This document shows positions 1 through 64,000 of a DNA stretch of 64,000 nucleotides, one piece after another. The translations under genes were made by a program, and so were the position numbers. This DNA is from Desulfobacterales bacterium (lineage in GTDB: Bacteria > Desulfobacterota > Desulfobacteria > Desulfobacterales > JAFDDL01), in the NCBI GenBank assembly GCA_034003325.1, contig JAVEYW010000004.1:186001-250000 (forward strand), read 5' to 3'. Every line of letters begins with the position of its first letter. Position 1 is the first letter of the stretch. The notes beneath the pieces are model-generated. The model did not search any database, was not told the DNA's origin, and worked only from the letters and a program-made list of their open reading frames with translations.

Positions 1-1
1 G

Positions 2-1663
2 GGAAAGACCTATGCCGAAATTGCAAAATTATATATTAAAAAGAATGACTTGACCAAAGCAACCGAATTCGCGGAAATCGCCTATCGCAACCTATCCGAA
101 ATCGACAATACCCTTTTTCCTCCGCAACTATCGTTTTTGATTACGAAAAAAACCATTGAACACCACAAGGAAGAGGGCATCAGAGCCCTTGAAAATGCGA
201 TTGACTGTCTACCGGATTTCGAAAAATACATCGGTCAGGTGGTAACCATTCTGACCGATATGTTCGGTGCGGAACGGACCGCCATTCTCCTGGCAAAAAG
301 AGACATGCCGAAATCCCTAAGCGTTGTGGCAACCCGCAATTTCACGGCGGAAGAAGTCGAGCGGCTCGGAATGGACGAGTTGCAATCCCTCTTTTTATCA
401 CTGGTTCAAAACGGTCCCGTCGTCATCATCGACCAGCAAAAGACAACCAAATTTACTCAATTGGCGCAACACCATATCACCTCCAAATCCATCGCCTTAA
501 CCCCCATCACCTCGAATCGAACGGTAATCGGATTGATATACATCGACAACCGGCTGCTGAAAGGCATCTTTACCAAAAGAGACAAAATAACGCTCAAAGC
601 CATTTCCGGTCAAATTTCATTGGCATTAAAAACCAGTGATCTTTATGATAAATTCGGGAATCTGCATTTCGACATTTCAGACGAGAATCAGAAAATCGCC
701 CTTTTTGAAGAGACCGAATCCGCATTCCCCACCATAATCGGAAAAAGCAAAATACTTAAAGACTTGCTTTTAAAGGTTAAAAAGGTTGGCAGATCCGACA
801 CGACCGTTCTCATATATGGAGAAACCGGGGTTGGAAAGGAATTGATCGCCAAGGCCATTCACCAATACAGCGACCGATCCGACAAGCCGCTCATTTATTT
901 TAATATATCCGCTCTTTCCGACAACTTGATCGCAGCCGAACTTTTCGGCTACGAAAAAGGTGCCTATACGGGCGCAGTTTCTTCCAAACCCGGGCGGTTC
1001 GAACTGGCCAATGGCGGCACTATCTTTCTGGATGAGATAGGGGAGCTTTCCATGGACTCCCAGGTCAAGCTGCTTCGCGTCTTGCAGGAGGGTAAATTTG
1101 AGCGGGTCGGCAGCAACCAACCCATCTATTCCGATTTCAGAATCATAGCCGCTACAAACAAAGATCTGAATCAAATGATACAAAAAGGGCTGTTCCGCTC
1201 CGACCTGTATTACCGCATCAGCAGCTTCCCTTTGGAAATCCCGCCGTTGCGAGAGAGAAAAGAAGATATTCCCTATCTCATCACTTATTTTATGAAAAAA
1301 TACGCGCTCAAAAATAAAAAGAGCATCAAAAAAATATTTACGCATGACATGGAAAAACTTCAGGCTTATGCCTGGCCCGGCAATATTCGGGAATTGGAGC
1401 ACCTGATTGAGCGGGCCGTCATCATCTCTACCGGCGAGTATCTGATCATACCGGATTTTCTGCCCGATTATGGCGGGGACAACTCGCTTCCAAATGAAAA
1501 CCGGGAGGGTTTTCTGCCCCTGGAAGACATTCAGCGGCGGCATATTCTCAGAGTATTAGAACATACAAAAGGAAAAATCAGGGGTGAGGACGGCGCCGCC
1601 AAAATCCTCGGATTGAAACCAACGACGCTTGAATTCCGCATTAAACAGTTAAATATCAAATAA
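2..1663 (+). CDS. Sigma-54-dependent transcriptional activator, 5' end outside window
   Basis: Enhancer-binding activator of sigma-54 RNA polymerase. The reading frame is open to the left window edge, and the residues before the first possible start (a TTG at 50) align with the middle of the 1048-residue paralogue at 4135-7281, so this is the 3' part of a similar long gene. Visible parts in order: the end of a TPR-like helical region, a GAF domain (about residues 65-200 from the TTG), a complete AAA+ sigma-54 interaction domain with Walker A GETGVGKE, the GAFTGA-loop variant GAYTGA, Walker B-like FLDEIGEL and an arginine-finger region, then a Fis-type helix-turn-helix at the C-terminus ([16 protein letters not shown]). 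The GAF domain probably senses a small effector. With its paralogue it is the obvious candidate activator of the sigma-54 promoter at 16862-16877. The family call is very secure; the target is inferred. Confidence 0.93.
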
Positions 1664-1692
1664 TGATGAACTTGAAAACAATCTGAATCTCT

Positions 1693-1769
1693 CGCAAAGC
1701 CGCTAAAACCGCAAAGTGAAACACGAATACATTCATAGTGTTTCTCTTGGCGTTCTTGGCGGCTTCGCG
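1693..1769. repeat. Imperfect 77-bp palindrome between convergent genes
   Basis: The left arm (starting cgcaaagccgct) and the reverse complement of the right arm (starting cgcgaagccgcc) match over about 32 bases and both end in gaaacac. The spacer is about 13 bases. It lies between the convergent stop codons at 1663 and 1815, so it may act as a two-way terminator or be a dispersed palindromic element. There is no clear T-run. Confidence 0.55.
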
Positions 1770-1814
1770 TGAAAAATCAGGTGTTACAAACCGGTCGGCA
1801 TTGAATCAACCCGT

Positions 1815-2603
1815 TTATTTTCCGGTGAAGTTGGGTTTTCGCCGCTCAACAAAGGCAGAGAGCCCTTCCCAGGCGTCATCCGTGGCCGCAACCCGCGTCA
1901 GCCCCAGCGACTCGTCTTCAAGCTGACTTTCGACCGAGTTTCGATACGCCGTCATCATCAGTTTTTTAAGTTGCCCATAAGCGCGAGTCGGCCCCTGGGC
2001 GAGCCGACGTGCCGTCTTTTCCGCCTCGGCAAGTACCTGATCATCAGCCACCACGAAGTCCACCAATCCTGCTTGTTCCGCCTCTTTCGCGCTCAACACC
2101 TCACTTAGCAGTAAAAACCGTCTTGCGCGCGCAATTCCCATTCGCAACGCCAGCCCGCCGGACACCCCGACATCCGTGGAAAAACCGAGCATGGAATAAG
2201 CCGCTCCCAATTTTGCCGATTCGGCGCAATAAACGATGTCCGATCCACCGATCAATCCCATCGACCCACCCATTGCCGTCGCGTGGACCGCCGTAACGAT
2301 CGGCGCATCAAGCCGCCAGAGCCGAGCCATACCGGAATGCGCGTTTTTCGTCCATTCCAATATACCGGCCGGCAAAGCGGCCCGATCCCTGGTAAACATT
2401 TTAATGTCGCCACCCACGCTGAAAAACTTTCCCTTCGCTGAAACCAATATGGCCCGTACACTGTCATCAAGGGTCAATACTTCAGCCACCTCTCCAATCT
2501 CTTTGCAAAAAACGTCGTTGTAAGGGTTCCCCAACTCGGGTTGGTTTAGGGTTAACCGTGCCAAGCCGTCTTCTATTGTCAATTCAATCGTTTGATACCC
2601 CAT
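1815..2603 (-). CDS. Enoyl-CoA hydratase/isomerase family protein (PaaG-like)
   Basis: Crotonase-fold enzyme of 262 residues acting on an acyl-CoA thioester. The start at 2603 follows AAGGAG with good spacing; a longer frame to 2666 lacks this. The oxyanion-hole segments are visible (SVGGDIKMF near residue 65 and TAMGGSMGLIGG near 110). The two glutamates of classical enoyl-CoA hydratase are not present: the first position is in a GGSMGL context and the second is Y in AAYSMLG. An Asp follows in GFSTDVGVSGG, the arrangement of PaaG-type isomerases/hydratases. That points to ring or double-bond isomerisation, or an unusual hydration, rather than ordinary beta-oxidation. The gene is convergent with the upstream activator and divergent from the amidohydrolase. 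Substrate unknown; the nearby aryl-CoA reductase makes a cyclic CoA ester plausible. Confidence 0.88.
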   Translation of the reverse strand: MGYQTIELTIEDGLARLTLNQPELGNPYNDVFCKEIGEVAEVLTLDDSVRAILVSAKGKFFSVGGDIKMFTRDRAALPAGILEWTKNAHSGMARLWRLDAPIVTAVHATAMGGSMGLIGGSDIVYCAESAKLGAAYSMLGFSTDVGVSGGLALRMGIARARRFLLLSEVLSAKEAEQAGLVDFVVADDQVLAEAEKTARRLAQGPTRAYGQLKKLMMTAYRNSVESQLEDESLGLTRVAATDDAWEGLSAFVERRKPNFTGK

Positions 2604-3262
2604 TCGGTTCTCCTTTTTGTTTAATAAAAAATAGTTATGCGATGAACTGCCTTCCACCGGTTTCAAAAGCCAACCCTCAACGCCATAGGCTCAACGCCGA
2701 AAATTTTGATGATAGCCAGCCTAAAAAAAAATATCCAGAAAAAAAGCGCCTCTCCTTTACAATTTTGGCCCATTGCGCCCGGGCCAACCCCTATGAGTCC
2801 TATCGCGTCTTCCAGGTGAGTGAAATGGGTCCCCCCAACACAGTGGCCATGTCATTATCCAATATTTCGTAGATAGCACCGGCTTCTGTATCTTTTTTTG
2901 GGTAAATGAGCGACCGACAAATTCATGAATCCGTTCCGGTTAGCTCGCAAAATTTAACTTCAGGATTTCGTTCCGACAGCGACAGTAGAGGTTCCTTCCG
3001 ACATCGCCCCTTTGTTTTTTCCCAGAAAGCGGTGAGTTAAACCAACACAGGTATATTTTTTGCATTCATTTGGGCGTTATGGTATTGGTAACCACTGAGT
3101 CGGCTGATCAAAGTGAGACTTTGAATTTCAACGGTTGATCGATCCATAAAATATCAACGAAAAAAACGAACAGATCTTCCATCACGCCCCAGATGCTAAC
3201 TTTCATGTTATAACGAATGGGTCTAAATCGTTTTTAATTTTCGAAATGAGGTATTGCCCCCA
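2604..3262. other. Long divergent intergenic region, no gene seen
   Basis: About 660 bases between the divergent starts of the crotonase and amidohydrolase genes. Short frames here have no ribosome binding site or recognisable product. The region must hold both promoters, but I found no convincing -24/-12 or -35/-10 pair. Confidence 0.5.
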
Positions 3263-4105
3263 ATGAAATACTACGATGCGCATGTTCATATTCATACGCT
3301 TTCCATGAATATTCTCGACGGTCTTTATGAGATACAACGAAATGATATCATGGGATTTGTGGCACTTATTTACCCCGATTATCCCAACGATCTGTCCATC
3401 GTCCAGAAAATGTTTCCCTCTTTCTTTCATGACCACATTTCTCATGAAAACTTTGCCACCGAAAAAGAGTTTTTACCCCTCGCCGCCAAAGTAACCAATC
3501 TGGAAATCCTTCCATATATCGACACCCGATTCGTTGAAACGGATGCGGACGCAACGATTAAAAAATACCGGGAAGCCGGATGGAAAGGGTTGAAAATCAT
3601 TTATGTGCCCGAGGAATGCCCTGTCCTCAATATCGGTGGAATGGCGCAAGCCTTTGGACGCAGCATGAAAGCCTCTGAAAAACATGTGTCCTCACAAATC
3701 GAGACCGCCTCAAAACTCGGCATGCCCGTGCTGCTTCACGCTGACCTTCGACGGTATGCCGATTTTGCCGCGGAACAGATTGAAACATATCCGGGAACCA
3801 ATTTCAACATTGCTCACTTTGGTTTTTCTAGACGTGAGATCACCCGTTTTTTAGATAATTACCCCAATTGTTATAGCGACTCGTCTTCTCTGACGCCCTA
3901 CTTCAAAAAGGAACCGAAAAATTATCGCGACTTCATATCCCATTACCAAGATAAAGTTTTATTCGGCAGCGATGCTTTATTTTGTTACCCGGGAACGCTT
4001 TTAACGGAAAAAAATGCGATGCTTGACCTTGTTGAGGAACCAGAAGTTCGAAAGAAGATATTCGTTGAAAACTATCGTCGTTTTCATCATCACGATAGCT
4101 GTTAA
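3263..4105 (+). CDS. Amidohydrolase-2 family metal-dependent TIM-barrel protein
   Basis: A 280-residue protein of the amidohydrolase_2 superfamily, which includes non-oxidative aromatic acid decarboxylases and lactone or ring hydrolases. Visible metal-site motifs are the N-terminal DAHVHIH, a strand ending LLHADL near residue 165, NIAHFG near 185 and the late FGSDALF near 240, the expected order HxH...H...H...D. The ATG at 3263 is preferred over the TTG at 3254 because GAGG lies about 11 bases upstream of the ATG but only 2 bases before the TTG. The next gene, an activator, starts about 30 bp downstream on the same strand, so the two may be co-transcribed. The substrate cannot be read from the sequence; the neighbouring aryl-CoA genes suggest a cyclic acid or CoA-ester product. 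Confidence 0.87.
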   Translation: MKYYDAHVHIHTLSMNILDGLYEIQRNDIMGFVALIYPDYPNDLSIVQKMFPSFFHDHISHENFATEKEFLPLAAKVTNLEILPYIDTRFVETDADATIKKYREAGWKGLKIIYVPEECPVLNIGGMAQAFGRSMKASEKHVSSQIETASKLGMPVLLHADLRRYADFAAEQIETYPGTNFNIAHFGFSRREITRFLDNYPNCYSDSSSLTPYFKKEPKNYRDFISHYQDKVLFGSDALFCYPGTLLTEKNAMLDLVEEPEVRKKIFVENYRRFHHHDSC

Positions 4106-4134
4106 CATTATTTTAGCCAATCGGAGACATGGTT

Positions 4135-7100
4135 ATGACCAGTGGTAAATTGCAATCTTTTTTTCAAGGATTAGATGAACTGGAGAAAGACGTGTTGCAT
4201 TTGGCCACTCTTTTCGGCGAAACTTTTTCCTTGGACAATATTCTTGAAAATATCGACATCAAACCATCTCGGTTACTGACGTTGATAGATGAAATGATCG
4301 ATCTTGGCATCATCACAAACACCTCCACAAGCATCAAGGGGTCCTTTTCCTTTGTGCATATGGCGTTTTTATCCCTCATCATCAACGCCATACCGGATGA
4401 TAAACGAAAATTACATATTGATAAAATCGCAGCTTTCCTGGAGCGCAACCTGCAAAGCAGCAAGGAAAGTGCCATCGCCCTGTCCAATCTTTATATCGAG
4501 TGCAACAGAAAATACAATAAACTTGATTACCTGCAAAAGGCCGCCGATTTGCTGGTATCGGTCCATATGGCAGAAAAAGCCATTCCGCTCTACGAAAAAA
4601 TTATCGAATCGTTATTGGTGCCGACCCGTGATGAGCAGGAAACCCCTATACTGATTGAATCCTTGGTCAGTTATGCGATGCTGGTGGTTTATATTCAACC
4701 CAAGCATAACTTGCGTTCGATCATTACCGAGGTCCTTTCCATCGCCATTGAAACAGGAAACCAAAAGGCTGAGGCCATCCTTGAACTGTGCCTTGGTATT
4801 CTGTTTCAACGGAAGGGCAAAAGTGAAGAATCCATTCTTCATTGTGAAAAAGGATGGGGAATCGCACAAAAATCAAACGATATCGAGCTGAAAAAAACCG
4901 CCTCAAAACTTCTGGCGCTATCTCTTTTCTACCGCGGAAAAATGACCGATGTCATTCAGATCTACGAAGAAGAGATCGGAAACATTGAAATCATATCCAG
5001 CGACTTGAATGAAACATGGTGCTGTCTCAGGCTGGCCTGGTGCTATGGGATTGCCGGCCGAATCGGAAGGGGGCTGGGGCTGGCACATGCGGTTATGGAA
5101 AGGGCCAAATTAAAAGGATTCCCGCAAACGGAGTCCTTTGCCCATGGTGTCATCGCCCTCATCCTCCTGGAGGCCCGACGCCTCAAAGACGCGCAACCCC
5201 ACATTGATGCCGCCATAGAAATCTGCGAGCGAATCAACGGCGATTTTATTCTGTTTATGATGAAACCGTGCAAGGCCTATATTAATTACGTCAATGGGGA
5301 TTTAAAAGATATACGGGAGTTGGTCAGCTCCGGGCTATCTTACATCAAGGACAGATCCCTTCATTACCCCTGTCCGTGGTTTCTCGAAGTCTTGTTCGCC
5401 TTTGAAAAATTTAAATGGAAAGCGATCGAAGGATATGCATTTAAGTCCGTCATTAACAGACTGATCAAGTGGCCCGATATTTATATGCAAGGGGCCGCCT
5501 TCCGATACTTGGCGGAGTCTATCCCTTTTTCCGAAGAAACAGAAAAGGAAATCGAGCAACTTTTGCTGAAAAGCGATGCGCTTCTCCGTGAGGCCGGCGC
5601 TTGGGTCGAATCGGGAAGGGCACAGATTGAACTCGCGAAATTTTATGTCAACACCAAGAATATCTCAAAAGCCAGAAAATTCGCCAAGAGCGCCTATCGT
5701 GTCTTGACGGAAATTGACGACGCGCTTTTCCCCTCACACATGGGCAATTTAATCCCTCGAAAATTCAAAGACAGCATCAAGGATCATGGGTTATCAGAAC
5801 TGCTGACGGCCATCGACCTTCTGCCCGACACGGATAAATATCTGGGTCGGGTGGTAACCATTTTGACCGATCTATTCGGCGCCGAGAGAGCCGCCGTTGT
5901 GCTGTTACCCGGGCAAACCCAAAACAGATCCTTTAATTTTATTGCAACCCGTAACTTTACACCCGAGGAAATAGAACAGTTCCAAGATCATGCCATACAG
6001 GACCTCGTGTTGACGGCGGTCGCCAAAAAAGATTTTATACTGCTTTCGGACCGCGACGATAATAACCTGATTACCGATTTAAGAAAAAACGGAATTTATA
6101 TTCGATCGCTGGCCCTTGTCCCCTTGATATTTGATAACGATATCGCCGGCCTTGTTTATCTGGACAATCGGCTGTTATCAGGCATTCTTTCCAAAAATGA
6201 TGTTCAAGTCCTTAAAAATATCGCGATTCAACTTAGTATCGTTTTAAAATCCTTAGATATTTATTCATCCGCACATGAATTCTCCAGGCCGGTTACCGAT
6301 CATTTCAGCTCGGCGGAGTCATCGGAAAATTTTGAGCTTACCTCGCCACTGATTATCGGAAAAAGCAAAGTGATTCACGATGTGCTGGTTGATGTCAAAA
6401 AGGTGGCGGGCACGGACTCAACGGTTCTCATTTATGGGGAAACCGGTGTGGGAAAAGAATTGATCGCGCACGCCGTTTATCAATATAGCAGAAGAAATAA
6501 GAAGCCCTTTATCATCGTCAATGTCTCCGCACTGACAACCAGTATCATCGAAAGCGAGTTGTTCGGTTATGAAAAAGGTGCCTTTACCGGCGCCGTCGGA
6601 TCCAAACCGGGCCGGTTTGAATTGGCCAATGGGGGAACCCTCTTTCTGGATGAAATCGGGGATCTTACGCTGGATGCGCAGGTAAAGCTGCTTCGCGTGC
6701 TGCAAGAAGGCGAATTTGAACGCGTTGGCGGCAATCGCACCATTGTCACTGAATTTCGACTGATTGCGGCTACCAATAAAAACCTGTACGACATGGTGAC
6801 CAAGGGGGAATTTCGCTCCGATTTATATTATCGGATCAACAGCTTCCCCATCAAAGTGCCGCCATTACGGGAAAGAAAGGAAGATATACCGGCATTGGCG
6901 CTTCATTTTATGAATAAATTCGCGACAAAAAACAAGAAAGACATTAAGAGTATTCCGAATTCAGAAATGGAAAAGCTCATGCGCTATCCGTGGTATGGAA
7001 ATGTGCGTGAACTGGAGCATGTTATTGAAAAAGCGGTGGTGTTATCAGACGATGAGAAGCTTAGCATCAGTGATTTATTGCCATCCCATTCCGGGATGCC

Positions 7101-7281
7101 GATGGCGTATGGCGCACCCAATAAGCTTGCGCCGTTAGAAGAAATCGAGCGGGAGCATATGATAAAAGTTCTAGATCACACAAAATGGCGAATCAGAGGG
7201 AAAAACGGCGCCGCAAAAATTCTCGGTTTAAAGCCAACCACGATGGAATTCAGAATGAAAAAACTCGGCATCAACAAATAA
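4135..7281 (+). CDS. Large sigma-54-dependent activator with TPR and GAF domains
   Basis: A 1048-residue one-component activator. Order: a winged-helix-like/helical N-terminal segment (about 1-110), a long helical region with MalT-like TPR repeats (about 130-530), GAF (about 560-710), AAA+ sigma-54 interaction domain (about 745-970, with [14 protein letters not shown] and FLDEIGDL) and a C-terminal Fis helix-turn-helix ([18 protein letters not shown]). There is no receiver domain, so it is not a classical response regulator; the GAF and TPR parts are the likely sensors. ATG 4135 is chosen because GGAGA lies at proper spacing, while ATG 4129 is too close. It is clearly paralogous to the partial gene at the window start over TPR end, GAF, AAA+ and HTH. 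Probable local target: the aryl-CoA reductase operon (inference). Confidence 0.94.
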   Translation: MTSGKLQSFFQGLDELEKDVLHLATLFGETFSLDNILENIDIKPSRLLTLIDEMIDLGIITNTSTSIKGSFSFVHMAFLSLIINAIPDDKRKLHIDKIAAFLERNLQSSKESAIALSNLYIECNRKYNKLDYLQKAADLLVSVHMAEKAIPLYEKIIESLLVPTRDEQETPILIESLVSYAMLVVYIQPKHNLRSIITEVLSIAIETGNQKAEAILELCLGILFQRKGKSEESILHCEKGWGIAQKSNDIELKKTASKLLALSLFYRGKMTDVIQIYEEEIGNIEIISSDLNETWCCLRLAWCYGIAGRIGRGLGLAHAVMERAKLKGFPQTESFAHGVIALILLEARRLKDAQPHIDAAIEICERINGDFILFMMKPCKAYINYVNGDLKDIRELVSSGLSYIKDRSLHYPCPWFLEVLFAFEKFKWKAIEGYAFKSVINRLIKWPDIYMQGAAFRYLAESIPFSEETEKEIEQLLLKSDALLREAGAWVESGRAQIELAKFYVNTKNISKARKFAKSAYRVLTEIDDALFPSHMGNLIPRKFKDSIKDHGLSELLTAIDLLPDTDKYLGRVVTILTDLFGAERAAVVLLPGQTQNRSFNFIATRNFTPEEIEQFQDHAIQDLVLTAVAKKDFILLSDRDDNNLITDLRKNGIYIRSLALVPLIFDNDIAGLVYLDNRLLSGILSKNDVQVLKNIAIQLSIVLKSLDIYSSAHEFSRPVTDHFSSAESSENFELTSPLIIGKSKVIHDVLVDVKKVAGTDSTVLIYGETGVGKELIAHAVYQYSRRNKKPFIIVNVSALTTSIIESELFGYEKGAFTGAVGSKPGRFELANGGTLFLDEIGDLTLDAQVKLLRVLQEGEFERVGGNRTIVTEFRLIAATNKNLYDMVTKGEFRSDLYYRINSFPIKVPPLRERKEDIPALALHFMNKFATKNKKDIKSIPNSEMEKLMRYPWYGNVRELEHVIEKAVVLSDDEKLSISDLLPSHSGMPMAYGAPNKLAPLEEIEREHMIKVLDHTKWRIRGKNGAAKILGLKPTTMEFRMKKLGINK

Positions 7282-7360
7282 CCGCGGCAACATGCTCGCC
7301 AAATCAGTTGCAACCATCGTTCTTGCGGCTATTGCCATTTTCCCTCTAATACATCCTATT

Positions 7361-7873
7361 TCAGCCGGCCGGCAGCGGCTCTTTGGCGGGGCCGTATGTT
7401 GCCATCAGCGTTGCGCTTGTGATCGTGACCGGCAACACCGTCTTAACAAACTCAACATAATCGGCGTTTTCAGGTATATCCAACGCCGTCTTCAGCGCAT
7501 ATAACGTAAACACATATCGATGCGAACGGTCCGGGGGCCAAGGGCCGGCATAATGATTTTTATGGTGTGGGCTGCCGAAGGTTACAAAATCACTGTTCAG
7601 TTCTTTGGCGCCCGAAGGCATCTTACCGCCGGGGCTTGCCCCTTCTGGTAACCCCGTTTCATTCGGAGAAATATTATAAACCATCCAATGAGCAAAAACG
7701 CGTGGAAATTGGAATTGTTCGGGCACGTCCGGATCCGTTACGGCAAGCGCCAAGCTTTTTGTCCCTTCGGGCACATCATTCCAATTAAGGGGGGGGGAAA
7801 TCATACTTCTTTCCGCATATTTCTCGGGGAGTACACCCCCATCCTCAAAAGCGGTCGATTTCAGTGTAAACAT
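7361..7873 (-). CDS. YbhB/YbcL family PEBP-like protein
   Basis: A 170-residue phosphatidylethanolamine-binding-protein-like (Raf kinase inhibitor-like) protein. Diagnostic features are the N-terminal ISPPLNW segment, the ALAVTDPDVP strand, HWMVYNI and the ligand-pocket region with YAGPWPP...HRYVFTLYAL. No signal peptide is seen, so it is probably cytoplasmic. GGAGG precedes the ATG. The small-ligand-binding role in bacteria is poorly defined. It is convergent with the upstream activator and has no obvious functional tie to the neighbours. A nine-base G run in the gene is read through without a frameshift. Confidence 0.93.
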   Translation of the reverse strand: MFTLKSTAFEDGGVLPEKYAERSMISPPLNWNDVPEGTKSLALAVTDPDVPEQFQFPRVFAHWMVYNISPNETGLPEGASPGGKMPSGAKELNSDFVTFGSPHHKNHYAGPWPPDRSHRYVFTLYALKTALDIPENADYVEFVKTVLPVTITSATLMATYGPAKEPLPAG

Positions 7874-8008
7874 ATGCTTATCTTCCTCCTCTCTGTAGTT
7901 TGCAGGGCCAAAATACCTGTGGGACCGATTGCATCGCGACGGTTCACAATCTATTTTTAACCGCTGAGCCCATCGGCCGGGCCTTGTCCCTAAGGTATCC
8001 CTCTTGTT

Positions 8009-8539
8009 TTATTGATCGATCCCTTTGAAGATGGCGTTTTCATCTTCAAACATGCGCTTAAACTTTTCCTTGGCGTTTTCTCTCATCTTATCGGCCTGTT
8101 CCTGGCTTAACCCGTTTCCGGATATCCAGCTTTCAAGCAGACGCCCCCCGGGCTGCCACATCGCAACGGTTTCACGTTCAAAAATCCAGGCCCTGTTTTC
8201 ATTCTCAACCCCCTGAGACAAGAGAATCTTCCAAACTGCCTCTTTTTTTTCGACGTGGCAAAAAATACACATCACGCATTTGCCGAGCCCGAATTCCGCA
8301 ATCGGTTTCCGGTCATATTTAATCGCCGGAATCACCTTTTGTTCGACGAAAGGATCGAGATTTTCAACCAGGGCATCGAATTCTTCTCGTGTTCCAAAAA
8401 GAATCCATTTTCCCCAGCTATCTAGGTATTCCCTGTTGGTCAGCGGAGTGCCGTTAAAGTTGATATAATTGTATTCCATATGGACATGCGCCCACGGCAA
8501 TACAAAAATGAAATGAGATTCCGGCCGGTCGATGATCAT
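8009..8539 (-). CDS. Unrecognised protein with CxxCxxC motif
   Basis: A 176-residue soluble protein that I do not recognise. The middle contains GKCVMCIFCHVEKKEAVW, a CxxCxxCH cluster that could bind a metal or act in redox chemistry. The C-terminal third is highly charged and helical (KMRENAKEKFKRMFEDEN). The N-terminal part is aromatic-rich (FVLPWAHVHMEYNYINF). It starts 8 bases after the stop of the MoaD/ThiS-like gene, so the two are almost certainly co-expressed, downstream of the MaoC-type hydratase. No clear Shine-Dalgarno precedes the ATG, which fits translational coupling. A role with the sulfur-carrier-like neighbour is possible but unproven. Confidence 0.72.
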   Translation of the reverse strand: MIIDRPESHFIFVLPWAHVHMEYNYINFNGTPLTNREYLDSWGKWILFGTREEFDALVENLDPFVEQKVIPAIKYDRKPIAEFGLGKCVMCIFCHVEKKEAVWKILLSQGVENENRAWIFERETVAMWQPGGRLLESWISGNGLSQEQADKMRENAKEKFKRMFEDENAIFKGIDQ

Positions 8540-8547
8540 TGGGGTGA

Positions 8548-8832
8548 TTATCCTCCCGCCAAAAGAGGGATAATATAAACCATATCGCCCGATTTTAATT
8601 CCGTATCAAGATAATTAAGATGCCGGACGTTGTCGCCGTTGATAAATATGATGACATCATCGGATATATTGGGGGGGGTATAGAGGCCGTGCGCTTTAAA
8701 GGCCGGATATTCATCCGATACCATTTTCAACAACTTTTCCAGAGAAGCGCCTTGTTCAATGCTCAAGAAAAGTTTCTCTTTATTCCCCACTAAATCCGAT
8801 AGAGATGGCGCAAGCTTGAGGGTGATTTCCAT
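8548..8832 (-). CDS. MoaD/ThiS family ubiquitin-like small protein
   Basis: A 94-residue beta-grasp protein ending in the diagnostic di-glycine (IPLLAGG), as in the sulfur carriers MoaD and ThiS, where the terminal Gly is adenylated and thiocarboxylated. The core pattern INGDNVRHLNYLDTELKSGDMVYIIP is typical of MoaD-like proteins. The reading frame is open far upstream, but that extension runs through a copy of the interspersed repeat and reads as non-protein, so ATG 8832 is chosen; its ribosome binding site is weak. No MoaE, MoeB or ThiF partner is in the window. It could serve molybdenum or tungsten cofactor synthesis or a pathway-specific sulfur transfer. Confidence 0.83.
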   Translation of the reverse strand: MEITLKLAPSLSDLVGNKEKLFLSIEQGASLEKLLKMVSDEYPAFKAHGLYTPPNISDDVIIFINGDNVRHLNYLDTELKSGDMVYIIPLLAGG

Positions 8833-8908
8833 GGTAACGGCCAATCTTCTTGCAGTGGCACCCATTTTCGTATCGACACGCGGTAATGGGTTCTCAGCGG
8901 CCAACGCC

Positions 8909-8938
8909 CTGTCCGGGGAAGAACGCTTCCCCGGACAG
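8909..8938. other. Perfect 13-bp stem-loop
   Basis: CTGTCCGGGGAAG pairs perfectly with CTTCCCCGGACAG across the 4-base loop AACG. On the plus strand a nine-T run follows after seven bases, which resembles a terminator, yet no plus-strand gene ends here. On the minus strand it sits about 75 bases upstream of the MoaD-like start and may be an RNA processing or attenuation structure. Confidence 0.6.
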
Positions 8939-8970
8939 AACACTGTTTTTTTTTCTCTAATCCAATTAGG

Positions 8971-9069
8971 CCCTTTATCAGAAACATGCTCGAAAAAGCG
9001 TGTATCATTGAAAAAGGTTTTTAGCTGCCAAGCAGCCCAGCCGCCCAACTTCCGGCTTTGCCGGTTTAG
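8971..9069 (+). repeat. Interspersed repeat copy 1 (subfamily A)
   Basis: About 99 bp starting CCCTTTATCAGAAACATG and ending TTCCGGCTTTGCCGG-TTTAGA. It has a left stem-loop around GAAAAAGCGTG and a right CCGGCTTTGCCGG stem-loop. It lies directly 3' of the MaoC-type gene, whose TAA stop overlaps the right terminus. Confidence 0.85.
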
Positions 9070-10355
9070 ATGGTACCTTCTTTGATCATCTGGTCGAGCG
9101 GCTTGGCTACCAGAATCTCCTTTTTCAGGGACTCGGCGGGCTCGGGATAAACCACCGGGCCGAATTCCTTGGAAGGCAAGATCACCGTTGACATATGCGG
9201 CGTTACGGACCATTGATCTCTCTGGTTTTTGGCCCAGGCTTCGATGTCCACACAGCAATGATCGCCGACTTTATATTTCTTGACGACTTTCCCCTCAAAC
9301 CTGGTGATATCCCCTGCCAGGTTGAAGGTTCGCAAGTCCCCGCTCATTTTCCACAGGAAGCCGTCATCGCCCATCCAGTTGGTAAACAGATTACACAGCC
9401 AGCTCATGCGCTGATTGCCGTAATCATAAATGCGGTCGATACCGATGGTCTGTGCGAACGGATCGAGAATATGCACCAGTTCCGGAACATCCCCTGGGTT
9501 ATCCGCCTCACCGGTATCCACATATTCCAGTGTGTGCGGATGACGTTTTTCATATTCATATTCAATTTTATGGCAACGAATGTAGGGCGATCCGCCACCC
9601 ATCAACCAGCCGATAATATCCCGAACACTCAAGGGTCCTTTGATCATCGGGCCGACCTGATCACCGACCTGTACATCTTCCCAGTATCTGGGCTCTGCGC
9701 CGCGGACTTCTTCATTCTCGTAAAGGTCAAGTATTTCCACCCACTGTTCTTTGGTATATATGGGCTTGGGAATATTTCTGAATTTCTTGGCCGACCCGGC
9801 TCTGCCTCTTTCCACCAACACGATGTGCTGCTCTTCTTTTCCGACAATCTCCCCATTTTGATTGACATACATCACATCCCCATAGTCAATCCATGTTCTG
9901 CCGGCACCCATTTTGCCTTCTTTGGGAACCAGATCCCGGAAGACACCGACGACCCGGTACTCATCACCCGCTTTGATCGGCTTATACCATTCCCAGTTGC
10001 CACCACTGTAAAACCCATGAACGCCCGGTCCGCCATAGCCCATATTGATCCAGTTGATCGTATACAAATAAGCGCCCGGCGCAATCACCGTGCCGTGTTT
10101 CGTTTTTTTTGCATATTCTTCATCGTTGAAAAGCGGATTCGAGTCCCCTATACCTTCAGCAAAATGCCGAATACCGTCTTTTGTGGCCTGTCGGTTGTGA
10201 AATATCGATCGGGGAATATACGGTTTATTCGCGCGGTCTCTTCGTCGTTGCTGCGCTGCCTCAGTGTAATCTTCGTGTATTTCTTCTTCGCTTTTTCCCT
10301 GTTTGCTCAGTGCAATGAGCCTTGCATGGTTCGCCCATTTATTTTCGTCACCCAT
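9066..10355 (-). CDS. MaoC-like double-hotdog dehydratase/hydratase
   Basis: A 429-residue protein with two hotdog-fold segments. The N-terminal half carries the FAS1-like/MaoC_dehydrat_N pattern (FAEGIGDSNPLFNDEEYA near residue 65 and GTVIAPGAYLY near 90). The C-terminal half (about 230-400) is a second hotdog with acyl-CoA hydratase character. Such proteins hydrate or dehydrate CoA thioesters, often in anaerobic aromatic or mesaconyl/C4 pathways. The ATG follows GAGAGGAG. It lies downstream of the aryl-CoA reductase operon on the same strand but beyond a strong terminator, so it has its own promoter; two 13-bp direct repeats lie about 90-115 bp upstream. Probable role: hydration of the cyclic or ring-opened dienoyl-CoA made by the reductase (inference). 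Confidence 0.82.
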   Translation of the reverse strand: MGDENKWANHARLIALSKQGKSEEEIHEDYTEAAQQRRRDRANKPYIPRSIFHNRQATKDGIRHFAEGIGDSNPLFNDEEYAKKTKHGTVIAPGAYLYTINWINMGYGGPGVHGFYSGGNWEWYKPIKAGDEYRVVGVFRDLVPKEGKMGAGRTWIDYGDVMYVNQNGEIVGKEEQHIVLVERGRAGSAKKFRNIPKPIYTKEQWVEILDLYENEEVRGAEPRYWEDVQVGDQVGPMIKGPLSVRDIIGWLMGGGSPYIRCHKIEYEYEKRHPHTLEYVDTGEADNPGDVPELVHILDPFAQTIGIDRIYDYGNQRMSWLCNLFTNWMGDDGFLWKMSGDLRTFNLAGDITRFEGKVVKKYKVGDHCCVDIEAWAKNQRDQWSVTPHMSTVILPSKEFGPVVYPEPAESLKKEILVAKPLDQMIKEGTI

Positions 10356-10445
10356 TTCATGCTCCTCTCTTACTTAAATATAGTTATATAGTTGCCGATT
10401 TCGGCATTGTCGTAAAAAGCCAAAAACCAAATGATTCAACCCATA

Positions 10446-10472
10446 GTATCGCGATCAAGGTATCGTGATCAA
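10446..10472. promoter_or_regulatory. Direct repeat upstream of the MaoC-type gene
   Basis: GTATCGYGATCAA occurs twice with a 14-base period (10446-10458 and 10460-10472), 91-117 bases upstream of the minus-strand start at 10355. The spacing puts the copies on nearly the same DNA face from one to the next, which suits a tandem operator. No known factor is assigned. Confidence 0.4.
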
Positions 10473-10810
10473 AACATATATTAGTTCCACACATATGATG
10501 CTGTATCAATATTTCAAGCTTTTACGAGATCACCCATGTCGCTAACCTCGTATCATTCACCACCGGGATTTGCAAGGCGACGGTACGTGATTCACCCCTC
10601 AACACCCTACCGGCTTTTTCACAATCCGACGCTCGCCACCGCATATTCGGCCAAAGCAGCGGACACAAGTGAATTTTATTTTTAAACAACCAAATCACAA
10701 TCAGTCAACAAATAAATGATATAAAATTCAAAAACATTTTTTTAAGGCAGGGCAAGAAGGGGGCTGAACGAACTGCCGACCGGCATATTGAACTCATTCA
10801 TAAAAAAAGA

Positions 10811-10881
10811 AATACCCTGAATCATGCCTTCCTGTCGGCGCCACCAAATAATCCGCCGACAAAAAGACCATTCAGGGTATT
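10811..10881 (-). terminator. Strong two-way terminator after the aryl-CoA reductase operon
   Basis: AATACCCTGAAT pairs with ATTCAGGGTATT at the outside, with an inner TGTCGGCG/CGCCGACA-like stem. T-rich runs flank both sides (seven T on the plus side, T-rich on the minus side). It lies 56 bases downstream of the iron-sulfur gene stop and separates that operon from the MaoC-type gene. The remaining bases of 10356-10936 show no gene. Confidence 0.8.
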
Positions 10882-10936
10882 TTTTTAACATCCCTGACGC
10901 CAGCCTTGGGTCTTTTTCCAACTCGGTTGGCCGATA

Positions 10937-12043
10937 TCAGAAAAGATCGTCCAATTCTTTGTTTTTTTCGGGCAGATCACCATGTTTTTCCATATGTTGT
11001 TGAATGAGCTGCCTTTCACGCATCATAAACATCGGATCGACCTCATAATTAAAGTACAAGGTCTCATCTGCGTTTTTCAGTTCCTTTCCTAAATCCTTCC
11101 TTAGGTCTTGGCTGCCGGAAATCTGAATAACCACCTTGTTTTCATTACACAATTTAAAAACACCTTCGACTTCGGGCACACTATCCAAATTGTCCCCGGA
11201 TAATACCGTCCACGCATCTTTAGATGGCGGTAAAATGGAAGGCGTAAGACCCAATCGCTCTTTTGATTTCTTTTTGGTTGGCTGTTTTTCCCGAATGGCG
11301 CCGGTCGGGCATACATCCGCACAAACAAGGCAAAATTTGCATCCCGATTTCTTGAGGCTGGACTCGACCATCCCCACGATAGGCGACCCATGGTTGAAAA
11401 CGAACCCGAGCGCCTCTCTTTTCGAAATCTCCCGACATGCCGCAACACAACGCATGCAGTTGATGCAAAGCGCGTAATTGATACTGAAAACAGGGTTGTC
11501 ATCCACTACGGCTGCTGAAGCGGCCGCATAATTCATCCCCTCCGGAACGCCGATGAAAGATGCGACCTCTTTAAATTCACAATTGTGAAATTTCCAGCAA
11601 CATCGGTTTGGCTCCGGGGTGTTCATGGAACAAATTTTCCGATCGCACCCGTCGGACAAATTACAGGTGATGCAAGTGACCGGATGTCGGCTCTTTTCCA
11701 TGAGTTCGGCAAGGTTTTGCCGACGCTGTTTTTTCACGGCGTCCGTATCCGATCGAATAACCATGTTGTTCTCAACGGATACGCCGCATGCGCGGGAAAG
11801 GCCCTCCTTTCCCGCGATCTCCACCAGACATAGATTGCAGCACGTATTGCCCTTGGATGAATCATGATCGATTCTGATGTCTCCCCGGTAAACATGCGTG
11901 ACAGGCTCTATGCCGTCCGCTGTGCCTGTCGATGGATGATAGCACAAATGAGGAATGTAGAACCCTGCTTCCAGAGCCGCCTCAAGCACCGTTTTTTCAT
12001 CCGATACCATTATCTCAAGACCATCAATGGTGATACGACACAT
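10937..12043 (-). CDS. [2Fe-2S]/[4Fe-4S] electron-transfer protein (NuoG/HydA N-terminal-like)
   Basis: A 368-residue soluble iron-sulfur protein. The N-terminus is a plant-type [2Fe-2S] ferredoxin domain with Cys at CYHP and NTCCNLCLVEI, followed by SRACGVSV. A NuoG-like Cys-rich segment (HPVTCITCNLSDGCDRKIC) is next, then a bacterial two-cluster ferredoxin region (CINCMRCVAACREI and CKFCLVCADVCPTGA). The C-terminal 110 residues are not a known redox domain. There is no catalytic H-cluster or flavin domain, so it carries electrons rather than making H2. ATG 12043 is preferred (AGGTGG 5 bases upstream) over the GTG at 12052. It is the last gene of the reductase operon, 17 bases after the preceding stop. 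The likely job is delivery of low-potential electrons to the ATP-driven activator/reductase complex. Confidence 0.88.
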   Translation of the reverse strand: MCRITIDGLEIMVSDEKTVLEAALEAGFYIPHLCYHPSTGTADGIEPVTHVYRGDIRIDHDSSKGNTCCNLCLVEIAGKEGLSRACGVSVENNMVIRSDTDAVKKQRRQNLAELMEKSRHPVTCITCNLSDGCDRKICSMNTPEPNRCCWKFHNCEFKEVASFIGVPEGMNYAAASAAVVDDNPVFSINYALCINCMRCVAACREISKREALGFVFNHGSPIVGMVESSLKKSGCKFCLVCADVCPTGAIREKQPTKKKSKERLGLTPSILPPSKDAWTVLSGDNLDSVPEVEGVFKLCNENKVVIQISGSQDLRKDLGKELKNADETLYFNYEVDPMFMMRERQLIQQHMEKHGDLPEKNKELDDLF

Positions 12044-12060
12044 GGCTTCCACCTAACTTT

Positions 12061-12951
12061 TTATTTTTTATTTTTCTCGTACAGAACCTTGGCGAAAAGA
12101 GCGGCGCCCAGGGCACCGGCGATTTGATAATCGACCTTCGTCTTTAAGGCTTTCACGCCGATTTCCCGTTCGATTCTCTCCACAACGCCTCTGTTTTTCC
12201 CGATGCCGCCCGTGATGACAAAGTCCTCTTCAACACCCATCTCTTTAATCTGCGCGCTTACGCGACTGGCCATGGCGCCCGTGTATGCCGCCAAAATCTC
12301 ATTGATGGGAATTTTATTATACAGCATGCCCATCACTTCCGTTTTGGCAAACAGCACGCAAATATTGGAAATTGGCGGCGGCTCTTTATCCACCTGCAAA
12401 GACAGCTCACCAATATCCTGAATGGGAACACGCAACAGGTCCGCGATTACCTCCATCCCCCTTCCGGTTCCCGCGGCGCACTTTTCGTTCATCGAAAAAT
12501 TGAGCACCTTGCCCCGGTCATCACACTTGATGACTTTCAAGTCCTGTCCGCCCATGTCCAGCACCGTGCGCACCGTCGGCCCATACATAAAATTGGCACC
12601 GCGCGCATGGCAAGCGATCTCGGTCACGGCCTTGTCGGCAAAGGGAACCTTGGCCCGGCCGTAGCCCGTGCCGACCGTAAAATGAATTTTCTCAAGCGTG
12701 AGTCCGGTCCCTTCCATGGCCCAATTGATCGCATTGATCGCACTTTGGGGGCTGTTGTGGCCGGTGCGCATACTAGCGGTCGCATAAAGCTCTCCATCCA
12801 ATAAAATCACCGCTTGCGAGCTCACCGAGCCGACATCAACGCCGGCACTGATGACCTTGGCATCTCTCCAGTCTTTATCCTCAGCCTTCCAGTTGTATTC
12901 GTCCCATCTCCAAAATTCTTTTTTTTCTTCTTTTTTTGCCGCATTTTCCAT
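12061..12951 (-). CDS. ATP-dependent activator subunit of class I aryl-CoA reductase (BzdP/Q, BcrA/D family)
   Basis: A 296-residue ASKHA-fold ATPase of the BcrAD/BadFG/HgdC family, which couples ATP hydrolysis to electron transfer from a subunit-bridging [4Fe-4S] cluster. Visible are the phosphate-binding AGVDVGSVSSQAV, the cluster cysteines in NEKCAAGTGRGMEV and SNICVLFAKTEV, and the C-terminal TGGIGKNRGVVE. It has an N-terminal W-rich extension (WRWDEYNWKAEDKDWRDAK), which the neighbouring activator lacks. ATG 12951 has GGGAG upstream; a longer frame to 13017 would read through a CCGGCTTTGCCGG fragment and is rejected. It forms the activator dimer with the protein at 13051-13830. Confidence 0.92.
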   Translation of the reverse strand: MENAAKKEEKKEFWRWDEYNWKAEDKDWRDAKVISAGVDVGSVSSQAVILLDGELYATASMRTGHNSPQSAINAINWAMEGTGLTLEKIHFTVGTGYGRAKVPFADKAVTEIACHARGANFMYGPTVRTVLDMGGQDLKVIKCDDRGKVLNFSMNEKCAAGTGRGMEVIADLLRVPIQDIGELSLQVDKEPPPISNICVLFAKTEVMGMLYNKIPINEILAAYTGAMASRVSAQIKEMGVEEDFVITGGIGKNRGVVERIEREIGVKALKTKVDYQIAGALGAALFAKVLYEKNKK

Positions 12952-12970
12952 GTGTTTTATCTCCCTTAAC

Positions 12971-12983
12971 CCGGCTTTGCCGG
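12971..12983. repeat. Isolated right-end stem-loop of the interspersed repeat
   Basis: CCGGCTTTGCCGG preceded by TTAA and followed by AAGCTGTTAGCTG, resembling the right terminus of the seven full repeats but without a left end. It sits between the two activator genes and may be a decayed copy. Confidence 0.4.
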
Positions 12984-13050
12984 AAGCTGTTAGCTGTGAG
13001 TTCATCGCTTCAGCCATGCTGATCCAATCTGTTAGAGTGACCGCCTTCTA

Positions 13051-13830
13051 TTATGCTTTTTGAAGCGTATCCACGGCCAACAGCGCGGCCCCATAGGCGG
13101 CTATATATTCCGGATTTTCCATGCGGACAAAGTCCATTCCCAATTCTTTTTTCAAGGAATCCAGCATCCCTTCGTTGTACGCCACCCCGCCCGTAACGGT
13201 CACGGGCGCCTCGACTCTCACGCGCCTTGCCATCGATGAAATCCGGCCGGCCATGGCATCATGAACCGCTCGGCAAATATCATTTCGGGCCGTCTCCTCA
13301 TGAATCAGCGATACCACTTCCGATTCCGCGAAAATAACGCATTGCGCATTGATGGGAATCGATTTGGTGGACTGCAAGGAGGCCGTCACGAAGTCTTCCA
13401 ATGAAACCTCCATCGCCCGGGCCATGGCCTCCACAAAAGACCCGGCGCCGGCCGCGCATTTTTCGTTTACCGCAAAATCAACGACCTTGCCGGTGCCATC
13501 GCATTTGATGGCCATCGCGTCATTGGCGCCGATATCGATAATCGTGATAATCGAAGGGTCAATTGCATGCACACCGCGGGCGATGCTGGTCACCAGCGTC
13601 GTATCCTTGGCGGCGAAAACCGCACTTTTGGCGCCGGCGCCGGTCGCCAGAATATAATCGATTTCCTTTTCCTTGAAACCGTTCGTTTTCAACGTATCCT
13701 CAAAGGCATCCCGGATGGATTTTTCCCGGTCCATTTCCATCAGGCCGCTGCCCTTGGCGACAATCTGATTATCTTTCAAGACGACGACTTTGACTTTTTT
13801 GGCCCCGACATCTACTCCGACTGTTATCAT
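13051..13830 (-). CDS. Second ATP-dependent activator subunit of class I aryl-CoA reductase
   Basis: A 259-residue BcrAD/BadFG-family ATPase. The sequence begins directly with the nucleotide-binding strand (ITVGVDVGAKKVKVVVL) and has the cluster-ligand motifs NEKCAAGAGSFVE and AQCVIFAESEV, plus TGGVAYNEGM near the C-terminus. Two different activator subunits, rather than one HgdC-type homodimer, is the hallmark of class I benzoyl-CoA reductases as opposed to 2-hydroxyacyl-CoA dehydratases. A repeat copy (13946-14047) sits in the 234-base gap to the preceding subunit gene, so expression within the operon may be tuned there. Confidence 0.92.
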   Translation of the reverse strand: MITVGVDVGAKKVKVVVLKDNQIVAKGSGLMEMDREKSIRDAFEDTLKTNGFKEKEIDYILATGAGAKSAVFAAKDTTLVTSIARGVHAIDPSIITIIDIGANDAMAIKCDGTGKVVDFAVNEKCAAGAGSFVEAMARAMEVSLEDFVTASLQSTKSIPINAQCVIFAESEVVSLIHEETARNDICRAVHDAMAGRISSMARRVRVEAPVTVTGGVAYNEGMLDSLKKELGMDFVRMENPEYIAAYGAALLAVDTLQKA

Positions 13831-13945
13831 TTTTTTTATCCCTTTCGTTATGATCTCGTAAGTTATTCTCCGGGCGCGGGAGAACCCGCCGCACGTTCTG
13901 TCTTAAATCTTCGGGATTCATTCGTTACAAGACCACCCCTTTAGA

Positions 13946-14047
13946 CCCTTTATCAGAAACCTACACGCTTTTGCGCGTATATTCGCCAAAGGTGAAAGAT
14001 GGCTTTTATGCATCCCAGCATCCCAGCATCCGGCTTTGCCGGATTAG
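13946..14047 (+). repeat. Interspersed repeat copy 2 (subfamily B)
   Basis: About 102 bp starting CCCTTTATCAGAAAC and ending CATCCGGCTTTGCCGGATTAGA, with TTTAGA at the left border. It contains the subfamily B core GGTGAAAGATGGCTTTTATG and two CATCCCAG units. It lies inside the reductase operon between the BcrB-like gene and the next activator gene. Confidence 0.88.
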
Positions 14048-14064
14048 ATTTAGATGATGTGATA

Positions 14065-15408
14065 TTACTTTAAGCCCAAGGTCTCCATGAAGGTGTCGAT
14101 CCGTTTTATGGTTTCGGCTTCATCAAATTCGCGCGCATCCCCCATGTTTCCTTCAAAACTCATCACCGGAATGCCATGTTCCGCAAGATACAGCCGTTGT
14201 TCGGCAACGCCCATCGAAAGCCCTTCGCAACCACGGTTATAATGGATCATAATGCCGTCACAATGCCATTGCTCGTACATTTTCTTCATTCCCCATGCTT
14301 TCAAGCCATTGTCCTGCATATTGTTGAACCACAGATTGGAAAGCAGAAAATCCGCCAAATGCCACAGGCACGTATCTCTGTCCTTGATCTCGATGCCCCG
14401 TTGTTTGGGGGTTTTTTTTGGAACCAGCATGCCGTCTTCCGTGATATCCCATGCGAACATCAGACTCGCGCTGTAATAGGAGCCGATACAGACACATCCA
14501 TAATTTTCAAGATGCCTGAATATTTTGAGAAAGCCCCACGGCGGCTGAATATCATCCATCACGCGCGCTCTTTCCGTCGGCACGGCGGCAATGCCGCGAT
14601 TGACCCGATCTTGCACCTCGTCTTTGAGTTCGTTGTAAAACGCCCTGAAATCCGCTGAGGCTTTATTCAATGCGCCGAGCACATACAGTGAAAACATGCT
14701 TTTCTGATCCAGCGGCGCGGGAATGGCCTTATTCAGCATAAAGATCTCCGGCCAAATGGTCATGTTGGCAAATTGATTGTCAGCCGCTTCAAACAAAAGC
14801 TCATCCTGATAGGGACGCCCCAGGTATTTTTCAATTTTCTCTATATGGGAATGAAGCTGGTTAACCACGTATCGAATACCATTTTCATTGGGAGCAGCAT
14901 AATAGTTGCCCGTTTTTTCATTAAATTTGAAATATGGGCCGATGGCGCAATCCGTCACAAAAACCGGGCGTCCCTTTCCCTCGATTCTGGCCGCCTCCTG
15001 GTACCATTTGCCGTGGCTGCAGCAGGAATGAAACTGCCAGTAAAGGTCGGGCTCCGGGAAAGCACCGCCAAAGGCGAAACTATTCAACAACTTCGACCCC
15101 CAGTAGTTGCGCATATAAGCACATACATCCCTGGGATAACCGGCCTCCTCGGCGGCCGCTTGGCATTTTGCCGCAAAGGGCCGGTCAAACGCAATACTGG
15201 CCCCATAGGGTTCACCGGTCAGGGGATAAACATCCCGGCCAAAACCGGCCATTACCGATTCCAATCCGGCGGCCCCGCCGCTCCAACGAATGCCGCCGCT
15301 GTCATGCGCACTCGCATAATCTTGATAATATTTATCGCGAAGCTCTTTTCCTTTTGCCCAGCATTTTAGCGGCTCTGATGGGTATTTTATTTCCAGATCA
15401 AATTGCAT
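14065..15408 (-). CDS. bcrB: Class I benzoyl-CoA-reductase-type subunit BcrB/BzdO
   Basis: A 447-residue subunit of the 2-hydroxyglutaryl-CoA dehydratase D-component fold, full length for BcrB/BzdO. Family features include the WSGGAAGLESV segment, the Cys-containing QFHSCCSHGKWYQEAAR and FVTDCAIG, a late GCVCIGSYYS, and the terminal HYNRGCEGLSMG / SFEGNMGDAREFD block. Together with BcrC it binds the [4Fe-4S] cluster and the aryl-CoA and performs the two-electron ring reduction. Second gene of the operon, 48 bases after bcrC. The sequence cannot decide whether the substrate is benzoyl-CoA, a methylbenzoyl-CoA or a reduced naphthoyl-CoA, all known for this family. Confidence 0.93.
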   Translation of the reverse strand: MQFDLEIKYPSEPLKCWAKGKELRDKYYQDYASAHDSGGIRWSGGAAGLESVMAGFGRDVYPLTGEPYGASIAFDRPFAAKCQAAAEEAGYPRDVCAYMRNYWGSKLLNSFAFGGAFPEPDLYWQFHSCCSHGKWYQEAARIEGKGRPVFVTDCAIGPYFKFNEKTGNYYAAPNENGIRYVVNQLHSHIEKIEKYLGRPYQDELLFEAADNQFANMTIWPEIFMLNKAIPAPLDQKSMFSLYVLGALNKASADFRAFYNELKDEVQDRVNRGIAAVPTERARVMDDIQPPWGFLKIFRHLENYGCVCIGSYYSASLMFAWDITEDGMLVPKKTPKQRGIEIKDRDTCLWHLADFLLSNLWFNNMQDNGLKAWGMKKMYEQWHCDGIMIHYNRGCEGLSMGVAEQRLYLAEHGIPVMSFEGNMGDAREFDEAETIKRIDTFMETLGLK

Positions 15409-15456
15409 ATCTTTGCCCTCCGTTTGATAATATCCCTTTGCGAATATAGTAAAAAT

Positions 15457-16584
15457 CTAAAAAAGTTCGTCCCCGGACAAGGTTTCCAAAAAGGCGTCCA
15501 CCCGAATTCGCATCGGTCCAAGGGGCACCGTTACATCAAACTCAAGACAAAGCGTTGGAATATTGTTTTGTTCCAACATATCCAGCAATGCCACCTTATC
15601 GATCTCGTGCGGATCACAAAATTTCTGTTGCACAATAATGGCACCGTCCACCCTGTATTCCTTTGCGAACTTCAATATCCGATCAAACCGCCTTCTTTCC
15701 GGCCAGTCCTTGCTGGGGCAGGGGGTTCTTTCAACATACCGTTTGGCGAGCGACAGGATGGGATCATCGCCCAATTCTACCTCATCCCAGAAATACCGGG
15801 ATCCCGTGCAATGATCGTCGCAAACGATGGTAGATCCGCGCTCTTCCACCATATCAAGGAACTGCATATCGTCATCCTCACTGCCGATAATCATTAATCT
15901 CGACTTGGGGTCTCGCTCCTGCAATCTGTTTTTAACGCCGTTCCGTAAAAATTGATCCAGAATCGCGTTATGCTCGTTCTTGTCGATCACTTGGCTGGAT
16001 ACGACCATGCTCATCGCCTCAAGACCGGTTACGGGCGGATGATCTGCCTTTCGCAGTTCATAAACATCCTTCAGCAAGCGCCGGCTTCTGTTCACCACCT
16101 CGATCCCGCGTACCAGATCTTCCTTGGAAAGTTCATGCCCGATCCATGTTTCCACGGATTTTTTAAACTTGACGTATTCCTCGGCAAGGTAGGGGACGGA
16201 TTCCGGATTTTGAACACCCTGGGGCATGGGCAGAACATAATGGAAATCCCGGGGTCGATGTTTCTGCCAACTGTAAAAGCTCTGGCGAATATGCAGACAG
16301 GATTGCGCGATAACAATTCCATCCAAAAAATCATAATGACCCTTGAGCCCCTGCGCCAGAACGTCCCGGCAAAACGGGCAATACATGGCGAACAAATGCG
16401 GCTCGGTAACGCTTTGCGGTTTATGATCCCCTAAAATTCTGACGGGAAGGATGTTCGCTGCATAGAAAATTTCCTCCGGCACATAGGTGCACAGGTATCC
16501 CACGACCTTTCCACCGGTATCCTCTTTCCACTTTTTGGCATATGCCAACCTGTCATCATACCATTCTCGAAATTTTTCTATCAT
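15457..16584 (-). CDS. bcrC: Class I benzoyl-CoA-reductase-type subunit BcrC/BzdN
   Basis: A 375-residue partner of BcrB in the same fold. Typical sequence includes GYLCTYVPEEIFYAANILPVR near residue 30, the cysteine run AMYCPFCRDVLAQG near 68, AQSCLHIRQSF, IIGSEDDDMQF and the C-terminal IVQQKFCDPHEID / CLEFDVTVPLGPMRIRVDAFLE block. It contributes cysteines to the active-site cluster. First gene of the operon, so the 266-base leader from the -24/-12 promoter ends at its ATG. Gene order C-B-activator-activator-ferredoxin matches known class I loci (bzdNOPQ, bcrCBAD order variants). Confidence 0.93.
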   Translation of the reverse strand: MIEKFREWYDDRLAYAKKWKEDTGGKVVGYLCTYVPEEIFYAANILPVRILGDHKPQSVTEPHLFAMYCPFCRDVLAQGLKGHYDFLDGIVIAQSCLHIRQSFYSWQKHRPRDFHYVLPMPQGVQNPESVPYLAEEYVKFKKSVETWIGHELSKEDLVRGIEVVNRSRRLLKDVYELRKADHPPVTGLEAMSMVVSSQVIDKNEHNAILDQFLRNGVKNRLQERDPKSRLMIIGSEDDDMQFLDMVEERGSTIVCDDHCTGSRYFWDEVELGDDPILSLAKRYVERTPCPSKDWPERRRFDRILKFAKEYRVDGAIIVQQKFCDPHEIDKVALLDMLEQNNIPTLCLEFDVTVPLGPMRIRVDAFLETLSGDELF

Positions 16585-16738
16585 CGCCTTCTTCCTTATT
16601 TGAGTTTTTTGTTATAAAAGTCCAAATAATTGGATCAAGATACCTGTTATTTTGTTATGCAACATGCGTACCAATTTCTTTTAACGTTGTTTTTATTATA
16701 TATAATTATTTTTTAAGCACAGTTTGATTTAATTTTAG

Positions 16739-16753
16739 CTCCATTATTTTGGA
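16739..16753. repeat. Second copy of the CTCCATTATTTTGGA motif
   Basis: Identical 15-base copy of the motif that forms half of the upstream dyad at 16943-16979, here downstream of the predicted transcription start. It could be a second activator contact, or a coincidence of AT-rich sequence. Confidence 0.4.
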
Positions 16754-16861
16754 TTTTTTACTAAAAAGCTAATTTATTACGGCCAACCGCCCTTTTTCTT
16801 TGATGTGCCGGCTCCGCAAACCGCCCTTAACAAAACCCGTCGGCCGCCTAATGGTTAATGT

Positions 16862-16877
16862 TGCAACATTTATACCA
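16862..16877 (-). promoter_or_regulatory. Sigma-54 (-24/-12) promoter of the aryl-CoA reductase operon
   Basis: On the minus strand the sequence reads TGGTATA-AATG-TTGCA, which matches the TGGYRYR-N4-TTGCA consensus with the invariant GG and GC exactly 10 bases apart. Transcription would start near 16850, giving a leader of about 266 bases to bcrC. Two sigma-54 activators are encoded within 16 kb. Confidence 0.75.
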
Positions 16878-16942
16878 TGCATATATCTAATTGTATTCTT
16901 TTGGTATTGCGAATAAGCCGGCACCAAAAAGCAGCTTACCCC

Positions 16943-16979
16943 CTCCATTATTTTGGACCAACTATTAAAAATCCAAAAT
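16943..16979. promoter_or_regulatory. Candidate enhancer (upstream activator site) dyad
   Basis: ATTTTGGA (16950-16957) and TCCAAAAT (16972-16979) form an inverted repeat with centres 22 bases apart, about two helical turns. It lies 73-102 bases upstream of the -24 element, the normal place for sites of Fis-type activators. The left arm is embedded in CTCCATTATTTTGGA, which is found again at 16739. No other structure was seen in the rest of 16585-17103. Confidence 0.5.
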
Positions 16980-17103
16980 TTGAGGGGTTAAAAATCGCAT
17001 TTTTGCCTTTTTTAGACATAAGGGTTGTCTAAGAAGGGTGAACATACTGCGGGAATAAAAATGACGATATTTTTCAGACGGGATTAACTCAGGAAAAACT
17101 TTT

Positions 17104-17625
17104 ATGAAAAAAAACCGATATGGCAGAATCGTTAATATCTCCAGCTTGATGGGGTCTTTTTCAGAAACAACCGACCCTAACTCGGTGTACTCGGAGCTGC
17201 TTTCGCCGGCCTATCGGTATTTCAAGATGCTGCTAAACGCCATGACGGTATTACTGGCCAAAGAATTGCGGGACACCAATATCCTGGTGAACACCACCTG
17301 CCCCGGCTGGGTGGGTACCCGATTAGGCCCTTTCGGCCCTTTACCAGAAACATGCACGCTTTTGCGTGTTTATTCGCCGAAGGTGAAAGATGGCTTTTAT
17401 GCATCCCGGCATCCCAGCATTCCAGCATCCGGCTTTGCCGGATTAGGGAGAGAGCGAGCACCTGTCATGCCGGAGCAGGCAGCCGTCACACCGGTGTGGC
17501 TGGCCACATTGCCGGATAACGGACCTACCGGAGGCTTTTCCGGGAACGGCAACCGATTCCCAGGTAACAACACACCAAAGGAAGCTGCTCTTACCCCCAT
17601 TCATCCGTCACTCGGGAAACCGTAG
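17104..17625 (+). pseudogene. Short-chain dehydrogenase remnant interrupted by a repeat
   Basis: C-terminal part of an SDR oxidoreductase: GRIVNISSLMGSFSE (strand with the catalytic Ser context), YRYFKMLLNAMTVLLAKEL (Y-x3-K helix) and ILVNTTCPGWVGTRLG, continuing after a foreign block with RERAPVMPEQAAVTPVWLATLPDNGPTGGF. The Rossmann GxxxGxG start is missing, so the gene is 5' truncated. Exactly 120 bases (17328-17447) interrupt the conserved CPGWV..T.L..-PEQ.A link and are translated in frame as about 40 unrelated residues. The end beyond GGFSGNGNRFPG is also atypical. It is therefore a decayed gene, not a functional dehydrogenase. Confidence 0.85.
17328..17447 (+). mobile_element. Interspersed repeat copy 3 (subfamily B) inserted in a gene
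   Basis: GATTAGG occurs at 17321-17327 and again at 17441-17447, flanking 113 bp of repeat. Removing the repeat and one GATTAGG restores a continuous, SDR-like coding sequence (T-R-L-G-R-E-R-A-P). This reads as a target duplication and shows the element is, or was, mobile. It encodes no protein, so any transposition would need an enzyme acting in trans. Confidence 0.85.
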
Positions 17626-17638
17626 CCTCTTGAGCCAG

Positions 17639-17766
17639 TTTCAAAACGCCCCATTTCGGCCGATCTCTGCGTTGCGCTCAAATTTCAATCCTCAAAATAC
17701 TACATGTATTCCTACGGTTGAAATTTTCGCGCGCCTTGACCTCGACCGAACTGAAACGTTTTGAAA
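17639..17766. repeat. 128-bp imperfect palindrome
   Basis: Both arms begin, in opposite directions, TTTCAAAACG and continue with ..CGG.CGA....GCGC..AAATTTCAA; the centre is near ATACTACATGTATTCC. A transcript of either strand would fold into a long hairpin. It stands alone between the SDR remnant and the zinc-ribbon gene; the rest of 17626-17978 holds no gene. Confidence 0.65.
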
Positions 17767-17978
17767 ATAGCTCTCTTATTTTCTTTTCGTCATATTTTCC
17801 TGCCTTCGTTCCATTACGCCTCTTCTGTCACCCGCTGACCTTCTTTCGGGGAGATGGAACGTGTAGGAAAACTGACGACGATCAATCCCGAGCCTCAGAC
17901 CACAATATTTATTTTTGTTATCAATCATAATCACCTCGGTATTGCAGGTGGATCGCGATCATCCTATCGTCACGAAAA

Positions 17979-18200
17979 TCAGTGCCTATGGTCGTGCGGG
18001 ATATTAATACTATCAGGATGATGCGGTTCTGCATGGTGATGGGGGTGATCATGGGCCGTGGTATCATGTCGATGCGTATGCGAATGGATGATAATCTGCC
18101 CGGTAGCGTCGCAACTGCTGCAGTTTTGCGCGCTGATCTTCCCGGTCCCCATGCATTCGGGACATTCTTCCATTCTCTGGTTGTTGATTTGCTCCTTCAT
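17979..18200 (-). CDS. Small zinc-ribbon protein with histidine-rich tail
   Basis: A 73-residue protein. Residues about 13-40 carry two DnaJ-like zinc-ribbon half-motifs, CPECMGTG and CSSCDATG. The C-terminal half is rich in His, Asp and Pro (HSHTHRHDTTAHDHPHHH...PHDHRH), so it should bind Zn or another transition metal strongly. A clear GGAGAG stands 5 bases before the ATG, supporting translation on this strand rather than the overlapping opposite frame. It could be a metal-storage or chaperone-like accessory protein; no specific function is known to me. Confidence 0.75.
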   Translation of the reverse strand: MKEQINNQRMEECPECMGTGKISAQNCSSCDATGQIIIHSHTHRHDTTAHDHPHHHAEPHHPDSINIPHDHRH

Positions 18201-18604
18201 TATTCTCTCCTTTCAAGGTGTTGCGCCGAAACGACCGGTTACGGTCATTGACTATTTAAAGATAAATCGCAGCCACTGATCAAACCATAGCGTATAGACA
18301 GTATATGGCTTATTAATGGCAGGTATTTTAAATCGCTTCATTTTTTGTTATTTTTTTAACATTAGATAAAACGACCACGGGAAAACTTTTTTTAAAAAAC
18401 CATTTTTCAGTCGCTTGATGAGGCGCGTTTGGCAGGTCTTCGACCCGTTAGATCAACGGGTTGAACGCAACGGCACCTTAACTTTCGGCAACCGCTTATA
18501 ATAAGGTGGATACCGTATCGTCAGCGCCGCTTATTTGCGCTACCCTCAATTCATTCCTGAAAACCGTTGGTTTCAATAAAACCGAACCGAAAGGAGGATG
18601 TCCC
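18201..18604. other. Divergent intergenic region, no gene seen
   Basis: About 400 bases between the zinc-ribbon and PfpI genes. A short stem (gacccgtt/aacgggtt) is at about 18440-18460, and an AT-rich stretch lies at 18330-18410. No promoter is assigned. Confidence 0.4.
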
Positions 18605-19114
18605 ATGAGTAAAATAGCCGTCATCATAACAGACTTGTTTGAAGACTCGGAATATACGGAGCCCGCCAAGGCATTCAAAGCAGCCGGGCATCAATTGATC
18701 CATGTGGGGTTGACCCAAGGGGTAACGGTAAAAGGCAAGAAGTCGGAAACGCCGGTGAAGATCGACAAAGCCGTTAAAGACGTAACCGTTGAAGATTTCG
18801 ATGCCCTTTTGATTCCCGGAGGGTACTCGCCGGACAAGCTAAGGGTGGACAAGGATGCGGTGCAATTTTCCAAATCCTTTGTTCAAAGCGGCAAACCGGT
18901 TTTTCTTATCTGCCACGCCGCCCAACTGCTCATAACGGCGGACGTGATAAGAGGACGGAAGGTGACCGGATGGCAATCGATTGTTCAGGATATCAAGAAT
19001 GCCGGCGCGCAATATTCCGACCAGGCAGTGGTTGAGGATGACAACTTGGTTTCGAGCCGCCATCCGGGCGATTTACCCGTATTCATAGAAACTTCGCTGA
19101 AAAAATTGCAGTGA
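18605..19114 (+). CDS. DJ-1/PfpI family protein
   Basis: A 169-residue class I glutamine-amidotransferase-like fold protein. The nucleophile elbow is LICHAAQLL (Cys about residue 101), with an acidic residue in the early LFEDSEYTEP segment and a His in SSRHPGDLP. This is the PfpI/YhbO type, associated with protease, deglycase or glyoxalase-like stress protection. AAAGGAGG lies 8 bases before the ATG; the longer frame to 18506 is not supported. It is followed by a hairpin at 19131 that separates it from the convergent cytochrome gene. Confidence 0.93.
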   Translation: MSKIAVIITDLFEDSEYTEPAKAFKAAGHQLIHVGLTQGVTVKGKKSETPVKIDKAVKDVTVEDFDALLIPGGYSPDKLRVDKDAVQFSKSFVQSGKPVFLICHAAQLLITADVIRGRKVTGWQSIVQDIKNAGAQYSDQAVVEDDNLVSSRHPGDLPVFIETSLKKLQ

Positions 19115-19130
19115 CCAGGCAGAAAGAAAT

Positions 19131-19166
19131 CCACGCCGGAATCATCACCATGGCGTTCCGGCGTGG
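19131..19166. terminator. Hairpin between convergent genes
   Basis: CCACGCCGGAA pairs with TTCCGGCGTGG, an 11-bp stem with a 14-base loop. On the minus strand it is followed by ATTTCTTTCT, so it may terminate the cytochrome transcript as well as the PfpI transcript. Confidence 0.6.
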
Positions 19167-19196
19167 ACAGGGGGCGCTTATCAATCCATATTGCCT

Positions 19197-20915
19197 CTAT
19201 CGAGCCAGCGTGAGCCCTCTTTCCGGCCTGCTGAAGTCGTGGCAATTGCTGCAGTCATATTTCTTATCTTTAACGTGCTTATCATGAATGACCGCAAAAC
19301 TTTTGTCTTCCTTTCTTCCGTGGCACTGTAGGCATACGGTGGACTTGTCCGCCTTTAGCTGGTACCCCAAATCCCCCTTCATATCCATGCGGGTTGTATT
19401 GCCGTGACAGGCTGTGCACTGAAGGGCAGCGAATGCCGGATTAATCCCATGGTTGAGGAGCTGATAGGTGTCTGTGACCACCCAGTCATAGGCCTCATCG
19501 GCAGGGTATCCCATGGCGGTGAGCCCTTGCTGAATGGCGGTGTTCACATTTCCCGTGGTCTTGAGATACTCAAGCGTATTCAGGGCAATTAATCGATTGT
19601 CGGCTGTGGTTTTGGGTTGAACGGCCGTTTTGTATTTGAACGGGTAAAGCTTTCCATCGGTAACATCCCCCAAGGGGATGGATGTCGGCCAGGTATCGGT
19701 GCTCTCATTATACGTCCGGCCGGCATCATCACCGAGCAGCGCATTGTCGCTTTTTCGGTTCCAGAACTTGTAGGTCGGGGACAGGTCCGTCATCTTTTCT
19801 GTATACGGATGGCCGGGAAGGGCCGAGGCATCGGCCGGGCTTCCGTCATGGTGGAATTGCCAATCCCGATAGATTTCCGTGGCTACCTTCCCATAGACCG
19901 GAATATGACAGGTCTGGCAGGCCACTCTCGCCACATGGTCGTTAATTTTTTGGGTGTCGTGTCCTTCGCGGGTATTCTTATCGGTGTGGCAGGTCAGACA
20001 GCTTATTTCCGCCCCCCGTGACAAATCATCGGTAGCCCGCAAGTCCGAGCCTTTGCCGATGACTTTGTGGTTGTTAAACACATGGCAGGACTGGCAAGCC
20101 AGGTCGGCTCCGGCGCCGTTCATGTGTACATCAAAATTGCGGTCGACATTGGTTATTGTGGCAAGGGACAGATCACCTCGCTTGACAGCGTCACCACCGC
20201 CGGCCTTGGCATGGCATGCCAGGCAATTTGCCCGGGTGGGCCGGTGCACATTTTGAACAAGACTGTTGCTCGGGTTGACAACCCCCATGGTGCCGTCAGA
20301 CAATCGGACTCTTTGCGCGGCGTAAGTGTCGTTATGACACATCAGGCAATCAACGTTCTCCGGATTGTCGGCTGCTTTATCGGGCCGCAGGCCACGGCCC
20401 GCGTGACAGGCACCGCACATCGGCCAGTTGCCTTCAATGTTGATACAGTAGCTGTTGACCGCGTTGGTAAGTTTGCCCTGGCGAATTCCGGCACCGTTCA
20501 CCATGTCCGGCGCATCCCCCAACCACTGATAATGGGTGGTCTGCAGCATCTCTCCGGCCTGCTTCGCATGGCAGGAAAGACAATTGGCAGGGTAATCCGC
20601 GTATGTCAATCCTGCATGGGGACCGGTACCGCTGTTATCGTCATCGGATATCAGGTCTGCACCGTTACAATCTTGATCAATCCCGTCATCAGCAATTTCC
20701 GGTGCCCCCGGGTATACTGATGCATCGCTGTCGTTGCAGTCTTTATTGGCTGAAAAACCGTCTTTATCGGCGTCAATATTTTTACTTGCCCTTTGTACAG
20801 GAGGTTTGTTGTCGCCCTGATCGGATTTGCCATAGGCAGTGGTCCCCAACAGCATCAGGCTAGCAAGGATCAGAATGTAGACGAAGACTTTTGGCCCGCT
20901 TTCCCAGTTTTTCAT
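19197..20915 (-). CDS. Exported decaheme c-type cytochrome with MopE-like metal-binding motif
   Basis: A 572-residue protein with a signal peptide (VFVYILILASLMLLGTTAYG) and ten CxxCH haem-binding motifs: CLSCH, CGACH, CLMCH, CLACH, CQSCH, CLTCH, CQTCH, CTACH, CLQCH and CSNCH. After the signal, residues about 45-90 carry a MopE-type calcium/metal motif (DADKDGF...DCNDSDASVYPGAPE...DGIDQDCNG). It should act in the periplasm or at the outer surface as an electron conduit. The ATG at 20915 has GGAGG 9 bases upstream. No porin or partner cytochrome is adjacent, but a MerR-type regulator is divergently encoded and may control it. Confidence 0.93.
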   Translation of the reverse strand: MKNWESGPKVFVYILILASLMLLGTTAYGKSDQGDNKPPVQRASKNIDADKDGFSANKDCNDSDASVYPGAPEIADDGIDQDCNGADLISDDDNSGTGPHAGLTYADYPANCLSCHAKQAGEMLQTTHYQWLGDAPDMVNGAGIRQGKLTNAVNSYCINIEGNWPMCGACHAGRGLRPDKAADNPENVDCLMCHNDTYAAQRVRLSDGTMGVVNPSNSLVQNVHRPTRANCLACHAKAGGGDAVKRGDLSLATITNVDRNFDVHMNGAGADLACQSCHVFNNHKVIGKGSDLRATDDLSRGAEISCLTCHTDKNTREGHDTQKINDHVARVACQTCHIPVYGKVATEIYRDWQFHHDGSPADASALPGHPYTEKMTDLSPTYKFWNRKSDNALLGDDAGRTYNESTDTWPTSIPLGDVTDGKLYPFKYKTAVQPKTTADNRLIALNTLEYLKTTGNVNTAIQQGLTAMGYPADEAYDWVVTDTYQLLNHGINPAFAALQCTACHGNTTRMDMKGDLGYQLKADKSTVCLQCHGRKEDKSFAVIHDKHVKDKKYDCSNCHDFSRPERGLTLAR

Positions 20916-21338
20916 TTTAAATTCCTCCATAAAAATAAGCATGTTGACCGATCGCGCCCCCCCCGAAGCCGTCATGGACGGCATGCTTGGTGTTGCGGAT
21001 CGGTCCGACGATTTCTTGGCCTTATAGAGTATGTGAAATATTTTGTCTATACAAAATTTTGAATAGATTCGGCAAAGGGCGTCATGCCCATACCCCCATC
21101 CATTCTCTTACTTCAATTAACTTGCTGAAAATAAATATAATATCGGTTAGTCAAGGTATTTCATGGGGGAGGTCAGTATAGGCGGGCATGGCGTTTAGTT
21201 GGACTGCCTATGCACAATAGTTGACACCTTTTATGCAAAACAGGCAATCATTTGATGATCAATTCCATTTGTGGTACAAAGGAATCCGTTAGATTCGCCG
21301 GGTACCACTATTATTCCAATCTAAAATTATACTGGGCA

Positions 21339-21773
21339 ATGAAGCTGATGGATTCAGGCAACAAACGGGAAGATACATTCCTTATCAACGAAGTGTCCCG
21401 ACGAGTCGGATTATCTCAGAAACGAATTCGGGAATACGAAAAGGGCGGCCTCGTAAAGCCCGAACGTGAATTACGGTCCAATAACCGCCGATATTCCGAA
21501 TCGGAGATCAACCAGATCCTTAGAATTAAAGAATTAATCCATGAGCACGGTTTCACGATAGCATGCCTGAAATATTTTCTATCATCCGCCCCGTGCTGGA
21601 TCATTTTTAACTGTCCGGAGAAAGAAACCTGCCCGACTTACAGCAACCCCCGAACGCCTTGCTACGAAATGGTCAAAAAAGCTGCTGTTCAAAACGAACT
21701 GAAGAACTGCCAAAGCTGCCCCATATATCTTAACCGTAATGAGCAAAAAATGCCGCTTCTGGCAAAACCATAA
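21339..21773 (+). CDS. MerR-family regulator with cysteine-rich C-terminus
   Basis: About 144 residues. The N-terminal half is a MerR winged helix (FLINEVSRRVGLSQKRIREYEKGGL, then NNRRYSESEINQILRIKELI). The C-terminal half has a cysteine cluster (CWIIFNC...CPTY...PCYEM...CQSCPIY), seven Cys in all, which suggests a metal or redox sensor. The start is uncertain: the frame is open to 21252, and no candidate ATG has a good ribosome binding site. It is divergent from the decaheme cytochrome across about 400 bases in which I see no firm promoter; that gene is its most likely target. Confidence 0.82.
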   Translation: MKLMDSGNKREDTFLINEVSRRVGLSQKRIREYEKGGLVKPERELRSNNRRYSESEINQILRIKELIHEHGFTIACLKYFLSSAPCWIIFNCPEKETCPTYSNPRTPCYEMVKKAAVQNELKNCQSCPIYLNRNEQKMPLLAKP

Positions 21774-22047
21774 TTCCGGCTCTGATCAATTGTAGATCAG
21801 GGTATCTGGTGATCCGGTCTGCAAGGTGAATTTCTGCAGATTTCCACCTCGATGAGGGCGAATTCCGTATTCGATCTGCAGATACCGCCTATTCGCCGTT
21901 TTCAAGCAAACTACTTTCGATGGTCAGGACAATCGCATGTAGAAATGAACAGCCGGGAGCGAAAGCCTTGAGGTGGATCGGATGGAAGCTGCGGCACTGT
22001 TTGAACGCGTTCCGCGTGAGTTTGCCGCAGTTGGAATCCGATTTTTC

Positions 22048-23811
22048 TCAAGGCTGAAGCGGCCTATGGGTTACATACGATTGCCTTGTTTCGATGGTCG
22101 GTATCGATGCCGAAAGGATCGTCCCCTTGCCGGGCGCGGAAAACACATCAAAGGTGCCCTTGCAGATTTCAACCCGTTCTTTCATGCTGCGCAGCCCGAA
22201 GCCGGATACCATCTGATCCATCTCAAGCGTTTGACGGACATCGAACCCGCAGCCATTGTCATCCACCTTTAGCAACAGCCGGTCCCACCCCATGGCCAAC
22301 TCGATACGAACCTTGTCGGCACCACTGTGTTTGCCGATGTTGGTCAGCGCCTCCTGAACGACACGATAGACGATCGTTCTGATTTCATCTGCTATTTCAT
22401 CCTGCGGAATCGCGGCGTTAAAGTCCACTTCAATTTTCGGAAAATATTCTTTGAATTTTTTTATATTTTCAGCCACAGCCGCTGTCAAACCGAATTCATC
22501 GAGTGCCGGCGATCGCATTTGATAGGATATACGCTTGCTCTCTTTGATGGTGTCGGCCAGATAACCGATAATTTGCTCAAGAGAGAAGATGCCTTCAGGC
22601 GGCAATGCCTTTGTTTCGGCCACCCTGGATTCCAGCAACAGTTTGATTGCGGACAAGCTGCCGCCGATGCCATCGTGAATTTCCTTGGCCAATGCCTTTC
22701 GATCGTTTTCCATGACGGAGATATTTTGCCGGGTCAGTTCCTGAAGCTCCCTGTTGCGCAGCCGCAACTGAGCGGTACGCTCCGATACTATATTTTCCAA
22801 TGATTGCATCATGTTTTTGATCTCACGAATGTCGCGCCAGGTGACAATACCGCCTGTGACCCGACCGGCGGCGTCCCGTATCGGTGCGGCCGTACACAAC
22901 ACGGGCAGCTTTTCACCCCGATCGGTCACTTGAACGAGCTCCACATCCTTGACGATTTCACCGCTGCGAACGGCTCGCACAAGCGGCAGGTCATCCACCA
23001 CCAATGGGCTGTCACCATCGGCGGAATAGATTTGCAATTGCGCGACCGCTTCCGCCACGGACTTACCCTCATTAGCAACACCATACACCTCTTCGGCGTG
23101 GCGGCTTACCCGCTTCAGGGTCAGCTTCTCATCGGCCATCACAATGCCCTCCGGCACATACGCCATCATCGCCGAGAGCATCCGGTCGCCTTCTTCCGCC
23201 CTGGTCAACGCCCGGCGCAACTCCTCCTGCAATCGCGCCAGATGCGCACCTGAAAAAAAAGAAATGGCGGCATTTATAAGGATAAGGGCAACTATCAGGG
23301 CAAAGGTCAGAAGGCCGGCATGTTGACGCGAGGCAAGAATTCGGGCGTGGCTGATATCAATCAGCCGTTGGGCGTCATCCGAGATAACCTGCGTTTCCAT
23401 CCAGAGATGAGAGACAAGAAGATTATATCGCTCAATCGCATTGGATCCTTTCGGTTGGAAAGAATCTGGAATCAGCTTTTCAAGCGTTTGTCCCGCATCG
23501 CGCAAGTTCGTTTTCATCTGTCGAAGAAGGGCTTCTTCACGGGCATTGATGCCGGTGATGCCACCTAAATGATCGGCAAGGGACTGTTGCGTCTTTTTAA
23601 TCTGGTGAATACGGCTCGGGTCCTGCGAGCTTGGAAACCTCGCCGACAATAATGACAGGGCTTGGGCCTTGTCTTTCATCATATCGAAGACCCGGATGCG
23701 CTCGACTTCCTTGTCGATGCCTCGAATGGCGGTAAAGAAAGCGACCCCGAACATAAGAGAAATGACAAGGGATACCCCGACGCTCAACAGGATTTTTCGC
23801 CGTATTTCCAT
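22048..23811 (-). CDS. Membrane HisKA_3 sensor histidine kinase with PAS domain
   Basis: A 587-residue NarL-family kinase. It has a transmembrane segment at about 10-30, a helical periplasmic region to about 170, a second transmembrane segment near 175-195, a PAS domain (about 205-330), a coiled coil (about 330-370), the HisKA_3 phosphoacceptor EIHDGIGGSL near 385, and an HATPase (DNGCGFD and SGFGLRSMKERV). It is translated 6 bases after the stop of the substrate-binding-protein gene, so the pair is an operon in which the binding protein may present a ligand to the kinase. No receiver is attached; orphan NarL-type regulators are at 41580 and 61730. Confidence 0.92.
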   Translation of the reverse strand: MEIRRKILLSVGVSLVISLMFGVAFFTAIRGIDKEVERIRVFDMMKDKAQALSLLSARFPSSQDPSRIHQIKKTQQSLADHLGGITGINAREEALLRQMKTNLRDAGQTLEKLIPDSFQPKGSNAIERYNLLVSHLWMETQVISDDAQRLIDISHARILASRQHAGLLTFALIVALILINAAISFFSGAHLARLQEELRRALTRAEEGDRMLSAMMAYVPEGIVMADEKLTLKRVSRHAEEVYGVANEGKSVAEAVAQLQIYSADGDSPLVVDDLPLVRAVRSGEIVKDVELVQVTDRGEKLPVLCTAAPIRDAAGRVTGGIVTWRDIREIKNMMQSLENIVSERTAQLRLRNRELQELTRQNISVMENDRKALAKEIHDGIGGSLSAIKLLLESRVAETKALPPEGIFSLEQIIGYLADTIKESKRISYQMRSPALDEFGLTAAVAENIKKFKEYFPKIEVDFNAAIPQDEIADEIRTIVYRVVQEALTNIGKHSGADKVRIELAMGWDRLLLKVDDNGCGFDVRQTLEMDQMVSGFGLRSMKERVEICKGTFDVFSAPGKGTILSASIPTIETRQSYVTHRPLQP

Positions 23812-23817
23812 ATCAGC

Positions 23818-24822
23818 CTACCTGTATAGTGTGACCAATTCAGGCGCTACCGCGTCCATTACGTCGGTATGCAGGTATTGCAAGACATCGGGTGGCACTT
23901 CGGTTCTTCCCGCCTTTTTCAGTTTCCACTGAACATAATTTTGCAGGGCATTGACCATGGACTGGTTAAATAAAACTTCCAATCGGGTTTGCCGCCAGGA
24001 CGCTTCAACAAATGCCGGATCAAACCCCCATTTGCGGGCAACGAGGCGTTTTGCCTCAGCCTCATCGGATCGCACAAACGACTCTGCCTTCAGTAAGGCG
24101 GAAAGAAGCCTTTTCAACGGTTCGGCCGATCGGACAGCGCCGTCCTTCATAGCCAGGATCCAATGGTAGTCGAGGTTATTCTGGCTGGACCAGGAGACAC
24201 CGTTCGCGTCCAGACGCACGGTCGCCTCGTAAGCGAAAATTTCGAAAGCCGAGACTGCATCCACCTCCCCGTTCAACAGGACCTCGACCTGGCGAGCCGG
24301 GGCAATGTTCACGGCCGTAACCTCATTTGGCGAAATGTTTTCAATCAAGAGAAAAGTGTAAAGGAAATAGTCGCTTACCGTATCCGCGCTGAAACCGATG
24401 CGCTTTCCTCTCAGATCGGAGGGCGTTCGAATGCCCCTATCCTTTCTGGCCACGATTTTACTTCCCTCGGTTGTACCGATGGATGCCAGAACACGAAGGG
24501 CGGGATCTTTCAGCACTTCAACGGAAAATGCGACATCTGCCGCAGTAGCCACCCGGGCATCCCCCCGGCACATCGCTCTCAATGCCTCCAATCCCGACGG
24601 ATAAGGTTGAATCGAGATATCGAGACCCGCCTCTTTGAAATAGTTCTTTTCATCCGCCACGGCAATCAGGCCGGAGTAAATCGCTGGAGCAACCGCTATG
24701 GACAACTTGAGCGGGGGCCCCCAGGGCGACCTGTCGACACTGGCCACGCCCGCCCACAAAAGAAGAATAACGATCACCGACAGCGCGATCGCCCCTATGA
24801 CTTTATGCGGCGCAATTCTCAT
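23818..24822 (-). CDS. NMT1/SsuA-like substrate-binding protein without transporter
   Basis: A 334-residue type II periplasmic binding protein of the NMT1/THI5-SsuA group. It has an N-terminal hydrophobic anchor (VIGAIALSVIVILLLWAGVA), then LKLSIAVAPAIYSGLIAVADEKNYFKEAGLDI and TPSDLRGKRIGFS, the usual fold markers. No lipobox cysteine is seen, so it is probably a signal-anchored protein facing the periplasm. No permease or ATPase is nearby; the only partner is the downstream kinase. This suggests a sensing rather than a transport role. Ligands in this family include sulfonates, thiamine precursors, nitrate and aromatic acids. Confidence 0.9.
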   Translation of the reverse strand: MRIAPHKVIGAIALSVIVILLLWAGVASVDRSPWGPPLKLSIAVAPAIYSGLIAVADEKNYFKEAGLDISIQPYPSGLEALRAMCRGDARVATAADVAFSVEVLKDPALRVLASIGTTEGSKIVARKDRGIRTPSDLRGKRIGFSADTVSDYFLYTFLLIENISPNEVTAVNIAPARQVEVLLNGEVDAVSAFEIFAYEATVRLDANGVSWSSQNNLDYHWILAMKDGAVRSAEPLKRLLSALLKAESFVRSDEAEAKRLVARKWGFDPAFVEASWRQTRLEVLFNQSMVNALQNYVQWKLKKAGRTEVPPDVLQYLHTDVMDAVAPELVTLYR

Positions 24823-24934
24823 CCGTGCTCCCTTTAAAACAAAATGGCGTTAATGAGCAGCCTCTCATTCACGTGCCGGACATCCCCCGCTACCTGAATA
24901 TCGGGGGTTGCATCGCCGCGAACTGCATCGTCAA

Positions 24935-27760
24935 TCAGTTGCAACCGGCGGTGTTCGCCGGTCCATAGATTGCCTTCAGTAATTCAGCCGAGGATGCGGT
25001 TTTGTTCACCACTTCGTCCGCACCCGCCTCACGCATTCTCAGCGTAATTTGCTCATCCTCATGCATCGACAGGCCGATGATGCGCACGGCGGGCCACCCG
25101 GCCTTGATCTGCCGGGTCGCCTCGATACCGTCCATTATCGGCATCGAGATGTCCATCACGACCACATCCGGCAGAAGCTGACGGACCTGTTCGATGGCTT
25201 CCCGGCCATTGGCGGCCTCACCCACCACCCGGATCTCCGGTTGCCCGGAGAACAGCCCGATCAACCCCTTGCGCATCACCTTATGATCGTCGACAAACAG
25301 CACCCGGGTGCCACCGATTTCGTCGTCAACGGGTTGTTCGGTCGTCGTGCGACGTTTTCGAACGCCGGCCGGTGCTTCCGGTGCTGTCGCTTTTGTCATT
25401 CCGAGAGGAACACTCAGGGTGAAACGGCTGCCCCGTTCCGGTGCACTTTCGATCGTAAGACATCCGCCGAGCGCGTGCGCGCGCTCCCGCAAACTGATCA
25501 GCCCCAAGCCGGACTTCACCGAGGCGGACTGCAGGATTTCGGGGTTGAATCCCCGGCCCTCATCACTGACGGTGATAACCAGTTTCTCGTCTTCCTCCGA
25601 AAGAAGAATGTGCGCCGCTTTCACCCCGGCATGCTTGACCACGTTGAACAGCAACTCCTGCGAGGCACGGAAGAAGAAACGCTTCAGGGGTTCAAATTCA
25701 AAGCGTTTTTGTGTATGGATTTCCAATTGAACCTGTACCCCGAATTGCTCGTTCATTCGGCGGACCAACCACTGAAGGGCGGTAAACAGGTCGGAATGGT
25801 GCAGCACCGGTGGACTCAACTCGTGAGACAGACGACGCGATTTGCGAATGGATTCCACCAGCATTGCTTCCACCTTTTGTAGCATCGGTTCAGGTGGCAG
25901 GTTCTCATAAGCGCACTGCAAGTGGAGCTTGGCAGCGGCAAGGATTTGCTGAAGATCGTCGTGCAGCACCTGAGCGATGCGCTGCCGCTCCAGCTCCTCG
26001 GCCTCAGTCAGTTCCACGGCCAGGGCCTGAAGCTGCCCGGCGCGGGCCTCGGCCAGTTTGCTGCGTTCAGCCACCTGCTGCAACAGCGTGTCATTCAACT
26101 CGATCAGCTGTTTTTCCGTCTGTAACCGTTGCATGGCCACAGCCACCTGGTCCGCGACCGATTTCATCAACGTGGTTTCATCAGGGGCAAACTGAGGCCG
26201 TGTGCTGGTTCCGAAGGACAAGGTGCCGATCAGTCGGCCCTGCGCCAGCAGCGGATGACAGCAATAGGCCTGAACGCCAAAGGATTTTACCAGCTCGGTC
26301 CGCGGATCATCACTGCACTGAATGTTTTCGACAATAATACGTTCCCCTTCGCGTGCGACACACCCGCAGACCGCTACGCCAAATTGAAGTTCCCGGATCG
26401 CGGCAGCAGCCTCCTCCGGAATGCCGGCACTCGCATTGAGATGCAATAATTCGCCCGGTGATTCGACGATATAATTGAAGAAAAACTGGCAATCCAGGTG
26501 CGTCATAACAAGCCGGCAGATCTTATCGACGATCACCAACGGGTCTTCGGCGCGCAGCAAATTTTCAGCCACTTTGGCCAAAAGCTCCAGGCGCTCATGA
26601 CTTCTTTTGAGCAGGTTCGCAGCCTGCATGCGCCCGGTGATATCCCGGAATACGAGCACCACCCCCAGCATCCGTCCTTTGGCATCCTGAATGGGTGCGC
26701 CGCTATCGTCAATGGGGATGTCACCGCCGCCCCTTCGAAGCAGCACCGTGTGGTTGGCAAGTGCTTCAATCCTGGCGCTTTTCAGCACCTTGCTCACCGG
26801 GTCTTCCACAACCGCCCGGGATTGTGCATTGACAATGCGGAATATGTCTTTTACCGGTTTTCCAACGGATTCGTCCATGGGCCAGCCGGTCAGGTCCTCG
26901 GCCACCTTGTTCATAAAGGTGACCCCGCCGTAGGTATCGGCAGCGATAACCCCATCCGCGATGCTTCTGAGCGTCGTTTGCAGCCACTCTTTGTTTTGGT
27001 GCAACTCCCGGAAAAGCAGTTCAAAGGGTTTCGCCAAGCCGGTTTGTATAATCGCCCGATATATCAGATAAAAGGAAACGATCTTGAAAAAATGCCCGAG
27101 CATGTTTGAAAAACCGTATACACCGGCATAGGCGGTAAATAAAAGCTCTGAAAGCGCCTTTATGCCGATGGAGGCCAGCAGCAGGAAAAGGATGTTGGGG
27201 TGGAATCGGTGGCGGTGTTTCAGAAGGAATCCGCCGGAGGCCGACAAGATCAGAATGATGATATATTCACTGACCCTTTTGAAAGGGGTCAATCCGCCGG
27301 CGCCTTCAAGAAAACAATCGGGGAAAATGCGCCAGTATAAAATCGTAACCAGCAGAAAAAGGACGATCAGTGCGTAACCAAGAAGATAAAAAGCCGCATT
27401 GATCCGCCGGCGCAACATCAGGGGGGCCGCCAGCCACGTCAAACTCTCAAGATAGCGCGCGGCGATCCACAACTGAGTCGGCGCGTTGGCATCAAAACCG
27501 TGCAGGAGAGGCATCCCTTTATATGCAAAGGTATGCGCCAGATCCAGCATGCCGATAAACAAATAAGCCACACCGATAAACAGCAGATATTGATTATCCA
27601 GATACCGCCGGCAGTTCCAGGCCACCATGAAAATGCCGCAGGCGATGATAATCGAAAAAATTTCGGCGATGCTGTGAAAAAGCAGGTAATTGTAACGGCC
27701 ACAGACATAAAGCCCGGCCAATAACAAAAGCCCTAAAAAACCTGTGATCACATGACGCAT
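24935..27760 (-). CDS. MASE3 hybrid sensor histidine kinase with receiver
   Basis: About 941 residues. Seven or so transmembrane helices form a MASE3 sensor (about 1-240; WIAARYLESLTWLAAPLML). Then come PAS (about 255-380), GAF (about 400-550), HisKA_3 with QVLHDDLQQILAAAK, HATPase (DEGRGFN, LGLISLRERA) and a C-terminal NarL-type receiver (FVDDHKVMR, DVVVMDISMP, NKTASS) with no DNA-binding domain. The ATG at 27760 is preferred; the apparent upstream ATG at 27781 lies inside a repeat copy, and the repeat's AAAGGG supplies the likely Shine-Dalgarno. An internal phosphorelay to another protein is expected. Confidence 0.91.
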   Translation of the reverse strand: MRHVITGFLGLLLLAGLYVCGRYNYLLFHSIAEIFSIIIACGIFMVAWNCRRYLDNQYLLFIGVAYLFIGMLDLAHTFAYKGMPLLHGFDANAPTQLWIAARYLESLTWLAAPLMLRRRINAAFYLLGYALIVLFLLVTILYWRIFPDCFLEGAGGLTPFKRVSEYIIILILSASGGFLLKHRHRFHPNILFLLLASIGIKALSELLFTAYAGVYGFSNMLGHFFKIVSFYLIYRAIIQTGLAKPFELLFRELHQNKEWLQTTLRSIADGVIAADTYGGVTFMNKVAEDLTGWPMDESVGKPVKDIFRIVNAQSRAVVEDPVSKVLKSARIEALANHTVLLRRGGGDIPIDDSGAPIQDAKGRMLGVVLVFRDITGRMQAANLLKRSHERLELLAKVAENLLRAEDPLVIVDKICRLVMTHLDCQFFFNYIVESPGELLHLNASAGIPEEAAAAIRELQFGVAVCGCVAREGERIIVENIQCSDDPRTELVKSFGVQAYCCHPLLAQGRLIGTLSFGTSTRPQFAPDETTLMKSVADQVAVAMQRLQTEKQLIELNDTLLQQVAERSKLAEARAGQLQALAVELTEAEELERQRIAQVLHDDLQQILAAAKLHLQCAYENLPPEPMLQKVEAMLVESIRKSRRLSHELSPPVLHHSDLFTALQWLVRRMNEQFGVQVQLEIHTQKRFEFEPLKRFFFRASQELLFNVVKHAGVKAAHILLSEEDEKLVITVSDEGRGFNPEILQSASVKSGLGLISLRERAHALGGCLTIESAPERGSRFTLSVPLGMTKATAPEAPAGVRKRRTTTEQPVDDEIGGTRVLFVDDHKVMRKGLIGLFSGQPEIRVVGEAANGREAIEQVRQLLPDVVVMDISMPIMDGIEATRQIKAGWPAVRIIGLSMHEDEQITLRMREAGADEVVNKTASSAELLKAIYGPANTAGCN

Positions 27761-27764
27761 TATG

Positions 27765-27863
27765 CCCTTTATCAAAAACATGCACGAAAAAGCGTGTATC
27801 AGTGGAGAAGGTTGTTAGCTGCCAAGCATCCCAGCCGCCCAGCTTCCGGCTTTGCCGGGTTAG
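27765..27863 (+). repeat. Interspersed repeat copy 4 (subfamily A)
   Basis: About 99 bp starting CCCTTTATCAAAAACATGCACG and ending TTCCGGCTTTGCCGGGTTAG, just upstream of the MASE3 kinase start. It therefore forms that gene's 5' untranslated region. Confidence 0.87.
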
Positions 27864-28080
27864 GGTCTGTTTCCGAATTGGTTCGGCAGGTCGACCTTTC
27901 CCTGCCATTTCATAATGACTGATATGATCAAATAGCCTCTAAAAAGGCAAGAATAAAGAACGTTCGAAGGCCATAACGCCGTGCTAAAGCAGTTTGAAAC
28001 CCGGTATACTGTCCAGACCCCATTGGCTTTCAGTGTCGCAAACGCTATGGAATAGACATTCAGGAGAGGAGTCTCACTTC

Positions 28081-28452
28081 ATGTCAAAAGCGGTCCTGAT
28101 TGCCGAATCCAATGAGATGTTATCAAGGGCGCTGTCGGACACCTTATCCTTTATGGGATTTTCGATTATCGGCAAAACCCCCCTGAGAAGCCGTGTCGTG
28201 GCATTGGCAGAAAAAACCAAGCCGGATCTTTTGTTGTTTGATTTAGCGCTTTCAGGCGAGGGCATGGCCGGGCTTTCGGATATTCAGCGCCTTAAACAAC
28301 AGCTTCCGGAATTAAAAATTCTGCTTCTGGGCTTCCATGAATCGACCGATCAGATCGAAACGAAAATCGCTGATGCCGGCTTTAACGGATTATGGAACAA
28401 ATGCGAGGGCCGGGCTTGTTTAATTGAAAAATTGAAACTGCTTTTTCCTTAA
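28081..28452 (+). CDS. Degenerate (pseudo-)receiver domain protein
   Basis: A 123-residue stand-alone receiver fold. The phosphoacceptor Asp is kept (LLLFDLALSG) and so is the late Lys (LWNKCEG), but the acidic pair at the end of strand 1 is changed (LIAESNEM instead of a DD or ED pair), and the switch Thr/Ser is Gly (LLLGF). It may bind Mg poorly and work without phosphorylation. GGAGAGGAG precedes the ATG. Its stop shares the four bases TTAA with the stop of the opposite-strand kinase, so the two genes overlap tail to tail. Confidence 0.82.
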   Translation: MSKAVLIAESNEMLSRALSDTLSFMGFSIIGKTPLRSRVVALAEKTKPDLLLFDLALSGEGMAGLSDIQRLKQQLPELKILLLGFHESTDQIETKIADAGFNGLWNKCEGRACLIEKLKLLFP

Positions 28453-30092
28453 GTTTTTGCTCCCTGAACCCTCCCGGCAGCACTGAATGCTGATCGTCCA
28501 CTGTTCAGGGGACCATTCGGTATCGATGCAAACAGAATCGTTCCCTTTCCCGGTTCAGAAGTTACCCGAAATTCCCCGTTGCAGATTTCAACCCGCTCTT
28601 TCATGCTGCGCAGCCCAAAACCGCTCATCGTTTGATCCAGGTCAAGCGCCTGAAGAACATCAAACCCGCATCCATCGTCCTCAACCTTGAGAGAAAGCCT
28701 ATTGTCCGACTCAGCAAGCTCGATACGCACCTTGCCCGCGCTGCTGTGTTTCCCGACATTGTTCAGCGCTTCTTGAACTATTCGGTAGATAACCGTCGTG
28801 ATCTCATCGGGGATATCCTCCCGGGACACATTAATCTGAAAATCCACCGCTATGTCCGTATAAAATTGTTTGAAATTTTTTATGTTTTCAGAGATCGCGG
28901 CCGTCAGTCCGAAATCGTCGAGCGCCAGTGAGCGCATCTGATGGGATATGCGTTTGCTTTCCTTGATGGTGTCGGCCAGGTAACCGATGATTTGTTCCAA
29001 CGACGTGATTTCCTCATCGGGCAACAGCAGTTTAAAGTGCTCATGCAACCTGGTTTCCAGCATCATTTTAATTGCGGACAGGCTGCCGCCGATACTGTCG
29101 TGAATTTCCTTCGACAGCGCTTTTCGATCGTTTTCCATGGCTGAAATGGTATGCCGCGAAAGCTCGTGCAGTTGTCTGTTGCGCAATTCCAATTCAGCGG
29201 TTCGCTCGGCAACGGTCTTTTCAAGTTCCCTTTTTGACACTTCGAGTGCCGCTTGAATATTTTTGGATTCGGTGATGTCCCGGCTGACGCCGATCAATGC
29301 AACCGCCTTGCCGTTTTCATCAAATACGGCGCGGCGGCTGTCGCTGAACCAACGGTAAGCGCCGCTTTTAACCTGCCATCGATATTCAATTGTTTTTTCA
29401 ATTACCTCACCGGCTATGATCCCTGCCAGATAGGTGCCAAAAGCGATGCGGTCTTCGGGATGAAGGCGCCTTTCAAATTCCGTCATCGATCTTATCTGTT
29501 CTTCGGATCTGAACCCCGACAGCCTTTCCCGGGAAGGGCTCATGAATATATAACGACCAGTTCGCAGATCCAGTTGGTGAATACCGTCCCATGAGTTTTC
29601 CACCACCATGCGAAACCGTGTTTCGCTTTCCCGCAAGGCTATTTCCACGTGTTCCGACCGTACCGTCCCCGTGATATCGCGCATCACATACAGCGCACTG
29701 CCGGGTTTGCTCTCGACCGGATGAATGCGGATGGACAGCACCCGTTGATGACCGGATTTTTCGGAGATCACCCATTCCCTGTGGACGACGTCTCCTTTTC
29801 CTTTCAGCGCCGGAATGTCCCGGACATCGGCATTCAACAGACAATAAATGGTCCCCGACGCACTCACCTGCTCACAGGAAAGGCCTATCACCGTCGTGGT
29901 ATTGGGGCTGGCATACGTGATGTTTCCCCCGGCATCGGTAAGCACCACCGCGTCCGATATGCTTTCCAGGATGAGGCGATACATCCTTTCAGATGCCTTC
30001 AAATCATTATAGGCGTTCAAAACCGTATCTTTCTCCGCTCTGAGCGCCTCGATCCGCCGCGCTATTTTTTCATCGCTGAATTGATCATTCAT
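28449..30092 (-). CDS. Cytoplasmic PAS-PAS HisKA_3 histidine kinase
   Basis: About 547 residues with no membrane segment. Domains: PAS 1 (about 35-150), PAS 2 with PAC (about 155-285), coiled coil, HisKA_3 phosphoacceptor EIHDSIGGSL near 340, and HATPase (DDGCGFDV, SGFGLRSMKERV). The kinase core is close to that of 22048-23811, so the two are recent paralogues with different sensors. A GTG at 30101 is an alternative start; neither has a strong ribosome binding site. Confidence 0.91.
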   Translation of the reverse strand: MNDQFSDEKIARRIEALRAEKDTVLNAYNDLKASERMYRLILESISDAVVLTDAGGNITYASPNTTTVIGLSCEQVSASGTIYCLLNADVRDIPALKGKGDVVHREWVISEKSGHQRVLSIRIHPVESKPGSALYVMRDITGTVRSEHVEIALRESETRFRMVVENSWDGIHQLDLRTGRYIFMSPSRERLSGFRSEEQIRSMTEFERRLHPEDRIAFGTYLAGIIAGEVIEKTIEYRWQVKSGAYRWFSDSRRAVFDENGKAVALIGVSRDITESKNIQAALEVSKRELEKTVAERTAELELRNRQLHELSRHTISAMENDRKALSKEIHDSIGGSLSAIKMMLETRLHEHFKLLLPDEEITSLEQIIGYLADTIKESKRISHQMRSLALDDFGLTAAISENIKNFKQFYTDIAVDFQINVSREDIPDEITTVIYRIVQEALNNVGKHSSAGKVRIELAESDNRLSLKVEDDGCGFDVLQALDLDQTMSGFGLRSMKERVEICNGEFRVTSEPGKGTILFASIPNGPLNSGRSAFSAAGRVQGAKT

Positions 30093-30194
30093 GGCAGTCA
30101 CGGGACGGAAACGGGCCGGTTGCGCACCGTAGATTCCGGCCCACCGGTCCCACGAAGGATATATCCGTTCGATGAGTTATGGAGGCGCTGAGCG

Positions 30195-30656
30195 CTACGG
30201 ATGGGCGGGTCCAAAGTACAGGGTCTCAAACGACTTCAACAGGGTACGCAACGTCTCCACGTGAGACAAGTCAACGGTTTGCTTGCACTGCATGGCCGTG
30301 ACCAGCAGTTTATGCAAGAGTTTGAGTTTCTCCTCGTATTTGTCGGCGTCCGGCTTGATTCGCTGGGCCAAAAAGTACTGATAAACAACCTCCTGGATTT
30401 TATCGGCGTGCGCTTCCTTGTTGACGACCCATCGCACCAGTTGGTTATAATTGACGGGTTTTTGTTCGCTCAACTCTTTTATCTGCTTCATGGCTTTTTC
30501 GATCGTGGTCGCATCCTCTGCGATCATCGCGATACGCAGATGGTCATCATAGATCCCGCAGGGGATTTCACAATGCGCGCCCGCTTGAGACGCCGGCAGC
30601 AGGCCGATGAGAAAAAGCAGCATCGCCACGCCCGTCACGCTGATCATCCGTTTCAT
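30195..30656 (-). CDS. sodN: Nickel superoxide dismutase with signal peptide
   Basis: A 153-residue Ni-SOD precursor. The nickel hook HCEIPCGIYDD matches the family's HCxxPCGxY signature, in which the free N-terminal amine, His1, Cys2 and Cys6 bind Ni. Here it directly follows a Sec-type signal (MLLFLIGLLPASQAGA), so signal peptidase cleavage after AGA would expose His1 without a dedicated SodX-type protease. The mature part (about 117 residues) is full length and helical. The ATG at 30656 follows GGGAGAATAAT. Expected location: periplasm, protecting exported redox proteins from superoxide. Confidence 0.93.
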   Translation of the reverse strand: MKRMISVTGVAMLLFLIGLLPASQAGAHCEIPCGIYDDHLRIAMIAEDATTIEKAMKQIKELSEQKPVNYNQLVRWVVNKEAHADKIQEVVYQYFLAQRIKPDADKYEEKLKLLHKLLVTAMQCKQTVDLSHVETLRTLLKSFETLYFGPAHP

Positions 30657-30987
30657 ATTATTCTCCCGTACCGGTTGAAACACCTGTTAATTCGCAAAAT
30701 TCAGCAATTACCCGAATTCTATCCCCAACCGCGCCGTCGGGGGAATAGGGTTCAGCCTGTAATCGTTTCCCGATCGGACGGTATATGCAACCTGTGCCCC
30801 ATACCGGCCCAGCCCGATGGATCATTCTTTATGTCAGCCCGAGCGCCACCCCGACGGGTTGCTTCCCCCTTCTCCAAAAAATGGGGGAAATCATGTATTT
30901 CCCTGCGGGAGAAAATAACGGATAATAAAATACTGATCAGGCTTTGCCGGTCTATGCCGAACCATTCAGAACAAGCGGGTATTTCTT
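30657..30987. other. Intergenic region, no gene seen
   Basis: About 330 bases between divergent sodN and the DHH phosphoesterase gene. I see GC-rich stems but no recognisable nickel- or iron-regulator box. Confidence 0.4.
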
Positions 30988-31941
30988 ATGAATCAGTTAA
31001 GAATCGTCACGCGTCCGGATTTTGACGGGGTTGTTTGCGCGGTTCTGTTGTTGGAAGCCATGGCCATCGAGCGGCCGGTGAAATGGGTTCAGCCGGACGA
31101 AGTTCAACAAACCGGGATTGACATCGACGAACGGGATATTCTGGCCAATCTGCCGTTTGATCCTCGCTGCGGTTTGTGGTTTGATCATCATTACAGCAAC
31201 ATTCCGACACACCAGTTCCAGGGGGCTTTCCAACTCGCCCCATCGGCGGCAAGAGTGATTTACAATTATTACCGGAACCGGTTCAACGGCCGGTTTTGCC
31301 GGCTGGTCAAAAAGGCGGATAAAATTGATAGCGCGGATTTTACCGTTGAAGACGTCCTTCACCCCGAAAATGACCCCTACTTTCTCCTGTCACTGACCCT
31401 GCCGCACACCACTCCCGGCCTATCCGAAACGGCCTATGTCGAGAAGGTGGTTTCCCTGCTGAGAAATACGGACATTCACGGCGTGCTCACGGACGACGAT
31501 GTCCGGAAGCGATGCAGCAACACCATTGAACAGGACCGGCAATTCAAAGTGTTGCTGAAATCACGAACCCGGTTAAAGGACCGGGTGTCGCTTACCGATT
31601 ACCGCCCGATCCATCCGCTTCAAAAAGGCAATCGCTTTCTGATCTATACCCTCTTTCCCGATATGCTCGCCGCTATCGAGATTTGCTACCGGGATGAGCG
31701 CAAGGAGAGGGTCCGGATCAGCGTGGGGCACAATATATTCAATCGGGTCTGCCGGGTGAATATCGGCCGAATGCTTTCCGAATACGGCGGCGGCGGTCAC
31801 CGGGAAGCCGGCGGGTGCACACTCCGGGCAAATGAAGTCGACCGCTATCTTCCCCGAATCATCCAAACGCTCATCGAGAACGAACCAAACGAGGATACGG
31901 ACCCCATGACCGATGATCCGTTATCGGTGCAATCCGCGTGA
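30988..31941 (+). CDS. DHH/DHHA1 family phosphoesterase
   Basis: A 317-residue protein with the DHH motifs TRPDFDGVVCAVLL near the start, LWFDHH near residue 70 and a C-terminal DHHA1-like GGGGHREAGG near 270. The family includes exopolyphosphatases, RecJ and nanoRNA or cyclic-dinucleotide phosphodiesterases. The size and C-terminal motif fit an NrnA- or exopolyphosphatase-like soluble enzyme. Ribosome binding site weak. No close functional neighbour. Confidence 0.9.
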   Translation: MNQLRIVTRPDFDGVVCAVLLLEAMAIERPVKWVQPDEVQQTGIDIDERDILANLPFDPRCGLWFDHHYSNIPTHQFQGAFQLAPSAARVIYNYYRNRFNGRFCRLVKKADKIDSADFTVEDVLHPENDPYFLLSLTLPHTTPGLSETAYVEKVVSLLRNTDIHGVLTDDDVRKRCSNTIEQDRQFKVLLKSRTRLKDRVSLTDYRPIHPLQKGNRFLIYTLFPDMLAAIEICYRDERKERVRISVGHNIFNRVCRVNIGRMLSEYGGGGHREAGGCTLRANEVDRYLPRIIQTLIENEPNEDTDPMTDDPLSVQSA

Positions 31942-32001
31942 AGGCCCGGGAAAGCCGGCGTTGACCCCCACGGGTGGCAACGGTTGGATCAGGGGTTCGA
32001 A

Positions 32002-33312
32002 TCAGATCGGCATTTTTCGGGTAAGGGTGGTGGGAACGCTGAGGGTGATTCGGTTCCCCTGCCCCGGTGCGCTGTCGATTACCAAACTGCCCCCGACATA
32101 GTCGGCGCGCTCCCAAAGGCTCAGAAGTCCCAAACCGGGGGCCGCCGCGGATGATCTCAAGATGGCGGGATCGAACCCTCTCCCCTCGTCACTGACGGTG
32201 ATCGAAAGGGTGTGCCCGGAGCCGGCGGAGAGGTGCACCTGAGCTCGTTGCACCCCGGCATGCTTGACCACATTGAACAATAGCTCCTGCGCAACCCGGA
32301 AGATGAAAGTCTTCAAGGGTGTGCTGTCAATTTCCCGGAACTCCTCCGCTGTGATATGAACCTCGAGCCCGAACCGCTCACGCATCTGCCGGGCCAACCA
32401 CCGCAGCGTGTCCACCAGCCCCGAATAGTGTATGATCGAAGGGCTCAGCTCGTAAGACAGATGTCGCGATTTGTCAATCGCCCTTGAGAGCATCTGCGCC
32501 ACATCCGCGAGCTTGGTTACCCGGGGCATGCTCTCATGAACCGCTTGCACCTGGAACCGGGCGGCGGCCAGAATCTGCTGCAGATCCTCGTGCAACAGGG
32601 TTGCGATCCGCTGCCTTTCGCGCTCTTCGGCCTCGATCAGGTTCACGGCCAGGGTCTGAAGCTGCCCGGCGCGGCTTTCGGCCAGTTCGGTACGCTCGGC
32701 CACCTGCTGTTCCAGGGTTTCATTCAGTTGCCTCAGCGCGTCCTCGGCCCGTTTGAGGCCCGTGATATCGGTGACCGCAATTCGAATATGCTTGTTCTCA
32801 CTGCTACCGTCTTGAACCCGCAGGCATTCCAGATGGACGTAAAATACACTGCCGTCGTTTTTGACCAACCTGAGTTGGAAGGACTGGAAATCTCCGGTTT
32901 CCAGAAGGCGCTTGCGATGAAGATACCAGATATCCCGGTCTTCACCGGAAATAAAATGACTGAAAGTCCGGCCGACAAGGGTCGCCCGCGGCCGGTCCAG
33001 GATGCAGGCGGCGGTCAGGTTCGCTGCCGCGACAGCGCCCGTTTCATCGACGGTAAAATAGGCCGTGGGCGCAAAATCGTACAAATGGACATAGCGATTC
33101 CGGGTTTTTTCTAGTTCGGCCTGAATGCGACGCAGCTCATCGTTTTGCATCTTGAGCTCCATCTGGTGAACGCGAAGTTCATGGACCAGCTTGGCGATCT
33201 CTTTAGGTGGCATGCCGGTCAGCTCTTCGTCGGCGTCCGCCTGATCCAGCAACCGTTCAGCCTTTTGCCTGAGTTTCCGGCCGCCTTCCGTATCGAAAGA
33301 ATCGTTTTTCAC
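32002..33312 (-). CDS. PAS-containing HisKA_3 histidine kinase
   Basis: A 436-residue soluble kinase with an N-terminal coiled coil (about 15-70), PAS/PAC (about 70-200), HisKA_3 phosphoacceptor LLHEDLQQILAAAR near 250, and HATPase (DEGRGFDP, LGLLSLWERA). The core resembles the MASE3 kinase at 24935-27760. The GTG start shares one base with the TAG stop of the CheB-CheR fusion (TAGTG), so translation is probably coupled and the two proteins are likely partners. Confidence 0.9.
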   Translation of the reverse strand: MKNDSFDTEGGRKLRQKAERLLDQADADEELTGMPPKEIAKLVHELRVHQMELKMQNDELRRIQAELEKTRNRYVHLYDFAPTAYFTVDETGAVAAANLTAACILDRPRATLVGRTFSHFISGEDRDIWYLHRKRLLETGDFQSFQLRLVKNDGSVFYVHLECLRVQDGSSENKHIRIAVTDITGLKRAEDALRQLNETLEQQVAERTELAESRAGQLQTLAVNLIEAEERERQRIATLLHEDLQQILAAARFQVQAVHESMPRVTKLADVAQMLSRAIDKSRHLSYELSPSIIHYSGLVDTLRWLARQMRERFGLEVHITAEEFREIDSTPLKTFIFRVAQELLFNVVKHAGVQRAQVHLSAGSGHTLSITVSDEGRGFDPAILRSSAAAPGLGLLSLWERADYVGGSLVIDSAPGQGNRITLSVPTTLTRKMPI

Positions 33313-36275
33313 TACTGCGGTTTCCCTTCAGATAACCATGCCAGGTTCCGTTCGGTGGTCGCTATTTCAACGGGCCGCCCGCTTCCATCCGTCAGCGGCG
33401 TCACGGTCATCCAGACATCCAGGATCGAACCGGATTTGGTTTTGCGCCGGGTTTTAAAGGATCGCACGGTTTCACCCTGTTGAATCTTATCGATCATCGC
33501 CTGAACCTCCCGTTGCCTCTCTTCGGGGAGAAGGGCCGCGACATTCATTTGCAGCGCCTCTGCTTCCGTCCAACCGTACATTTTTTGGGCGCCCTTGTTC
33601 CAGGCCAAAATCCGGCCTTTAAAATCCTGTACCATAATCGCATCATTGGAGTCTTCCAGAACTGTGGCAAAACGCTTTAATTGACCGACCTGCGGCTGAA
33701 TATTAATAAATGTCATCACCACGCCGTCAATGACATTGTCCGTCGTGCGGTACGGCATGACTTTGACCTGATACGAAATATGGTCTTCCGATTCGATCTG
33801 CATTTCCAGGGTATTGAGATCATCGAGCACGCGTTGGGCCCGTTGCGCCAGATCGACCTGCGGAAAGCTGGTCTTAAGGTCGTTTAAGGGTCTGTTAATG
33901 TCGGTCGGAATCAGCTTGATGATCCGTGCCGCGGCCGGTGTGTAGCGTTTGATGCAAAGGCGGGTGTCCAAAAAGAGGGAGGCGATGTCGGTGGCGCTGA
34001 GCAAGTTGTTCAGGTCGTCGCTGGTCCTGGACAGTTCCTGAACCTTGTTTTGAAGCTCCGTATTGACCGTGTTGAGCTCTTCATTGGTCGATTGCAATTC
34101 CTCCTTGGAGGTTTCCAGTTCTTCGTTTGTGCTTTGCAGTTCCTCGTTGACCGATTGCAACTCCTCGTTGGTCGATTGCAGCTCCTCGTTGGCGGTTTCC
34201 AGTTTTTCGATGGTGGTCTGAAGATAGTCACGGGTCGATTGCAGTTCCTGTTCCAGCTGCCGGGTGTTTGAACTTTTGATGGTTCCCCGGGCTGTTTTCG
34301 GCGACGCATCCGGTGTGGTGTGATCGGTTGTGTACTCCCGGGTCTTTTCCTCAAAGACAACCAGTAAAAGCCCGGTGGGCAGTCGCTTATCGGTGAACGG
34401 GCTCACGGAGAGGTTCACCATGCAATAAGCGTTGTCGTATTGAACCCGAATGCCGTTGCGGGTGGTGCGTTTTTTTTCAATTTTCGCCTGGTGCAGCGTG
34501 GCGGTCAGGTCGAGCTTGAGGTCCGGCCGCACCATGTTCAAAAGGTTGAAGCTGGGCTTGCCGGTCGGCGGCACAAGGTACTTTTCGCTCCGGCCCACAA
34601 AATGCAAAATCTCGTACTTCTCATCGATCAACACGGCCGAGGCTGCGTATTGGTCCAAAACCGTTTTCTCAGCTAGGGCTTGCAGATCGACCGGTCTCCG
34701 CGGGGGAGGGGCCGCCTCGGATGCGCTTCGGGCCACACCGTCAAGCGCTCTGTTGGTCGGATAATCGATGGGTTTGCGGGAATGCCCCTCCTTGTATTGA
34801 TAGATCTTCCACCGGCTGTCCAGGGGTTCAAACAAATCATCAAACTCGCCGATCGACTCCGCACTCCCCAGAAACAAGATGCCTTCCGGATTCATGGCAT
34901 AGTGCAGCAACGGGATGATTTTTTTCTGCAGCGGCGCATTCAGATAGATCAGCAGATTTCTGCAGCACACCAGGTCCAGCTTTGAAAAAGGAGGGTCTTT
35001 GATGATACTTTGAAGTGAGAATATGACCATGTCGCGGATCTGCTGCTTAACCTTGCACATGCCCTGTTCGGTCGTAAAAAACCGCTTTAAGCGCTCCTTG
35101 GAAACATCCACGGCAATGCTTTCGGGATAAACCCCTTTGCGGGCGGTTTCGATGGCCGCCTCATCGATGTCGGAGGCGAAAATATTTAAATTCAAGCGTT
35201 TGTCTATTTTTTCCATGGCTTCTGCAAACAGGATGGCCAACGAATAGGCCTCCTCGCCGGTGGCGCAGCCCACCACCCAGCAGCGCACCGTCTCATTTCC
35301 ATCTTTTCGTTGCAGTATTTTTTGGACCCCCTTTTGCGCCAATGCGGTAAAGGCATCTGGATCCCTGAAAAAATTCGTCACGCCGATCAACAGGTCCTTG
35401 AACAGGATGGCGGCTTCCCCGGGGGTCTTTTGCAGGTAAAGAACGTAGTCGGAAAGCTTGTCGAGCTGATGAACCGCCAGGCGGCGCTCGATACGGCGCT
35501 GGATGGTGTTGGGTTTGTAATTTGAAAAATCGTGCCCGGTGGCGCTGCGGATAAGGGCGTAAATTTTTTCAAGCTGTTGTTGGGTGCCGGCTTCGGACAG
35601 CTTAATCTTGCCCGGCGAACTTAAAAATGGATGCCGGATATACTCCAGCAGGGTTTGCGGCATTCTATCTATCGGAACGATGAAATCGACCACGCCCGTT
35701 CCGATGGCGCTTATGGGCATGCCGTCGTATTTGGCCGTTTCCGGATCCTGAACCATGGCCATGCCGCCTTCGCCCTTGATGGCCTTGATCCCCAGGGTTC
35801 CGTCCGTGGCCGTACCCGAAAGGATTATACCGATGGCCATTTCCTTTTGATCCTCGGAGAGCGACCGGAAGAAAAAATCGATGGGCATGTTGACGCCGCC
35901 TGCTTTGACCGGTTCCATCAGATGCAGGGAGCTGTTGAAAATGGCCACATTCTTATTAGGCGGGTTCAGATAGACGAAGCCCGGCGATAGGGGCATGCCG
36001 TCTTCGATTTCCCGGACGGTAAGGGGGGTGTGTTTTGCCAGAAGCTCCGCCATAATGCTTTTATGATGCGGACTGAGGTGCTGAATGATCACAAAGGCGA
36101 TGGGGGCATCAGCCGGCATTTTTGAAAAAAAGGCTTCCAGGGTTTCCAAACCGCCTGCCGAAGCACCAATGCCCACAATCGGAAAATCGGAACCGGCTTT
36201 TTTACGCTTCTGCCCCTTATTCGTTATATCAGGCTGTTGGCGGAGAGGCGCTGCGATTTTCTTTTGGGTCGGCAT
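33312..36275 (-). CDS. CheB-CheR-PAS chemotaxis-like fusion protein
   Basis: A 987-residue fusion. CheB methylesterase (about 30-225) keeps Ser in GASAGG, His in QHLSPHH and Asp in GTATDG, but has no receiver domain. The CheR methyltransferase follows (about 245-500; NFFRDPDAF, VVGCATGEEAYSLAI, CRNLLIYL). Next is a long coiled coil (about 670-765) built of near-identical ELQSTNEEL heptads, then two PAS domains (about 770-985). No chemoreceptors or CheA are in the window, so it probably acts in a non-flagellar signalling pathway with the coupled kinase. GGAGC lies before the ATG. Confidence 0.93.
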   Translation of the reverse strand: MPTQKKIAAPLRQQPDITNKGQKRKKAGSDFPIVGIGASAGGLETLEAFFSKMPADAPIAFVIIQHLSPHHKSIMAELLAKHTPLTVREIEDGMPLSPGFVYLNPPNKNVAIFNSSLHLMEPVKAGGVNMPIDFFFRSLSEDQKEMAIGIILSGTATDGTLGIKAIKGEGGMAMVQDPETAKYDGMPISAIGTGVVDFIVPIDRMPQTLLEYIRHPFLSSPGKIKLSEAGTQQQLEKIYALIRSATGHDFSNYKPNTIQRRIERRLAVHQLDKLSDYVLYLQKTPGEAAILFKDLLIGVTNFFRDPDAFTALAQKGVQKILQRKDGNETVRCWVVGCATGEEAYSLAILFAEAMEKIDKRLNLNIFASDIDEAAIETARKGVYPESIAVDVSKERLKRFFTTEQGMCKVKQQIRDMVIFSLQSIIKDPPFSKLDLVCCRNLLIYLNAPLQKKIIPLLHYAMNPEGILFLGSAESIGEFDDLFEPLDSRWKIYQYKEGHSRKPIDYPTNRALDGVARSASEAAPPPRRPVDLQALAEKTVLDQYAASAVLIDEKYEILHFVGRSEKYLVPPTGKPSFNLLNMVRPDLKLDLTATLHQAKIEKKRTTRNGIRVQYDNAYCMVNLSVSPFTDKRLPTGLLLVVFEEKTREYTTDHTTPDASPKTARGTIKSSNTRQLEQELQSTRDYLQTTIEKLETANEELQSTNEELQSVNEELQSTNEELETSKEELQSTNEELNTVNTELQNKVQELSRTSDDLNNLLSATDIASLFLDTRLCIKRYTPAAARIIKLIPTDINRPLNDLKTSFPQVDLAQRAQRVLDDLNTLEMQIESEDHISYQVKVMPYRTTDNVIDGVVMTFINIQPQVGQLKRFATVLEDSNDAIMVQDFKGRILAWNKGAQKMYGWTEAEALQMNVAALLPEERQREVQAMIDKIQQGETVRSFKTRRKTKSGSILDVWMTVTPLTDGSGRPVEIATTERNLAWLSEGKPQ

Positions 36276-36411
36276 CAGCTTGCTCCTGTAATTTCAATAG
36301 CTGAATAGCGAATAAAACAAGAAATTATGATAGAAGATAGAAAAGGTTCCACAAGAATGCAAATCAATTTCAGCATGAAAAACCCATCATTGTCTGAAAT
36401 ATGGGCCATTT

Positions 36412-37710
36412 TCACGGCAAGTCGAGATGCAGGATCAGGGGCTGCTCGATGCACTCACGAATATAATTAAGAAACCGTGCCGCATCGGCACCGTCCATGA
36501 TTCGGTGGTCGTAGGAAAGTGCCAGCGGCAGCATGGTCCGCGGCCGAACCTCGCCGTCGAAGTATTCGGGTTCGGTAGATGCCCGGCTTATGCCCAGAAT
36601 GGCGGCCTGGGGCCAAAAGACCACCGGGGTAAAATTCGTGCCGCCGATGCCGCCCTGGTTTGAAATCGTAAAAGAGCCCCCTTCCATTTCATCGGGCTTG
36701 ATCTTTTTGTCACGCGCTCGCCGGGCCAGGTCCACAATTTCAATGGATAGGGCCGTCATTGTTTTACGGTCGACATTCCGCACGACCGGTACCAACAGAC
36801 CGCGCGGCGTATCGACCGCCAGTCCGATATGGACGTATTTTTTCAAAATCAACCGGTTATTTTCCAGATCAATGCTGGCATTGAATTGGGGAAATCGTAG
36901 GAGCGCCGCGGCGCAAATCTTCATCAGAACGGTCGTAAGGGTCAACTTCCCGCCCTGATCAGCCACTTTGTCGGCTTGCTGACGAATAAATGCCGTTACA
37001 CCCGTAATATCCGCCCGCTCGAACTGCGTTACGTGCACCACCGACCGCCATGCGACGGACGTACTTTCCGCGGTCAGGCGGCGGACCATACCCAGCTCAC
37101 GGGTTTCGATCTCCCCCCAGCGGCTGAAATCGGGAAGCCCCGCCCGCGCCTCCTCACGAGCGGCCGAACCACTGCGTTTACCCCCGGCCGCGAGCACCTG
37201 CTTTACATACCTCTTGACGTCGGTCTCCGTAATCCGGTCACCGGGTCCGGCGGGCGGCACCGCATGAATATCTACGCCCATTTCCCGCGCAAAACGGCGG
37301 ACCGAGGGAGATGATGCCGGCGTCGGGACCCATTCTTCTTTTTCTTCTTCTTCCCTATTTTCTTCCACGACTTTGGCATCTGCCGGTTTTTTTTCCGTTT
37401 CCGCCGCTGCTATTTCAGCATCGGCTTTTGGCGCTTTTTCCCGGCCGGCTTCCTTTCCGACATCCGCTGTTGGTTCGGTATCGATTTTAGCAATGACATC
37501 GCCCACCTTCTTCTCGTCGCCTTCTTTGACGACAATCTCCGTAATCCGACCTTTGTACGGCGAGGGGATTTCAACCACCGCTTTGTCGGTCTCAAGCTCG
37601 ATGATGGGATCATCTACATCGACCTCGTCTCCCGGCGAGACGAGTATGCCGACAACCGTTCCGAAGGTGACATTTTCACTGATGTCTGGGATTTTGATTT
37701 CTTTTATCAT
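36412..37710 (-). CDS. aceF: Pyruvate dehydrogenase E2, dihydrolipoamide acetyltransferase
   Basis: A 432-residue E2. It has one lipoyl domain with the lipoyl-lysine in ELETDKAVVEIP, an Ala/Lys/Glu-rich linker (about 80-130), an E3/E1-binding domain (SPSVRRFAREMGVDI...GDRITETDV), and the catalytic domain ending with SYDHRIMDGADAARF (catalytic His). It transfers the acetyl group from E1 to CoA. It starts 15 bases after the aceE stop. The E3 gene is not in the window. A single lipoyl domain is at the short end for aceF. Confidence 0.94.
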   Translation of the reverse strand: MIKEIKIPDISENVTFGTVVGILVSPGDEVDVDDPIIELETDKAVVEIPSPYKGRITEIVVKEGDEKKVGDVIAKIDTEPTADVGKEAGREKAPKADAEIAAAETEKKPADAKVVEENREEEEKEEWVPTPASSPSVRRFAREMGVDIHAVPPAGPGDRITETDVKRYVKQVLAAGGKRSGSAAREEARAGLPDFSRWGEIETRELGMVRRLTAESTSVAWRSVVHVTQFERADITGVTAFIRQQADKVADQGGKLTLTTVLMKICAAALLRFPQFNASIDLENNRLILKKYVHIGLAVDTPRGLLVPVVRNVDRKTMTALSIEIVDLARRARDKKIKPDEMEGGSFTISNQGGIGGTNFTPVVFWPQAAILGISRASTEPEYFDGEVRPRTMLPLALSYDHRIMDGADAARFLNYIRECIEQPLILHLDLP

Positions 37711-37725
37711 AATGCGTATTTCATC

Positions 37726-40404
37726 CTATGAAAAGAGAGGGTCTGCTTTTTTTGAATCAATGTCGAGTTTTTTCGCGGCGCTTTCCATCTTTGAGAGACT
37801 TATCCGCTTCTCTCGCAGAAGGGCTCCGAGCGCCGCATAGGCGATATGCCGCGCATCGACTTCAAAGAAATCCCGCAACGCCGATCGGCTGTCACTGCGG
37901 CCGTAGCCATCGGTACCGAGCAGCATCATGTCACCCGGCACCCATTTGGCAATCATCGCGGGCAGCGCCTTGAGATAATCGCTAACGGCCACGAATACGC
38001 CTGTTTCATTCGCGAGCTGCCGGCCGATGTGGGAAAGTTGTGCTTCCCGCCGCGGATGGCGAAGGTTATCCCGTTCGACGCCAATGGCATCCCAATAAAG
38101 GTTTTTATAACTGGTGACACTCCACACATCGGCGGCCACACCGAAATCATTCTCCAGCAGCACCTGTGCGCCGAGCGCTTCATTCATGATGGCGCCGCCG
38201 GCCAACAGATGCGCCTTTAGCTTTGTCTTCCGGTTTCCGGAAGTCCGAAACTTGTACAATCCTTTCAGAATGCCTTCTTCGGCGCCCTCCGGCATAGCGG
38301 GCATCGGGTAAAATTCGTTCGTTACGGTCAGATAATAGATGAGGTCTTCTTCCTCGACCAATATTCGGCGAAGGCCTTCCCGGACAATGACCGCGATCTC
38401 ATAGGCAAAGGCCGGATCATAGGCGCGCACTGAGGGATGGCCCAGCGCCAGCACATGGCTGTGCCCGTCCTGATGCTGCAACCCTTCACCGGCCAGGGTC
38501 GTTCGGCCGGAGGTTGCCCCCACCAGAAATCCGCGCGCACGGGCATCTCCAGCCGCCCAGAGCAGATCTCCGATGCGCTGGAATCCGAACATCGAGTAGA
38601 AAAAGAAAAAAGGAACCGTCCGAATGCCATAGGTCGAATAGGCCGTGCCGGCGGCGATAAACGAAGACACCGAACCGGCCTCGGTGATGCCCTCCTCGAG
38701 GATCTGGCCGTCTTGAGCCTCCTTGTAATAAAGCAGCGTGTCTTTGTCGACCGGTTCGTAATGTTGTCCCAGGTGCGAATAGATTCCGTATTTGCGAAAG
38801 AGTGACTCCATGCCGAACGTTCGGGCTTCATCGGGAATGATGGGCACGATGTACTTGCCACAGGCTTTGTCCGCCAGCAGTTTCCCCAACAGTTGAACCA
38901 TCGCCATGGTGGTGGCCACCTGGCGATCACCGGTGCCTTTCATGAGGTCGTCGAAAACCGCCTGCCCGGCAGGGGTTACTGCGGCCGCGGAAGTACGCCG
39001 TTTCGGCACATATCCGCCCAGGTCGGACCGGCGGTTTTCAAGATACCTCATTTCTTCACTCTCGGCCGCCGGCCGGTAAAAGGGTGTTTCCCCGATCTTA
39101 TCATCTGGAATCGGAATACCGAAGCGACTCCGGAAATGCCGCAGTTCTTCTTCGTTCAGCTTTTTTTGCTGATGGGTCACGTTGCGTCCTTCACCGGCCT
39201 CGCCCAGCCCGTACCCCTTGATCGTTTTTGCCAGAATCACGGTCGGCGATCCGTTGTGGTTCACTGCGGCATGATAGGCAGCATAGACTTTTTCAGGGTC
39301 GTGACCACCCCGGCGAAGTTTCCACAATTGCTCGTCCGTATAATGGCGAACCATCTCCAGGAGTTCCGGATATTTTCCGAAAAAATCCTTTCGAATAAAC
39401 GCCCCGTCGGTTGCAGAATATAATTGGTACTGGCCGTCGGGCACCTCTTCCATGCGCCGCACGAGCAGACCTTTCTCATCCCCGGCCAGCAACGGATCCC
39501 AATCGCCGCCCCAGATCACCTTGATGACGTTCCACCCAGCGCCGAGAAAGACGGTTTCCAGTTCCTGAATGATCTTGCCATTGCCGCGCACCGGCCCATC
39601 GAGACGTTGCAGGTTGCAGTTGATCACAAAAATAAGGTTGTCCAGGTTTTCCCGGGCCGCCAGGGTAACTGCCCCGAGCGATTCGGGTTCGTCCATTTCA
39701 CCGTCACCGAGAAACGCCCAAACTCTCTGGTCGTCCGGCGGTTTGAGGCCGCGATCTGCGAGGTACCTGGCAAATCGTGCCTGGTAGATGGACATAATCG
39801 GCGAAAGCCCCATGGAGACAGTCGGAACCTGCCAGAACCCGGGCAACAGATAGGGGTGGGGATAAGAAGACAGGCCACCGGCCGGTTGGCACTCCCGCCT
39901 GAAATTTTCCAGTTGGGTTTCGCTGATTCGCCCCTCCAGAAAGGCGCGAGCGTAAACACCGGGAGCGGCATGGCCCTGGAAATAGATGATATCCCCGGGA
40001 TGGTTCCCGCTTTTGGCCCGGAAAAAATGGTTAAATCCCACCTCAAAGAGGGTGGCGCAGGAAGCATAGGTGGAAATGTGCCCCCCGATGCCACTTTCCC
40101 GGCGGTTGGCCCGGACCACCATGGCCATGGCGTTCCAACGAATGATGCTTTTGATCCGTCGCTCAATCTCACGACTGCCTGGAAACACCGCCTGCCGCGC
40201 CACCGGTATGGTGTTGACGTATGGCGTGGTAAATGAACACTCGGCGCCGACGCCGTATGCGCCCGCTCTGAATTGCAGACGACGCAGCAGTTGCCGGACG
40301 CGCTCCCGGCCCTGACCGCGATACACATCTTCCAGGGATTCCAGCCACTCCCGATTTTCCAGCTCTATTTCCTCAGCGTCGGGTTTGCTTTTCTTGGCAG
40401 TCAT
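37726..40404 (-). CDS. aceE: Pyruvate dehydrogenase E1, homodimeric type
   Basis: An 892-residue AceE-type E1, full length. The thiamine diphosphate motif is GDGEMDEPE...NLIFVINCNLQRLDGPVRGN. Other AceE markers are YFQGHAAPGVYARAFLEGR and LAGEGLQHQDGHSH. It decarboxylates pyruvate and acetylates E2. The ATG at 40404 is chosen since the family's N-terminal alignment begins there; the frame extends to 40470 without support. Many strict anaerobes use pyruvate:ferredoxin oxidoreductase instead, so this points to flexible or partly oxygen-exposed metabolism. Confidence 0.94.
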   Translation of the reverse strand: MTAKKSKPDAEEIELENREWLESLEDVYRGQGRERVRQLLRRLQFRAGAYGVGAECSFTTPYVNTIPVARQAVFPGSREIERRIKSIIRWNAMAMVVRANRRESGIGGHISTYASCATLFEVGFNHFFRAKSGNHPGDIIYFQGHAAPGVYARAFLEGRISETQLENFRRECQPAGGLSSYPHPYLLPGFWQVPTVSMGLSPIMSIYQARFARYLADRGLKPPDDQRVWAFLGDGEMDEPESLGAVTLAARENLDNLIFVINCNLQRLDGPVRGNGKIIQELETVFLGAGWNVIKVIWGGDWDPLLAGDEKGLLVRRMEEVPDGQYQLYSATDGAFIRKDFFGKYPELLEMVRHYTDEQLWKLRRGGHDPEKVYAAYHAAVNHNGSPTVILAKTIKGYGLGEAGEGRNVTHQQKKLNEEELRHFRSRFGIPIPDDKIGETPFYRPAAESEEMRYLENRRSDLGGYVPKRRTSAAAVTPAGQAVFDDLMKGTGDRQVATTMAMVQLLGKLLADKACGKYIVPIIPDEARTFGMESLFRKYGIYSHLGQHYEPVDKDTLLYYKEAQDGQILEEGITEAGSVSSFIAAGTAYSTYGIRTVPFFFFYSMFGFQRIGDLLWAAGDARARGFLVGATSGRTTLAGEGLQHQDGHSHVLALGHPSVRAYDPAFAYEIAVIVREGLRRILVEEEDLIYYLTVTNEFYPMPAMPEGAEEGILKGLYKFRTSGNRKTKLKAHLLAGGAIMNEALGAQVLLENDFGVAADVWSVTSYKNLYWDAIGVERDNLRHPRREAQLSHIGRQLANETGVFVAVSDYLKALPAMIAKWVPGDMMLLGTDGYGRSDSRSALRDFFEVDARHIAYAALGALLREKRISLSKMESAAKKLDIDSKKADPLFS

Positions 40405-40497
40405 GACGTCTCGTTTCTTTTCGGCTGTTATATCGATCCGGACCCGTGCCACGGTGGTCGATAATGGCAAAGGCGATTATGTCCGGCCGGTTCGAAT

Positions 40498-41076
40498 TTA
40501 TTTCGCCAGTTGGACCTTTACCGGCACAGCCCGGGTGATCGTATCGAAAACCGGGGAGTAGGAAGGGCCCAACTGCACGATTTCTTCCAGTTTTTCGGGA
40601 GGGGCATCCGCATCGATATTCACGAACATCCGGATTTCCTTATAGCCTCGGGGGACATCATCCCGAAGTCCGAGAAACCCCTGTAAATCGATATCGCCCT
40701 CCAGTCTCGATTCCATTGATCGAATGACGATGCCTCTGGCTGCGGCGTGGTACACGATGGACGTGGTCACGCATGCCGCCAAGGCGGTCAGGGCATACTC
40801 CACGGGATTGGGGCCAAGGTCCCGTCCCAACAGAAGCGGCGGTTCGTCGGCATCCAGCACAAAGGGCGCCTGGTGTTCGTGATCCTGCTGGACGCCATGG
40901 AAGTTTTTAAGGGTGGTCCGGTTATGACCGCCTTTGATCCACATATTATCCGCTCTGAATTTAAAGGTGGCAATGACAGGCGATTTTTTGACGGCCTCGA
41001 TGGTATTAAAGAGTTCATCGACAGCCACACCGTTGACACTGTTTCCGGTTTTAATTTTTTCGGCTGATGGTTCCAT
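40498..41076 (-). CDS. OsmC-family protein
   Basis: A 192-residue OsmC/Ohr-fold protein. The conserved LGPNPVEYALTALAACVTTS holds one redox Cys (about residue 102), but the second, usually upstream of PVFD, is replaced (GPSYSPVFDTIT), so thiol peroxidase activity is uncertain. AAAGGAG precedes the ATG. It lies 93 bases upstream of aceE on the same strand and could share its transcript. Confidence 0.9.
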   Translation of the reverse strand: MEPSAEKIKTGNSVNGVAVDELFNTIEAVKKSPVIATFKFRADNMWIKGGHNRTTLKNFHGVQQDHEHQAPFVLDADEPPLLLGRDLGPNPVEYALTALAACVTTSIVYHAAARGIVIRSMESRLEGDIDLQGFLGLRDDVPRGYKEIRMFVNIDADAPPEKLEEIVQLGPSYSPVFDTITRAVPVKVQLAK

Positions 41077-41579
41077 TTTTAAATTCTCCTTTTTTTATCG
41101 GTTCATGTCGCATTCGCAATGCGGCACTTAGTTCTGATCTGGCTATGCCGGAACTAATTATTTTTAGCCGCAGTTATCATCGTGCGGAATGGGGTAAAAC
41201 CAGTAGACGTGGCAATTTTGTTCTATATTTCGAACCGGGGTTGACCTGACGGCACGGGCTACTCCGGCCGGCAACGACACGCGGGTTTTACAGTCGGGAC
41301 TGATTTCGGCCACCAAAGGAACGCTGCGTTATCTGATTGGACGAGAATACTGCCCATTACAGCCTGTTATACCGAATATGCCCCATTGGGTCGCGGTCGC
41401 ATCCCAGGTAAGGTACCGGTAGGGTTGTTGATTACCAATCGGTCAAGCGACATGCTATTATGCCGCCTTTCTATTTGAATTGATTATTTATTAAAGCAAA
41501 ACCCGCTTATTATGGCACACAGTTATCGTCCATACGCGCCGAATAAAATCGATGAACATTCGAATAAGGAGAGGCAGCG
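41077..41579. other. Divergent intergenic region, no gene seen
   Basis: About 500 bases. A stem-loop (TTAGTTC...GGAACTAA) is at about 41127-41157. No reading frame or promoter of note was found. Confidence 0.4.
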
Positions 41580-42242
41580 ATGGGAGCCCCGATAAAGGTA
41601 TTAATCGTAGAAGACCATCAACTGCTCAGAGAGGCGTTGAAAGCCATCCTTGAAGCCCGGCCGGATTTAGAAATCGTTGGGGAGGCGGCCGATGGTCTGG
41701 CCGCCATTCGCAACGTCAAACGACTACGGCCGGACCTGCTCCTGCTGGATTTGTCAATGCCCCGAATGAATGGACTTTCCGTATTGCTGGAAGCCAAGGC
41801 CTATCTGCCCGAGCTCAAGATTCTGGTCCTGACAATGCATGAATCCGATGAACATGTGCTAAGAACATTCGAAGCCGGGGCAAACGGTTATTGCTGTAAA
41901 AACGACGGCCGCCAAGAGCTTCTCATGGCCATCGACACTGTGTTGGCGGGCAATACCTACATCAGCCCCACCATTTCCAGGAATGTCCTGAAGGGGTTTT
42001 TGGAGTTGCGAAACCGGGTGACGCCCGCAAGCCCGTGGGAAACTGTCACCCAGCGGGAAAAAGAGATCCTGAAACTGCTCGCCGAGGGATATTCCAACAA
42101 GGAAATTGCCGAGATGCTGCATATCAGCGTCAAAACCGTGGATAAGCACCGCTCAAACCTCATGTCCAAGCTCGATCTGCACAATGTACCGAATCTCACC
42201 ACGCTCGCCATTGAAAAAGGCCTGGTTGAGAAAAAAACCTGA
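41580..42242 (+). CDS. NarL/FixJ-family response regulator
   Basis: A 220-residue regulator with a receiver (IVEDHQLLR, phosphoacceptor LLLLDLSMPR, Lys in CCKNDG) and a LuxR-type helix-turn-helix (VTQREKEILKLLAEGYSNKEIAEMLHISVKTVDKHR). GGAGAGG precedes the ATG. It is of the class normally paired with HisKA_3 kinases, four of which lie within 20 kb upstream, none adjacent. It is closely similar to the regulator at 61730-62395. Confidence 0.94.
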   Translation: MGAPIKVLIVEDHQLLREALKAILEARPDLEIVGEAADGLAAIRNVKRLRPDLLLLDLSMPRMNGLSVLLEAKAYLPELKILVLTMHESDEHVLRTFEAGANGYCCKNDGRQELLMAIDTVLAGNTYISPTISRNVLKGFLELRNRVTPASPWETVTQREKEILKLLAEGYSNKEIAEMLHISVKTVDKHRSNLMSKLDLHNVPNLTTLAIEKGLVEKKT

Positions 42243-42514
42243 TGCCGCCCCCTCGCTGATAACAAAATGTCGTCATTCAGCCAGCACAACCAAAATCCAT
42301 GTCCCATAGTCCGAAGCAAATTAACAGAAGAGAGTCTCGATGCGCCAAATTCCCCGAAGCATTCACCGCACCGATCCGCACTCGTAAATAGGGTGTAGAA
42401 CCCATTTTCATCCGGGCCAGATAATCGTAATGAATATAAACAGCAAAAGGTCCGATTGACGATGCACGCCCCCAGTATGGCTGCCATTACACACTTTCTG
42501 GACGAGGTGCAAGA

Positions 42515-42958
42515 ATGACGGTTAACACGATAAGAGAAACAGTGACGCCACCGGAGGTCCCGGGTGGCCCGGTAATTGCCGGACAACGGAGAAAACGGGC
42601 GCTGGTTGTGGATGACAACCTGGACTCACGAGTACTTGTTTCCCTTTTTCTCCGTAAATTTGAATTCGATATCGCCGAGGCCGGAAACGGACAGGAGGCG
42701 TTCAACCTGTTTCGGCAGCAGCGTTTCGACGTGGTGGTCACCGATCTGCAAATGCCGGTGATGGACGGGCTGACCCTTATGGGAAAAATCAAGGCCGTGT
42801 CGCGAAAGACACCGGTGGTGGTAATGACGGGCTGTGGCGCGGAAAATGTCCAGCAATTGGTGGGAATGACCGCGGCGGCGGATGTCTTGCATAAACCCTT
42901 CGGCTTCGGTCGGTTCAAAGACGCCATAGAGACGCTGTTCAATTCTCGTTTGTTCTGA
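42515..42958 (+). CDS. Stand-alone CheY-like receiver protein
   Basis: A 147-residue single receiver with all key residues: the DD pair in LVVDDN, phosphoacceptor in VVVTDLQMPVMDG, Thr/Ser in VVMTG and Lys in LHKPFG. It has a 25-residue Pro-rich N-terminal tail. No output domain, so it should work as a phosphorelay shuttle or allosteric partner, perhaps with the MASE3 hybrid kinase. Confidence 0.9.
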   Translation: MTVNTIRETVTPPEVPGGPVIAGQRRKRALVVDDNLDSRVLVSLFLRKFEFDIAEAGNGQEAFNLFRQQRFDVVVTDLQMPVMDGLTLMGKIKAVSRKTPVVVMTGCGAENVQQLVGMTAAADVLHKPFGFGRFKDAIETLFNSRLF

Positions 42959-43114
42959 ATCTCATAAACACCCATCCCAACAGGCAAATGGATCGCTTCC
43001 CGGGTCAGGGTTTCAGGCGGCGAAATCCGATTTTCCCGGACCATCCTCCGGATACGGACCGACCTCCATAGCGCACGGTTTCAGGTCAAAGTCACCAAAA
43101 TATAAAAACTTTCG

Positions 43115-43264
43115 TAACCACTCAGGAATACAGAATTCAGGAGCCAGAATTCAGAATAATGCACTAACCTCCTGAGTCTTCATTCAACTAGATTAATCCG
43201 GCTGCTTTCATTTGTTTTTATTCTGAATTCTGTATTCTGTCCCCTGGCTACTGAGCAGTTACAA
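43115..43264. repeat. 150-bp inverted-repeat element with GTAACYRCTCAG ends
   Basis: The left arm starts GTAACCACTCAGG and the right arm, reverse-complemented, starts GTAACTGCTCAG. Both run on into CAGAATTCAGAATA-type sequence. The centre, about 60 bases, has no reading frame. The end sequence is shared with the leader of the S23-type remnant at 61509. Confidence 0.7.
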
Positions 43265-43533
43265 TTTTTGTTTTCATTTGATACCCTCCTCTTCAATGAT
43301 AAAGTGGTTGTTGGTTCGAAAAAACGATCATGTCGCCGCCCTCCGTCCTGGACGCGCAGGCACCTTAGCGGATATGGGGGCCGCGGCTTTCAGCAAGTGC
43401 CGGGCCTCCGGGGGTGGCCTTGGCTCTCATCGCCCACACCCGCCGCGCAAGCGCATGACGATGAGAGCCGACCGCTGCCAATCGACATCGATAATCGGCA
43501 ACGGTGCTTTGTGGAGCAAAAGACCCCGTTAGA

Positions 43534-43642
43534 CCCTATCAGAAACATACACGTTTTTGCGTGTATGTTCACTGAAGGTGAAAGATGGCTTTTATGCCTC
43601 CCAGCATCCCAGCCTTCCAGCATCCGGCTTTGCCGGATCAGG
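43534..43642 (+). repeat. Interspersed repeat copy 5 (subfamily B)
   Basis: About 109 bp starting CCCTATCAGAAACATACACG and ending CATCCGGCTTTGCCGGATCAGG. The TGA stop of the diheme protein gene lies inside its right terminus (43638-43640). Confidence 0.86.
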
Positions 43643-45095
43643 GGGTTTCAATATAACCGTCTGAAAGGGTCTTCAAAAAGGTTATAATTTTGACCCCGTC
43701 CGTCGGGAACATGAATGGCTGCATCATGATTCGGTTCTCATCGAGTTCTGGCTCGGGGAACATATTGGGGTTTGGCGTCTGACCGTCACCCATGCCACCG
43801 CCGCCCATACCACCGCCGCCCATGCCACCACCACCCATACCACCGCCTCCGCCCATGCCGCTATCCATTGTGGCGCGCCAGGCGTAGAAGTGAACAATGC
43901 CGTCCATGCCGTCCAGCGACTTGAAAAAGCCATTGTGCCCGTAGGATTTTACAAATCCTGGATCGGGGCGAAAATCGACATTGCGTACTGTGGGGGTCTT
44001 GAATTTACCCATTTCAACCGAATAAATTTCTGCCGAATAACCGGCTGCCTTGAGAAAACCTCCCAGACCCGGGTCCACCCAGTTGATGCCGTCCGGGTTC
44101 CATTTTTGGGGCATAAAGTAAAACGGGTTTTCCGGATTTCTGGGGATGCCGAGATTGTGATAGCTGAAATCGGTGAACAGGGGATAACCCGCGGAACCTT
44201 CCGTAAGGGTGTGACAGGAAGCACAATTGCCCCGGTTCGGATCATTAAACACCGCAAGGCCCTTGAGTTCGTCATCGGTCAGCCCGAGATTTCTGTAATG
44301 CTCCCAGCGAATCGGGTTGTTCTGGGCATTGCCACCGCCACCGCCGCCGCCCGGTCCCATGCCCATAGGGATGCCGTTCGCCCGGATGTTGCTCGGATTT
44401 TTACCCGCGGCCTTTGCATTCGCCCAGAACAGATCGAACTTGGAGGTGTATGGGCTGGATTCGGCGCTTCTTTCGTATGCGGCCACGGACCGGACGATAC
44501 GCTCGTAAGTACCCTCGACATCTTTCACAAAGTCAAGTGACCCGGGTCCCCACACCGCTTCAAAAAGCCCGGCATAATCGGAATGCGCAACCCGAAGGCA
44601 TACTAGCTTGGCATTCGGCATGGCCTGCTCCAGCGGGTTTAAAAAAGGCCCCATGGCCTGTTCCGCCAACGGATCGCCGAGCGACCAGCCGGTGGCCCGG
44701 CCGTCCCAGAACATGCCGCCGATCCATGAGGTTATACCTAAATTCACGTCGTAGTCTGGATTATAATAAAGTACAGGACTCTCCCCGCAATAAGCGGAGG
44801 TCGGCGGTTTTCGATTGCCGTAGCGCGTCGCGATCGCCCCCTCGTAAACGGCCAGGCTGTCGTTGACATCGGAATCCGGGCCGGTGAAAGCGGCGACAGG
44901 ATCATGGCAACTCGCGCACGACTGAAGACCGGTTACCGACAGGCTGGAATCGAAAAATATAGCCTTGCCGAGGCTTATCAATTCAACATTTTCAGGCTCT
45001 TCTGCTGCCTGAGCCCGTGACGCCAGGGGATTTCCGAAAACGGATGGACCGACCACAAAAGTCATTGCAATCAAGATATAAGCTATTTTTTTCAT
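43638..45095 (-). CDS. Diheme cytochrome c peroxidase/MauG-family protein with Gly-Met repeat
   Basis: A 485-residue exported protein with a signal peptide (MKKIAYILIAMTFVVGPSVFG) and two haem sites, CASCHDP (about residue 63) and CASCHTL (about 290), the CcpA/MauG pattern. Members reduce H2O2 or oxidise protein residues through high-valent haem. Two low-complexity insertions stand out: GPGGGGGGG near 265 and four to five GGGGM units near 410-435. The second is encoded by a 15-bp tandem repeat and could bind copper through Met. Last gene of the surface-oxidase cluster. The C-terminus ends in the repeat element. Confidence 0.9.
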   Translation of the reverse strand: MKKIAYILIAMTFVVGPSVFGNPLASRAQAAEEPENVELISLGKAIFFDSSLSVTGLQSCASCHDPVAAFTGPDSDVNDSLAVYEGAIATRYGNRKPPTSAYCGESPVLYYNPDYDVNLGITSWIGGMFWDGRATGWSLGDPLAEQAMGPFLNPLEQAMPNAKLVCLRVAHSDYAGLFEAVWGPGSLDFVKDVEGTYERIVRSVAAYERSAESSPYTSKFDLFWANAKAAGKNPSNIRANGIPMGMGPGGGGGGGNAQNNPIRWEHYRNLGLTDDELKGLAVFNDPNRGNCASCHTLTEGSAGYPLFTDFSYHNLGIPRNPENPFYFMPQKWNPDGINWVDPGLGGFLKAAGYSAEIYSVEMGKFKTPTVRNVDFRPDPGFVKSYGHNGFFKSLDGMDGIVHFYAWRATMDSGMGGGGGMGGGGMGGGGMGGGGMGDGQTPNPNMFPEPELDENRIMMQPFMFPTDGVKIITFLKTLSDGYIETP

Positions 45096-45136
45096 ACGGA
45101 TGTTCCTTTCCGGCATTGTCTCTACCGTTCCGTTTC

Positions 45137-46309
45137 TTATGGTTGATAGCCATCGGTCAGAGTGTGCAGAAATGCTACGATATCATCTATTTCCTGCTCG
45201 TTCAGACCGAGGCGCCCAAGGGTTCCCGGCATGGCCATCGGATGCCGGTGAACGGTTTCCGGCACTTCGGCTTCAGGCCAGTTGCTTTCGGGAAGGTCGC
45301 GTGTATTGTTAAAAACAACGACTTCGCGGAGCGTTTGGTGGTAGCCGTTGTGCGTATAGGGTGCAGTAACGGCGCAATTCCTCAGAGACGGGATTTTAAA
45401 TTTACCATCCTCCTTTGCCGCCTCTTCTTCCGGGTAGCCCGCGCTGCGCAGGAAATCACCCACCCCCTTGTCTATGTAATCTTCTTTATCCGGATTGAGT
45501 GCGGTAGGAATCGTGTAGTATGGCAATTCCGGATTACGCGGCGTGCCCAGGTTCTGGTGGCCGAAGTTCGTAAAAAGCCCCCAATCTCCCTCCGCGTGGC
45601 AATTGGCGCAACGGCCTTTTCCCATGGGCTGGATAAGCTGGTAGCCGCTAAGCTCCGATTCCGTGAATTCAGCCTCTCCTTTTTTCCAGTAATCGTATTT
45701 TGACGTGAATGGACTGACCTCGGGGGATTGCATATAGGCAGACAATGCCAGCGCAACGCATTCATACGTAAGATCGATGTCTTTAAACACCGATGAACCG
45801 AAAACATGCTTAAAAAGATCGGCATATTCGGCCTGGCGTACCGAAAGCACCACTGTTTTTTTGTTCGGATTATGCATCTCAAGTGGATTTAAAAATGGTT
45901 GCTTCGCCTGGTCTTCCAGAGTGTCCACACGCCCATCCCAGAACAAGCCCCCTTTGTACTGACCCTCAGGAATCGCAAGCGACGTGGCCGGATCGAAGTA
46001 AAGAGGGGGGCTGAACATGGCATACGCGACACTCTGCGCATTGCGGTTGCCGAACCGGTTCCGGATGGCCCCCTGCGAGACCGCCAACTGGTTGGAGTCC
46101 GCGAACCCGGCCGCCGGATCATGGCAAGAGCCGCACGACTGGCCCGGCGGTTTGGAAAGATTGGTATCAAAAAAGATTGCTTTGCCCAGGGTTTCGATAG
46201 GGCTTAGATCCGTGACCGGATTTTGCGCCAGCCCGAGAGATTGAGCTGCCAGGCCGTAAAGGCTTACTCCCAGGGCAAGCACCAGAAATTGATAAGCGAT
46301 TTTTCTCAT
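45137..46309 (-). CDS. Diheme cytochrome c peroxidase/MauG-family protein
   Basis: A 390-residue exported protein with a signal peptide (FLVLALGVSLYGLAAQSLG), CGSCHDP (about 58) and CANCHAE (about 235) haem motifs, and the conserved NFGHQNLGTPRNP and NTRDLPE segments. It is a shorter paralogue of the next gene without the Gly-Met region. AAAGGAGG precedes the ATG. The 41-base spacing to the downstream paralogue indicates one transcript. Possible roles are peroxide removal or oxidative modification of the co-encoded copper proteins. Confidence 0.91.
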   Translation of the reverse strand: MRKIAYQFLVLALGVSLYGLAAQSLGLAQNPVTDLSPIETLGKAIFFDTNLSKPPGQSCGSCHDPAAGFADSNQLAVSQGAIRNRFGNRNAQSVAYAMFSPPLYFDPATSLAIPEGQYKGGLFWDGRVDTLEDQAKQPFLNPLEMHNPNKKTVVLSVRQAEYADLFKHVFGSSVFKDIDLTYECVALALSAYMQSPEVSPFTSKYDYWKKGEAEFTESELSGYQLIQPMGKGRCANCHAEGDWGLFTNFGHQNLGTPRNPELPYYTIPTALNPDKEDYIDKGVGDFLRSAGYPEEEAAKEDGKFKIPSLRNCAVTAPYTHNGYHQTLREVVVFNNTRDLPESNWPEAEVPETVHRHPMAMPGTLGRLGLNEQEIDDIVAFLHTLTDGYQP

Positions 46310-46526
46310 CTGAAACCTCCTTTTTGAAGCAGGATTACGACGCTGTCGGTCTCGCATAGCGCCCTCCCCTTTGAAAAGCCGGATTAACAGGTTAAAATTA
46401 TGGTGTGCATACGGTAGCAGCGATCAACCAATCCGAGGGTACATGACGTTGAAGGCGTTTCCCCTCGTAACTTATTCAGCCACGCAGACACGACGGCGTG
46501 AAAAAATATACGGCCTTGCGATGGAA

Positions 46527-46976
46527 TCATTCCACGATAAGATTTTCAGCCTTGAAATTTCCGATGACGACAGTGACCTTGTCTCCTGATTTGACGTACC
46601 CGCCCGGGTTACCAAAGAACATCCAGTAGACGTATCCTTCCTTCGGCTCGTTGGATGAGCGCAAGGGACCGGTTTTTGGGGGGGCCGGTACAATAAACTT
46701 CGCCCCTGTCTCCTGATGGATCAGATAGGGCTTGGTTTTGCGATCGAACAGGGGGGCTGCTTTTTGCGCATCTACCACCCGGTAGCGAAAGTCGAGCATG
46801 AAACCTGAAGAGGTCAACCTCATACCGGTGATCTGAATGCCCCATGTCTCTTTCATGCTTTCCGTAATTGCTGCCTCTTTTGCCGCCTGCTTTTTCGATG
46901 TGGCAGCGCACTCGCTCAGCGGCAGCGACAAAATGGCCAGAAAAATTACCAACGGCACCAGAACATTTCCCTTCAT
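46527..46976 (-). CDS. Small exported protein of unknown function
   Basis: A 149-residue protein with a signal peptide (VLVPLVIFLAILSLPLSECAA). The mature part is beta-rich, with FMLDFRYRVVDAQKAAPLFDRK and YVYWMFFGNPGGYVKSGDKVTVVIGNF. I do not recognise the family. No cysteines occur after the signal and no haem or copper site is seen. Its place between the copper proteins and the diheme proteins suggests an assembly or partner role in the same system. Confidence 0.8.
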   Translation of the reverse strand: MKGNVLVPLVIFLAILSLPLSECAATSKKQAAKEAAITESMKETWGIQITGMRLTSSGFMLDFRYRVVDAQKAAPLFDRKTKPYLIHQETGAKFIVPAPPKTGPLRSSNEPKEGYVYWMFFGNPGGYVKSGDKVTVVIGNFKAENLIVE

Positions 46977-47063
46977 GCGCTTTTCCTTTACCTGATGAAA
47001 CCGGGCATCCCCGTCGCCGAAAGATGCCCGGTTTCGTGTTCAACTCATCCTTTTTGCCGCCGG

Positions 47064-48101
47064 TCAAGGCACGAGTGCCTGGACCGATATATAAGCGTGC
47101 ATCGCCCCTTTAACCGTAGCAACATTGGTCCGGAAAGCTCTGCGGTCAAAGATCGGATAATTTCCGGTTGCCGCCGTGGATGGCGGTGAAAACACCGCGT
47201 CCAGCGTCTTGCCCGCCGCCAGGAGCAGCGCATAGTGCTGCTTTGGATACGGGTACAGGTTGCCGTCTTCCGCAATGACGCTCAGATGGGCGCCGAGGAT
47301 CTCCGGCGCGTGGTCTTTCAACCCCGCGTTCAGGAACCGCAGCAACACAGTAGTGCCTGCATTGATAGCAGCAATCGGCGCTTCCGCATCGGCGGCAACC
47401 CCGTTGACAAGGAAATACATCGGCTCGTAATCGATCGTGCTAGGATAGGCAGGAGTACCGTAGGTTCCGTCGGCCACCGCCGCATGCAACGCCGGGTCGA
47501 TCTCACTGTAAATGATCATCACCTCTTCATTGTAGGGCATGTCCGGATAGGCCTGCGCCGGAATGTCCGCGGTGGCCTCAACCACATTCTTGGTTACCCC
47601 TCCATACAGTCCCATCTGCACCTGGACAGCGGGATGGGTTCCACTGTGATAAAGATACGTGCCGGGTTTGATATTGCTCCAGATGTAAGAGGCCGAACCG
47701 CCTTCCGCCGGGGTTTCATGGGTAAAGGATCGTATCCGGCCGTCCGGAGTACGGGTTACCAGCGGTGGTGAAGTCCCTACCTGTCCCGGGATGATAATGG
47801 ACACCGGTACACTAAGTTCATTTGTCAAGTTTACCGTCAGCCCCTGTCCCGCCGGAACCATGAGTTTCGGTCCCGGGACAGTGATAAGGTTATCCCCGGG
47901 AACAGTGCCATCGCCTATATCATAAGATACGAGGGCATATCCCCACATAATGACACTTGCACCATCGGGCATATCGATAGTCGTTTGTGCGGCCCTCAGA
48001 TTATACGTCGCGCCATAGGCCGGGCCAGCCATCACCGCCAGGGCGATCAACCCCATAAGTATAATTTCCGGAAATTTTCTTTTCGGCTTGTGGTTTATCA
48101 T
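47064..48101 (-). CDS. Two-domain cupredoxin (multicopper-oxidase-like) protein
   Basis: A 345-residue exported protein with two cupredoxin domains (about 35-175 and 190-345). In domain 1 only YHSGTHPAVQVQMGLYG remains of the second copper motif; the position of the first HxH is IIIPGQVG. In domain 2 the expected HPxHxH is replaced by DHAPEILGAHLSV, and no HCH is seen. So it cannot form a full type 1 plus trinuclear centre alone. It starts one base after the stop of the preceding paralogue, so translation is coupled and a complex is likely. Confidence 0.87.
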   Translation of the reverse strand: MINHKPKRKFPEIILMGLIALAVMAGPAYGATYNLRAAQTTIDMPDGASVIMWGYALVSYDIGDGTVPGDNLITVPGPKLMVPAGQGLTVNLTNELSVPVSIIIPGQVGTSPPLVTRTPDGRIRSFTHETPAEGGSASYIWSNIKPGTYLYHSGTHPAVQVQMGLYGGVTKNVVEATADIPAQAYPDMPYNEEVMIIYSEIDPALHAAVADGTYGTPAYPSTIDYEPMYFLVNGVAADAEAPIAAINAGTTVLLRFLNAGLKDHAPEILGAHLSVIAEDGNLYPYPKQHYALLLAAGKTLDAVFSPPSTAATGNYPIFDRRAFRTNVATVKGAMHAYISVQALVP

Positions 48102-48102
48102 G

Positions 48103-49446
48103 TCAATTCCCTCCTTCCTTTCCCATTATGGGGTTTTCGCCTTGTTCCAGAGGCAGAGCCATCATGGAACCGCCGGGGGGTGTGACGATCAGCATGGTCA
48201 TCATGCCTCCAGGAAAGATATCGTTGTTGGTCATCTCCTTCTCTGTATGACTGTGCAACATATAGGTGAAGCCGCCCATTGGGTTAAGCCCGCCCTCTCC
48301 CGGCGGCAGGCCGCCCAAAGCGCCCAAGAACGGGCTACCGCTCCAGAAGCCGCCGAAGGCCAGGTCTCCCGTCTCGGGCAGAAGCACCGGAAAGGGCTTA
48401 CCGTGGTCATTCGGGTCCTCGCCGGGTGCCATGGGATCATCCGGGCCATGGCCGTAAATGTCCCATCCCATTCCGGCGCCTGTCCAGGTAAAAATCGCGT
48501 CCACGGTCTGCCCCGGCACGGACTGAACGGTAAACACCTCATAGCTCAAATCGGTTCCCTGGCCTGCGCTCGATTCGAGTAGCCTGCCGTCCCGGGCGAT
48601 CACCCGGGAATGATTGCCGTGATGATGAAGGGGATGCAAATCTCTTCCCGCACCGATGACCCGCAGAAGTATTTTCTGGCCAGGTTCCATCATAGGCATA
48701 CAGTTATATGGCTGGTTGGGCAGCCAGCTGACAAAGGGTGCAAACATGGTGTCCGGCGCACAGCGCCCGTTGATGAACCAGTACCCCGGGAAAAATGTAG
48801 TGGTGTCAACCTCATCCATCCTGCCAATTTCCACGAGCCTGTGGATCTTGGGATCCATCTCGCTCAGCAGGAAAAGATACTCCCCGTCGTACGCCGAATC
48901 AGGGTGGTTGTAAGCCTGCATGGGTATCGATGGTCTGACGATGAGGGCGCCAAAAAGCCCCATATCCATCTGCAGGTCGGTCTGGGTGCCGCTGTGATAC
49001 AAATACGTCCCCGGTTGAGCGGCCGTGAAACTGTAAGTCACGGAACCTCCCGGAGGCACTTCCTCTGCAAGAAGGCCCGCGTTGGTAGCAACGGGGTCGG
49101 TTGTCACCTGGCCCTGCCCGGGAAATACGATGGACACGTTCACGGGCAAGGTATTGGTGAGAGCGACCGTCACCGAATCTCCCTGGTTGACGATCAGGGT
49201 GGGCCCGGGATACTGCACTATCGGGGTATCAGTCCCCGTCGCATTGGCGAACCCCCAGAAATAGACCGAGTTCCCCTCAGGGGTGCTGATATGGCCGGAT
49301 TTCGCGGTCAGGGTGAAATCAGGGCCGGTAATTCCGTCGATCATCCCGGGCATCATCGCCTGGACACTCCCTGCAATCAGCAGGGAGAGTGCCATATAGA
49401 GCGTTAAAGCACCGAGGACTGCTATTTTTGATATGTTATCTTTCAT
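48103..49446 (-). CDS. Multicopper-oxidase-like protein with HPxHxH motif
   Basis: A 447-residue exported protein with a signal peptide (LTLYMALSLLIAGSVQA). Domain 1 lacks the first HxH (SIVFPGQGQ) and keeps YHSGTQTDLQMDMGL; domain 2 carries HPLHHHGNHSRV (about 268) and MLHSHTEKEMTNN (about 400), the third and fourth copper-ligand regions without the type 1 Cys. A Met/Gly-rich loop (FPGGMMTMLIV...PGGSMM) ends it. This is the only cluster member with the HPxHxH element. Confidence 0.89.
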   Translation of the reverse strand: MKDNISKIAVLGALTLYMALSLLIAGSVQAMMPGMIDGITGPDFTLTAKSGHISTPEGNSVYFWGFANATGTDTPIVQYPGPTLIVNQGDSVTVALTNTLPVNVSIVFPGQGQVTTDPVATNAGLLAEEVPPGGSVTYSFTAAQPGTYLYHSGTQTDLQMDMGLFGALIVRPSIPMQAYNHPDSAYDGEYLFLLSEMDPKIHRLVEIGRMDEVDTTTFFPGYWFINGRCAPDTMFAPFVSWLPNQPYNCMPMMEPGQKILLRVIGAGRDLHPLHHHGNHSRVIARDGRLLESSAGQGTDLSYEVFTVQSVPGQTVDAIFTWTGAGMGWDIYGHGPDDPMAPGEDPNDHGKPFPVLLPETGDLAFGGFWSGSPFLGALGGLPPGEGGLNPMGGFTYMLHSHTEKEMTNNDIFPGGMMTMLIVTPPGGSMMALPLEQGENPIMGKEGGN

Positions 49447-49521
49447 GTGAATCCTCCTGTCGATTTACGGCGTTTGCTGTCCAATCCCGCCACTATCCTG
49501 TTGAATGAGTAGACCCATAGA

Positions 49522-52500
49522 CTAACCCTGCGGTGTAGTAATAACGATTTCGGTCATCATTCCCCCGAGATCCTCCTGATTATTGCTCAGATAGTTCAAG
49601 TTGGTGGTATACAGGAGGTACGTTCCGGGAGCCACCTCGGTAGTGTCGATAATAGCGTCCACAGCCTCGCCGCCACCCAGGGTGACTGAGTTGGTCGTAT
49701 AATAGAGGTCCTTGCCGCTTGGTCCCCGCAGTATCCGGGCATTAAGCCCCACCACCTTCATCGGGAGGGTGGAAGCCAGAGTGTAGAACCGGGTTACGTC
49801 CAGGTTCGAGATGCGCAGCAGGATTTTCTGCCCCTGTTTTGCCTGGATCAGGGAGCTGACGTTCTGCGACGCCGTACCGATGGTAAAGGCGTCTCCTGCC
49901 GAAGGCTTCTGGGGAAGCGCGCCAGCCAGAACGACCTCGATCCGCGTGTTGTTTCCTTGCTTTCTAATGGTGTAGTCTGCAATTCGCCTGGAGGCGCCTT
50001 TGAGTGCACCCGAGGTGAATACCAGATCCAGTCCGTTGTAAGCATCATCCACCATCGCAAGCATGTCGCCCGAAATGTGGAAGCTGCCCACCTGCGGCGC
50101 CGGCGAATTTACCACAGTCGCCATATCCACAAAGGTATTGGCAGCTGCCGGCGGCAGGCTGCCCTGCTTCAGGGTGTCCGGGTAGCCCCGGCCGTTCAGC
50201 ATGGGGTACTTGTCCGCCATCAACTGAAATGGCAGCGGCTGTACCGTCAGACTGGCGTCGTGGAAAGCCGGGTCAAATCCCGCCATCTGAATGGGGTAAT
50301 CCACATGATAACCGGTGGAGCCGTCGCCGTCATTGTATGCGAATCCCATATAAGGCGGAGTCCCTAGATCCTTTAATGCCTGATCGTAATCCTGCTTCGG
50401 CGTGACATACAGGTTGCCTAACATTCCCATCTGCATGTGCTCGGTGGCCTCCACGTGGCAGTGATACATATAGGTGCCGGGCTCTACCACGTTATAGTAG
50501 TAGGTAAGCATGCCCAACATTTTGATGGAGATGGACGCATCCGGCACCCCGTCAAAGACGGCTGACGCCTGCGGGAAACCGTGCCAGTGTATCGTATGCG
50601 GGTCGAACAGATCGGGACGCTTCGCCATGCCCACGTTGGCCAGGTTCAGGTAGAGTCTCTGGCCTTCCTTCACCTTGATGGTCGGTGCAGGCCATTCCGC
50701 CCCCAGCATCCCCTGGTGCATGACCATGTGCATGGGAACTGTTCTCACAGCCGGATCACCCGCTTGCACTGCGGGAAGAAGATGGCTCAGGTTGCGGAAG
50801 CTGAAGATATACTGCTCGTATCCATCCGCCATGGTGCTGAAACCATCACCGGCGCCCAGGAGGAGATACCTGTTATCGTTGTCCGGAATGCCGTCCCCGT
50901 CCGAATCGATACCGTCCTCATCCGGCGGGATCTGAACCACCATCGCCTGGGTCGGCGGCAGGTTCAGGCTTACGGTTATGTTTACCGTAACCGTGCCGGT
51001 CCTGTTATTCTGATCTTTTACTTGAACCGTCAGGGCGTCGGTGCCCAGGAAGTTCAACACCGGTGTATAGGAGACCGTACCGCCCTCCGACACGGTGGCC
51101 GTTCCATTCTTCGGGTTCACCTGGATAAGGTAGGTATGGCTATCGCCCACATCAGGATCGTTGGGCAGAACACGGGTCATGCCGACTGTGTTGATCTGGG
51201 TGATGATGTCCGCCGCCGTCGGGCTGGGCGCCTCATTGGCGGCTCTTATGGTCACCGTGATCGTCACCATGGCAACAGTGTAACGTTGGCCATCGCCTAC
51301 CAGGTACGAAAAGGCGTCCGTGCCCTCAAATCTCCTGGTCGGCGTATACGTAAAGGCCCCGTCCGCGCTCAGCGCCACTGTGCCGTTAATCGGGTCAACC
51401 AGCGGTGTGGTATCGACCACGAGGGAATCTCCGTCGGGATCGAAGTCATTGGACAAAAGGCCGGGCGCCGCCACTACAAGAGGCGCGGGATTGCCTCGAC
51501 TGGGCAGTAAAATGGTATAGGCATCATTACCCGCCACCGGTGCCAGGTTGCCCGGGGGGACATAGCGGTCGGCCCCGATATATCCGGTGTCTCCTGCGAG
51601 GTCGCCGTCCATATCCGTGGTGGTCAGGCCGGCAGCGCCTCCCGGGATAGTCGCCGTGACCTTATAGCTTGATACCTGAACGCCCGCTTCGTTAGAAACG
51701 TCGACATCGATGGAAAGCGGCGAGTAGCGCACATCGATGAAATTACCGCCCTCATCGAATGCGGGCATGGCCGACGGGATGGTGGTGAACTCTTGCTCGA
51801 GAACCGTTTGTCCTCTGGGGTTGTTGAAGTATGGCGCAACAAAACCCGGGTCGGTACCACCGGTGAAAAGACAGTTGATTACAAGCAGTGATTCCGGCTC
51901 CAGATCCCAGTATCTGTCATACACCAGACTGAATGTCGTCGGGCCGGCTATCTCGAAGTGGAAGGACCTATTTTCCCAGATGATGTTGCTGTCTATGACC
52001 GGGTTGGAATTCCGGGATATGATCCCGGCCGGTTGGGCCTCGGACAGGTTGGAATCCACAAATGCCGCGCCGGCCGTGGCCGTGGAATCGTTATGCGCCA
52101 CGGTATTGTGGACAATCTCGATATTCGCCGTGTCCTGCATGGAGATGCCGCCGCCGGCCAGACCTGCCACGTTGTTCGCGATTATATTGTTGATGATCCG
52201 GATAGCGTCTCCGGGGAGGTTGAACTGGGTGCGAATACCGCCGCCGTCGCCGGCCCCGGCCAGGTTACCCTGGATCAGGTTGCCGTCGACCGTCACCGAT
52301 CCGGAGCCCGGCGTCTGTCCGCCGAGGACCAGCGGTGCCGCGCCACCGATGAAGATGCCGCCGCCGGATACAGATATGCCCTGATTGAAGGACTGGTTGA
52401 AGATGATCGAGTTGCGGGCAATGGTGCCGCCGTCGCTCCTTCCGAAGTGGCCGATGCCGCCGCCGTTATTCTGCATGAAGTTTCCAGCGATGAAGTTGTT

Positions 52501-55500
52501 CGTCACCTCGTAGTAGTGAGCGCCGGTGTAAAGAGAAATGCCGCCGCCCGCGCCGCCCAGACCGCCGTTGCCGGAGATCTGATTATGGTGGATGCGGACG
52601 TGATCGTTGCCCGCGTCCTGGTACGCCAGGCCGTCGGCCGTCTCCAGTACCAGGGCGGGATGGCCGAGGGTGATGGCGCCCCCCTGGGCCGAACTGTTGA
52701 GCCGGACCCGGTTGTTGGAGATTTCAAGGAAGTGGGCGTAACCGTTGACGAAAATGCCGCCGCCGGTGGATGCACCTTCCACAGTGAAGCCGTCGATCCG
52801 CGCCCTGAACTCCTTACCGAAGCCGCCGTATAGCGGGATCGTGTTCTTTGCGAATACGGAGATACCGGCGCCTTCAACTGCTGCCAGGGCGGGTTCCAGC
52901 CCGGCAAAATTGATCTGCTGCGCAGGCAGCAGATCGAATGCGGCAGTTAGCCACAGGTCCTGAATTTTGTCCCGCCAGTCGAGTATTTTCTCCGAGGGGA
53001 CCTGAACCGCGTCGATAAACGTGACACCGGCACCCCAGCCTTGAAGCTGAACCGCCTTGTGCATGATCACCAGCTCTTGATAGGTTCCCGGGCCCACCAG
53101 AATCAAATCGCCCGGGTTCGCGTTGTCGATCGCCGTCTGGATCCGCTGGCCGGCGTTGACATATCGAACCTCTCTTGGTTGTCCGGTCGGCCCTGTTCCC
53201 AGCGGTCCGACGGTGACGGTCACGCCCAGCTCGCTGGACTTACCATTATCACGGGTCACCACGAGCTGACCCGTGGTGGTTCCTGGGGCCACGGTGCCGG
53301 TGATAGCAGCTGAAGACCAAATGATATCGGTCAGTGGCACCCCGCCGATGGTCACGGTGCCTGCTGAATCACCGAATCCATAATCCCTTGTAAGCGGCGC
53401 ACCTGTCTCCGGGTTCGGAACTTCGACGTTGCCCATGGATTCTATAGTGATCGAAGCACCAGCCGCAGCAACGTACGGTCCGCCATCCACCTGCTTGATG
53501 ACCGGTGTGCCGTTCGGGAATTCGACATCCACCGGGAATTGTTCCGGTCCGGCGAAAGCAGCGATGGGAACCACAGGGGTATCCAGGTAGGTGGTTGTCC
53601 CCGGCATATACTGGAAGGTGTAGGTGAACTGGCTGTATTTCGGATTATGTTTTACCGTCGGATGCGTCGGATCATTCAGCACCACTGTCAGCATGTGCGG
53701 CGACATACCGCTGGGTTGCGGGAGGTTGGCCGTGTAGGTAGACGGCACCAGCGCATTGTAAGCGCCGTTCTTGTCGGATGCCGAATAGCTGATCAGATTG
53801 CCCTTCCAATCCCGAATAGAAATAGGCAGCTCCGGCGGTGCGTATTTCTCGCCAAAGGCGGGAGAGGCCGGGTCAAATTCGTTGGCCAGATCGTCCAGGA
53901 TAAAGCCCACTACCTGGCCCGCCACGGGGACCTCGGTGAACAAAAAGAAGTTGCAGGCTGCGTTCAGGCCCGGCTTCAGTGCCACCTGCTTGCGGTCCGG
54001 CAGGGGCCTCTCCTCACCGGCAAAGGGAGCCGGAATTCCGGGAAAAAGGGTCAATTCGGCCGGAACCGGGCGGGAGTCGCCCACCAGGAGCGGCTGATTG
54101 TCAAGTGTATCCTGTTCCGGCGCCGTGTTATCCGGCGATTCGCCCGGCATTACCGGGCTGCCGTCTATCGGGAGGAAAGGACCGGTGTATTCGTCGCCAA
54201 AATCAACGTTTTTGTCCTCTTCCTTCACGTGCTCATAACCGGGCGGGGCCACCGCCTCCACGATGTAGATGCCGTCCGGAAGGTCGCCGAAAGCGTATCC
54301 ACCGTCAAAAACTCCAGGCCGCGCCTGGTTGAAGTTCCTTATTCCGTCGAAGGCGTCATGTTCACCGAACAGCGCGCCGGGGGCAGGGCTGTTGCTGCCC
54401 ATCGCGCAATCCGGCAGGTTGTCATCCCAGCTGTCGGTCCGGGTGAATGCGATCGCATCTCCCCAATCGAACACGCCGTCATTATTATGATCCACATCCT
54501 CGGGTCCCTTTGTTCCGCCTTCGGACCAGCCAATTGGATAATTGTCCACATCGGATAGGACAGGGACATACGGATATGTCGCATTTGCTGGGTCTTTGGG
54601 GTCGATTTTGCCGTCAGACCCCGGAAGGCCTGTCTCATTGTTGACTTCGTCGACATACAGGTTTACCTGCACTCTGGGAATGCCCGGCTCCCAAGGCTCA
54701 GCAGCGGCCAGCCGGGGGTCGTTTTCAGCCCGGGTCGTGGCATAATAGACCATGCCGGATATCCCGCCGTTCAAACTGGGATCGTAAGGCGCTTTGCCGA
54801 ACTCCATCCGGACGGTCTGGCCCAGGAACACCTGGAACGCCTGGGTGAGCACCTCACCCGGTTCGGTTCTCGAAAGGCCCAGAGAATCACCGTCACAGTT
54901 TTCAAGTTGCTCCTGCGGGTTGAGAACTTCTCCAGGGACAACAGGTCCGCCGGCATCCACGACGAATGTGGCACCGGTTGCCTGGTAGCGCGTAAAGTCC
55001 ACCTCGGCCACCAACCAGTTGAAAAAGGGGAAAACCTCATCGAAGGGAGCCTTGCCCTCCAAGTCGGTGGCAAAGGACTGATAGATGGTGCCATCCCGGA
55101 AGCGGATGTTGACTAGCTGCTCCGGCAGGCCCTTCTCGGCTGGATCCCAGATACCATCCCGATTGCTGTCCTCGAACACACCGGCTTCCAGGCGGCCGAA
55201 CCAGTTGAACACCGCCACATCTCCCAGATCCCCCGCGTCAGCCGGCAAAGTGATGTTCTTGGTGGCGAAAATGACGTCCAGGTTATCATCCCAGATCACC
55301 AGTTCATAGGTCCCGGGGGGAATTCCGGTTATCGTAAACTCGCTGTTCTCGTCGCATGGCGCCGCATACACGCCACGGCCCGTCCCAGCCGTGCCGCTGT
55401 TCAGCCCGACCCATGCACCGGGGATTGGATGGCCCGTATAAAAAGTGAAATCCGGAGGTCTTGAGTTGTGAAGATTCACGATCCGCCCACTGATTTCGTT

Positions 55501-56382
55501 GCCTCCCGTGAAAAATGCCGGATCCCGCATGGTCTTGACAAACCCAACGAACACATGAAATCCGGGGGGGCCAAACTCCACGAAAAACGGGGGCTCGTTT
55601 GCCTTGACCCAGGCATCAATGACTTTCTTGCCCTCGATGGTTGAGGTCTGGTGCCAATCCTGGCCGGCAGGCGGGATTACAATGACCCCATACTTTCCGG
55701 GGGCCAGGTTCTGGATCAGCGCATGGCCGTCGGCATCCGTGGTCACCGACCCGTCACCCATTTTGACGACGTTGCCGTCCTGTCCGTATACAGTTCCGAT
55801 AGGGTTGCCGAAGGCATCCGTCATCATGGCGCCCGCTGTGATACCGTATTTGCCGCCGGCATCCTCCACTGTGACCTTAAATCCTCCAAGTCCTCGCTCC
55901 TCGGGAAGATCGGGCGCGTTATTGATGGGAAAATTGTCCTCGAACACAAAGACTGAAATCTGCGCCGTGGGCAGGGGAAGGGGCGTTACCTTCACGTCCG
56001 CGACACCATTTATCACCGGTGCACCACCTATGGTATACCCCGCATCCGGTAGCACCGAAACAAAATACCTCTTGCCGGGGTCAAGGGGTATGTTGTCAGG
56101 CGGAGCCCCCCTACCTTTGGCCACCACCGGCGCATAGCTCCTGTGAAAATTCAGTGACAGCTGGTCAGGCTTTCCGGGGCCCAGATCATACGTGGTGTCT
56201 TCTTGCAGCAGCCAGCGGTAATCGCTCAGGGGTACAGTATTACCGTCTTGATCTCCCCAGGTTACATTCAGCTCGAGTGCCCGGGCGTTGGACGCAATAA
56301 GCGTTCCCATAAGCAGTACCAGCATGAATGCCAGGTACCACCCGGCGGGCCTTCGGCCACGCGTCGTGCAATAACTAGTCAT
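49522..56382 (-). CDS. Giant exported fusion: adhesin-like beta domains plus multicopper-oxidase end
   Basis: A 2286-residue protein with a signal peptide (LAFMLVLLMGTLIASNARA). Order: Cna-B/carboxypeptidase-regulatory and SdrD-like repeats (about 130-900; DSNRDGIWDPAEKGLPEQ, GSDGKIDP), an IPT/TIG-like domain (about 960-1065), a right-handed parallel beta-helix with Asn ladders (about 1075-1510), two cadherin/VCBS-like domains (about 1610-1790; NDFDPDGDSL, TYTPTRRFEGTDAFSY), a calcium-type DSDGDGIPDND loop, and a C-terminal cupredoxin pair (about 1830-2286) with HTIHWHG (about 1933) and YHCHVEATEHMQMGM (about 1975), enough for a type 1 copper. The last domain lacks HPxHxH. First gene of the cluster; GGAGG before the ATG. 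It should stand on the cell surface. Confidence 0.9.
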   Translation of the reverse strand: MTSYCTTRGRRPAGWYLAFMLVLLMGTLIASNARALELNVTWGDQDGNTVPLSDYRWLLQEDTTYDLGPGKPDQLSLNFHRSYAPVVAKGRGAPPDNIPLDPGKRYFVSVLPDAGYTIGGAPVINGVADVKVTPLPLPTAQISVFVFEDNFPINNAPDLPEERGLGGFKVTVEDAGGKYGITAGAMMTDAFGNPIGTVYGQDGNVVKMGDGSVTTDADGHALIQNLAPGKYGVIVIPPAGQDWHQTSTIEGKKVIDAWVKANEPPFFVEFGPPGFHVFVGFVKTMRDPAFFTGGNEISGRIVNLHNSRPPDFTFYTGHPIPGAWVGLNSGTAGTGRGVYAAPCDENSEFTITGIPPGTYELVIWDDNLDVIFATKNITLPADAGDLGDVAVFNWFGRLEAGVFEDSNRDGIWDPAEKGLPEQLVNIRFRDGTIYQSFATDLEGKAPFDEVFPFFNWLVAEVDFTRYQATGATFVVDAGGPVVPGEVLNPQEQLENCDGDSLGLSRTEPGEVLTQAFQVFLGQTVRMEFGKAPYDPSLNGGISGMVYYATTRAENDPRLAAAEPWEPGIPRVQVNLYVDEVNNETGLPGSDGKIDPKDPANATYPYVPVLSDVDNYPIGWSEGGTKGPEDVDHNNDGVFDWGDAIAFTRTDSWDDNLPDCAMGSNSPAPGALFGEHDAFDGIRNFNQARPGVFDGGYAFGDLPDGIYIVEAVAPPGYEHVKEEDKNVDFGDEYTGPFLPIDGSPVMPGESPDNTAPEQDTLDNQPLLVGDSRPVPAELTLFPGIPAPFAGEERPLPDRKQVALKPGLNAACNFFLFTEVPVAGQVVGFILDDLANEFDPASPAFGEKYAPPELPISIRDWKGNLISYSASDKNGAYNALVPSTYTANLPQPSGMSPHMLTVVLNDPTHPTVKHNPKYSQFTYTFQYMPGTTTYLDTPVVPIAAFAGPEQFPVDVEFPNGTPVIKQVDGGPYVAAAGASITIESMGNVEVPNPETGAPLTRDYGFGDSAGTVTIGGVPLTDIIWSSAAITGTVAPGTTTGQLVVTRDNGKSSELGVTVTVGPLGTGPTGQPREVRYVNAGQRIQTAIDNANPGDLILVGPGTYQELVIMHKAVQLQGWGAGVTFIDAVQVPSEKILDWRDKIQDLWLTAAFDLLPAQQINFAGLEPALAAVEGAGISVFAKNTIPLYGGFGKEFRARIDGFTVEGASTGGGIFVNGYAHFLEISNNRVRLNSSAQGGAITLGHPALVLETADGLAYQDAGNDHVRIHHNQISGNGGLGGAGGGISLYTGAHYYEVTNNFIAGNFMQNNGGGIGHFGRSDGGTIARNSIIFNQSFNQGISVSGGGIFIGGAAPLVLGGQTPGSGSVTVDGNLIQGNLAGAGDGGGIRTQFNLPGDAIRIINNIIANNVAGLAGGGISMQDTANIEIVHNTVAHNDSTATAGAAFVDSNLSEAQPAGIISRNSNPVIDSNIIWENRSFHFEIAGPTTFSLVYDRYWDLEPESLLVINCLFTGGTDPGFVAPYFNNPRGQTVLEQEFTTIPSAMPAFDEGGNFIDVRYSPLSIDVDVSNEAGVQVSSYKVTATIPGGAAGLTTTDMDGDLAGDTGYIGADRYVPPGNLAPVAGNDAYTILLPSRGNPAPLVVAAPGLLSNDFDPDGDSLVVDTTPLVDPINGTVALSADGAFTYTPTRRFEGTDAFSYLVGDGQRYTVAMVTITVTIRAANEAPSPTAADIITQINTVGMTRVLPNDPDVGDSHTYLIQVNPKNGTATVSEGGTVSYTPVLNFLGTDALTVQVKDQNNRTGTVTVNITVSLNLPPTQAMVVQIPPDEDGIDSDGDGIPDNDNRYLLLGAGDGFSTMADGYEQYIFSFRNLSHLLPAVQAGDPAVRTVPMHMVMHQGMLGAEWPAPTIKVKEGQRLYLNLANVGMAKRPDLFDPHTIHWHGFPQASAVFDGVPDASISIKMLGMLTYYYNVVEPGTYMYHCHVEATEHMQMGMLGNLYVTPKQDYDQALKDLGTPPYMGFAYNDGDGSTGYHVDYPIQMAGFDPAFHDASLTVQPLPFQLMADKYPMLNGRGYPDTLKQGSLPPAAANTFVDMATVVNSPAPQVGSFHISGDMLAMVDDAYNGLDLVFTSGALKGASRRIADYTIRKQGNNTRIEVVLAGALPQKPSAGDAFTIGTASQNVSSLIQAKQGQKILLRISNLDVTRFYTLASTLPMKVVGLNARILRGPSGKDLYYTTNSVTLGGGEAVDAIIDTTEVAPGTYLLYTTNLNYLSNNQEDLGGMMTEIVITTPQG

Positions 56383-57031
56383 GGTTTCCTCCTTTTTTGG
56401 TGATATACTTTTAATTAGAACCACTTGCTTGAGAACTCTTCTCGTTTACCGATAACCTCACGCTAATAACAGCCGATTTCTTTTGGCGCCGAACCCTATA
56501 CTTTGAGACCCGATCACGGACCGCCGATCGTGCTTGATGGTTTTTTTAGGTGTTTAAAAGGAAAACGAAGGATCAGAGGGGCGTCCTTCCTGGATGGATT
56601 ATTATGTTCTGAAGGGTATAAATGGAATGGGGTGCATCCTGTATCTAAGCCCTGCCAACAATTTATCTGTATTAAAACATTATCCGGCAAAGCCGGATGC
56701 TGGGATGCGGTGATGCTGAGATGCCGGGAAGCCGGGAAGCCCGAGATGAATAAAAGCTGCTTTTCACCTTCGGCAAACATACACGCAAAAGCGTGCATGT
56801 TTCTGATAAAGAGGGTCTATAACCTCAGATGCCAAGGTCGTGGTGTTACCATGCAGATCGCCGCCTGAAAATAAAAAGGCAGAACCAACTGAATAGCCCT
56901 GCCTTATGTTGCTTGATATGATTTCCCGGCTTATTCTTCCATTTTATTTCGATCAACCCCGGCGAACGCTATTAACCCAATGCGATGAAGGGGGATGGTG
57001 GCCGGCTCGGTGATGGCCCGCCCGGATACCA
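56383..57031. other. Upstream region of the surface-oxidase cluster
   Basis: No gene. It holds the repeat copy at 56679-56815. A small inverted repeat (CTTGAGAA-CTC-TTCTCG) near 56426-56443 lies 44-61 bases upstream of the giant gene's start and might be an operator. No firm promoter was found. Confidence 0.4.
56679..56815 (-). repeat. Interspersed repeat copy 6 (subfamily B, longest)
   Basis: About 137 bp on the minus strand. It has the same left stem-loop (ACACGCAAAAGCGTG) and right CCGGCAAAGCCGG stem-loop, but the internal 8-9 base CATCCCAG-like unit is present about five times rather than two or three. Confidence 0.86.
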
Positions 57032-59302
57032 TCAGGCTTTTATCGTTTTAAGGTAGGTCAACCCCGTCGCGATTACCATCGGCACAACACCAGCCACGAT
57101 CAGGACCAGGTGGGAGGGCATGCTGATCCATTCCAGCATTCGAATTCGGTCGCTGCCGATAAATTCAAGGCTTCTGGCATGCCAATAGCCGTTTTCGAGA
57201 ACATCCCAGATTTGTAACACGCCCTCCGGAAACAAATTGGTGATCACCATCAGGGCCAGCCCGATATTGATGCCCCAGAAGGAAAGTTTCACAAATTTTT
57301 CCGGAAGGACCCACTGCGCATCGGTCAGCACATGGCGCAAGCCCAGGACCACCAGCGCCATGGCCAGCATGCCGAAGGCCCCCAACAAGGCGGCATGCCC
57401 ATGGTTCAAGGTCAATATGGTGCCAGCCTCAAAATAACTCACCACCGGCATATTGATCAGGAATCCGAATATGCCCGCGCCGACAAAATTCCAAAAGCCG
57501 ACCGCCATTAAAAAATAAAACGCCCATTTATGCGGAATGATCCTTTTGGGGACGCCGGCGGCCTCTCCGGTACCGGTCAACTTGATAAAGTCCCATGCAT
57601 CCAGGGTCAGAAGCGTGAGCGGCACCACTTCGAGCGCCGAGAACATGGCCGCCAGGGCCATCGTGAAATTGGACTGCCCGGTCCAATACCAATGATGCGC
57701 CGTGCCCATGATGCCGCCGGCCAGAAAGAGGATGGCGTCCATGTAAATGACCCGTACGACATTGATGCGCCGCACGACACCGAGTTGATAGAAGGTGACC
57801 GCAACCAGGACGGTTACGAAAAGTTCAAAAAACCCTTCCACCCATAAATGAATAATCCAGAAACGCCAGGTGTCCACGACCGTAAAATTGGAGGTGCTGC
57901 CGAAAAAAAAGGCCGGCAGGTAGAAAAACGGAATGGAAGCCGCCCCCCCTAAAAAAAGCAGGGTGATTTCTTTTTTATGGGGATCTTTGAGCGCCGGTAT
58001 CGACACCCGGTACAGCAGCACCAGCCAGAAACTGAATCCGATCACCAGAATGATTTGCCAAAACCGACCCAATTCCAAATACTCCCAGCCCTGATGGCCG
58101 AACCAGGTCCACAGCCAGCCAAAGACCTGATGAATCCCGAGCAGTTCTCCCAACAAACTGCCGACCACCAGCACGACCAATGCCCAGAACAACAGATGCA
58201 CCCCGATGGCATGTCCGCGCGGCTCCTTGCCGCTTAAGGAGGACCCCAGCAGAAGGCCGCCGGCCACATAGGCGGTGGCGATCCAGAAAATAGCCAGTTG
58301 AAGGTGCCAGGTTCGCAAAATATTGCTCGGCAGATACCTGGACAGATCCACCCCGTAAAAATTTCCCGGTTCCGCACGATAATGCGCCAGTGCGCCGCCG
58401 ATCATGACCTGGGCTAAAAACAGAAGCGCAACGATGAGAAAGTACTTGATGGCGGCTTTTTGTCCCTCGGTCACTTCACCCGCGAGCATGAGCGGATAAC
58501 TGCCCTCGGGACCGCCCTTCCAACCCAGGTAATCAAACTTGCCGAAAACAAACAACACGACGGCCAGTCCAGCCAGCAGCATGGCGACACTCAGGGCGCT
58601 CCAGAGAACCGCATCACTGGTCAGCGTATTGCCGACCGTCGGGTCATAGGGGAAATTATTGGTATAGGAATAGGGCTTGTCCGGTCGATTGGCGACGCTA
58701 GCCCACGCGGTCCAGGCGAAAAAAGCGGTCAGGTGATGAATGTCGTCTTCCTTGTGAATATAGTTGCTTGGAAGGCCTGAATTCACTGTGGGGTGTTTGA
58801 AATAATCGGCCCAGAATACAAGTTGCTTTCGGAAGGCGGCTTTTTCGGCATCCACGAACGTCAATCGGTTCAATTTTGAATCATATCGATTTTCTTTCAG
58901 GACAGTGGCTACCCGGGCATTAACCAGGGCTCGCTGTGAACCGTCCAGAGCGGATAAATCGACCCCGAAATCGCGTCTTGCGATATCCCCTGCCGCCTCC
59001 AGGGAGAGTTCGTGCAGGTACTGCGCCGAAAAGTCCGGACCCAGGTAGGAACCATGACCCCAGATGGAGCCGTTTTGCATCAGGCCATATTTTAAAAATA
59101 CCTGCTGACCGGCTTCAATTTCTTCTCTACCGAAGATTTTGGCACCCGAGACATCGACCACGCTATCCGGTATGGGCGGCGCGAATCGATATGCCTGCAC
59201 CGACATGAAAATCAAACCGGCCATGCCGACGAAAAAAACCAATACGACAGCGCGTCGCCACCATGCTGAAAGCGTCGGGGCGGCGGAATAGGGATCTTGC
59301 AT
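57032..59302 (-). CDS. norZ: Quinol-dependent nitric oxide reductase
   Basis: A 756-residue single-subunit qNOR with an N-terminal cytochrome-c-like periplasmic extension lacking CxxCH, then about 12-14 transmembrane helices. Haem-copper-oxidase-type residues are kept: TWHLQLAIFWIATAYV, IIHLWVEGFFELF with its conserved glutamates, TAHHWYW (FeB ligands) and LNHGHAALLG (haem ligands). It reduces 2 NO to N2O with quinol. The ATG at 59302 has AAGGAG upstream; the longer frame runs into a repeat copy. No nitrite reductase or NorR gene is in the window, so NO detoxification is more likely than denitrification. Confidence 0.94.
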   Translation of the reverse strand: MQDPYSAAPTLSAWWRRAVVLVFFVGMAGLIFMSVQAYRFAPPIPDSVVDVSGAKIFGREEIEAGQQVFLKYGLMQNGSIWGHGSYLGPDFSAQYLHELSLEAAGDIARRDFGVDLSALDGSQRALVNARVATVLKENRYDSKLNRLTFVDAEKAAFRKQLVFWADYFKHPTVNSGLPSNYIHKEDDIHHLTAFFAWTAWASVANRPDKPYSYTNNFPYDPTVGNTLTSDAVLWSALSVAMLLAGLAVVLFVFGKFDYLGWKGGPEGSYPLMLAGEVTEGQKAAIKYFLIVALLFLAQVMIGGALAHYRAEPGNFYGVDLSRYLPSNILRTWHLQLAIFWIATAYVAGGLLLGSSLSGKEPRGHAIGVHLLFWALVVLVVGSLLGELLGIHQVFGWLWTWFGHQGWEYLELGRFWQIILVIGFSFWLVLLYRVSIPALKDPHKKEITLLFLGGAASIPFFYLPAFFFGSTSNFTVVDTWRFWIIHLWVEGFFELFVTVLVAVTFYQLGVVRRINVVRVIYMDAILFLAGGIMGTAHHWYWTGQSNFTMALAAMFSALEVVPLTLLTLDAWDFIKLTGTGEAAGVPKRIIPHKWAFYFLMAVGFWNFVGAGIFGFLINMPVVSYFEAGTILTLNHGHAALLGAFGMLAMALVVLGLRHVLTDAQWVLPEKFVKLSFWGINIGLALMVITNLFPEGVLQIWDVLENGYWHARSLEFIGSDRIRMLEWISMPSHLVLIVAGVVPMVIATGLTYLKTIKA

Positions 59303-59356
59303 GGCAAATCTCCTTCCTTGACTGTTGGAAATGAAACCTTTGTTTCCTGTTAGGGG

Positions 59357-59456
59357 CCTAACCCGGCAAAGCCGAAAGTCGGACGGCTGGGCTGCTTGGC
59401 TGCCAACGACCTTCTCCAATGATACACGCTTTTTCGTGTATGTTTCTGACAAAGGG
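59357..59456 (-). repeat. Interspersed repeat copy 7 (subfamily A)
   Basis: About 100 bp on the minus strand, ending in CCGGGTTAGG next to norZ. The left stem-loop is TACACGAAAAAGCGTGTA. It lies in the norZ 5' leader. The other bases of 59303-59770 show no gene. Confidence 0.87.
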
Positions 59457-59770
59457 CACTTAAGACGGCGTCAAGCGGTTTGAAACGGGTTTTACATGAG
59501 AAAAGAACTACCCGTTCCCGGCCGCTGAGACAATAGGGTGTACCATGTAAATTTATCCTAAATGAGATGTATTGCCGCTATCCAAGTCAGAAAAGGCTTT
59601 CACCGTACCGTTGCACGGTGGTTTTCAATTCATAGGTCGTTACCCTTAACAAAATAGGGTATGGACCTTATTTTTCTATGGACAATAAACGGTCATGCTA
59701 AAAGGCAACAGAACGCCCCTGTGCACGCGGGACAACCCATCCATATTGAACGATAGGAAAGCAAACGGGC

Positions 59771-60121
59771 ATGGCAAATCCATTTATGGTCACCGATTGT
59801 GCGTTGATTGTCATCGCCACCGGCGAGAAGGCGTATAATCTGCGCGATCTTCTCGACCGTCTCCAACGCATGACGAATCCGGCGATGATGTATTTTCACT
59901 TCTGGGACGGGCTGTTGCGCACCGATTTTGTCGACCCGGAATATCAGAACGACCTTGCGTCCTGGGTGTATCATGGCCTGCACGACCGCCGCCTGGCCGA
60001 TTTTGTGCTTCAAAAATCACTCAAAGAAGGCTTCGGCCTGACGGTCACCGAAGCCTTGTGGAAAGGAAAACCGGTGATGGTGGCCGTTCTTTCCGGAAGC
60101 AGGGACCGCATCAAACTTTAG
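59771..60121 (+). pseudogene. Chimeric remnant: DUF5752-like N-terminus joined to glycosyltransferase piece
   Basis: Residues 1-74 (MANPFMVTDCALIVIATGEKA...WVYHGLHDRR) look like the start of a DUF5752-type protein, normally longer. From about residue 75 the sequence switches to DFVLQKSLKEGFGLTVTEALWKGKPV, the donor-sugar site of a family GT4 glycosyltransferase (E-x7-E region) such as trehalose synthase. The frame then ends shortly after. It reads as an in-frame deletion joining two once-adjacent genes, with junction near 59993. Unlikely to be active. Confidence 0.75.
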
Positions 60122-60288
60122 AGGGAGCGGCAACCGAGTGGTGTTCAGCCAAGGGGTCCGTTTCAAGAACCGAATGAAAAGTGAAATATTTTTCACCACC
60201 GGCAACGGTTACAACGAGCCATCACGCGAACCGCATTGCATAAGCAGCAATTCCGGATTTCGCTTCACCCCAATGAAAGGAGGAAGCC

Positions 60289-60741
60289 ATGTTACCCATT
60301 CGAAAAATAATCTGTCCGACCGATTTCAGCGAACCGTCTTTCAAAGGGATCGAAGCAGCAGTAGAACTCGCGGAACATTTTTCCGCGGAACTCATTCTCG
60401 TCAACGTCATTACGCCCGCGTACCCGTTTGTCTCCGGTGTGCCCGCGAAATTTGATATGGAACAATACCGGGAAGAATTGCTTCGACATGCAACCGAATC
60501 GCTGGGAACAATCAGCAAAGACCGGATACCGGATGGCGTCGGCACCCGGAAGGTGGTCAGGCAGGGCAGCGCCGTTGATGAAATCATACAACTGGCCGAA
60601 TCAGAGCATGCCGACCTGATCGTGATCGCCACCCATGGCTGGACGGGGTGGCGAAAATGGATCTTTGGTTCGATTGCCGATAAGGTGGTGCATCTGGCCC
60701 CGTGCCCGGTGTTAACCGTCTCCGAGCCTGAAAAGAAGTAA
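60289..60741 (+). CDS. Universal stress protein (UspA family)
   Basis: A 150-residue ATP-binding-type Usp. It begins IRKIICPTDFSEPS and ends with the nucleotide signature THGWTGWRKWIFGSIADKVVHLAPCPVLTV (G-2x-G-9x-G-S). AAAGGAGG stands 6 bases before the ATG. It is 14 bases upstream of the dienelactone hydrolase gene, so the two form an operon. Confidence 0.94.
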   Translation: MLPIRKIICPTDFSEPSFKGIEAAVELAEHFSAELILVNVITPAYPFVSGVPAKFDMEQYREELLRHATESLGTISKDRIPDGVGTRKVVRQGSAVDEIIQLAESEHADLIVIATHGWTGWRKWIFGSIADKVVHLAPCPVLTVSEPEKK

Positions 60742-60755
60742 ACAGGAGGCTTCCG

Positions 60756-61502
60756 ATGAAATACATATTCGGTTTTCTATTGATTTTAGGAATTGCATCC
60801 ACGGCCGGTGCGGCCGGCCGGTCCGTGCCCTATGAAATCGATGGCGTGCCTTATGAGGGCTTTTTTGTCGACGCCGGCGCTAAGGCGCCCATGGTGTTGC
60901 TGATTCACGACTGGGATGGATTGACGGATTATGAGGTGAAGCGCGCCGAAATGCTGGCCAAAATGGGTTATACGGTATTTGCGGCCGATTTGTTCGGCGC
61001 CGGTGTCCGGCCGACCCGGATGGAAGACAAACGCCAGCATACCGGTGAACTGTATAAAGACCGGACAAAGATGCGTGCGCTGATCGCAGGAGCGGTGGAA
61101 AAGGCGGCCGCCATGGGGGCGGATATCGGCAACGCGGTGGTAATGGGGTACTGTTTCGGGGGCGCGGCGGTGTTGGAGTATGCCCGATCAGGGGCGGAAA
61201 TGAAGGGATTTGTTTCCTTTCACGGTGGGTTAAGCACACCGGAAGGACAAAATTACACCCGGACAAAGGGCCGTCTGCTGATCCTGCACGGCACGGCAGA
61301 CACAGCCATCCCCATGGACGATTTTGCCAAATTGGCCAAGGAGTTGGAACAAAACCACGTTTCTCACGAGATGATCACTTACAGCGGCGCCCCCCATGCC
61401 TTTACCGTATTCGGATCCGAGGCGTACCGGGAGGATGCCGACAGAAAATCCTGGCAGCGTTTTTCGGGTTTTTTGGCCGACACGTTGAAGAAAGTCAAAT
61501 AA
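60756..61502 (+). CDS. Exported dienelactone-hydrolase family protein
   Basis: A 248-residue alpha/beta hydrolase of the DLH type with a signal peptide (YIFGFLLILGIASTAGAAG). The nucleophile is Cys in GYCFGGA (about residue 130), with the acid in LHGTADTAIP and His in GAPHAFT. An AGGAGG site precedes the ATG. Periplasmic esterase or lactonase; substrate unknown. Co-transcribed with the universal stress protein. Confidence 0.93.
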   Translation: MKYIFGFLLILGIASTAGAAGRSVPYEIDGVPYEGFFVDAGAKAPMVLLIHDWDGLTDYEVKRAEMLAKMGYTVFAADLFGAGVRPTRMEDKRQHTGELYKDRTKMRALIAGAVEKAAAMGADIGNAVVMGYCFGGAAVLEYARSGAEMKGFVSFHGGLSTPEGQNYTRTKGRLLILHGTADTAIPMDDFAKLAKELEQNHVSHEMITYSGAPHAFTVFGSEAYREDADRKSWQRFSGFLADTLKKVK

Positions 61503-61536
61503 ATTTGCGTAACTGCTCAGGTATTCAGGAGTCAGA

Positions 61537-61776
61537 ATGAAAGAACCCGCAAAAAGGTTTGAAGACTTGGTGGTGTGGCAGAAAGCCCACCAATTTGTGC
61601 TTGCTGTCTACCGCTTGACGCGATCATTCCCGAAGTCAGAAACTTATGGTCTGTCTTCCCGATTCCGGCGAGCGGCTGTCTCTATTACCGCAAATATCGC
61701 TGAAGGATTCGGATTTCTTAACGATACCATCAAACTTTCTGGGTCACCAGCCCATTTTCAATGGCATAGGCCGTAA
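61537..61776 (+). pseudogene. Truncated S23-type four-helix-bundle protein
   Basis: The start matches the four-helix-bundle/23S-rRNA-intervening-sequence protein family: FEDLVVWQKAHQFVLAVYRLTRSFPKSETYGLSSRFRRAAVSITANIAEGF. After about residue 60 the family sequence stops and the frame runs antisense into the end of the next gene, so roughly half the protein is lost. The leader GTAACTGCTCAGGTATTCAGG (61509 onward) resembles the ends of the 43115-43264 element. Confidence 0.85.
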
Positions 61777-62395
61777 GGGTCGCAGCGTTATGCAGATCCA
61801 GCTTGTTCATGATATTGGCGCGGTGCTTTTCGACGGTTTTTACGCTGATATGAAGGAAGTTCGCTATGTCCTTGTTCAGGTAGCCTTCGGCAAGCAGTTT
61901 TAACACCTCACGCTCGCGCTGGGTAACCGTGTCCCAGGCGGTTTTGGTTTTCAATTGCTTTCTTTCTTCCAGGTAGCCTTCCATCACACTGTCCGCGATA
62001 CCGGGACTGATGTATGTTTTTCCTTCCAGCACGCTGTCGATGGCAAGCATCAATTCATTTCGACTGGCGTCTTTGATGCAATATCCGTCGACGCCGGCCT
62101 TGAAGGCCTCCAGAACGTATTGATCGGATTCGTGAATGGTAAGCGCCAAGATTTTAACCGCCGGAAATTGACCCTTAACGTCTTTAATGACACTGATGCC
62201 GCTCAATCGCGGCATGGAAAGGTCCAGCAGGAGTAAATCGGGCTGATGCTTTTTGATATATCGCATGGCCTCAAGGCCGTCCGGCGCTTCATTGACGATC
62301 TCCAGATCACCCCGCATGGAGAGCATTGATTTCAGCCCCTCTCGAAACAGCTTGTGATCTTCCGCAATGACGACTGATTTCTTCCTGCATTCCAT
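61730..62395 (-). CDS. NarL/FixJ-family response regulator
   Basis: A 221-residue regulator with a receiver (IAEDHKLFR, phosphoacceptor LLLLDLSMPR, Lys in CIKDAS) and a LuxR helix-turn-helix (VTQREREVLKLLAEGYLNKDIANFLHISVKTVEKHR). Very similar to the product of 41580-42242, so likely a paralogue fed by another HisKA_3 kinase of the window. No kinase adjoins it. Its 3' end overlaps the read-through tail of the S23 remnant on the other strand. Confidence 0.94.
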   Translation of the reverse strand: MECRKKSVVIAEDHKLFREGLKSMLSMRGDLEIVNEAPDGLEAMRYIKKHQPDLLLLDLSMPRLSGISVIKDVKGQFPAVKILALTIHESDQYVLEAFKAGVDGYCIKDASRNELMLAIDSVLEGKTYISPGIADSVMEGYLEERKQLKTKTAWDTVTQREREVLKLLAEGYLNKDIANFLHISVKTVEKHRANIMNKLDLHNAATLTAYAIENGLVTQKV

Positions 62396-62942
62396 GACAA
62401 CCTCCGGGTCCCATCCCCAATGTTACAAGAATGCGGGGGCTTCTGCGGCAAAAGGGCATTAAAGAGAAGACGCCGCTGATTGATTTGAGCCCTCGCCAAT
62501 GCAGCCTCTAATACTCTCAGCTTTTTCTCAAAAGCATAAACTCATCGCCAACCGGCTAATTTCACGGGAATTTGTATTTTTTTGCAGCACACCTTCAGAG
62601 GCTAAATGGATGCCAACCCAACCATATATTTTAATACATTATTATATCAGGATGAATTCTATATAACAATACATGATGTTCCTTTATAGCCTAACGGCAT
62701 TTCCAAGTAAATCTTAAATTTAACCTATTCAGGACGAACGAGCCGAATACGGCACGTACAGGAAGGTTCAGCACCTTACCGCTTCATCTATGTATATGTT
62801 ATAAAATCAGGTTGATCCAGTAAGCCTGCAACGATTTAAGGTGTAAGATTTTTTTTCTGCATAGACGTGAAATCGCGTATGGTGAGGATAAAGGATTCAC
62901 TCCGGCTTGATCGACCGCCTGTGGACAAAGAGACGCACGCTT
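62396..62942. other. Intergenic region, no gene seen
   Basis: About 550 bases, AT-rich from about 62570 to 62740, between the divergent regulator and trpS. No T-box, attenuator or leader peptide with Trp codons was recognised. Confidence 0.45.
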
Positions 62943-63959
62943 ATGAAAATAGCACTTACCGGCATGAAGCCGACCGGATCCCCTCATTTAGGTAATTATA
63001 TCGGTATGATTCAACCGGCTCTCGAACTGGCTCAGTCATTCAGGGCACTGTATTTCGTTGCAGATTACCATGCCCTTACCGTTACACCGGACCCGGAGGC
63101 ACTCAATCGGCAATCCCGCGAAATTGCGGCGACATGGCTTGCATTGGGGCTTGATCCGGCCAAGGCAATCTTGTTTAGACAGTCAGACATTCCAGAACTA
63201 TTTGAATTCGAATGGATATTGGCCTGTTTCACGCCAAAGGGGATACTCAACCGCGCACATGCCTACAAAGCAGCCGTGGAAAAAAATACAAACGAGAACC
63301 GGTATCCCGACGACGGTATCAATGCGGGGCTTTACAGCTACCCGGTGCTGATGGCGGCCGATATTCTGTTGTTCGGCGCCGAGGTGGTGCCCGTCGGCGC
63401 GGATCAGAAACAGCACATTGAAATGGCTCGGGATATCGCCACCGTCATCAACAACCGTCATGCCGATATCCTGACCGTGCCGGAACCGTTGATCCGAGAC
63501 AACCACATAAATTTCCCCGGTATCGACGGTCGAAAAATGAGTAAATCCTACCGGAACACGATTCCAATATTTGCCTCTCAACAAGCGATTCGAAAGCAGG
63601 TCATGCAAATCAAAACCGATTCGAAACGTCCGGATGACCCCAAAAATCCGGAAGAGTGCCATGTGTTCGGAATGTTCAGGCATTTTGCCCCCCCCGAAGC
63701 GGTTACGGCATGGCGCGAGCGCTATATAAACGGCGGGGCTGCTTACAGCCAGATAAAAGCCGAATTAGCCGATCTGCTGGAGGCAAAGTTCGGGAAAAGC
63801 CGGCAGCGGTATGAAGCACTGCTGCGAGACCCTGAGCAGATCAATGGCGTCTTGACTAAAGGCGCGACAACAGCCCGTTCTATTGCCAATCCGATACTGA
63901 AAAAACTCCGCAGTTGCATCGGCATTGACATAGCGCCTTCAAGGTTGAGTTCTCTTTAA
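62943..63959 (+). CDS. trpS: Tryptophanyl-tRNA synthetase
   Basis: A 338-residue class I synthetase charging tRNA-Trp. The HIGH-type signature is PTGSPHLGNY near residue 10 and the KMSKS loop is GRKMSKSYRN near 200. The ADILLFGAEVVPVGADQKQH block contacts tryptophan and ATP. The length is normal. ATG 62943 fits the family N-terminus; the in-frame ATG 36 bases upstream adds non-conserved residues. Ribosome binding site weak. The gene is complete, with 41 bases left to the window end. Confidence 0.95.
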   Translation: MKIALTGMKPTGSPHLGNYIGMIQPALELAQSFRALYFVADYHALTVTPDPEALNRQSREIAATWLALGLDPAKAILFRQSDIPELFEFEWILACFTPKGILNRAHAYKAAVEKNTNENRYPDDGINAGLYSYPVLMAADILLFGAEVVPVGADQKQHIEMARDIATVINNRHADILTVPEPLIRDNHINFPGIDGRKMSKSYRNTIPIFASQQAIRKQVMQIKTDSKRPDDPKNPEECHVFGMFRHFAPPEAVTAWRERYINGGAAYSQIKAELADLLEAKFGKSRQRYEALLRDPEQINGVLTKGATTARSIANPILKKLRSCIGIDIAPSRLSSL

Positions 63960-64000
63960 TTTCCGGCATGGCGCCACAGCGACCGCCGCCTGAAACCCTC

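Follow-up and report, generated by a model that had tools for sequence, protein, structure and literature searches.

A conserved bacterial operon that probably encodes a cell-surface multicopper oxidase with an active site divided among its subunits

In textbook multicopper oxidases (MCOs), the copper site belongs to a single chain or to a homotrimer. A locus in a Desulfobacterales bacterium raises the question of whether the site can be shared among different gene products, and of which genes belong to such an enzyme. The window, the whole 64,000-nucleotide stretch of DNA analysed, contains six ORFs at 43638-56382, all on the minus strand, which an earlier note made from the sequence alone had read as a new surface redox system of six same-strand genes with short gaps. 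All six are present where the note placed them, and in the order of their reading they comprise the following features.

50947..56382, minus strand: G, exported scaffold encoded by the first part of the giant ORF (P0001 residues 1-1812; Pfam/NCBIfam)
49525..50946, minus strand: A, two-cupredoxin subunit, P0001 residues 1813-2286, fused to the end of G (ligands; AlphaFold)
48103..49446, minus strand: B, two-cupredoxin subunit with a predicted trinuclear-cluster half-site in D2 (motif counts; AlphaFold)
47064..48101, minus strand: C, two-cupredoxin subunit, probably structural (Cu-oxidase domains; motif counts)
46527..46976, minus strand: D, small exported protein, probably lipoprotein-like (homologues beside C; no Pfam match)
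45137..46357, minus strand: MauG/MbnH-like di-haem protein 1 (P0005), two CxxCH motifs (CCP_MauG, 8e-40); local neighbour, not core
43638..45116, minus strand: MauG-like di-haem protein 2 (P0006), two CxxCH motifs and a Gly/Met-rich tail (CCP_MauG, 1e-29); local neighbour, not core

The giant ORF (49522-56382) encodes 2286 aa from its ATG, with an alternative GTG start at 56424, and the five ORFs that follow encode 447, 345, 149, 406 and 492 aa. The gaps are only partly as short as claimed: 1 bp separates B from C and 20 bp separate the two di-haem genes, but 169 bp lie between D and the first di-haem gene. Pfam assigns SdrD_B/CarboxypepD_reg, Beta_helix, Big_9/cadherin-like and Cu-oxidase_3 domains to the giant ORF, Cu-oxidase domains to B and C, and CCP_MauG to both di-haem ORFs. 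Across the genome, Cu-oxidase_3 matches the three window cupredoxin ORFs only. A promoter and terminator scan performed no better on the real sequence than on shuffles. G is laid out as SdrD-B/CarboxypepD-like repeats, a parallel beta-helix and tandem-95/cadherin-like repeats, and shares 45% identity with a gene of 1756 aa that stands by itself in a relative (G072). D homologues have a cysteine at the lipobox position in 46 of 61 cases. The proposal of an exported surface redox system is supported.

The copper ligands are split between A and B. In A of the window, the N-terminal domain (D1) carries the type 1 (T1) ligands H1929, C1975, H1982 and M1987 together with a trinuclear-cluster (TNC) half-site of H1932, H1934, H1974 and H1976. 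This arrangement (HHHHCHHM, T1 ligands and four TNC histidines all in D1) is invariant in 81/81 A sequences, in none of which D2 has copper ligands. The other half of the TNC site falls in D2 of B (H274, H276, H398 and H400), where Ser399 replaces the cysteine to give His-Ser-His (HSH), and HHHHSH is present in 76/76 complete B sequences. D1 of B is missing a ligand set, the window motifs there being SIVFPG and YHSG, and motif counts over 76 C sequences gave no copper-ligand set. The eight TNC histidines are divided four in A-D1 and four in B-D2, with none elsewhere, and are never all in one chain; the T1 set of His, Cys, His and Met in the N-terminal domain occurs in A and not in B or C. When the profiles of A and B are aligned, the motifs of A face the empty D1 of B and those of B face the empty D2 of A. 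Against 3g5w, A aligns with the D1 motifs and B with the D2 motifs. The invariance of these predicted ligands agrees with the copper binding expected in the earlier note, which had missed that the predicted active site spans two polypeptides.

The fold points to the same family. The AlphaFold model of A, of moderate confidence (pLDDT 79), best matches 2zwn/3g5w with Z 27 over 266-268 residues, and the model of B best matches the same structures with Z 28-30. In two-domain MCOs, neighbouring protomers coordinate the TNC jointly, one through its D1 and the other through its D2; in type C enzymes, T1 lies in the N-terminal domain (PMC13151041). The type C MCOs, here a metagenomic laccase (2zwn) and the Nitrosomonas europaea blue copper oxidase (3g5w), share with the window proteins the fold, the motif spacing and T1 in D1; for the window proteins too, the TNC is predicted to lie where D1 of one chain meets D2 of its neighbour. 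However, type C enzymes have both half-sites in one chain and form homotrimers, whereas the half-sites here are split over the paralogues A and B, which are accompanied by C, itself free of ligands, and by a giant scaffold. It is highly probable that the locus encodes a cell-surface hetero-oligomeric MCO with its active site divided among subunits.

The core unit is a widespread operon, G-A-B-C-D, and not the six-gene set of the window. It consists of the giant scaffold G, the two-cupredoxin proteins A, B and C, and the small lipoprotein-like D. The same order, G-A-B-C(-D), is present in 80 fetched loci from at least seven phyla, which places the gene set far beyond chance and confirms the conserved neighbourhood for which the earlier note had asked. 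B follows A in 80/80 loci, with a median gap of 12 bp. C follows B wherever the flank suffices and is missing solely at contig ends, and a D homologue adjoins C in about 60 of the 80. A homologue of G lies upstream of A or is fused to it in 78/80. The G-A fusion occurs in the window and six other loci, requiring at least four changes on the tree, and a C-G fusion is present in Burkholderiales; no natural A-B or A-B-C fusion was found among the 80 loci. The ligand split is retained at ~36% identity in Cupriavidus and Paraburkholderia. A was found in one of 95 other order-mate genomes searched and in 17 genomes, including that of the window, of a 395-genome sample of the phylum; in that sample no unusually long open frame was seen at A matches except the window's own. 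Genes for SCO1/SenC, NosL and cytochrome c recur near related loci. SCO1 is absent from the window genome, a gap in copper delivery there that counts against the proposed explanation.

The two MauG genes are a local addition outside the conserved set. The earlier note had treated all six genes as one set. If they formed a functional unit, the di-haem proteins would carry out oxidative maturation of the giant protein or of the oxidase, or remove peroxide. The G-A-B-C(-D) part of that set stands, but the conserved set does not extend to six genes: MauG homologues are missing from all 80 related loci, and none was found near the Burkholderiales clusters; a relaxed threshold likewise gave none. 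The six genes were therefore rejected as a conserved unit. A functional unit of all six genes would be consistent with the adjacency of the genes on one strand and with the close homologues of P0006 that directly adjoin a ~1395-aa multicopper oxidase of other architecture in two order-mates (G042 and G027). Given these neighbours, the MauG-like cofactor formation considered in the earlier note may still apply. MauG homologues that are more distantly related, also in relatives, lack a multicopper oxidase neighbour, and the 169-bp gap precedes the MauG pair; a six-gene functional unit is unlikely. P0005 and P0006 resemble MauG/MbnH enzymes in the CCP_MauG domain and two CxxCH motifs, and their PDB matches are to MauG (best match of P0005, 2e-55; P0006, 4e-32). 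They differ in scoring 46-125 bits, below the NCBIfam cut-offs for MauG (TIGR03791, 443.85) and MbnH (TIGR04039, 362.85), and in lying outside the conserved operon. At the region of the haem-ligand tyrosine of MauG (Tyr294-type), P0005 has an aligned Asn, and in P0006 an FY was seen by eye past the end of its MauG alignment.

Coevolution provides statistical support for the ring order A-B-C. The set comprised 76 A-B-C triples (Neff 66), a small sample with incomplete control for shared ancestry. The three strongest inter-subunit couplings fall one per predicted interface with scores of 0.36-0.40, compared with maxima of 0.22-0.27 after row shuffling, and 23 of the top 50 coupled pairs lie in the predicted blocks versus 6 in size-matched reversed blocks. 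The couplings favour A-D1:B-D2, B-D1:C-D2 and C-D1:A-D2; the structure models are of single subunits. A window-sliding test of coevolution gave only 4%, and the A-D2/B-D2 block is also enriched in couplings though it is not a predicted main interface.

These data bear on two other readings of the copper proteins. A could carry electrons as a blue-copper protein while B, acting separately, binds or stores copper, with no shared TNC and no O2 reduction. In favour of this, no complete MCO site is present in either chain by itself, and the copper-handling genes for SCO1 and NosL lie near many loci. Yet a simple carrier needs no four extra histidines in HxH/HCH motifs, which are invariant in A, as are the complementary four in B; B always comes after A, and the inter-subunit couplings centre on A-D1/B-D2. 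Separate roles are thus quite improbable. An enzyme like copper nitrite reductase (NirK) would suit the many NirK structures that match the A and B models (Z 24-27) and a gene for a qNOR-like protein (quinol NO reductase) at 57032-59452, immediately upstream of the giant ORF. The type 2 site of NirK has three histidines, whereas A and B keep eight trinuclear-type histidines, including His-Cys-His, and a NirK-type enzyme was rejected on this ligand pattern. The top structural matches are two-domain oxidases and not NirK, Cu_nitrite_red scores reach only 22-41 bits where the cut-off is 296, and the qNOR family was not seen among recurrent neighbours of the 80 loci, leaving a NirK-like enzyme extremely improbable. 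A NO-dismutase as a source of O2 beside the cluster was also rejected: HLWVEG and GTAHHWYW are intact in the qNOR-like protein upstream, in keeping with an ordinary NO reductase.

A divided MCO could have arisen from a homotrimeric two-domain MCO with blue copper in its N-terminal domain, like 2zwn and 3g5w, that was triplicated and then subfunctionalised. A would have retained the D1 half-site (T1 copper and four TNC histidines), B the D2 half-site (the remaining four) and C the fold alone. The three subunits may assemble into a single head-to-tail ring through the interfaces favoured by the couplings, with the sole complete four-copper centre, once loaded, at A-D1/B-D2. The ring would be anchored on the beta-helix/Ig-like surface scaffold G, fused to A in the window or to C in Burkholderiales. 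The electron donor would be extracellular and most probably Fe(II), solid Fe(II), Mn(II) or Cu(I); its electrons would enter at the T1 copper of A and pass through its His-Cys-His to the TNC, where O2 would be reduced to water. Ceruloplasmin and hephaestin offer a likeness, as pseudo-trimers of two-cupredoxin units with a single TNC at domains 1 and 6 (PMC3738974). These vertebrate ferroxidases are one polypeptide with three T1 sites, in contrast to three to four separate bacterial polypeptides with one T1 site here. The full proposal is an even call: an obligate A:B:C heterotrimer with exactly one four-copper centre from two gene products, on a giant surface scaffold, in at least seven phyla, as an unfused bacterial counterpart of ceruloplasmin that oxidises metals or minerals outside the cell. 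Judged from its sequences, the surface copper enzyme appears able to work only as a mixed complex bound to the giant surface protein. If neither A nor B is functional alone, the annotation 'multicopper oxidase' misleads for both. Paralogous subunits that each carry half of an oxygen-reducing site would clearly exemplify active-site subfunctionalisation and offer a bacterial parallel to the pseudo-trimeric ceruloplasmin architecture. The complex would also be a concrete candidate surface oxidase for iron- and sulfur-cycling communities.

The system is neither confined to the window nor wholly undescribed, as its presentation as new had implied. Slit_1812-1818 of Sideroxydans lithotrophicus ES-1 looks alike: it is a three-cupredoxin cluster that is higher on magnetite (PMC12016527), with three adjacent extracellular cupredoxin proteins beside SCO1 and a cytochrome (three tandem MCOs, not homologous to known metal oxidoreductases; PMC5566968). 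Two have MCO motifs, and the third, large and without them, has adhesin- and polysaccharide-lyase-like domains, as C-G does in Burkholderiales. The likeness to G-A-B-C-D is drawn from the description and the Burkholderiales cluster listing in PMC12016527. As a comparison of layout only, the two agree; the G-A-B-C-D family is present in Paraburkholderia and Cupriavidus, and the window genome differs in being without SCO1. A split active site, a hetero-oligomer, A-G fusions and a wide spread are not described in the available part of the published account. OmpB/MofA is likewise an extracellular MCO with adhesion-type domains and SCO1-type and cytochrome neighbours (PMC5566968), but it is a single large chain with a domain layout unlike that of the window proteins. 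Nothing of relevance turned up when the literature was searched for heteromeric MCOs.

The best guess for the function of the divided oxidase is that it oxidises metals or minerals outside the cell with O2, because the related-looking Sideroxydans cluster rises on magnetite (PMC12016527); the metal oxidation proposed in the earlier note thus keeps a plausible link. The main task of the enzyme, on the surface of bacteria living at redox interfaces, might instead be to scavenge O2 or detoxify copper, and it would then not be a dedicated metal or mineral oxidase. Sulfate reducers and other bacteria from sediments make up many of the hosts of related loci, in line with this reading, but the gene set also occurs in the aerobes Cupriavidus and Paraburkholderia. 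A surface scaffold of >1500 aa seems costly for simple scavenging, and the S. lithotrophicus cluster responds to magnetite; scavenging or detoxification as the main role is rather doubtful. The host genome carries dsrA and also ccoN/ccoO for a cbb3-type oxidase, both of which accord with scavenging or detoxification. With this oxidase in a dsrA-bearing host, use of O2 is not paradoxical, which weakens the earlier remark that the set is odd in an anaerobe.

The observation in the earlier note was confirmed, and its interpretation, a six-gene surface redox system, held only in part. The six ORFs, all on the minus strand, are genuine and lie where they had been placed:

Minus strand: giant protein of 2286 aa, which opens with SdrD-B and CarboxypepD-type repeats, ends in a two-cupredoxin region of multicopper oxidase (MCO) type, and carries tandem-95/cadherin-like repeats and a parallel beta-helix in between.
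Minus strand: ORFs 2 and 3, two-cupredoxin proteins.
Minus strand: ORF 4, without a match in the family search.
Minus strand: ORFs 5 and 6, CCP_MauG di-haem proteins.

Matches to Cu-oxidase_3 in the whole genome are confined to the three cupredoxin ORFs. A quinol NO reductase-like gene (NorB, 57032-59452), also on the minus strand, lies upstream of the giant gene and retains the catalytic His and Glu motifs seen in ordinary NO reductases.

The cupredoxin genes belong to a widespread, surface-located operon. The order-mate G072 has the same gene series, except that giant protein and MCO part are encoded by two separate genes: scaffold G (1756 aa), two-cupredoxin subunits A (405 aa), B (447 aa) and C (732 aa), and small lipoprotein-like protein D (164 aa). 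A scan of named genomes revealed 225 relatives of A; 80 of these loci were fetched. B is present in all 80, G in 78, D in approximately 60 and a subtilase in approximately 45; C is absent only from loci cut off by a contig end. Median gaps are 12 bp (A to B) and 16 bp (B to C). The MauG pair does not belong to the conserved set (0 of 80 loci). Hosts span Desulfobacterota, Pseudomonadota (Thiobacillus, Sulfuricella, Gallionellaceae, Methylocaldum, Thioploca and others), Nitrospirota, Acidobacteriota, Planctomycetota, Hydrogenedentes and Myxococcota, plus a Bdellovibrionales bin. A occurs in 17 of 395 genomes sampled from the window's phylum, the window's own among them. Phyla are strongly mixed on the tree of A, which suggests operon transfer between phyla, with the caveat that metagenome bins make up many of the records. 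Recurrent neighbours include SCO1/SenC, NosL, a cytochrome c protein of ~570 aa, ABC/FtsX parts and two-component regulators. The subtilase commonly comes next after D (L012 15402-17525, for example), with MopE-type repeats in L012 and G072 and Ig-like repeats in L053, and could process surface proteins. The window lacks it and has the MauG pair in its place.

The important feature of the operon is an MCO active site that appears to be divided between two predicted obligate partner subunits, A and B. All fetched loci and the window were aligned. In A, both the type 1 (T1) copper ligands and the trinuclear-cluster histidines of the HxH and HCH motifs lie in domain 1 (HHHHCHHM in 81/81), and domain 2 lacks a ligand set. 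In B, ligands are absent from domain 1 (SIVFPG; YHSG or variants) and confined to domain 2, which reads HxxHxH and HSH in all 76 complete sequences, with an invariant Ser at the Cys position of His-Cys-His. No copper-ligand set was found in C in this alignment. A and B are paralogues (profile-profile E 1e-30) with motifs in opposite domains; aligned to 3g5w, A covers the motifs of D1 and B those of D2. The same split occurs in Cupriavidus metallidurans and Paraburkholderia, at ~36% identity to A. Neither A nor B could form a complete site as a homotrimer; judged from sequence, A-D1 and B-D2 together supply exactly eight histidines plus T1. In the openly searchable literature, no description of a divided MCO active site was found.

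Two-domain MCOs are trimers in which the trinuclear cluster sits where domain 1 of one protomer meets domain 2 of its neighbour; in type C enzymes it is the N-terminal domain that carries T1 (PMC13151041). For both A (AlphaFold model, pLDDT 79) and B (pLDDT 85), the best structural matches are two such enzymes with N-terminal T1, 2zwn and 3g5w (Z 27 for A and 30 for B). Among 76 paired A-B-C sets (Neff 66), the three strongest inter-protein coevolution pairs, A160-B384, B131-C336 and A420-C105, fall one per interface of the proposed A-B-C ring (A-D1:B-D2, B-D1:C-D2 and C-D1:A-D2), all scoring above the maxima of 12 control row-shuffles. The predicted blocks hold 23 of the top 50 pairs and reversed blocks of equal size 6; the A-D2/B-D2 block is also enriched, and a window-sliding test gave 4%. 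Coevolution therefore supports the ring without proving it, as shared ancestry is incompletely removed.

Besides the window, L064, L068, L071, L073, L075 and L086 have G fused to A. On the tree of A these fusions require four or more changes, and the window clusters with Hydrogenedentes fusions (87% support). In C. metallidurans and Paraburkholderia, G is instead fused to C (L091 12088-19389, L092 12081-19353). Because G can be fused to either subunit, a single complex of G, A and C is supported. An N-terminal Cys pair kept in 76/81 A proteins is lost from the fused window A (50862-50946, start of the A domain).

In Sideroxydans lithotrophicus ES-1, Slit_1812-1818 encodes three cupredoxin proteins, of which two have MCO motifs and a large third has none, together with SCO1 and a cytochrome. 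Its abundance is higher on magnetite than on Fe(II)-citrate, and the authors describe comparable clusters from Paraburkholderia and Ralstonia (PMC12016527). An earlier account lists it as three tandem extracellular MCOs, there without an assigned role (PMC5566968). Matched by layout and taxa rather than sequence, Slit_1812-1818 is very likely the same family as the A-B-C operon. The favoured reading is therefore a putative extracellular oxidase of metals or minerals that uses O2; scavenging of O2 and handling of copper are possible alternatives. The window genome encodes a cbb3-type oxidase as well as dsrA, so O2 exposure of the host is expected. No SCO1 was found in this genome.

The second MauG-like protein (P0006, 43638-45116, minus strand) has its two closest same-order homologues (62-66% identity) in G042 and G027. 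Both directly adjoin a ~1395-aa MCO of other architecture (L127 3232-9008 and L128 8639-13809, respectively) with, by eye, FnIII-like C-terminal repeats; A was searched for in both genomes and not found. More distant homologues lack such an adjoining MCO. Because both closest homologues adjoin this MCO, a recurrent MauG-MCO partnership is plausible; it might serve to mature a protein, remove peroxide or transfer electrons.
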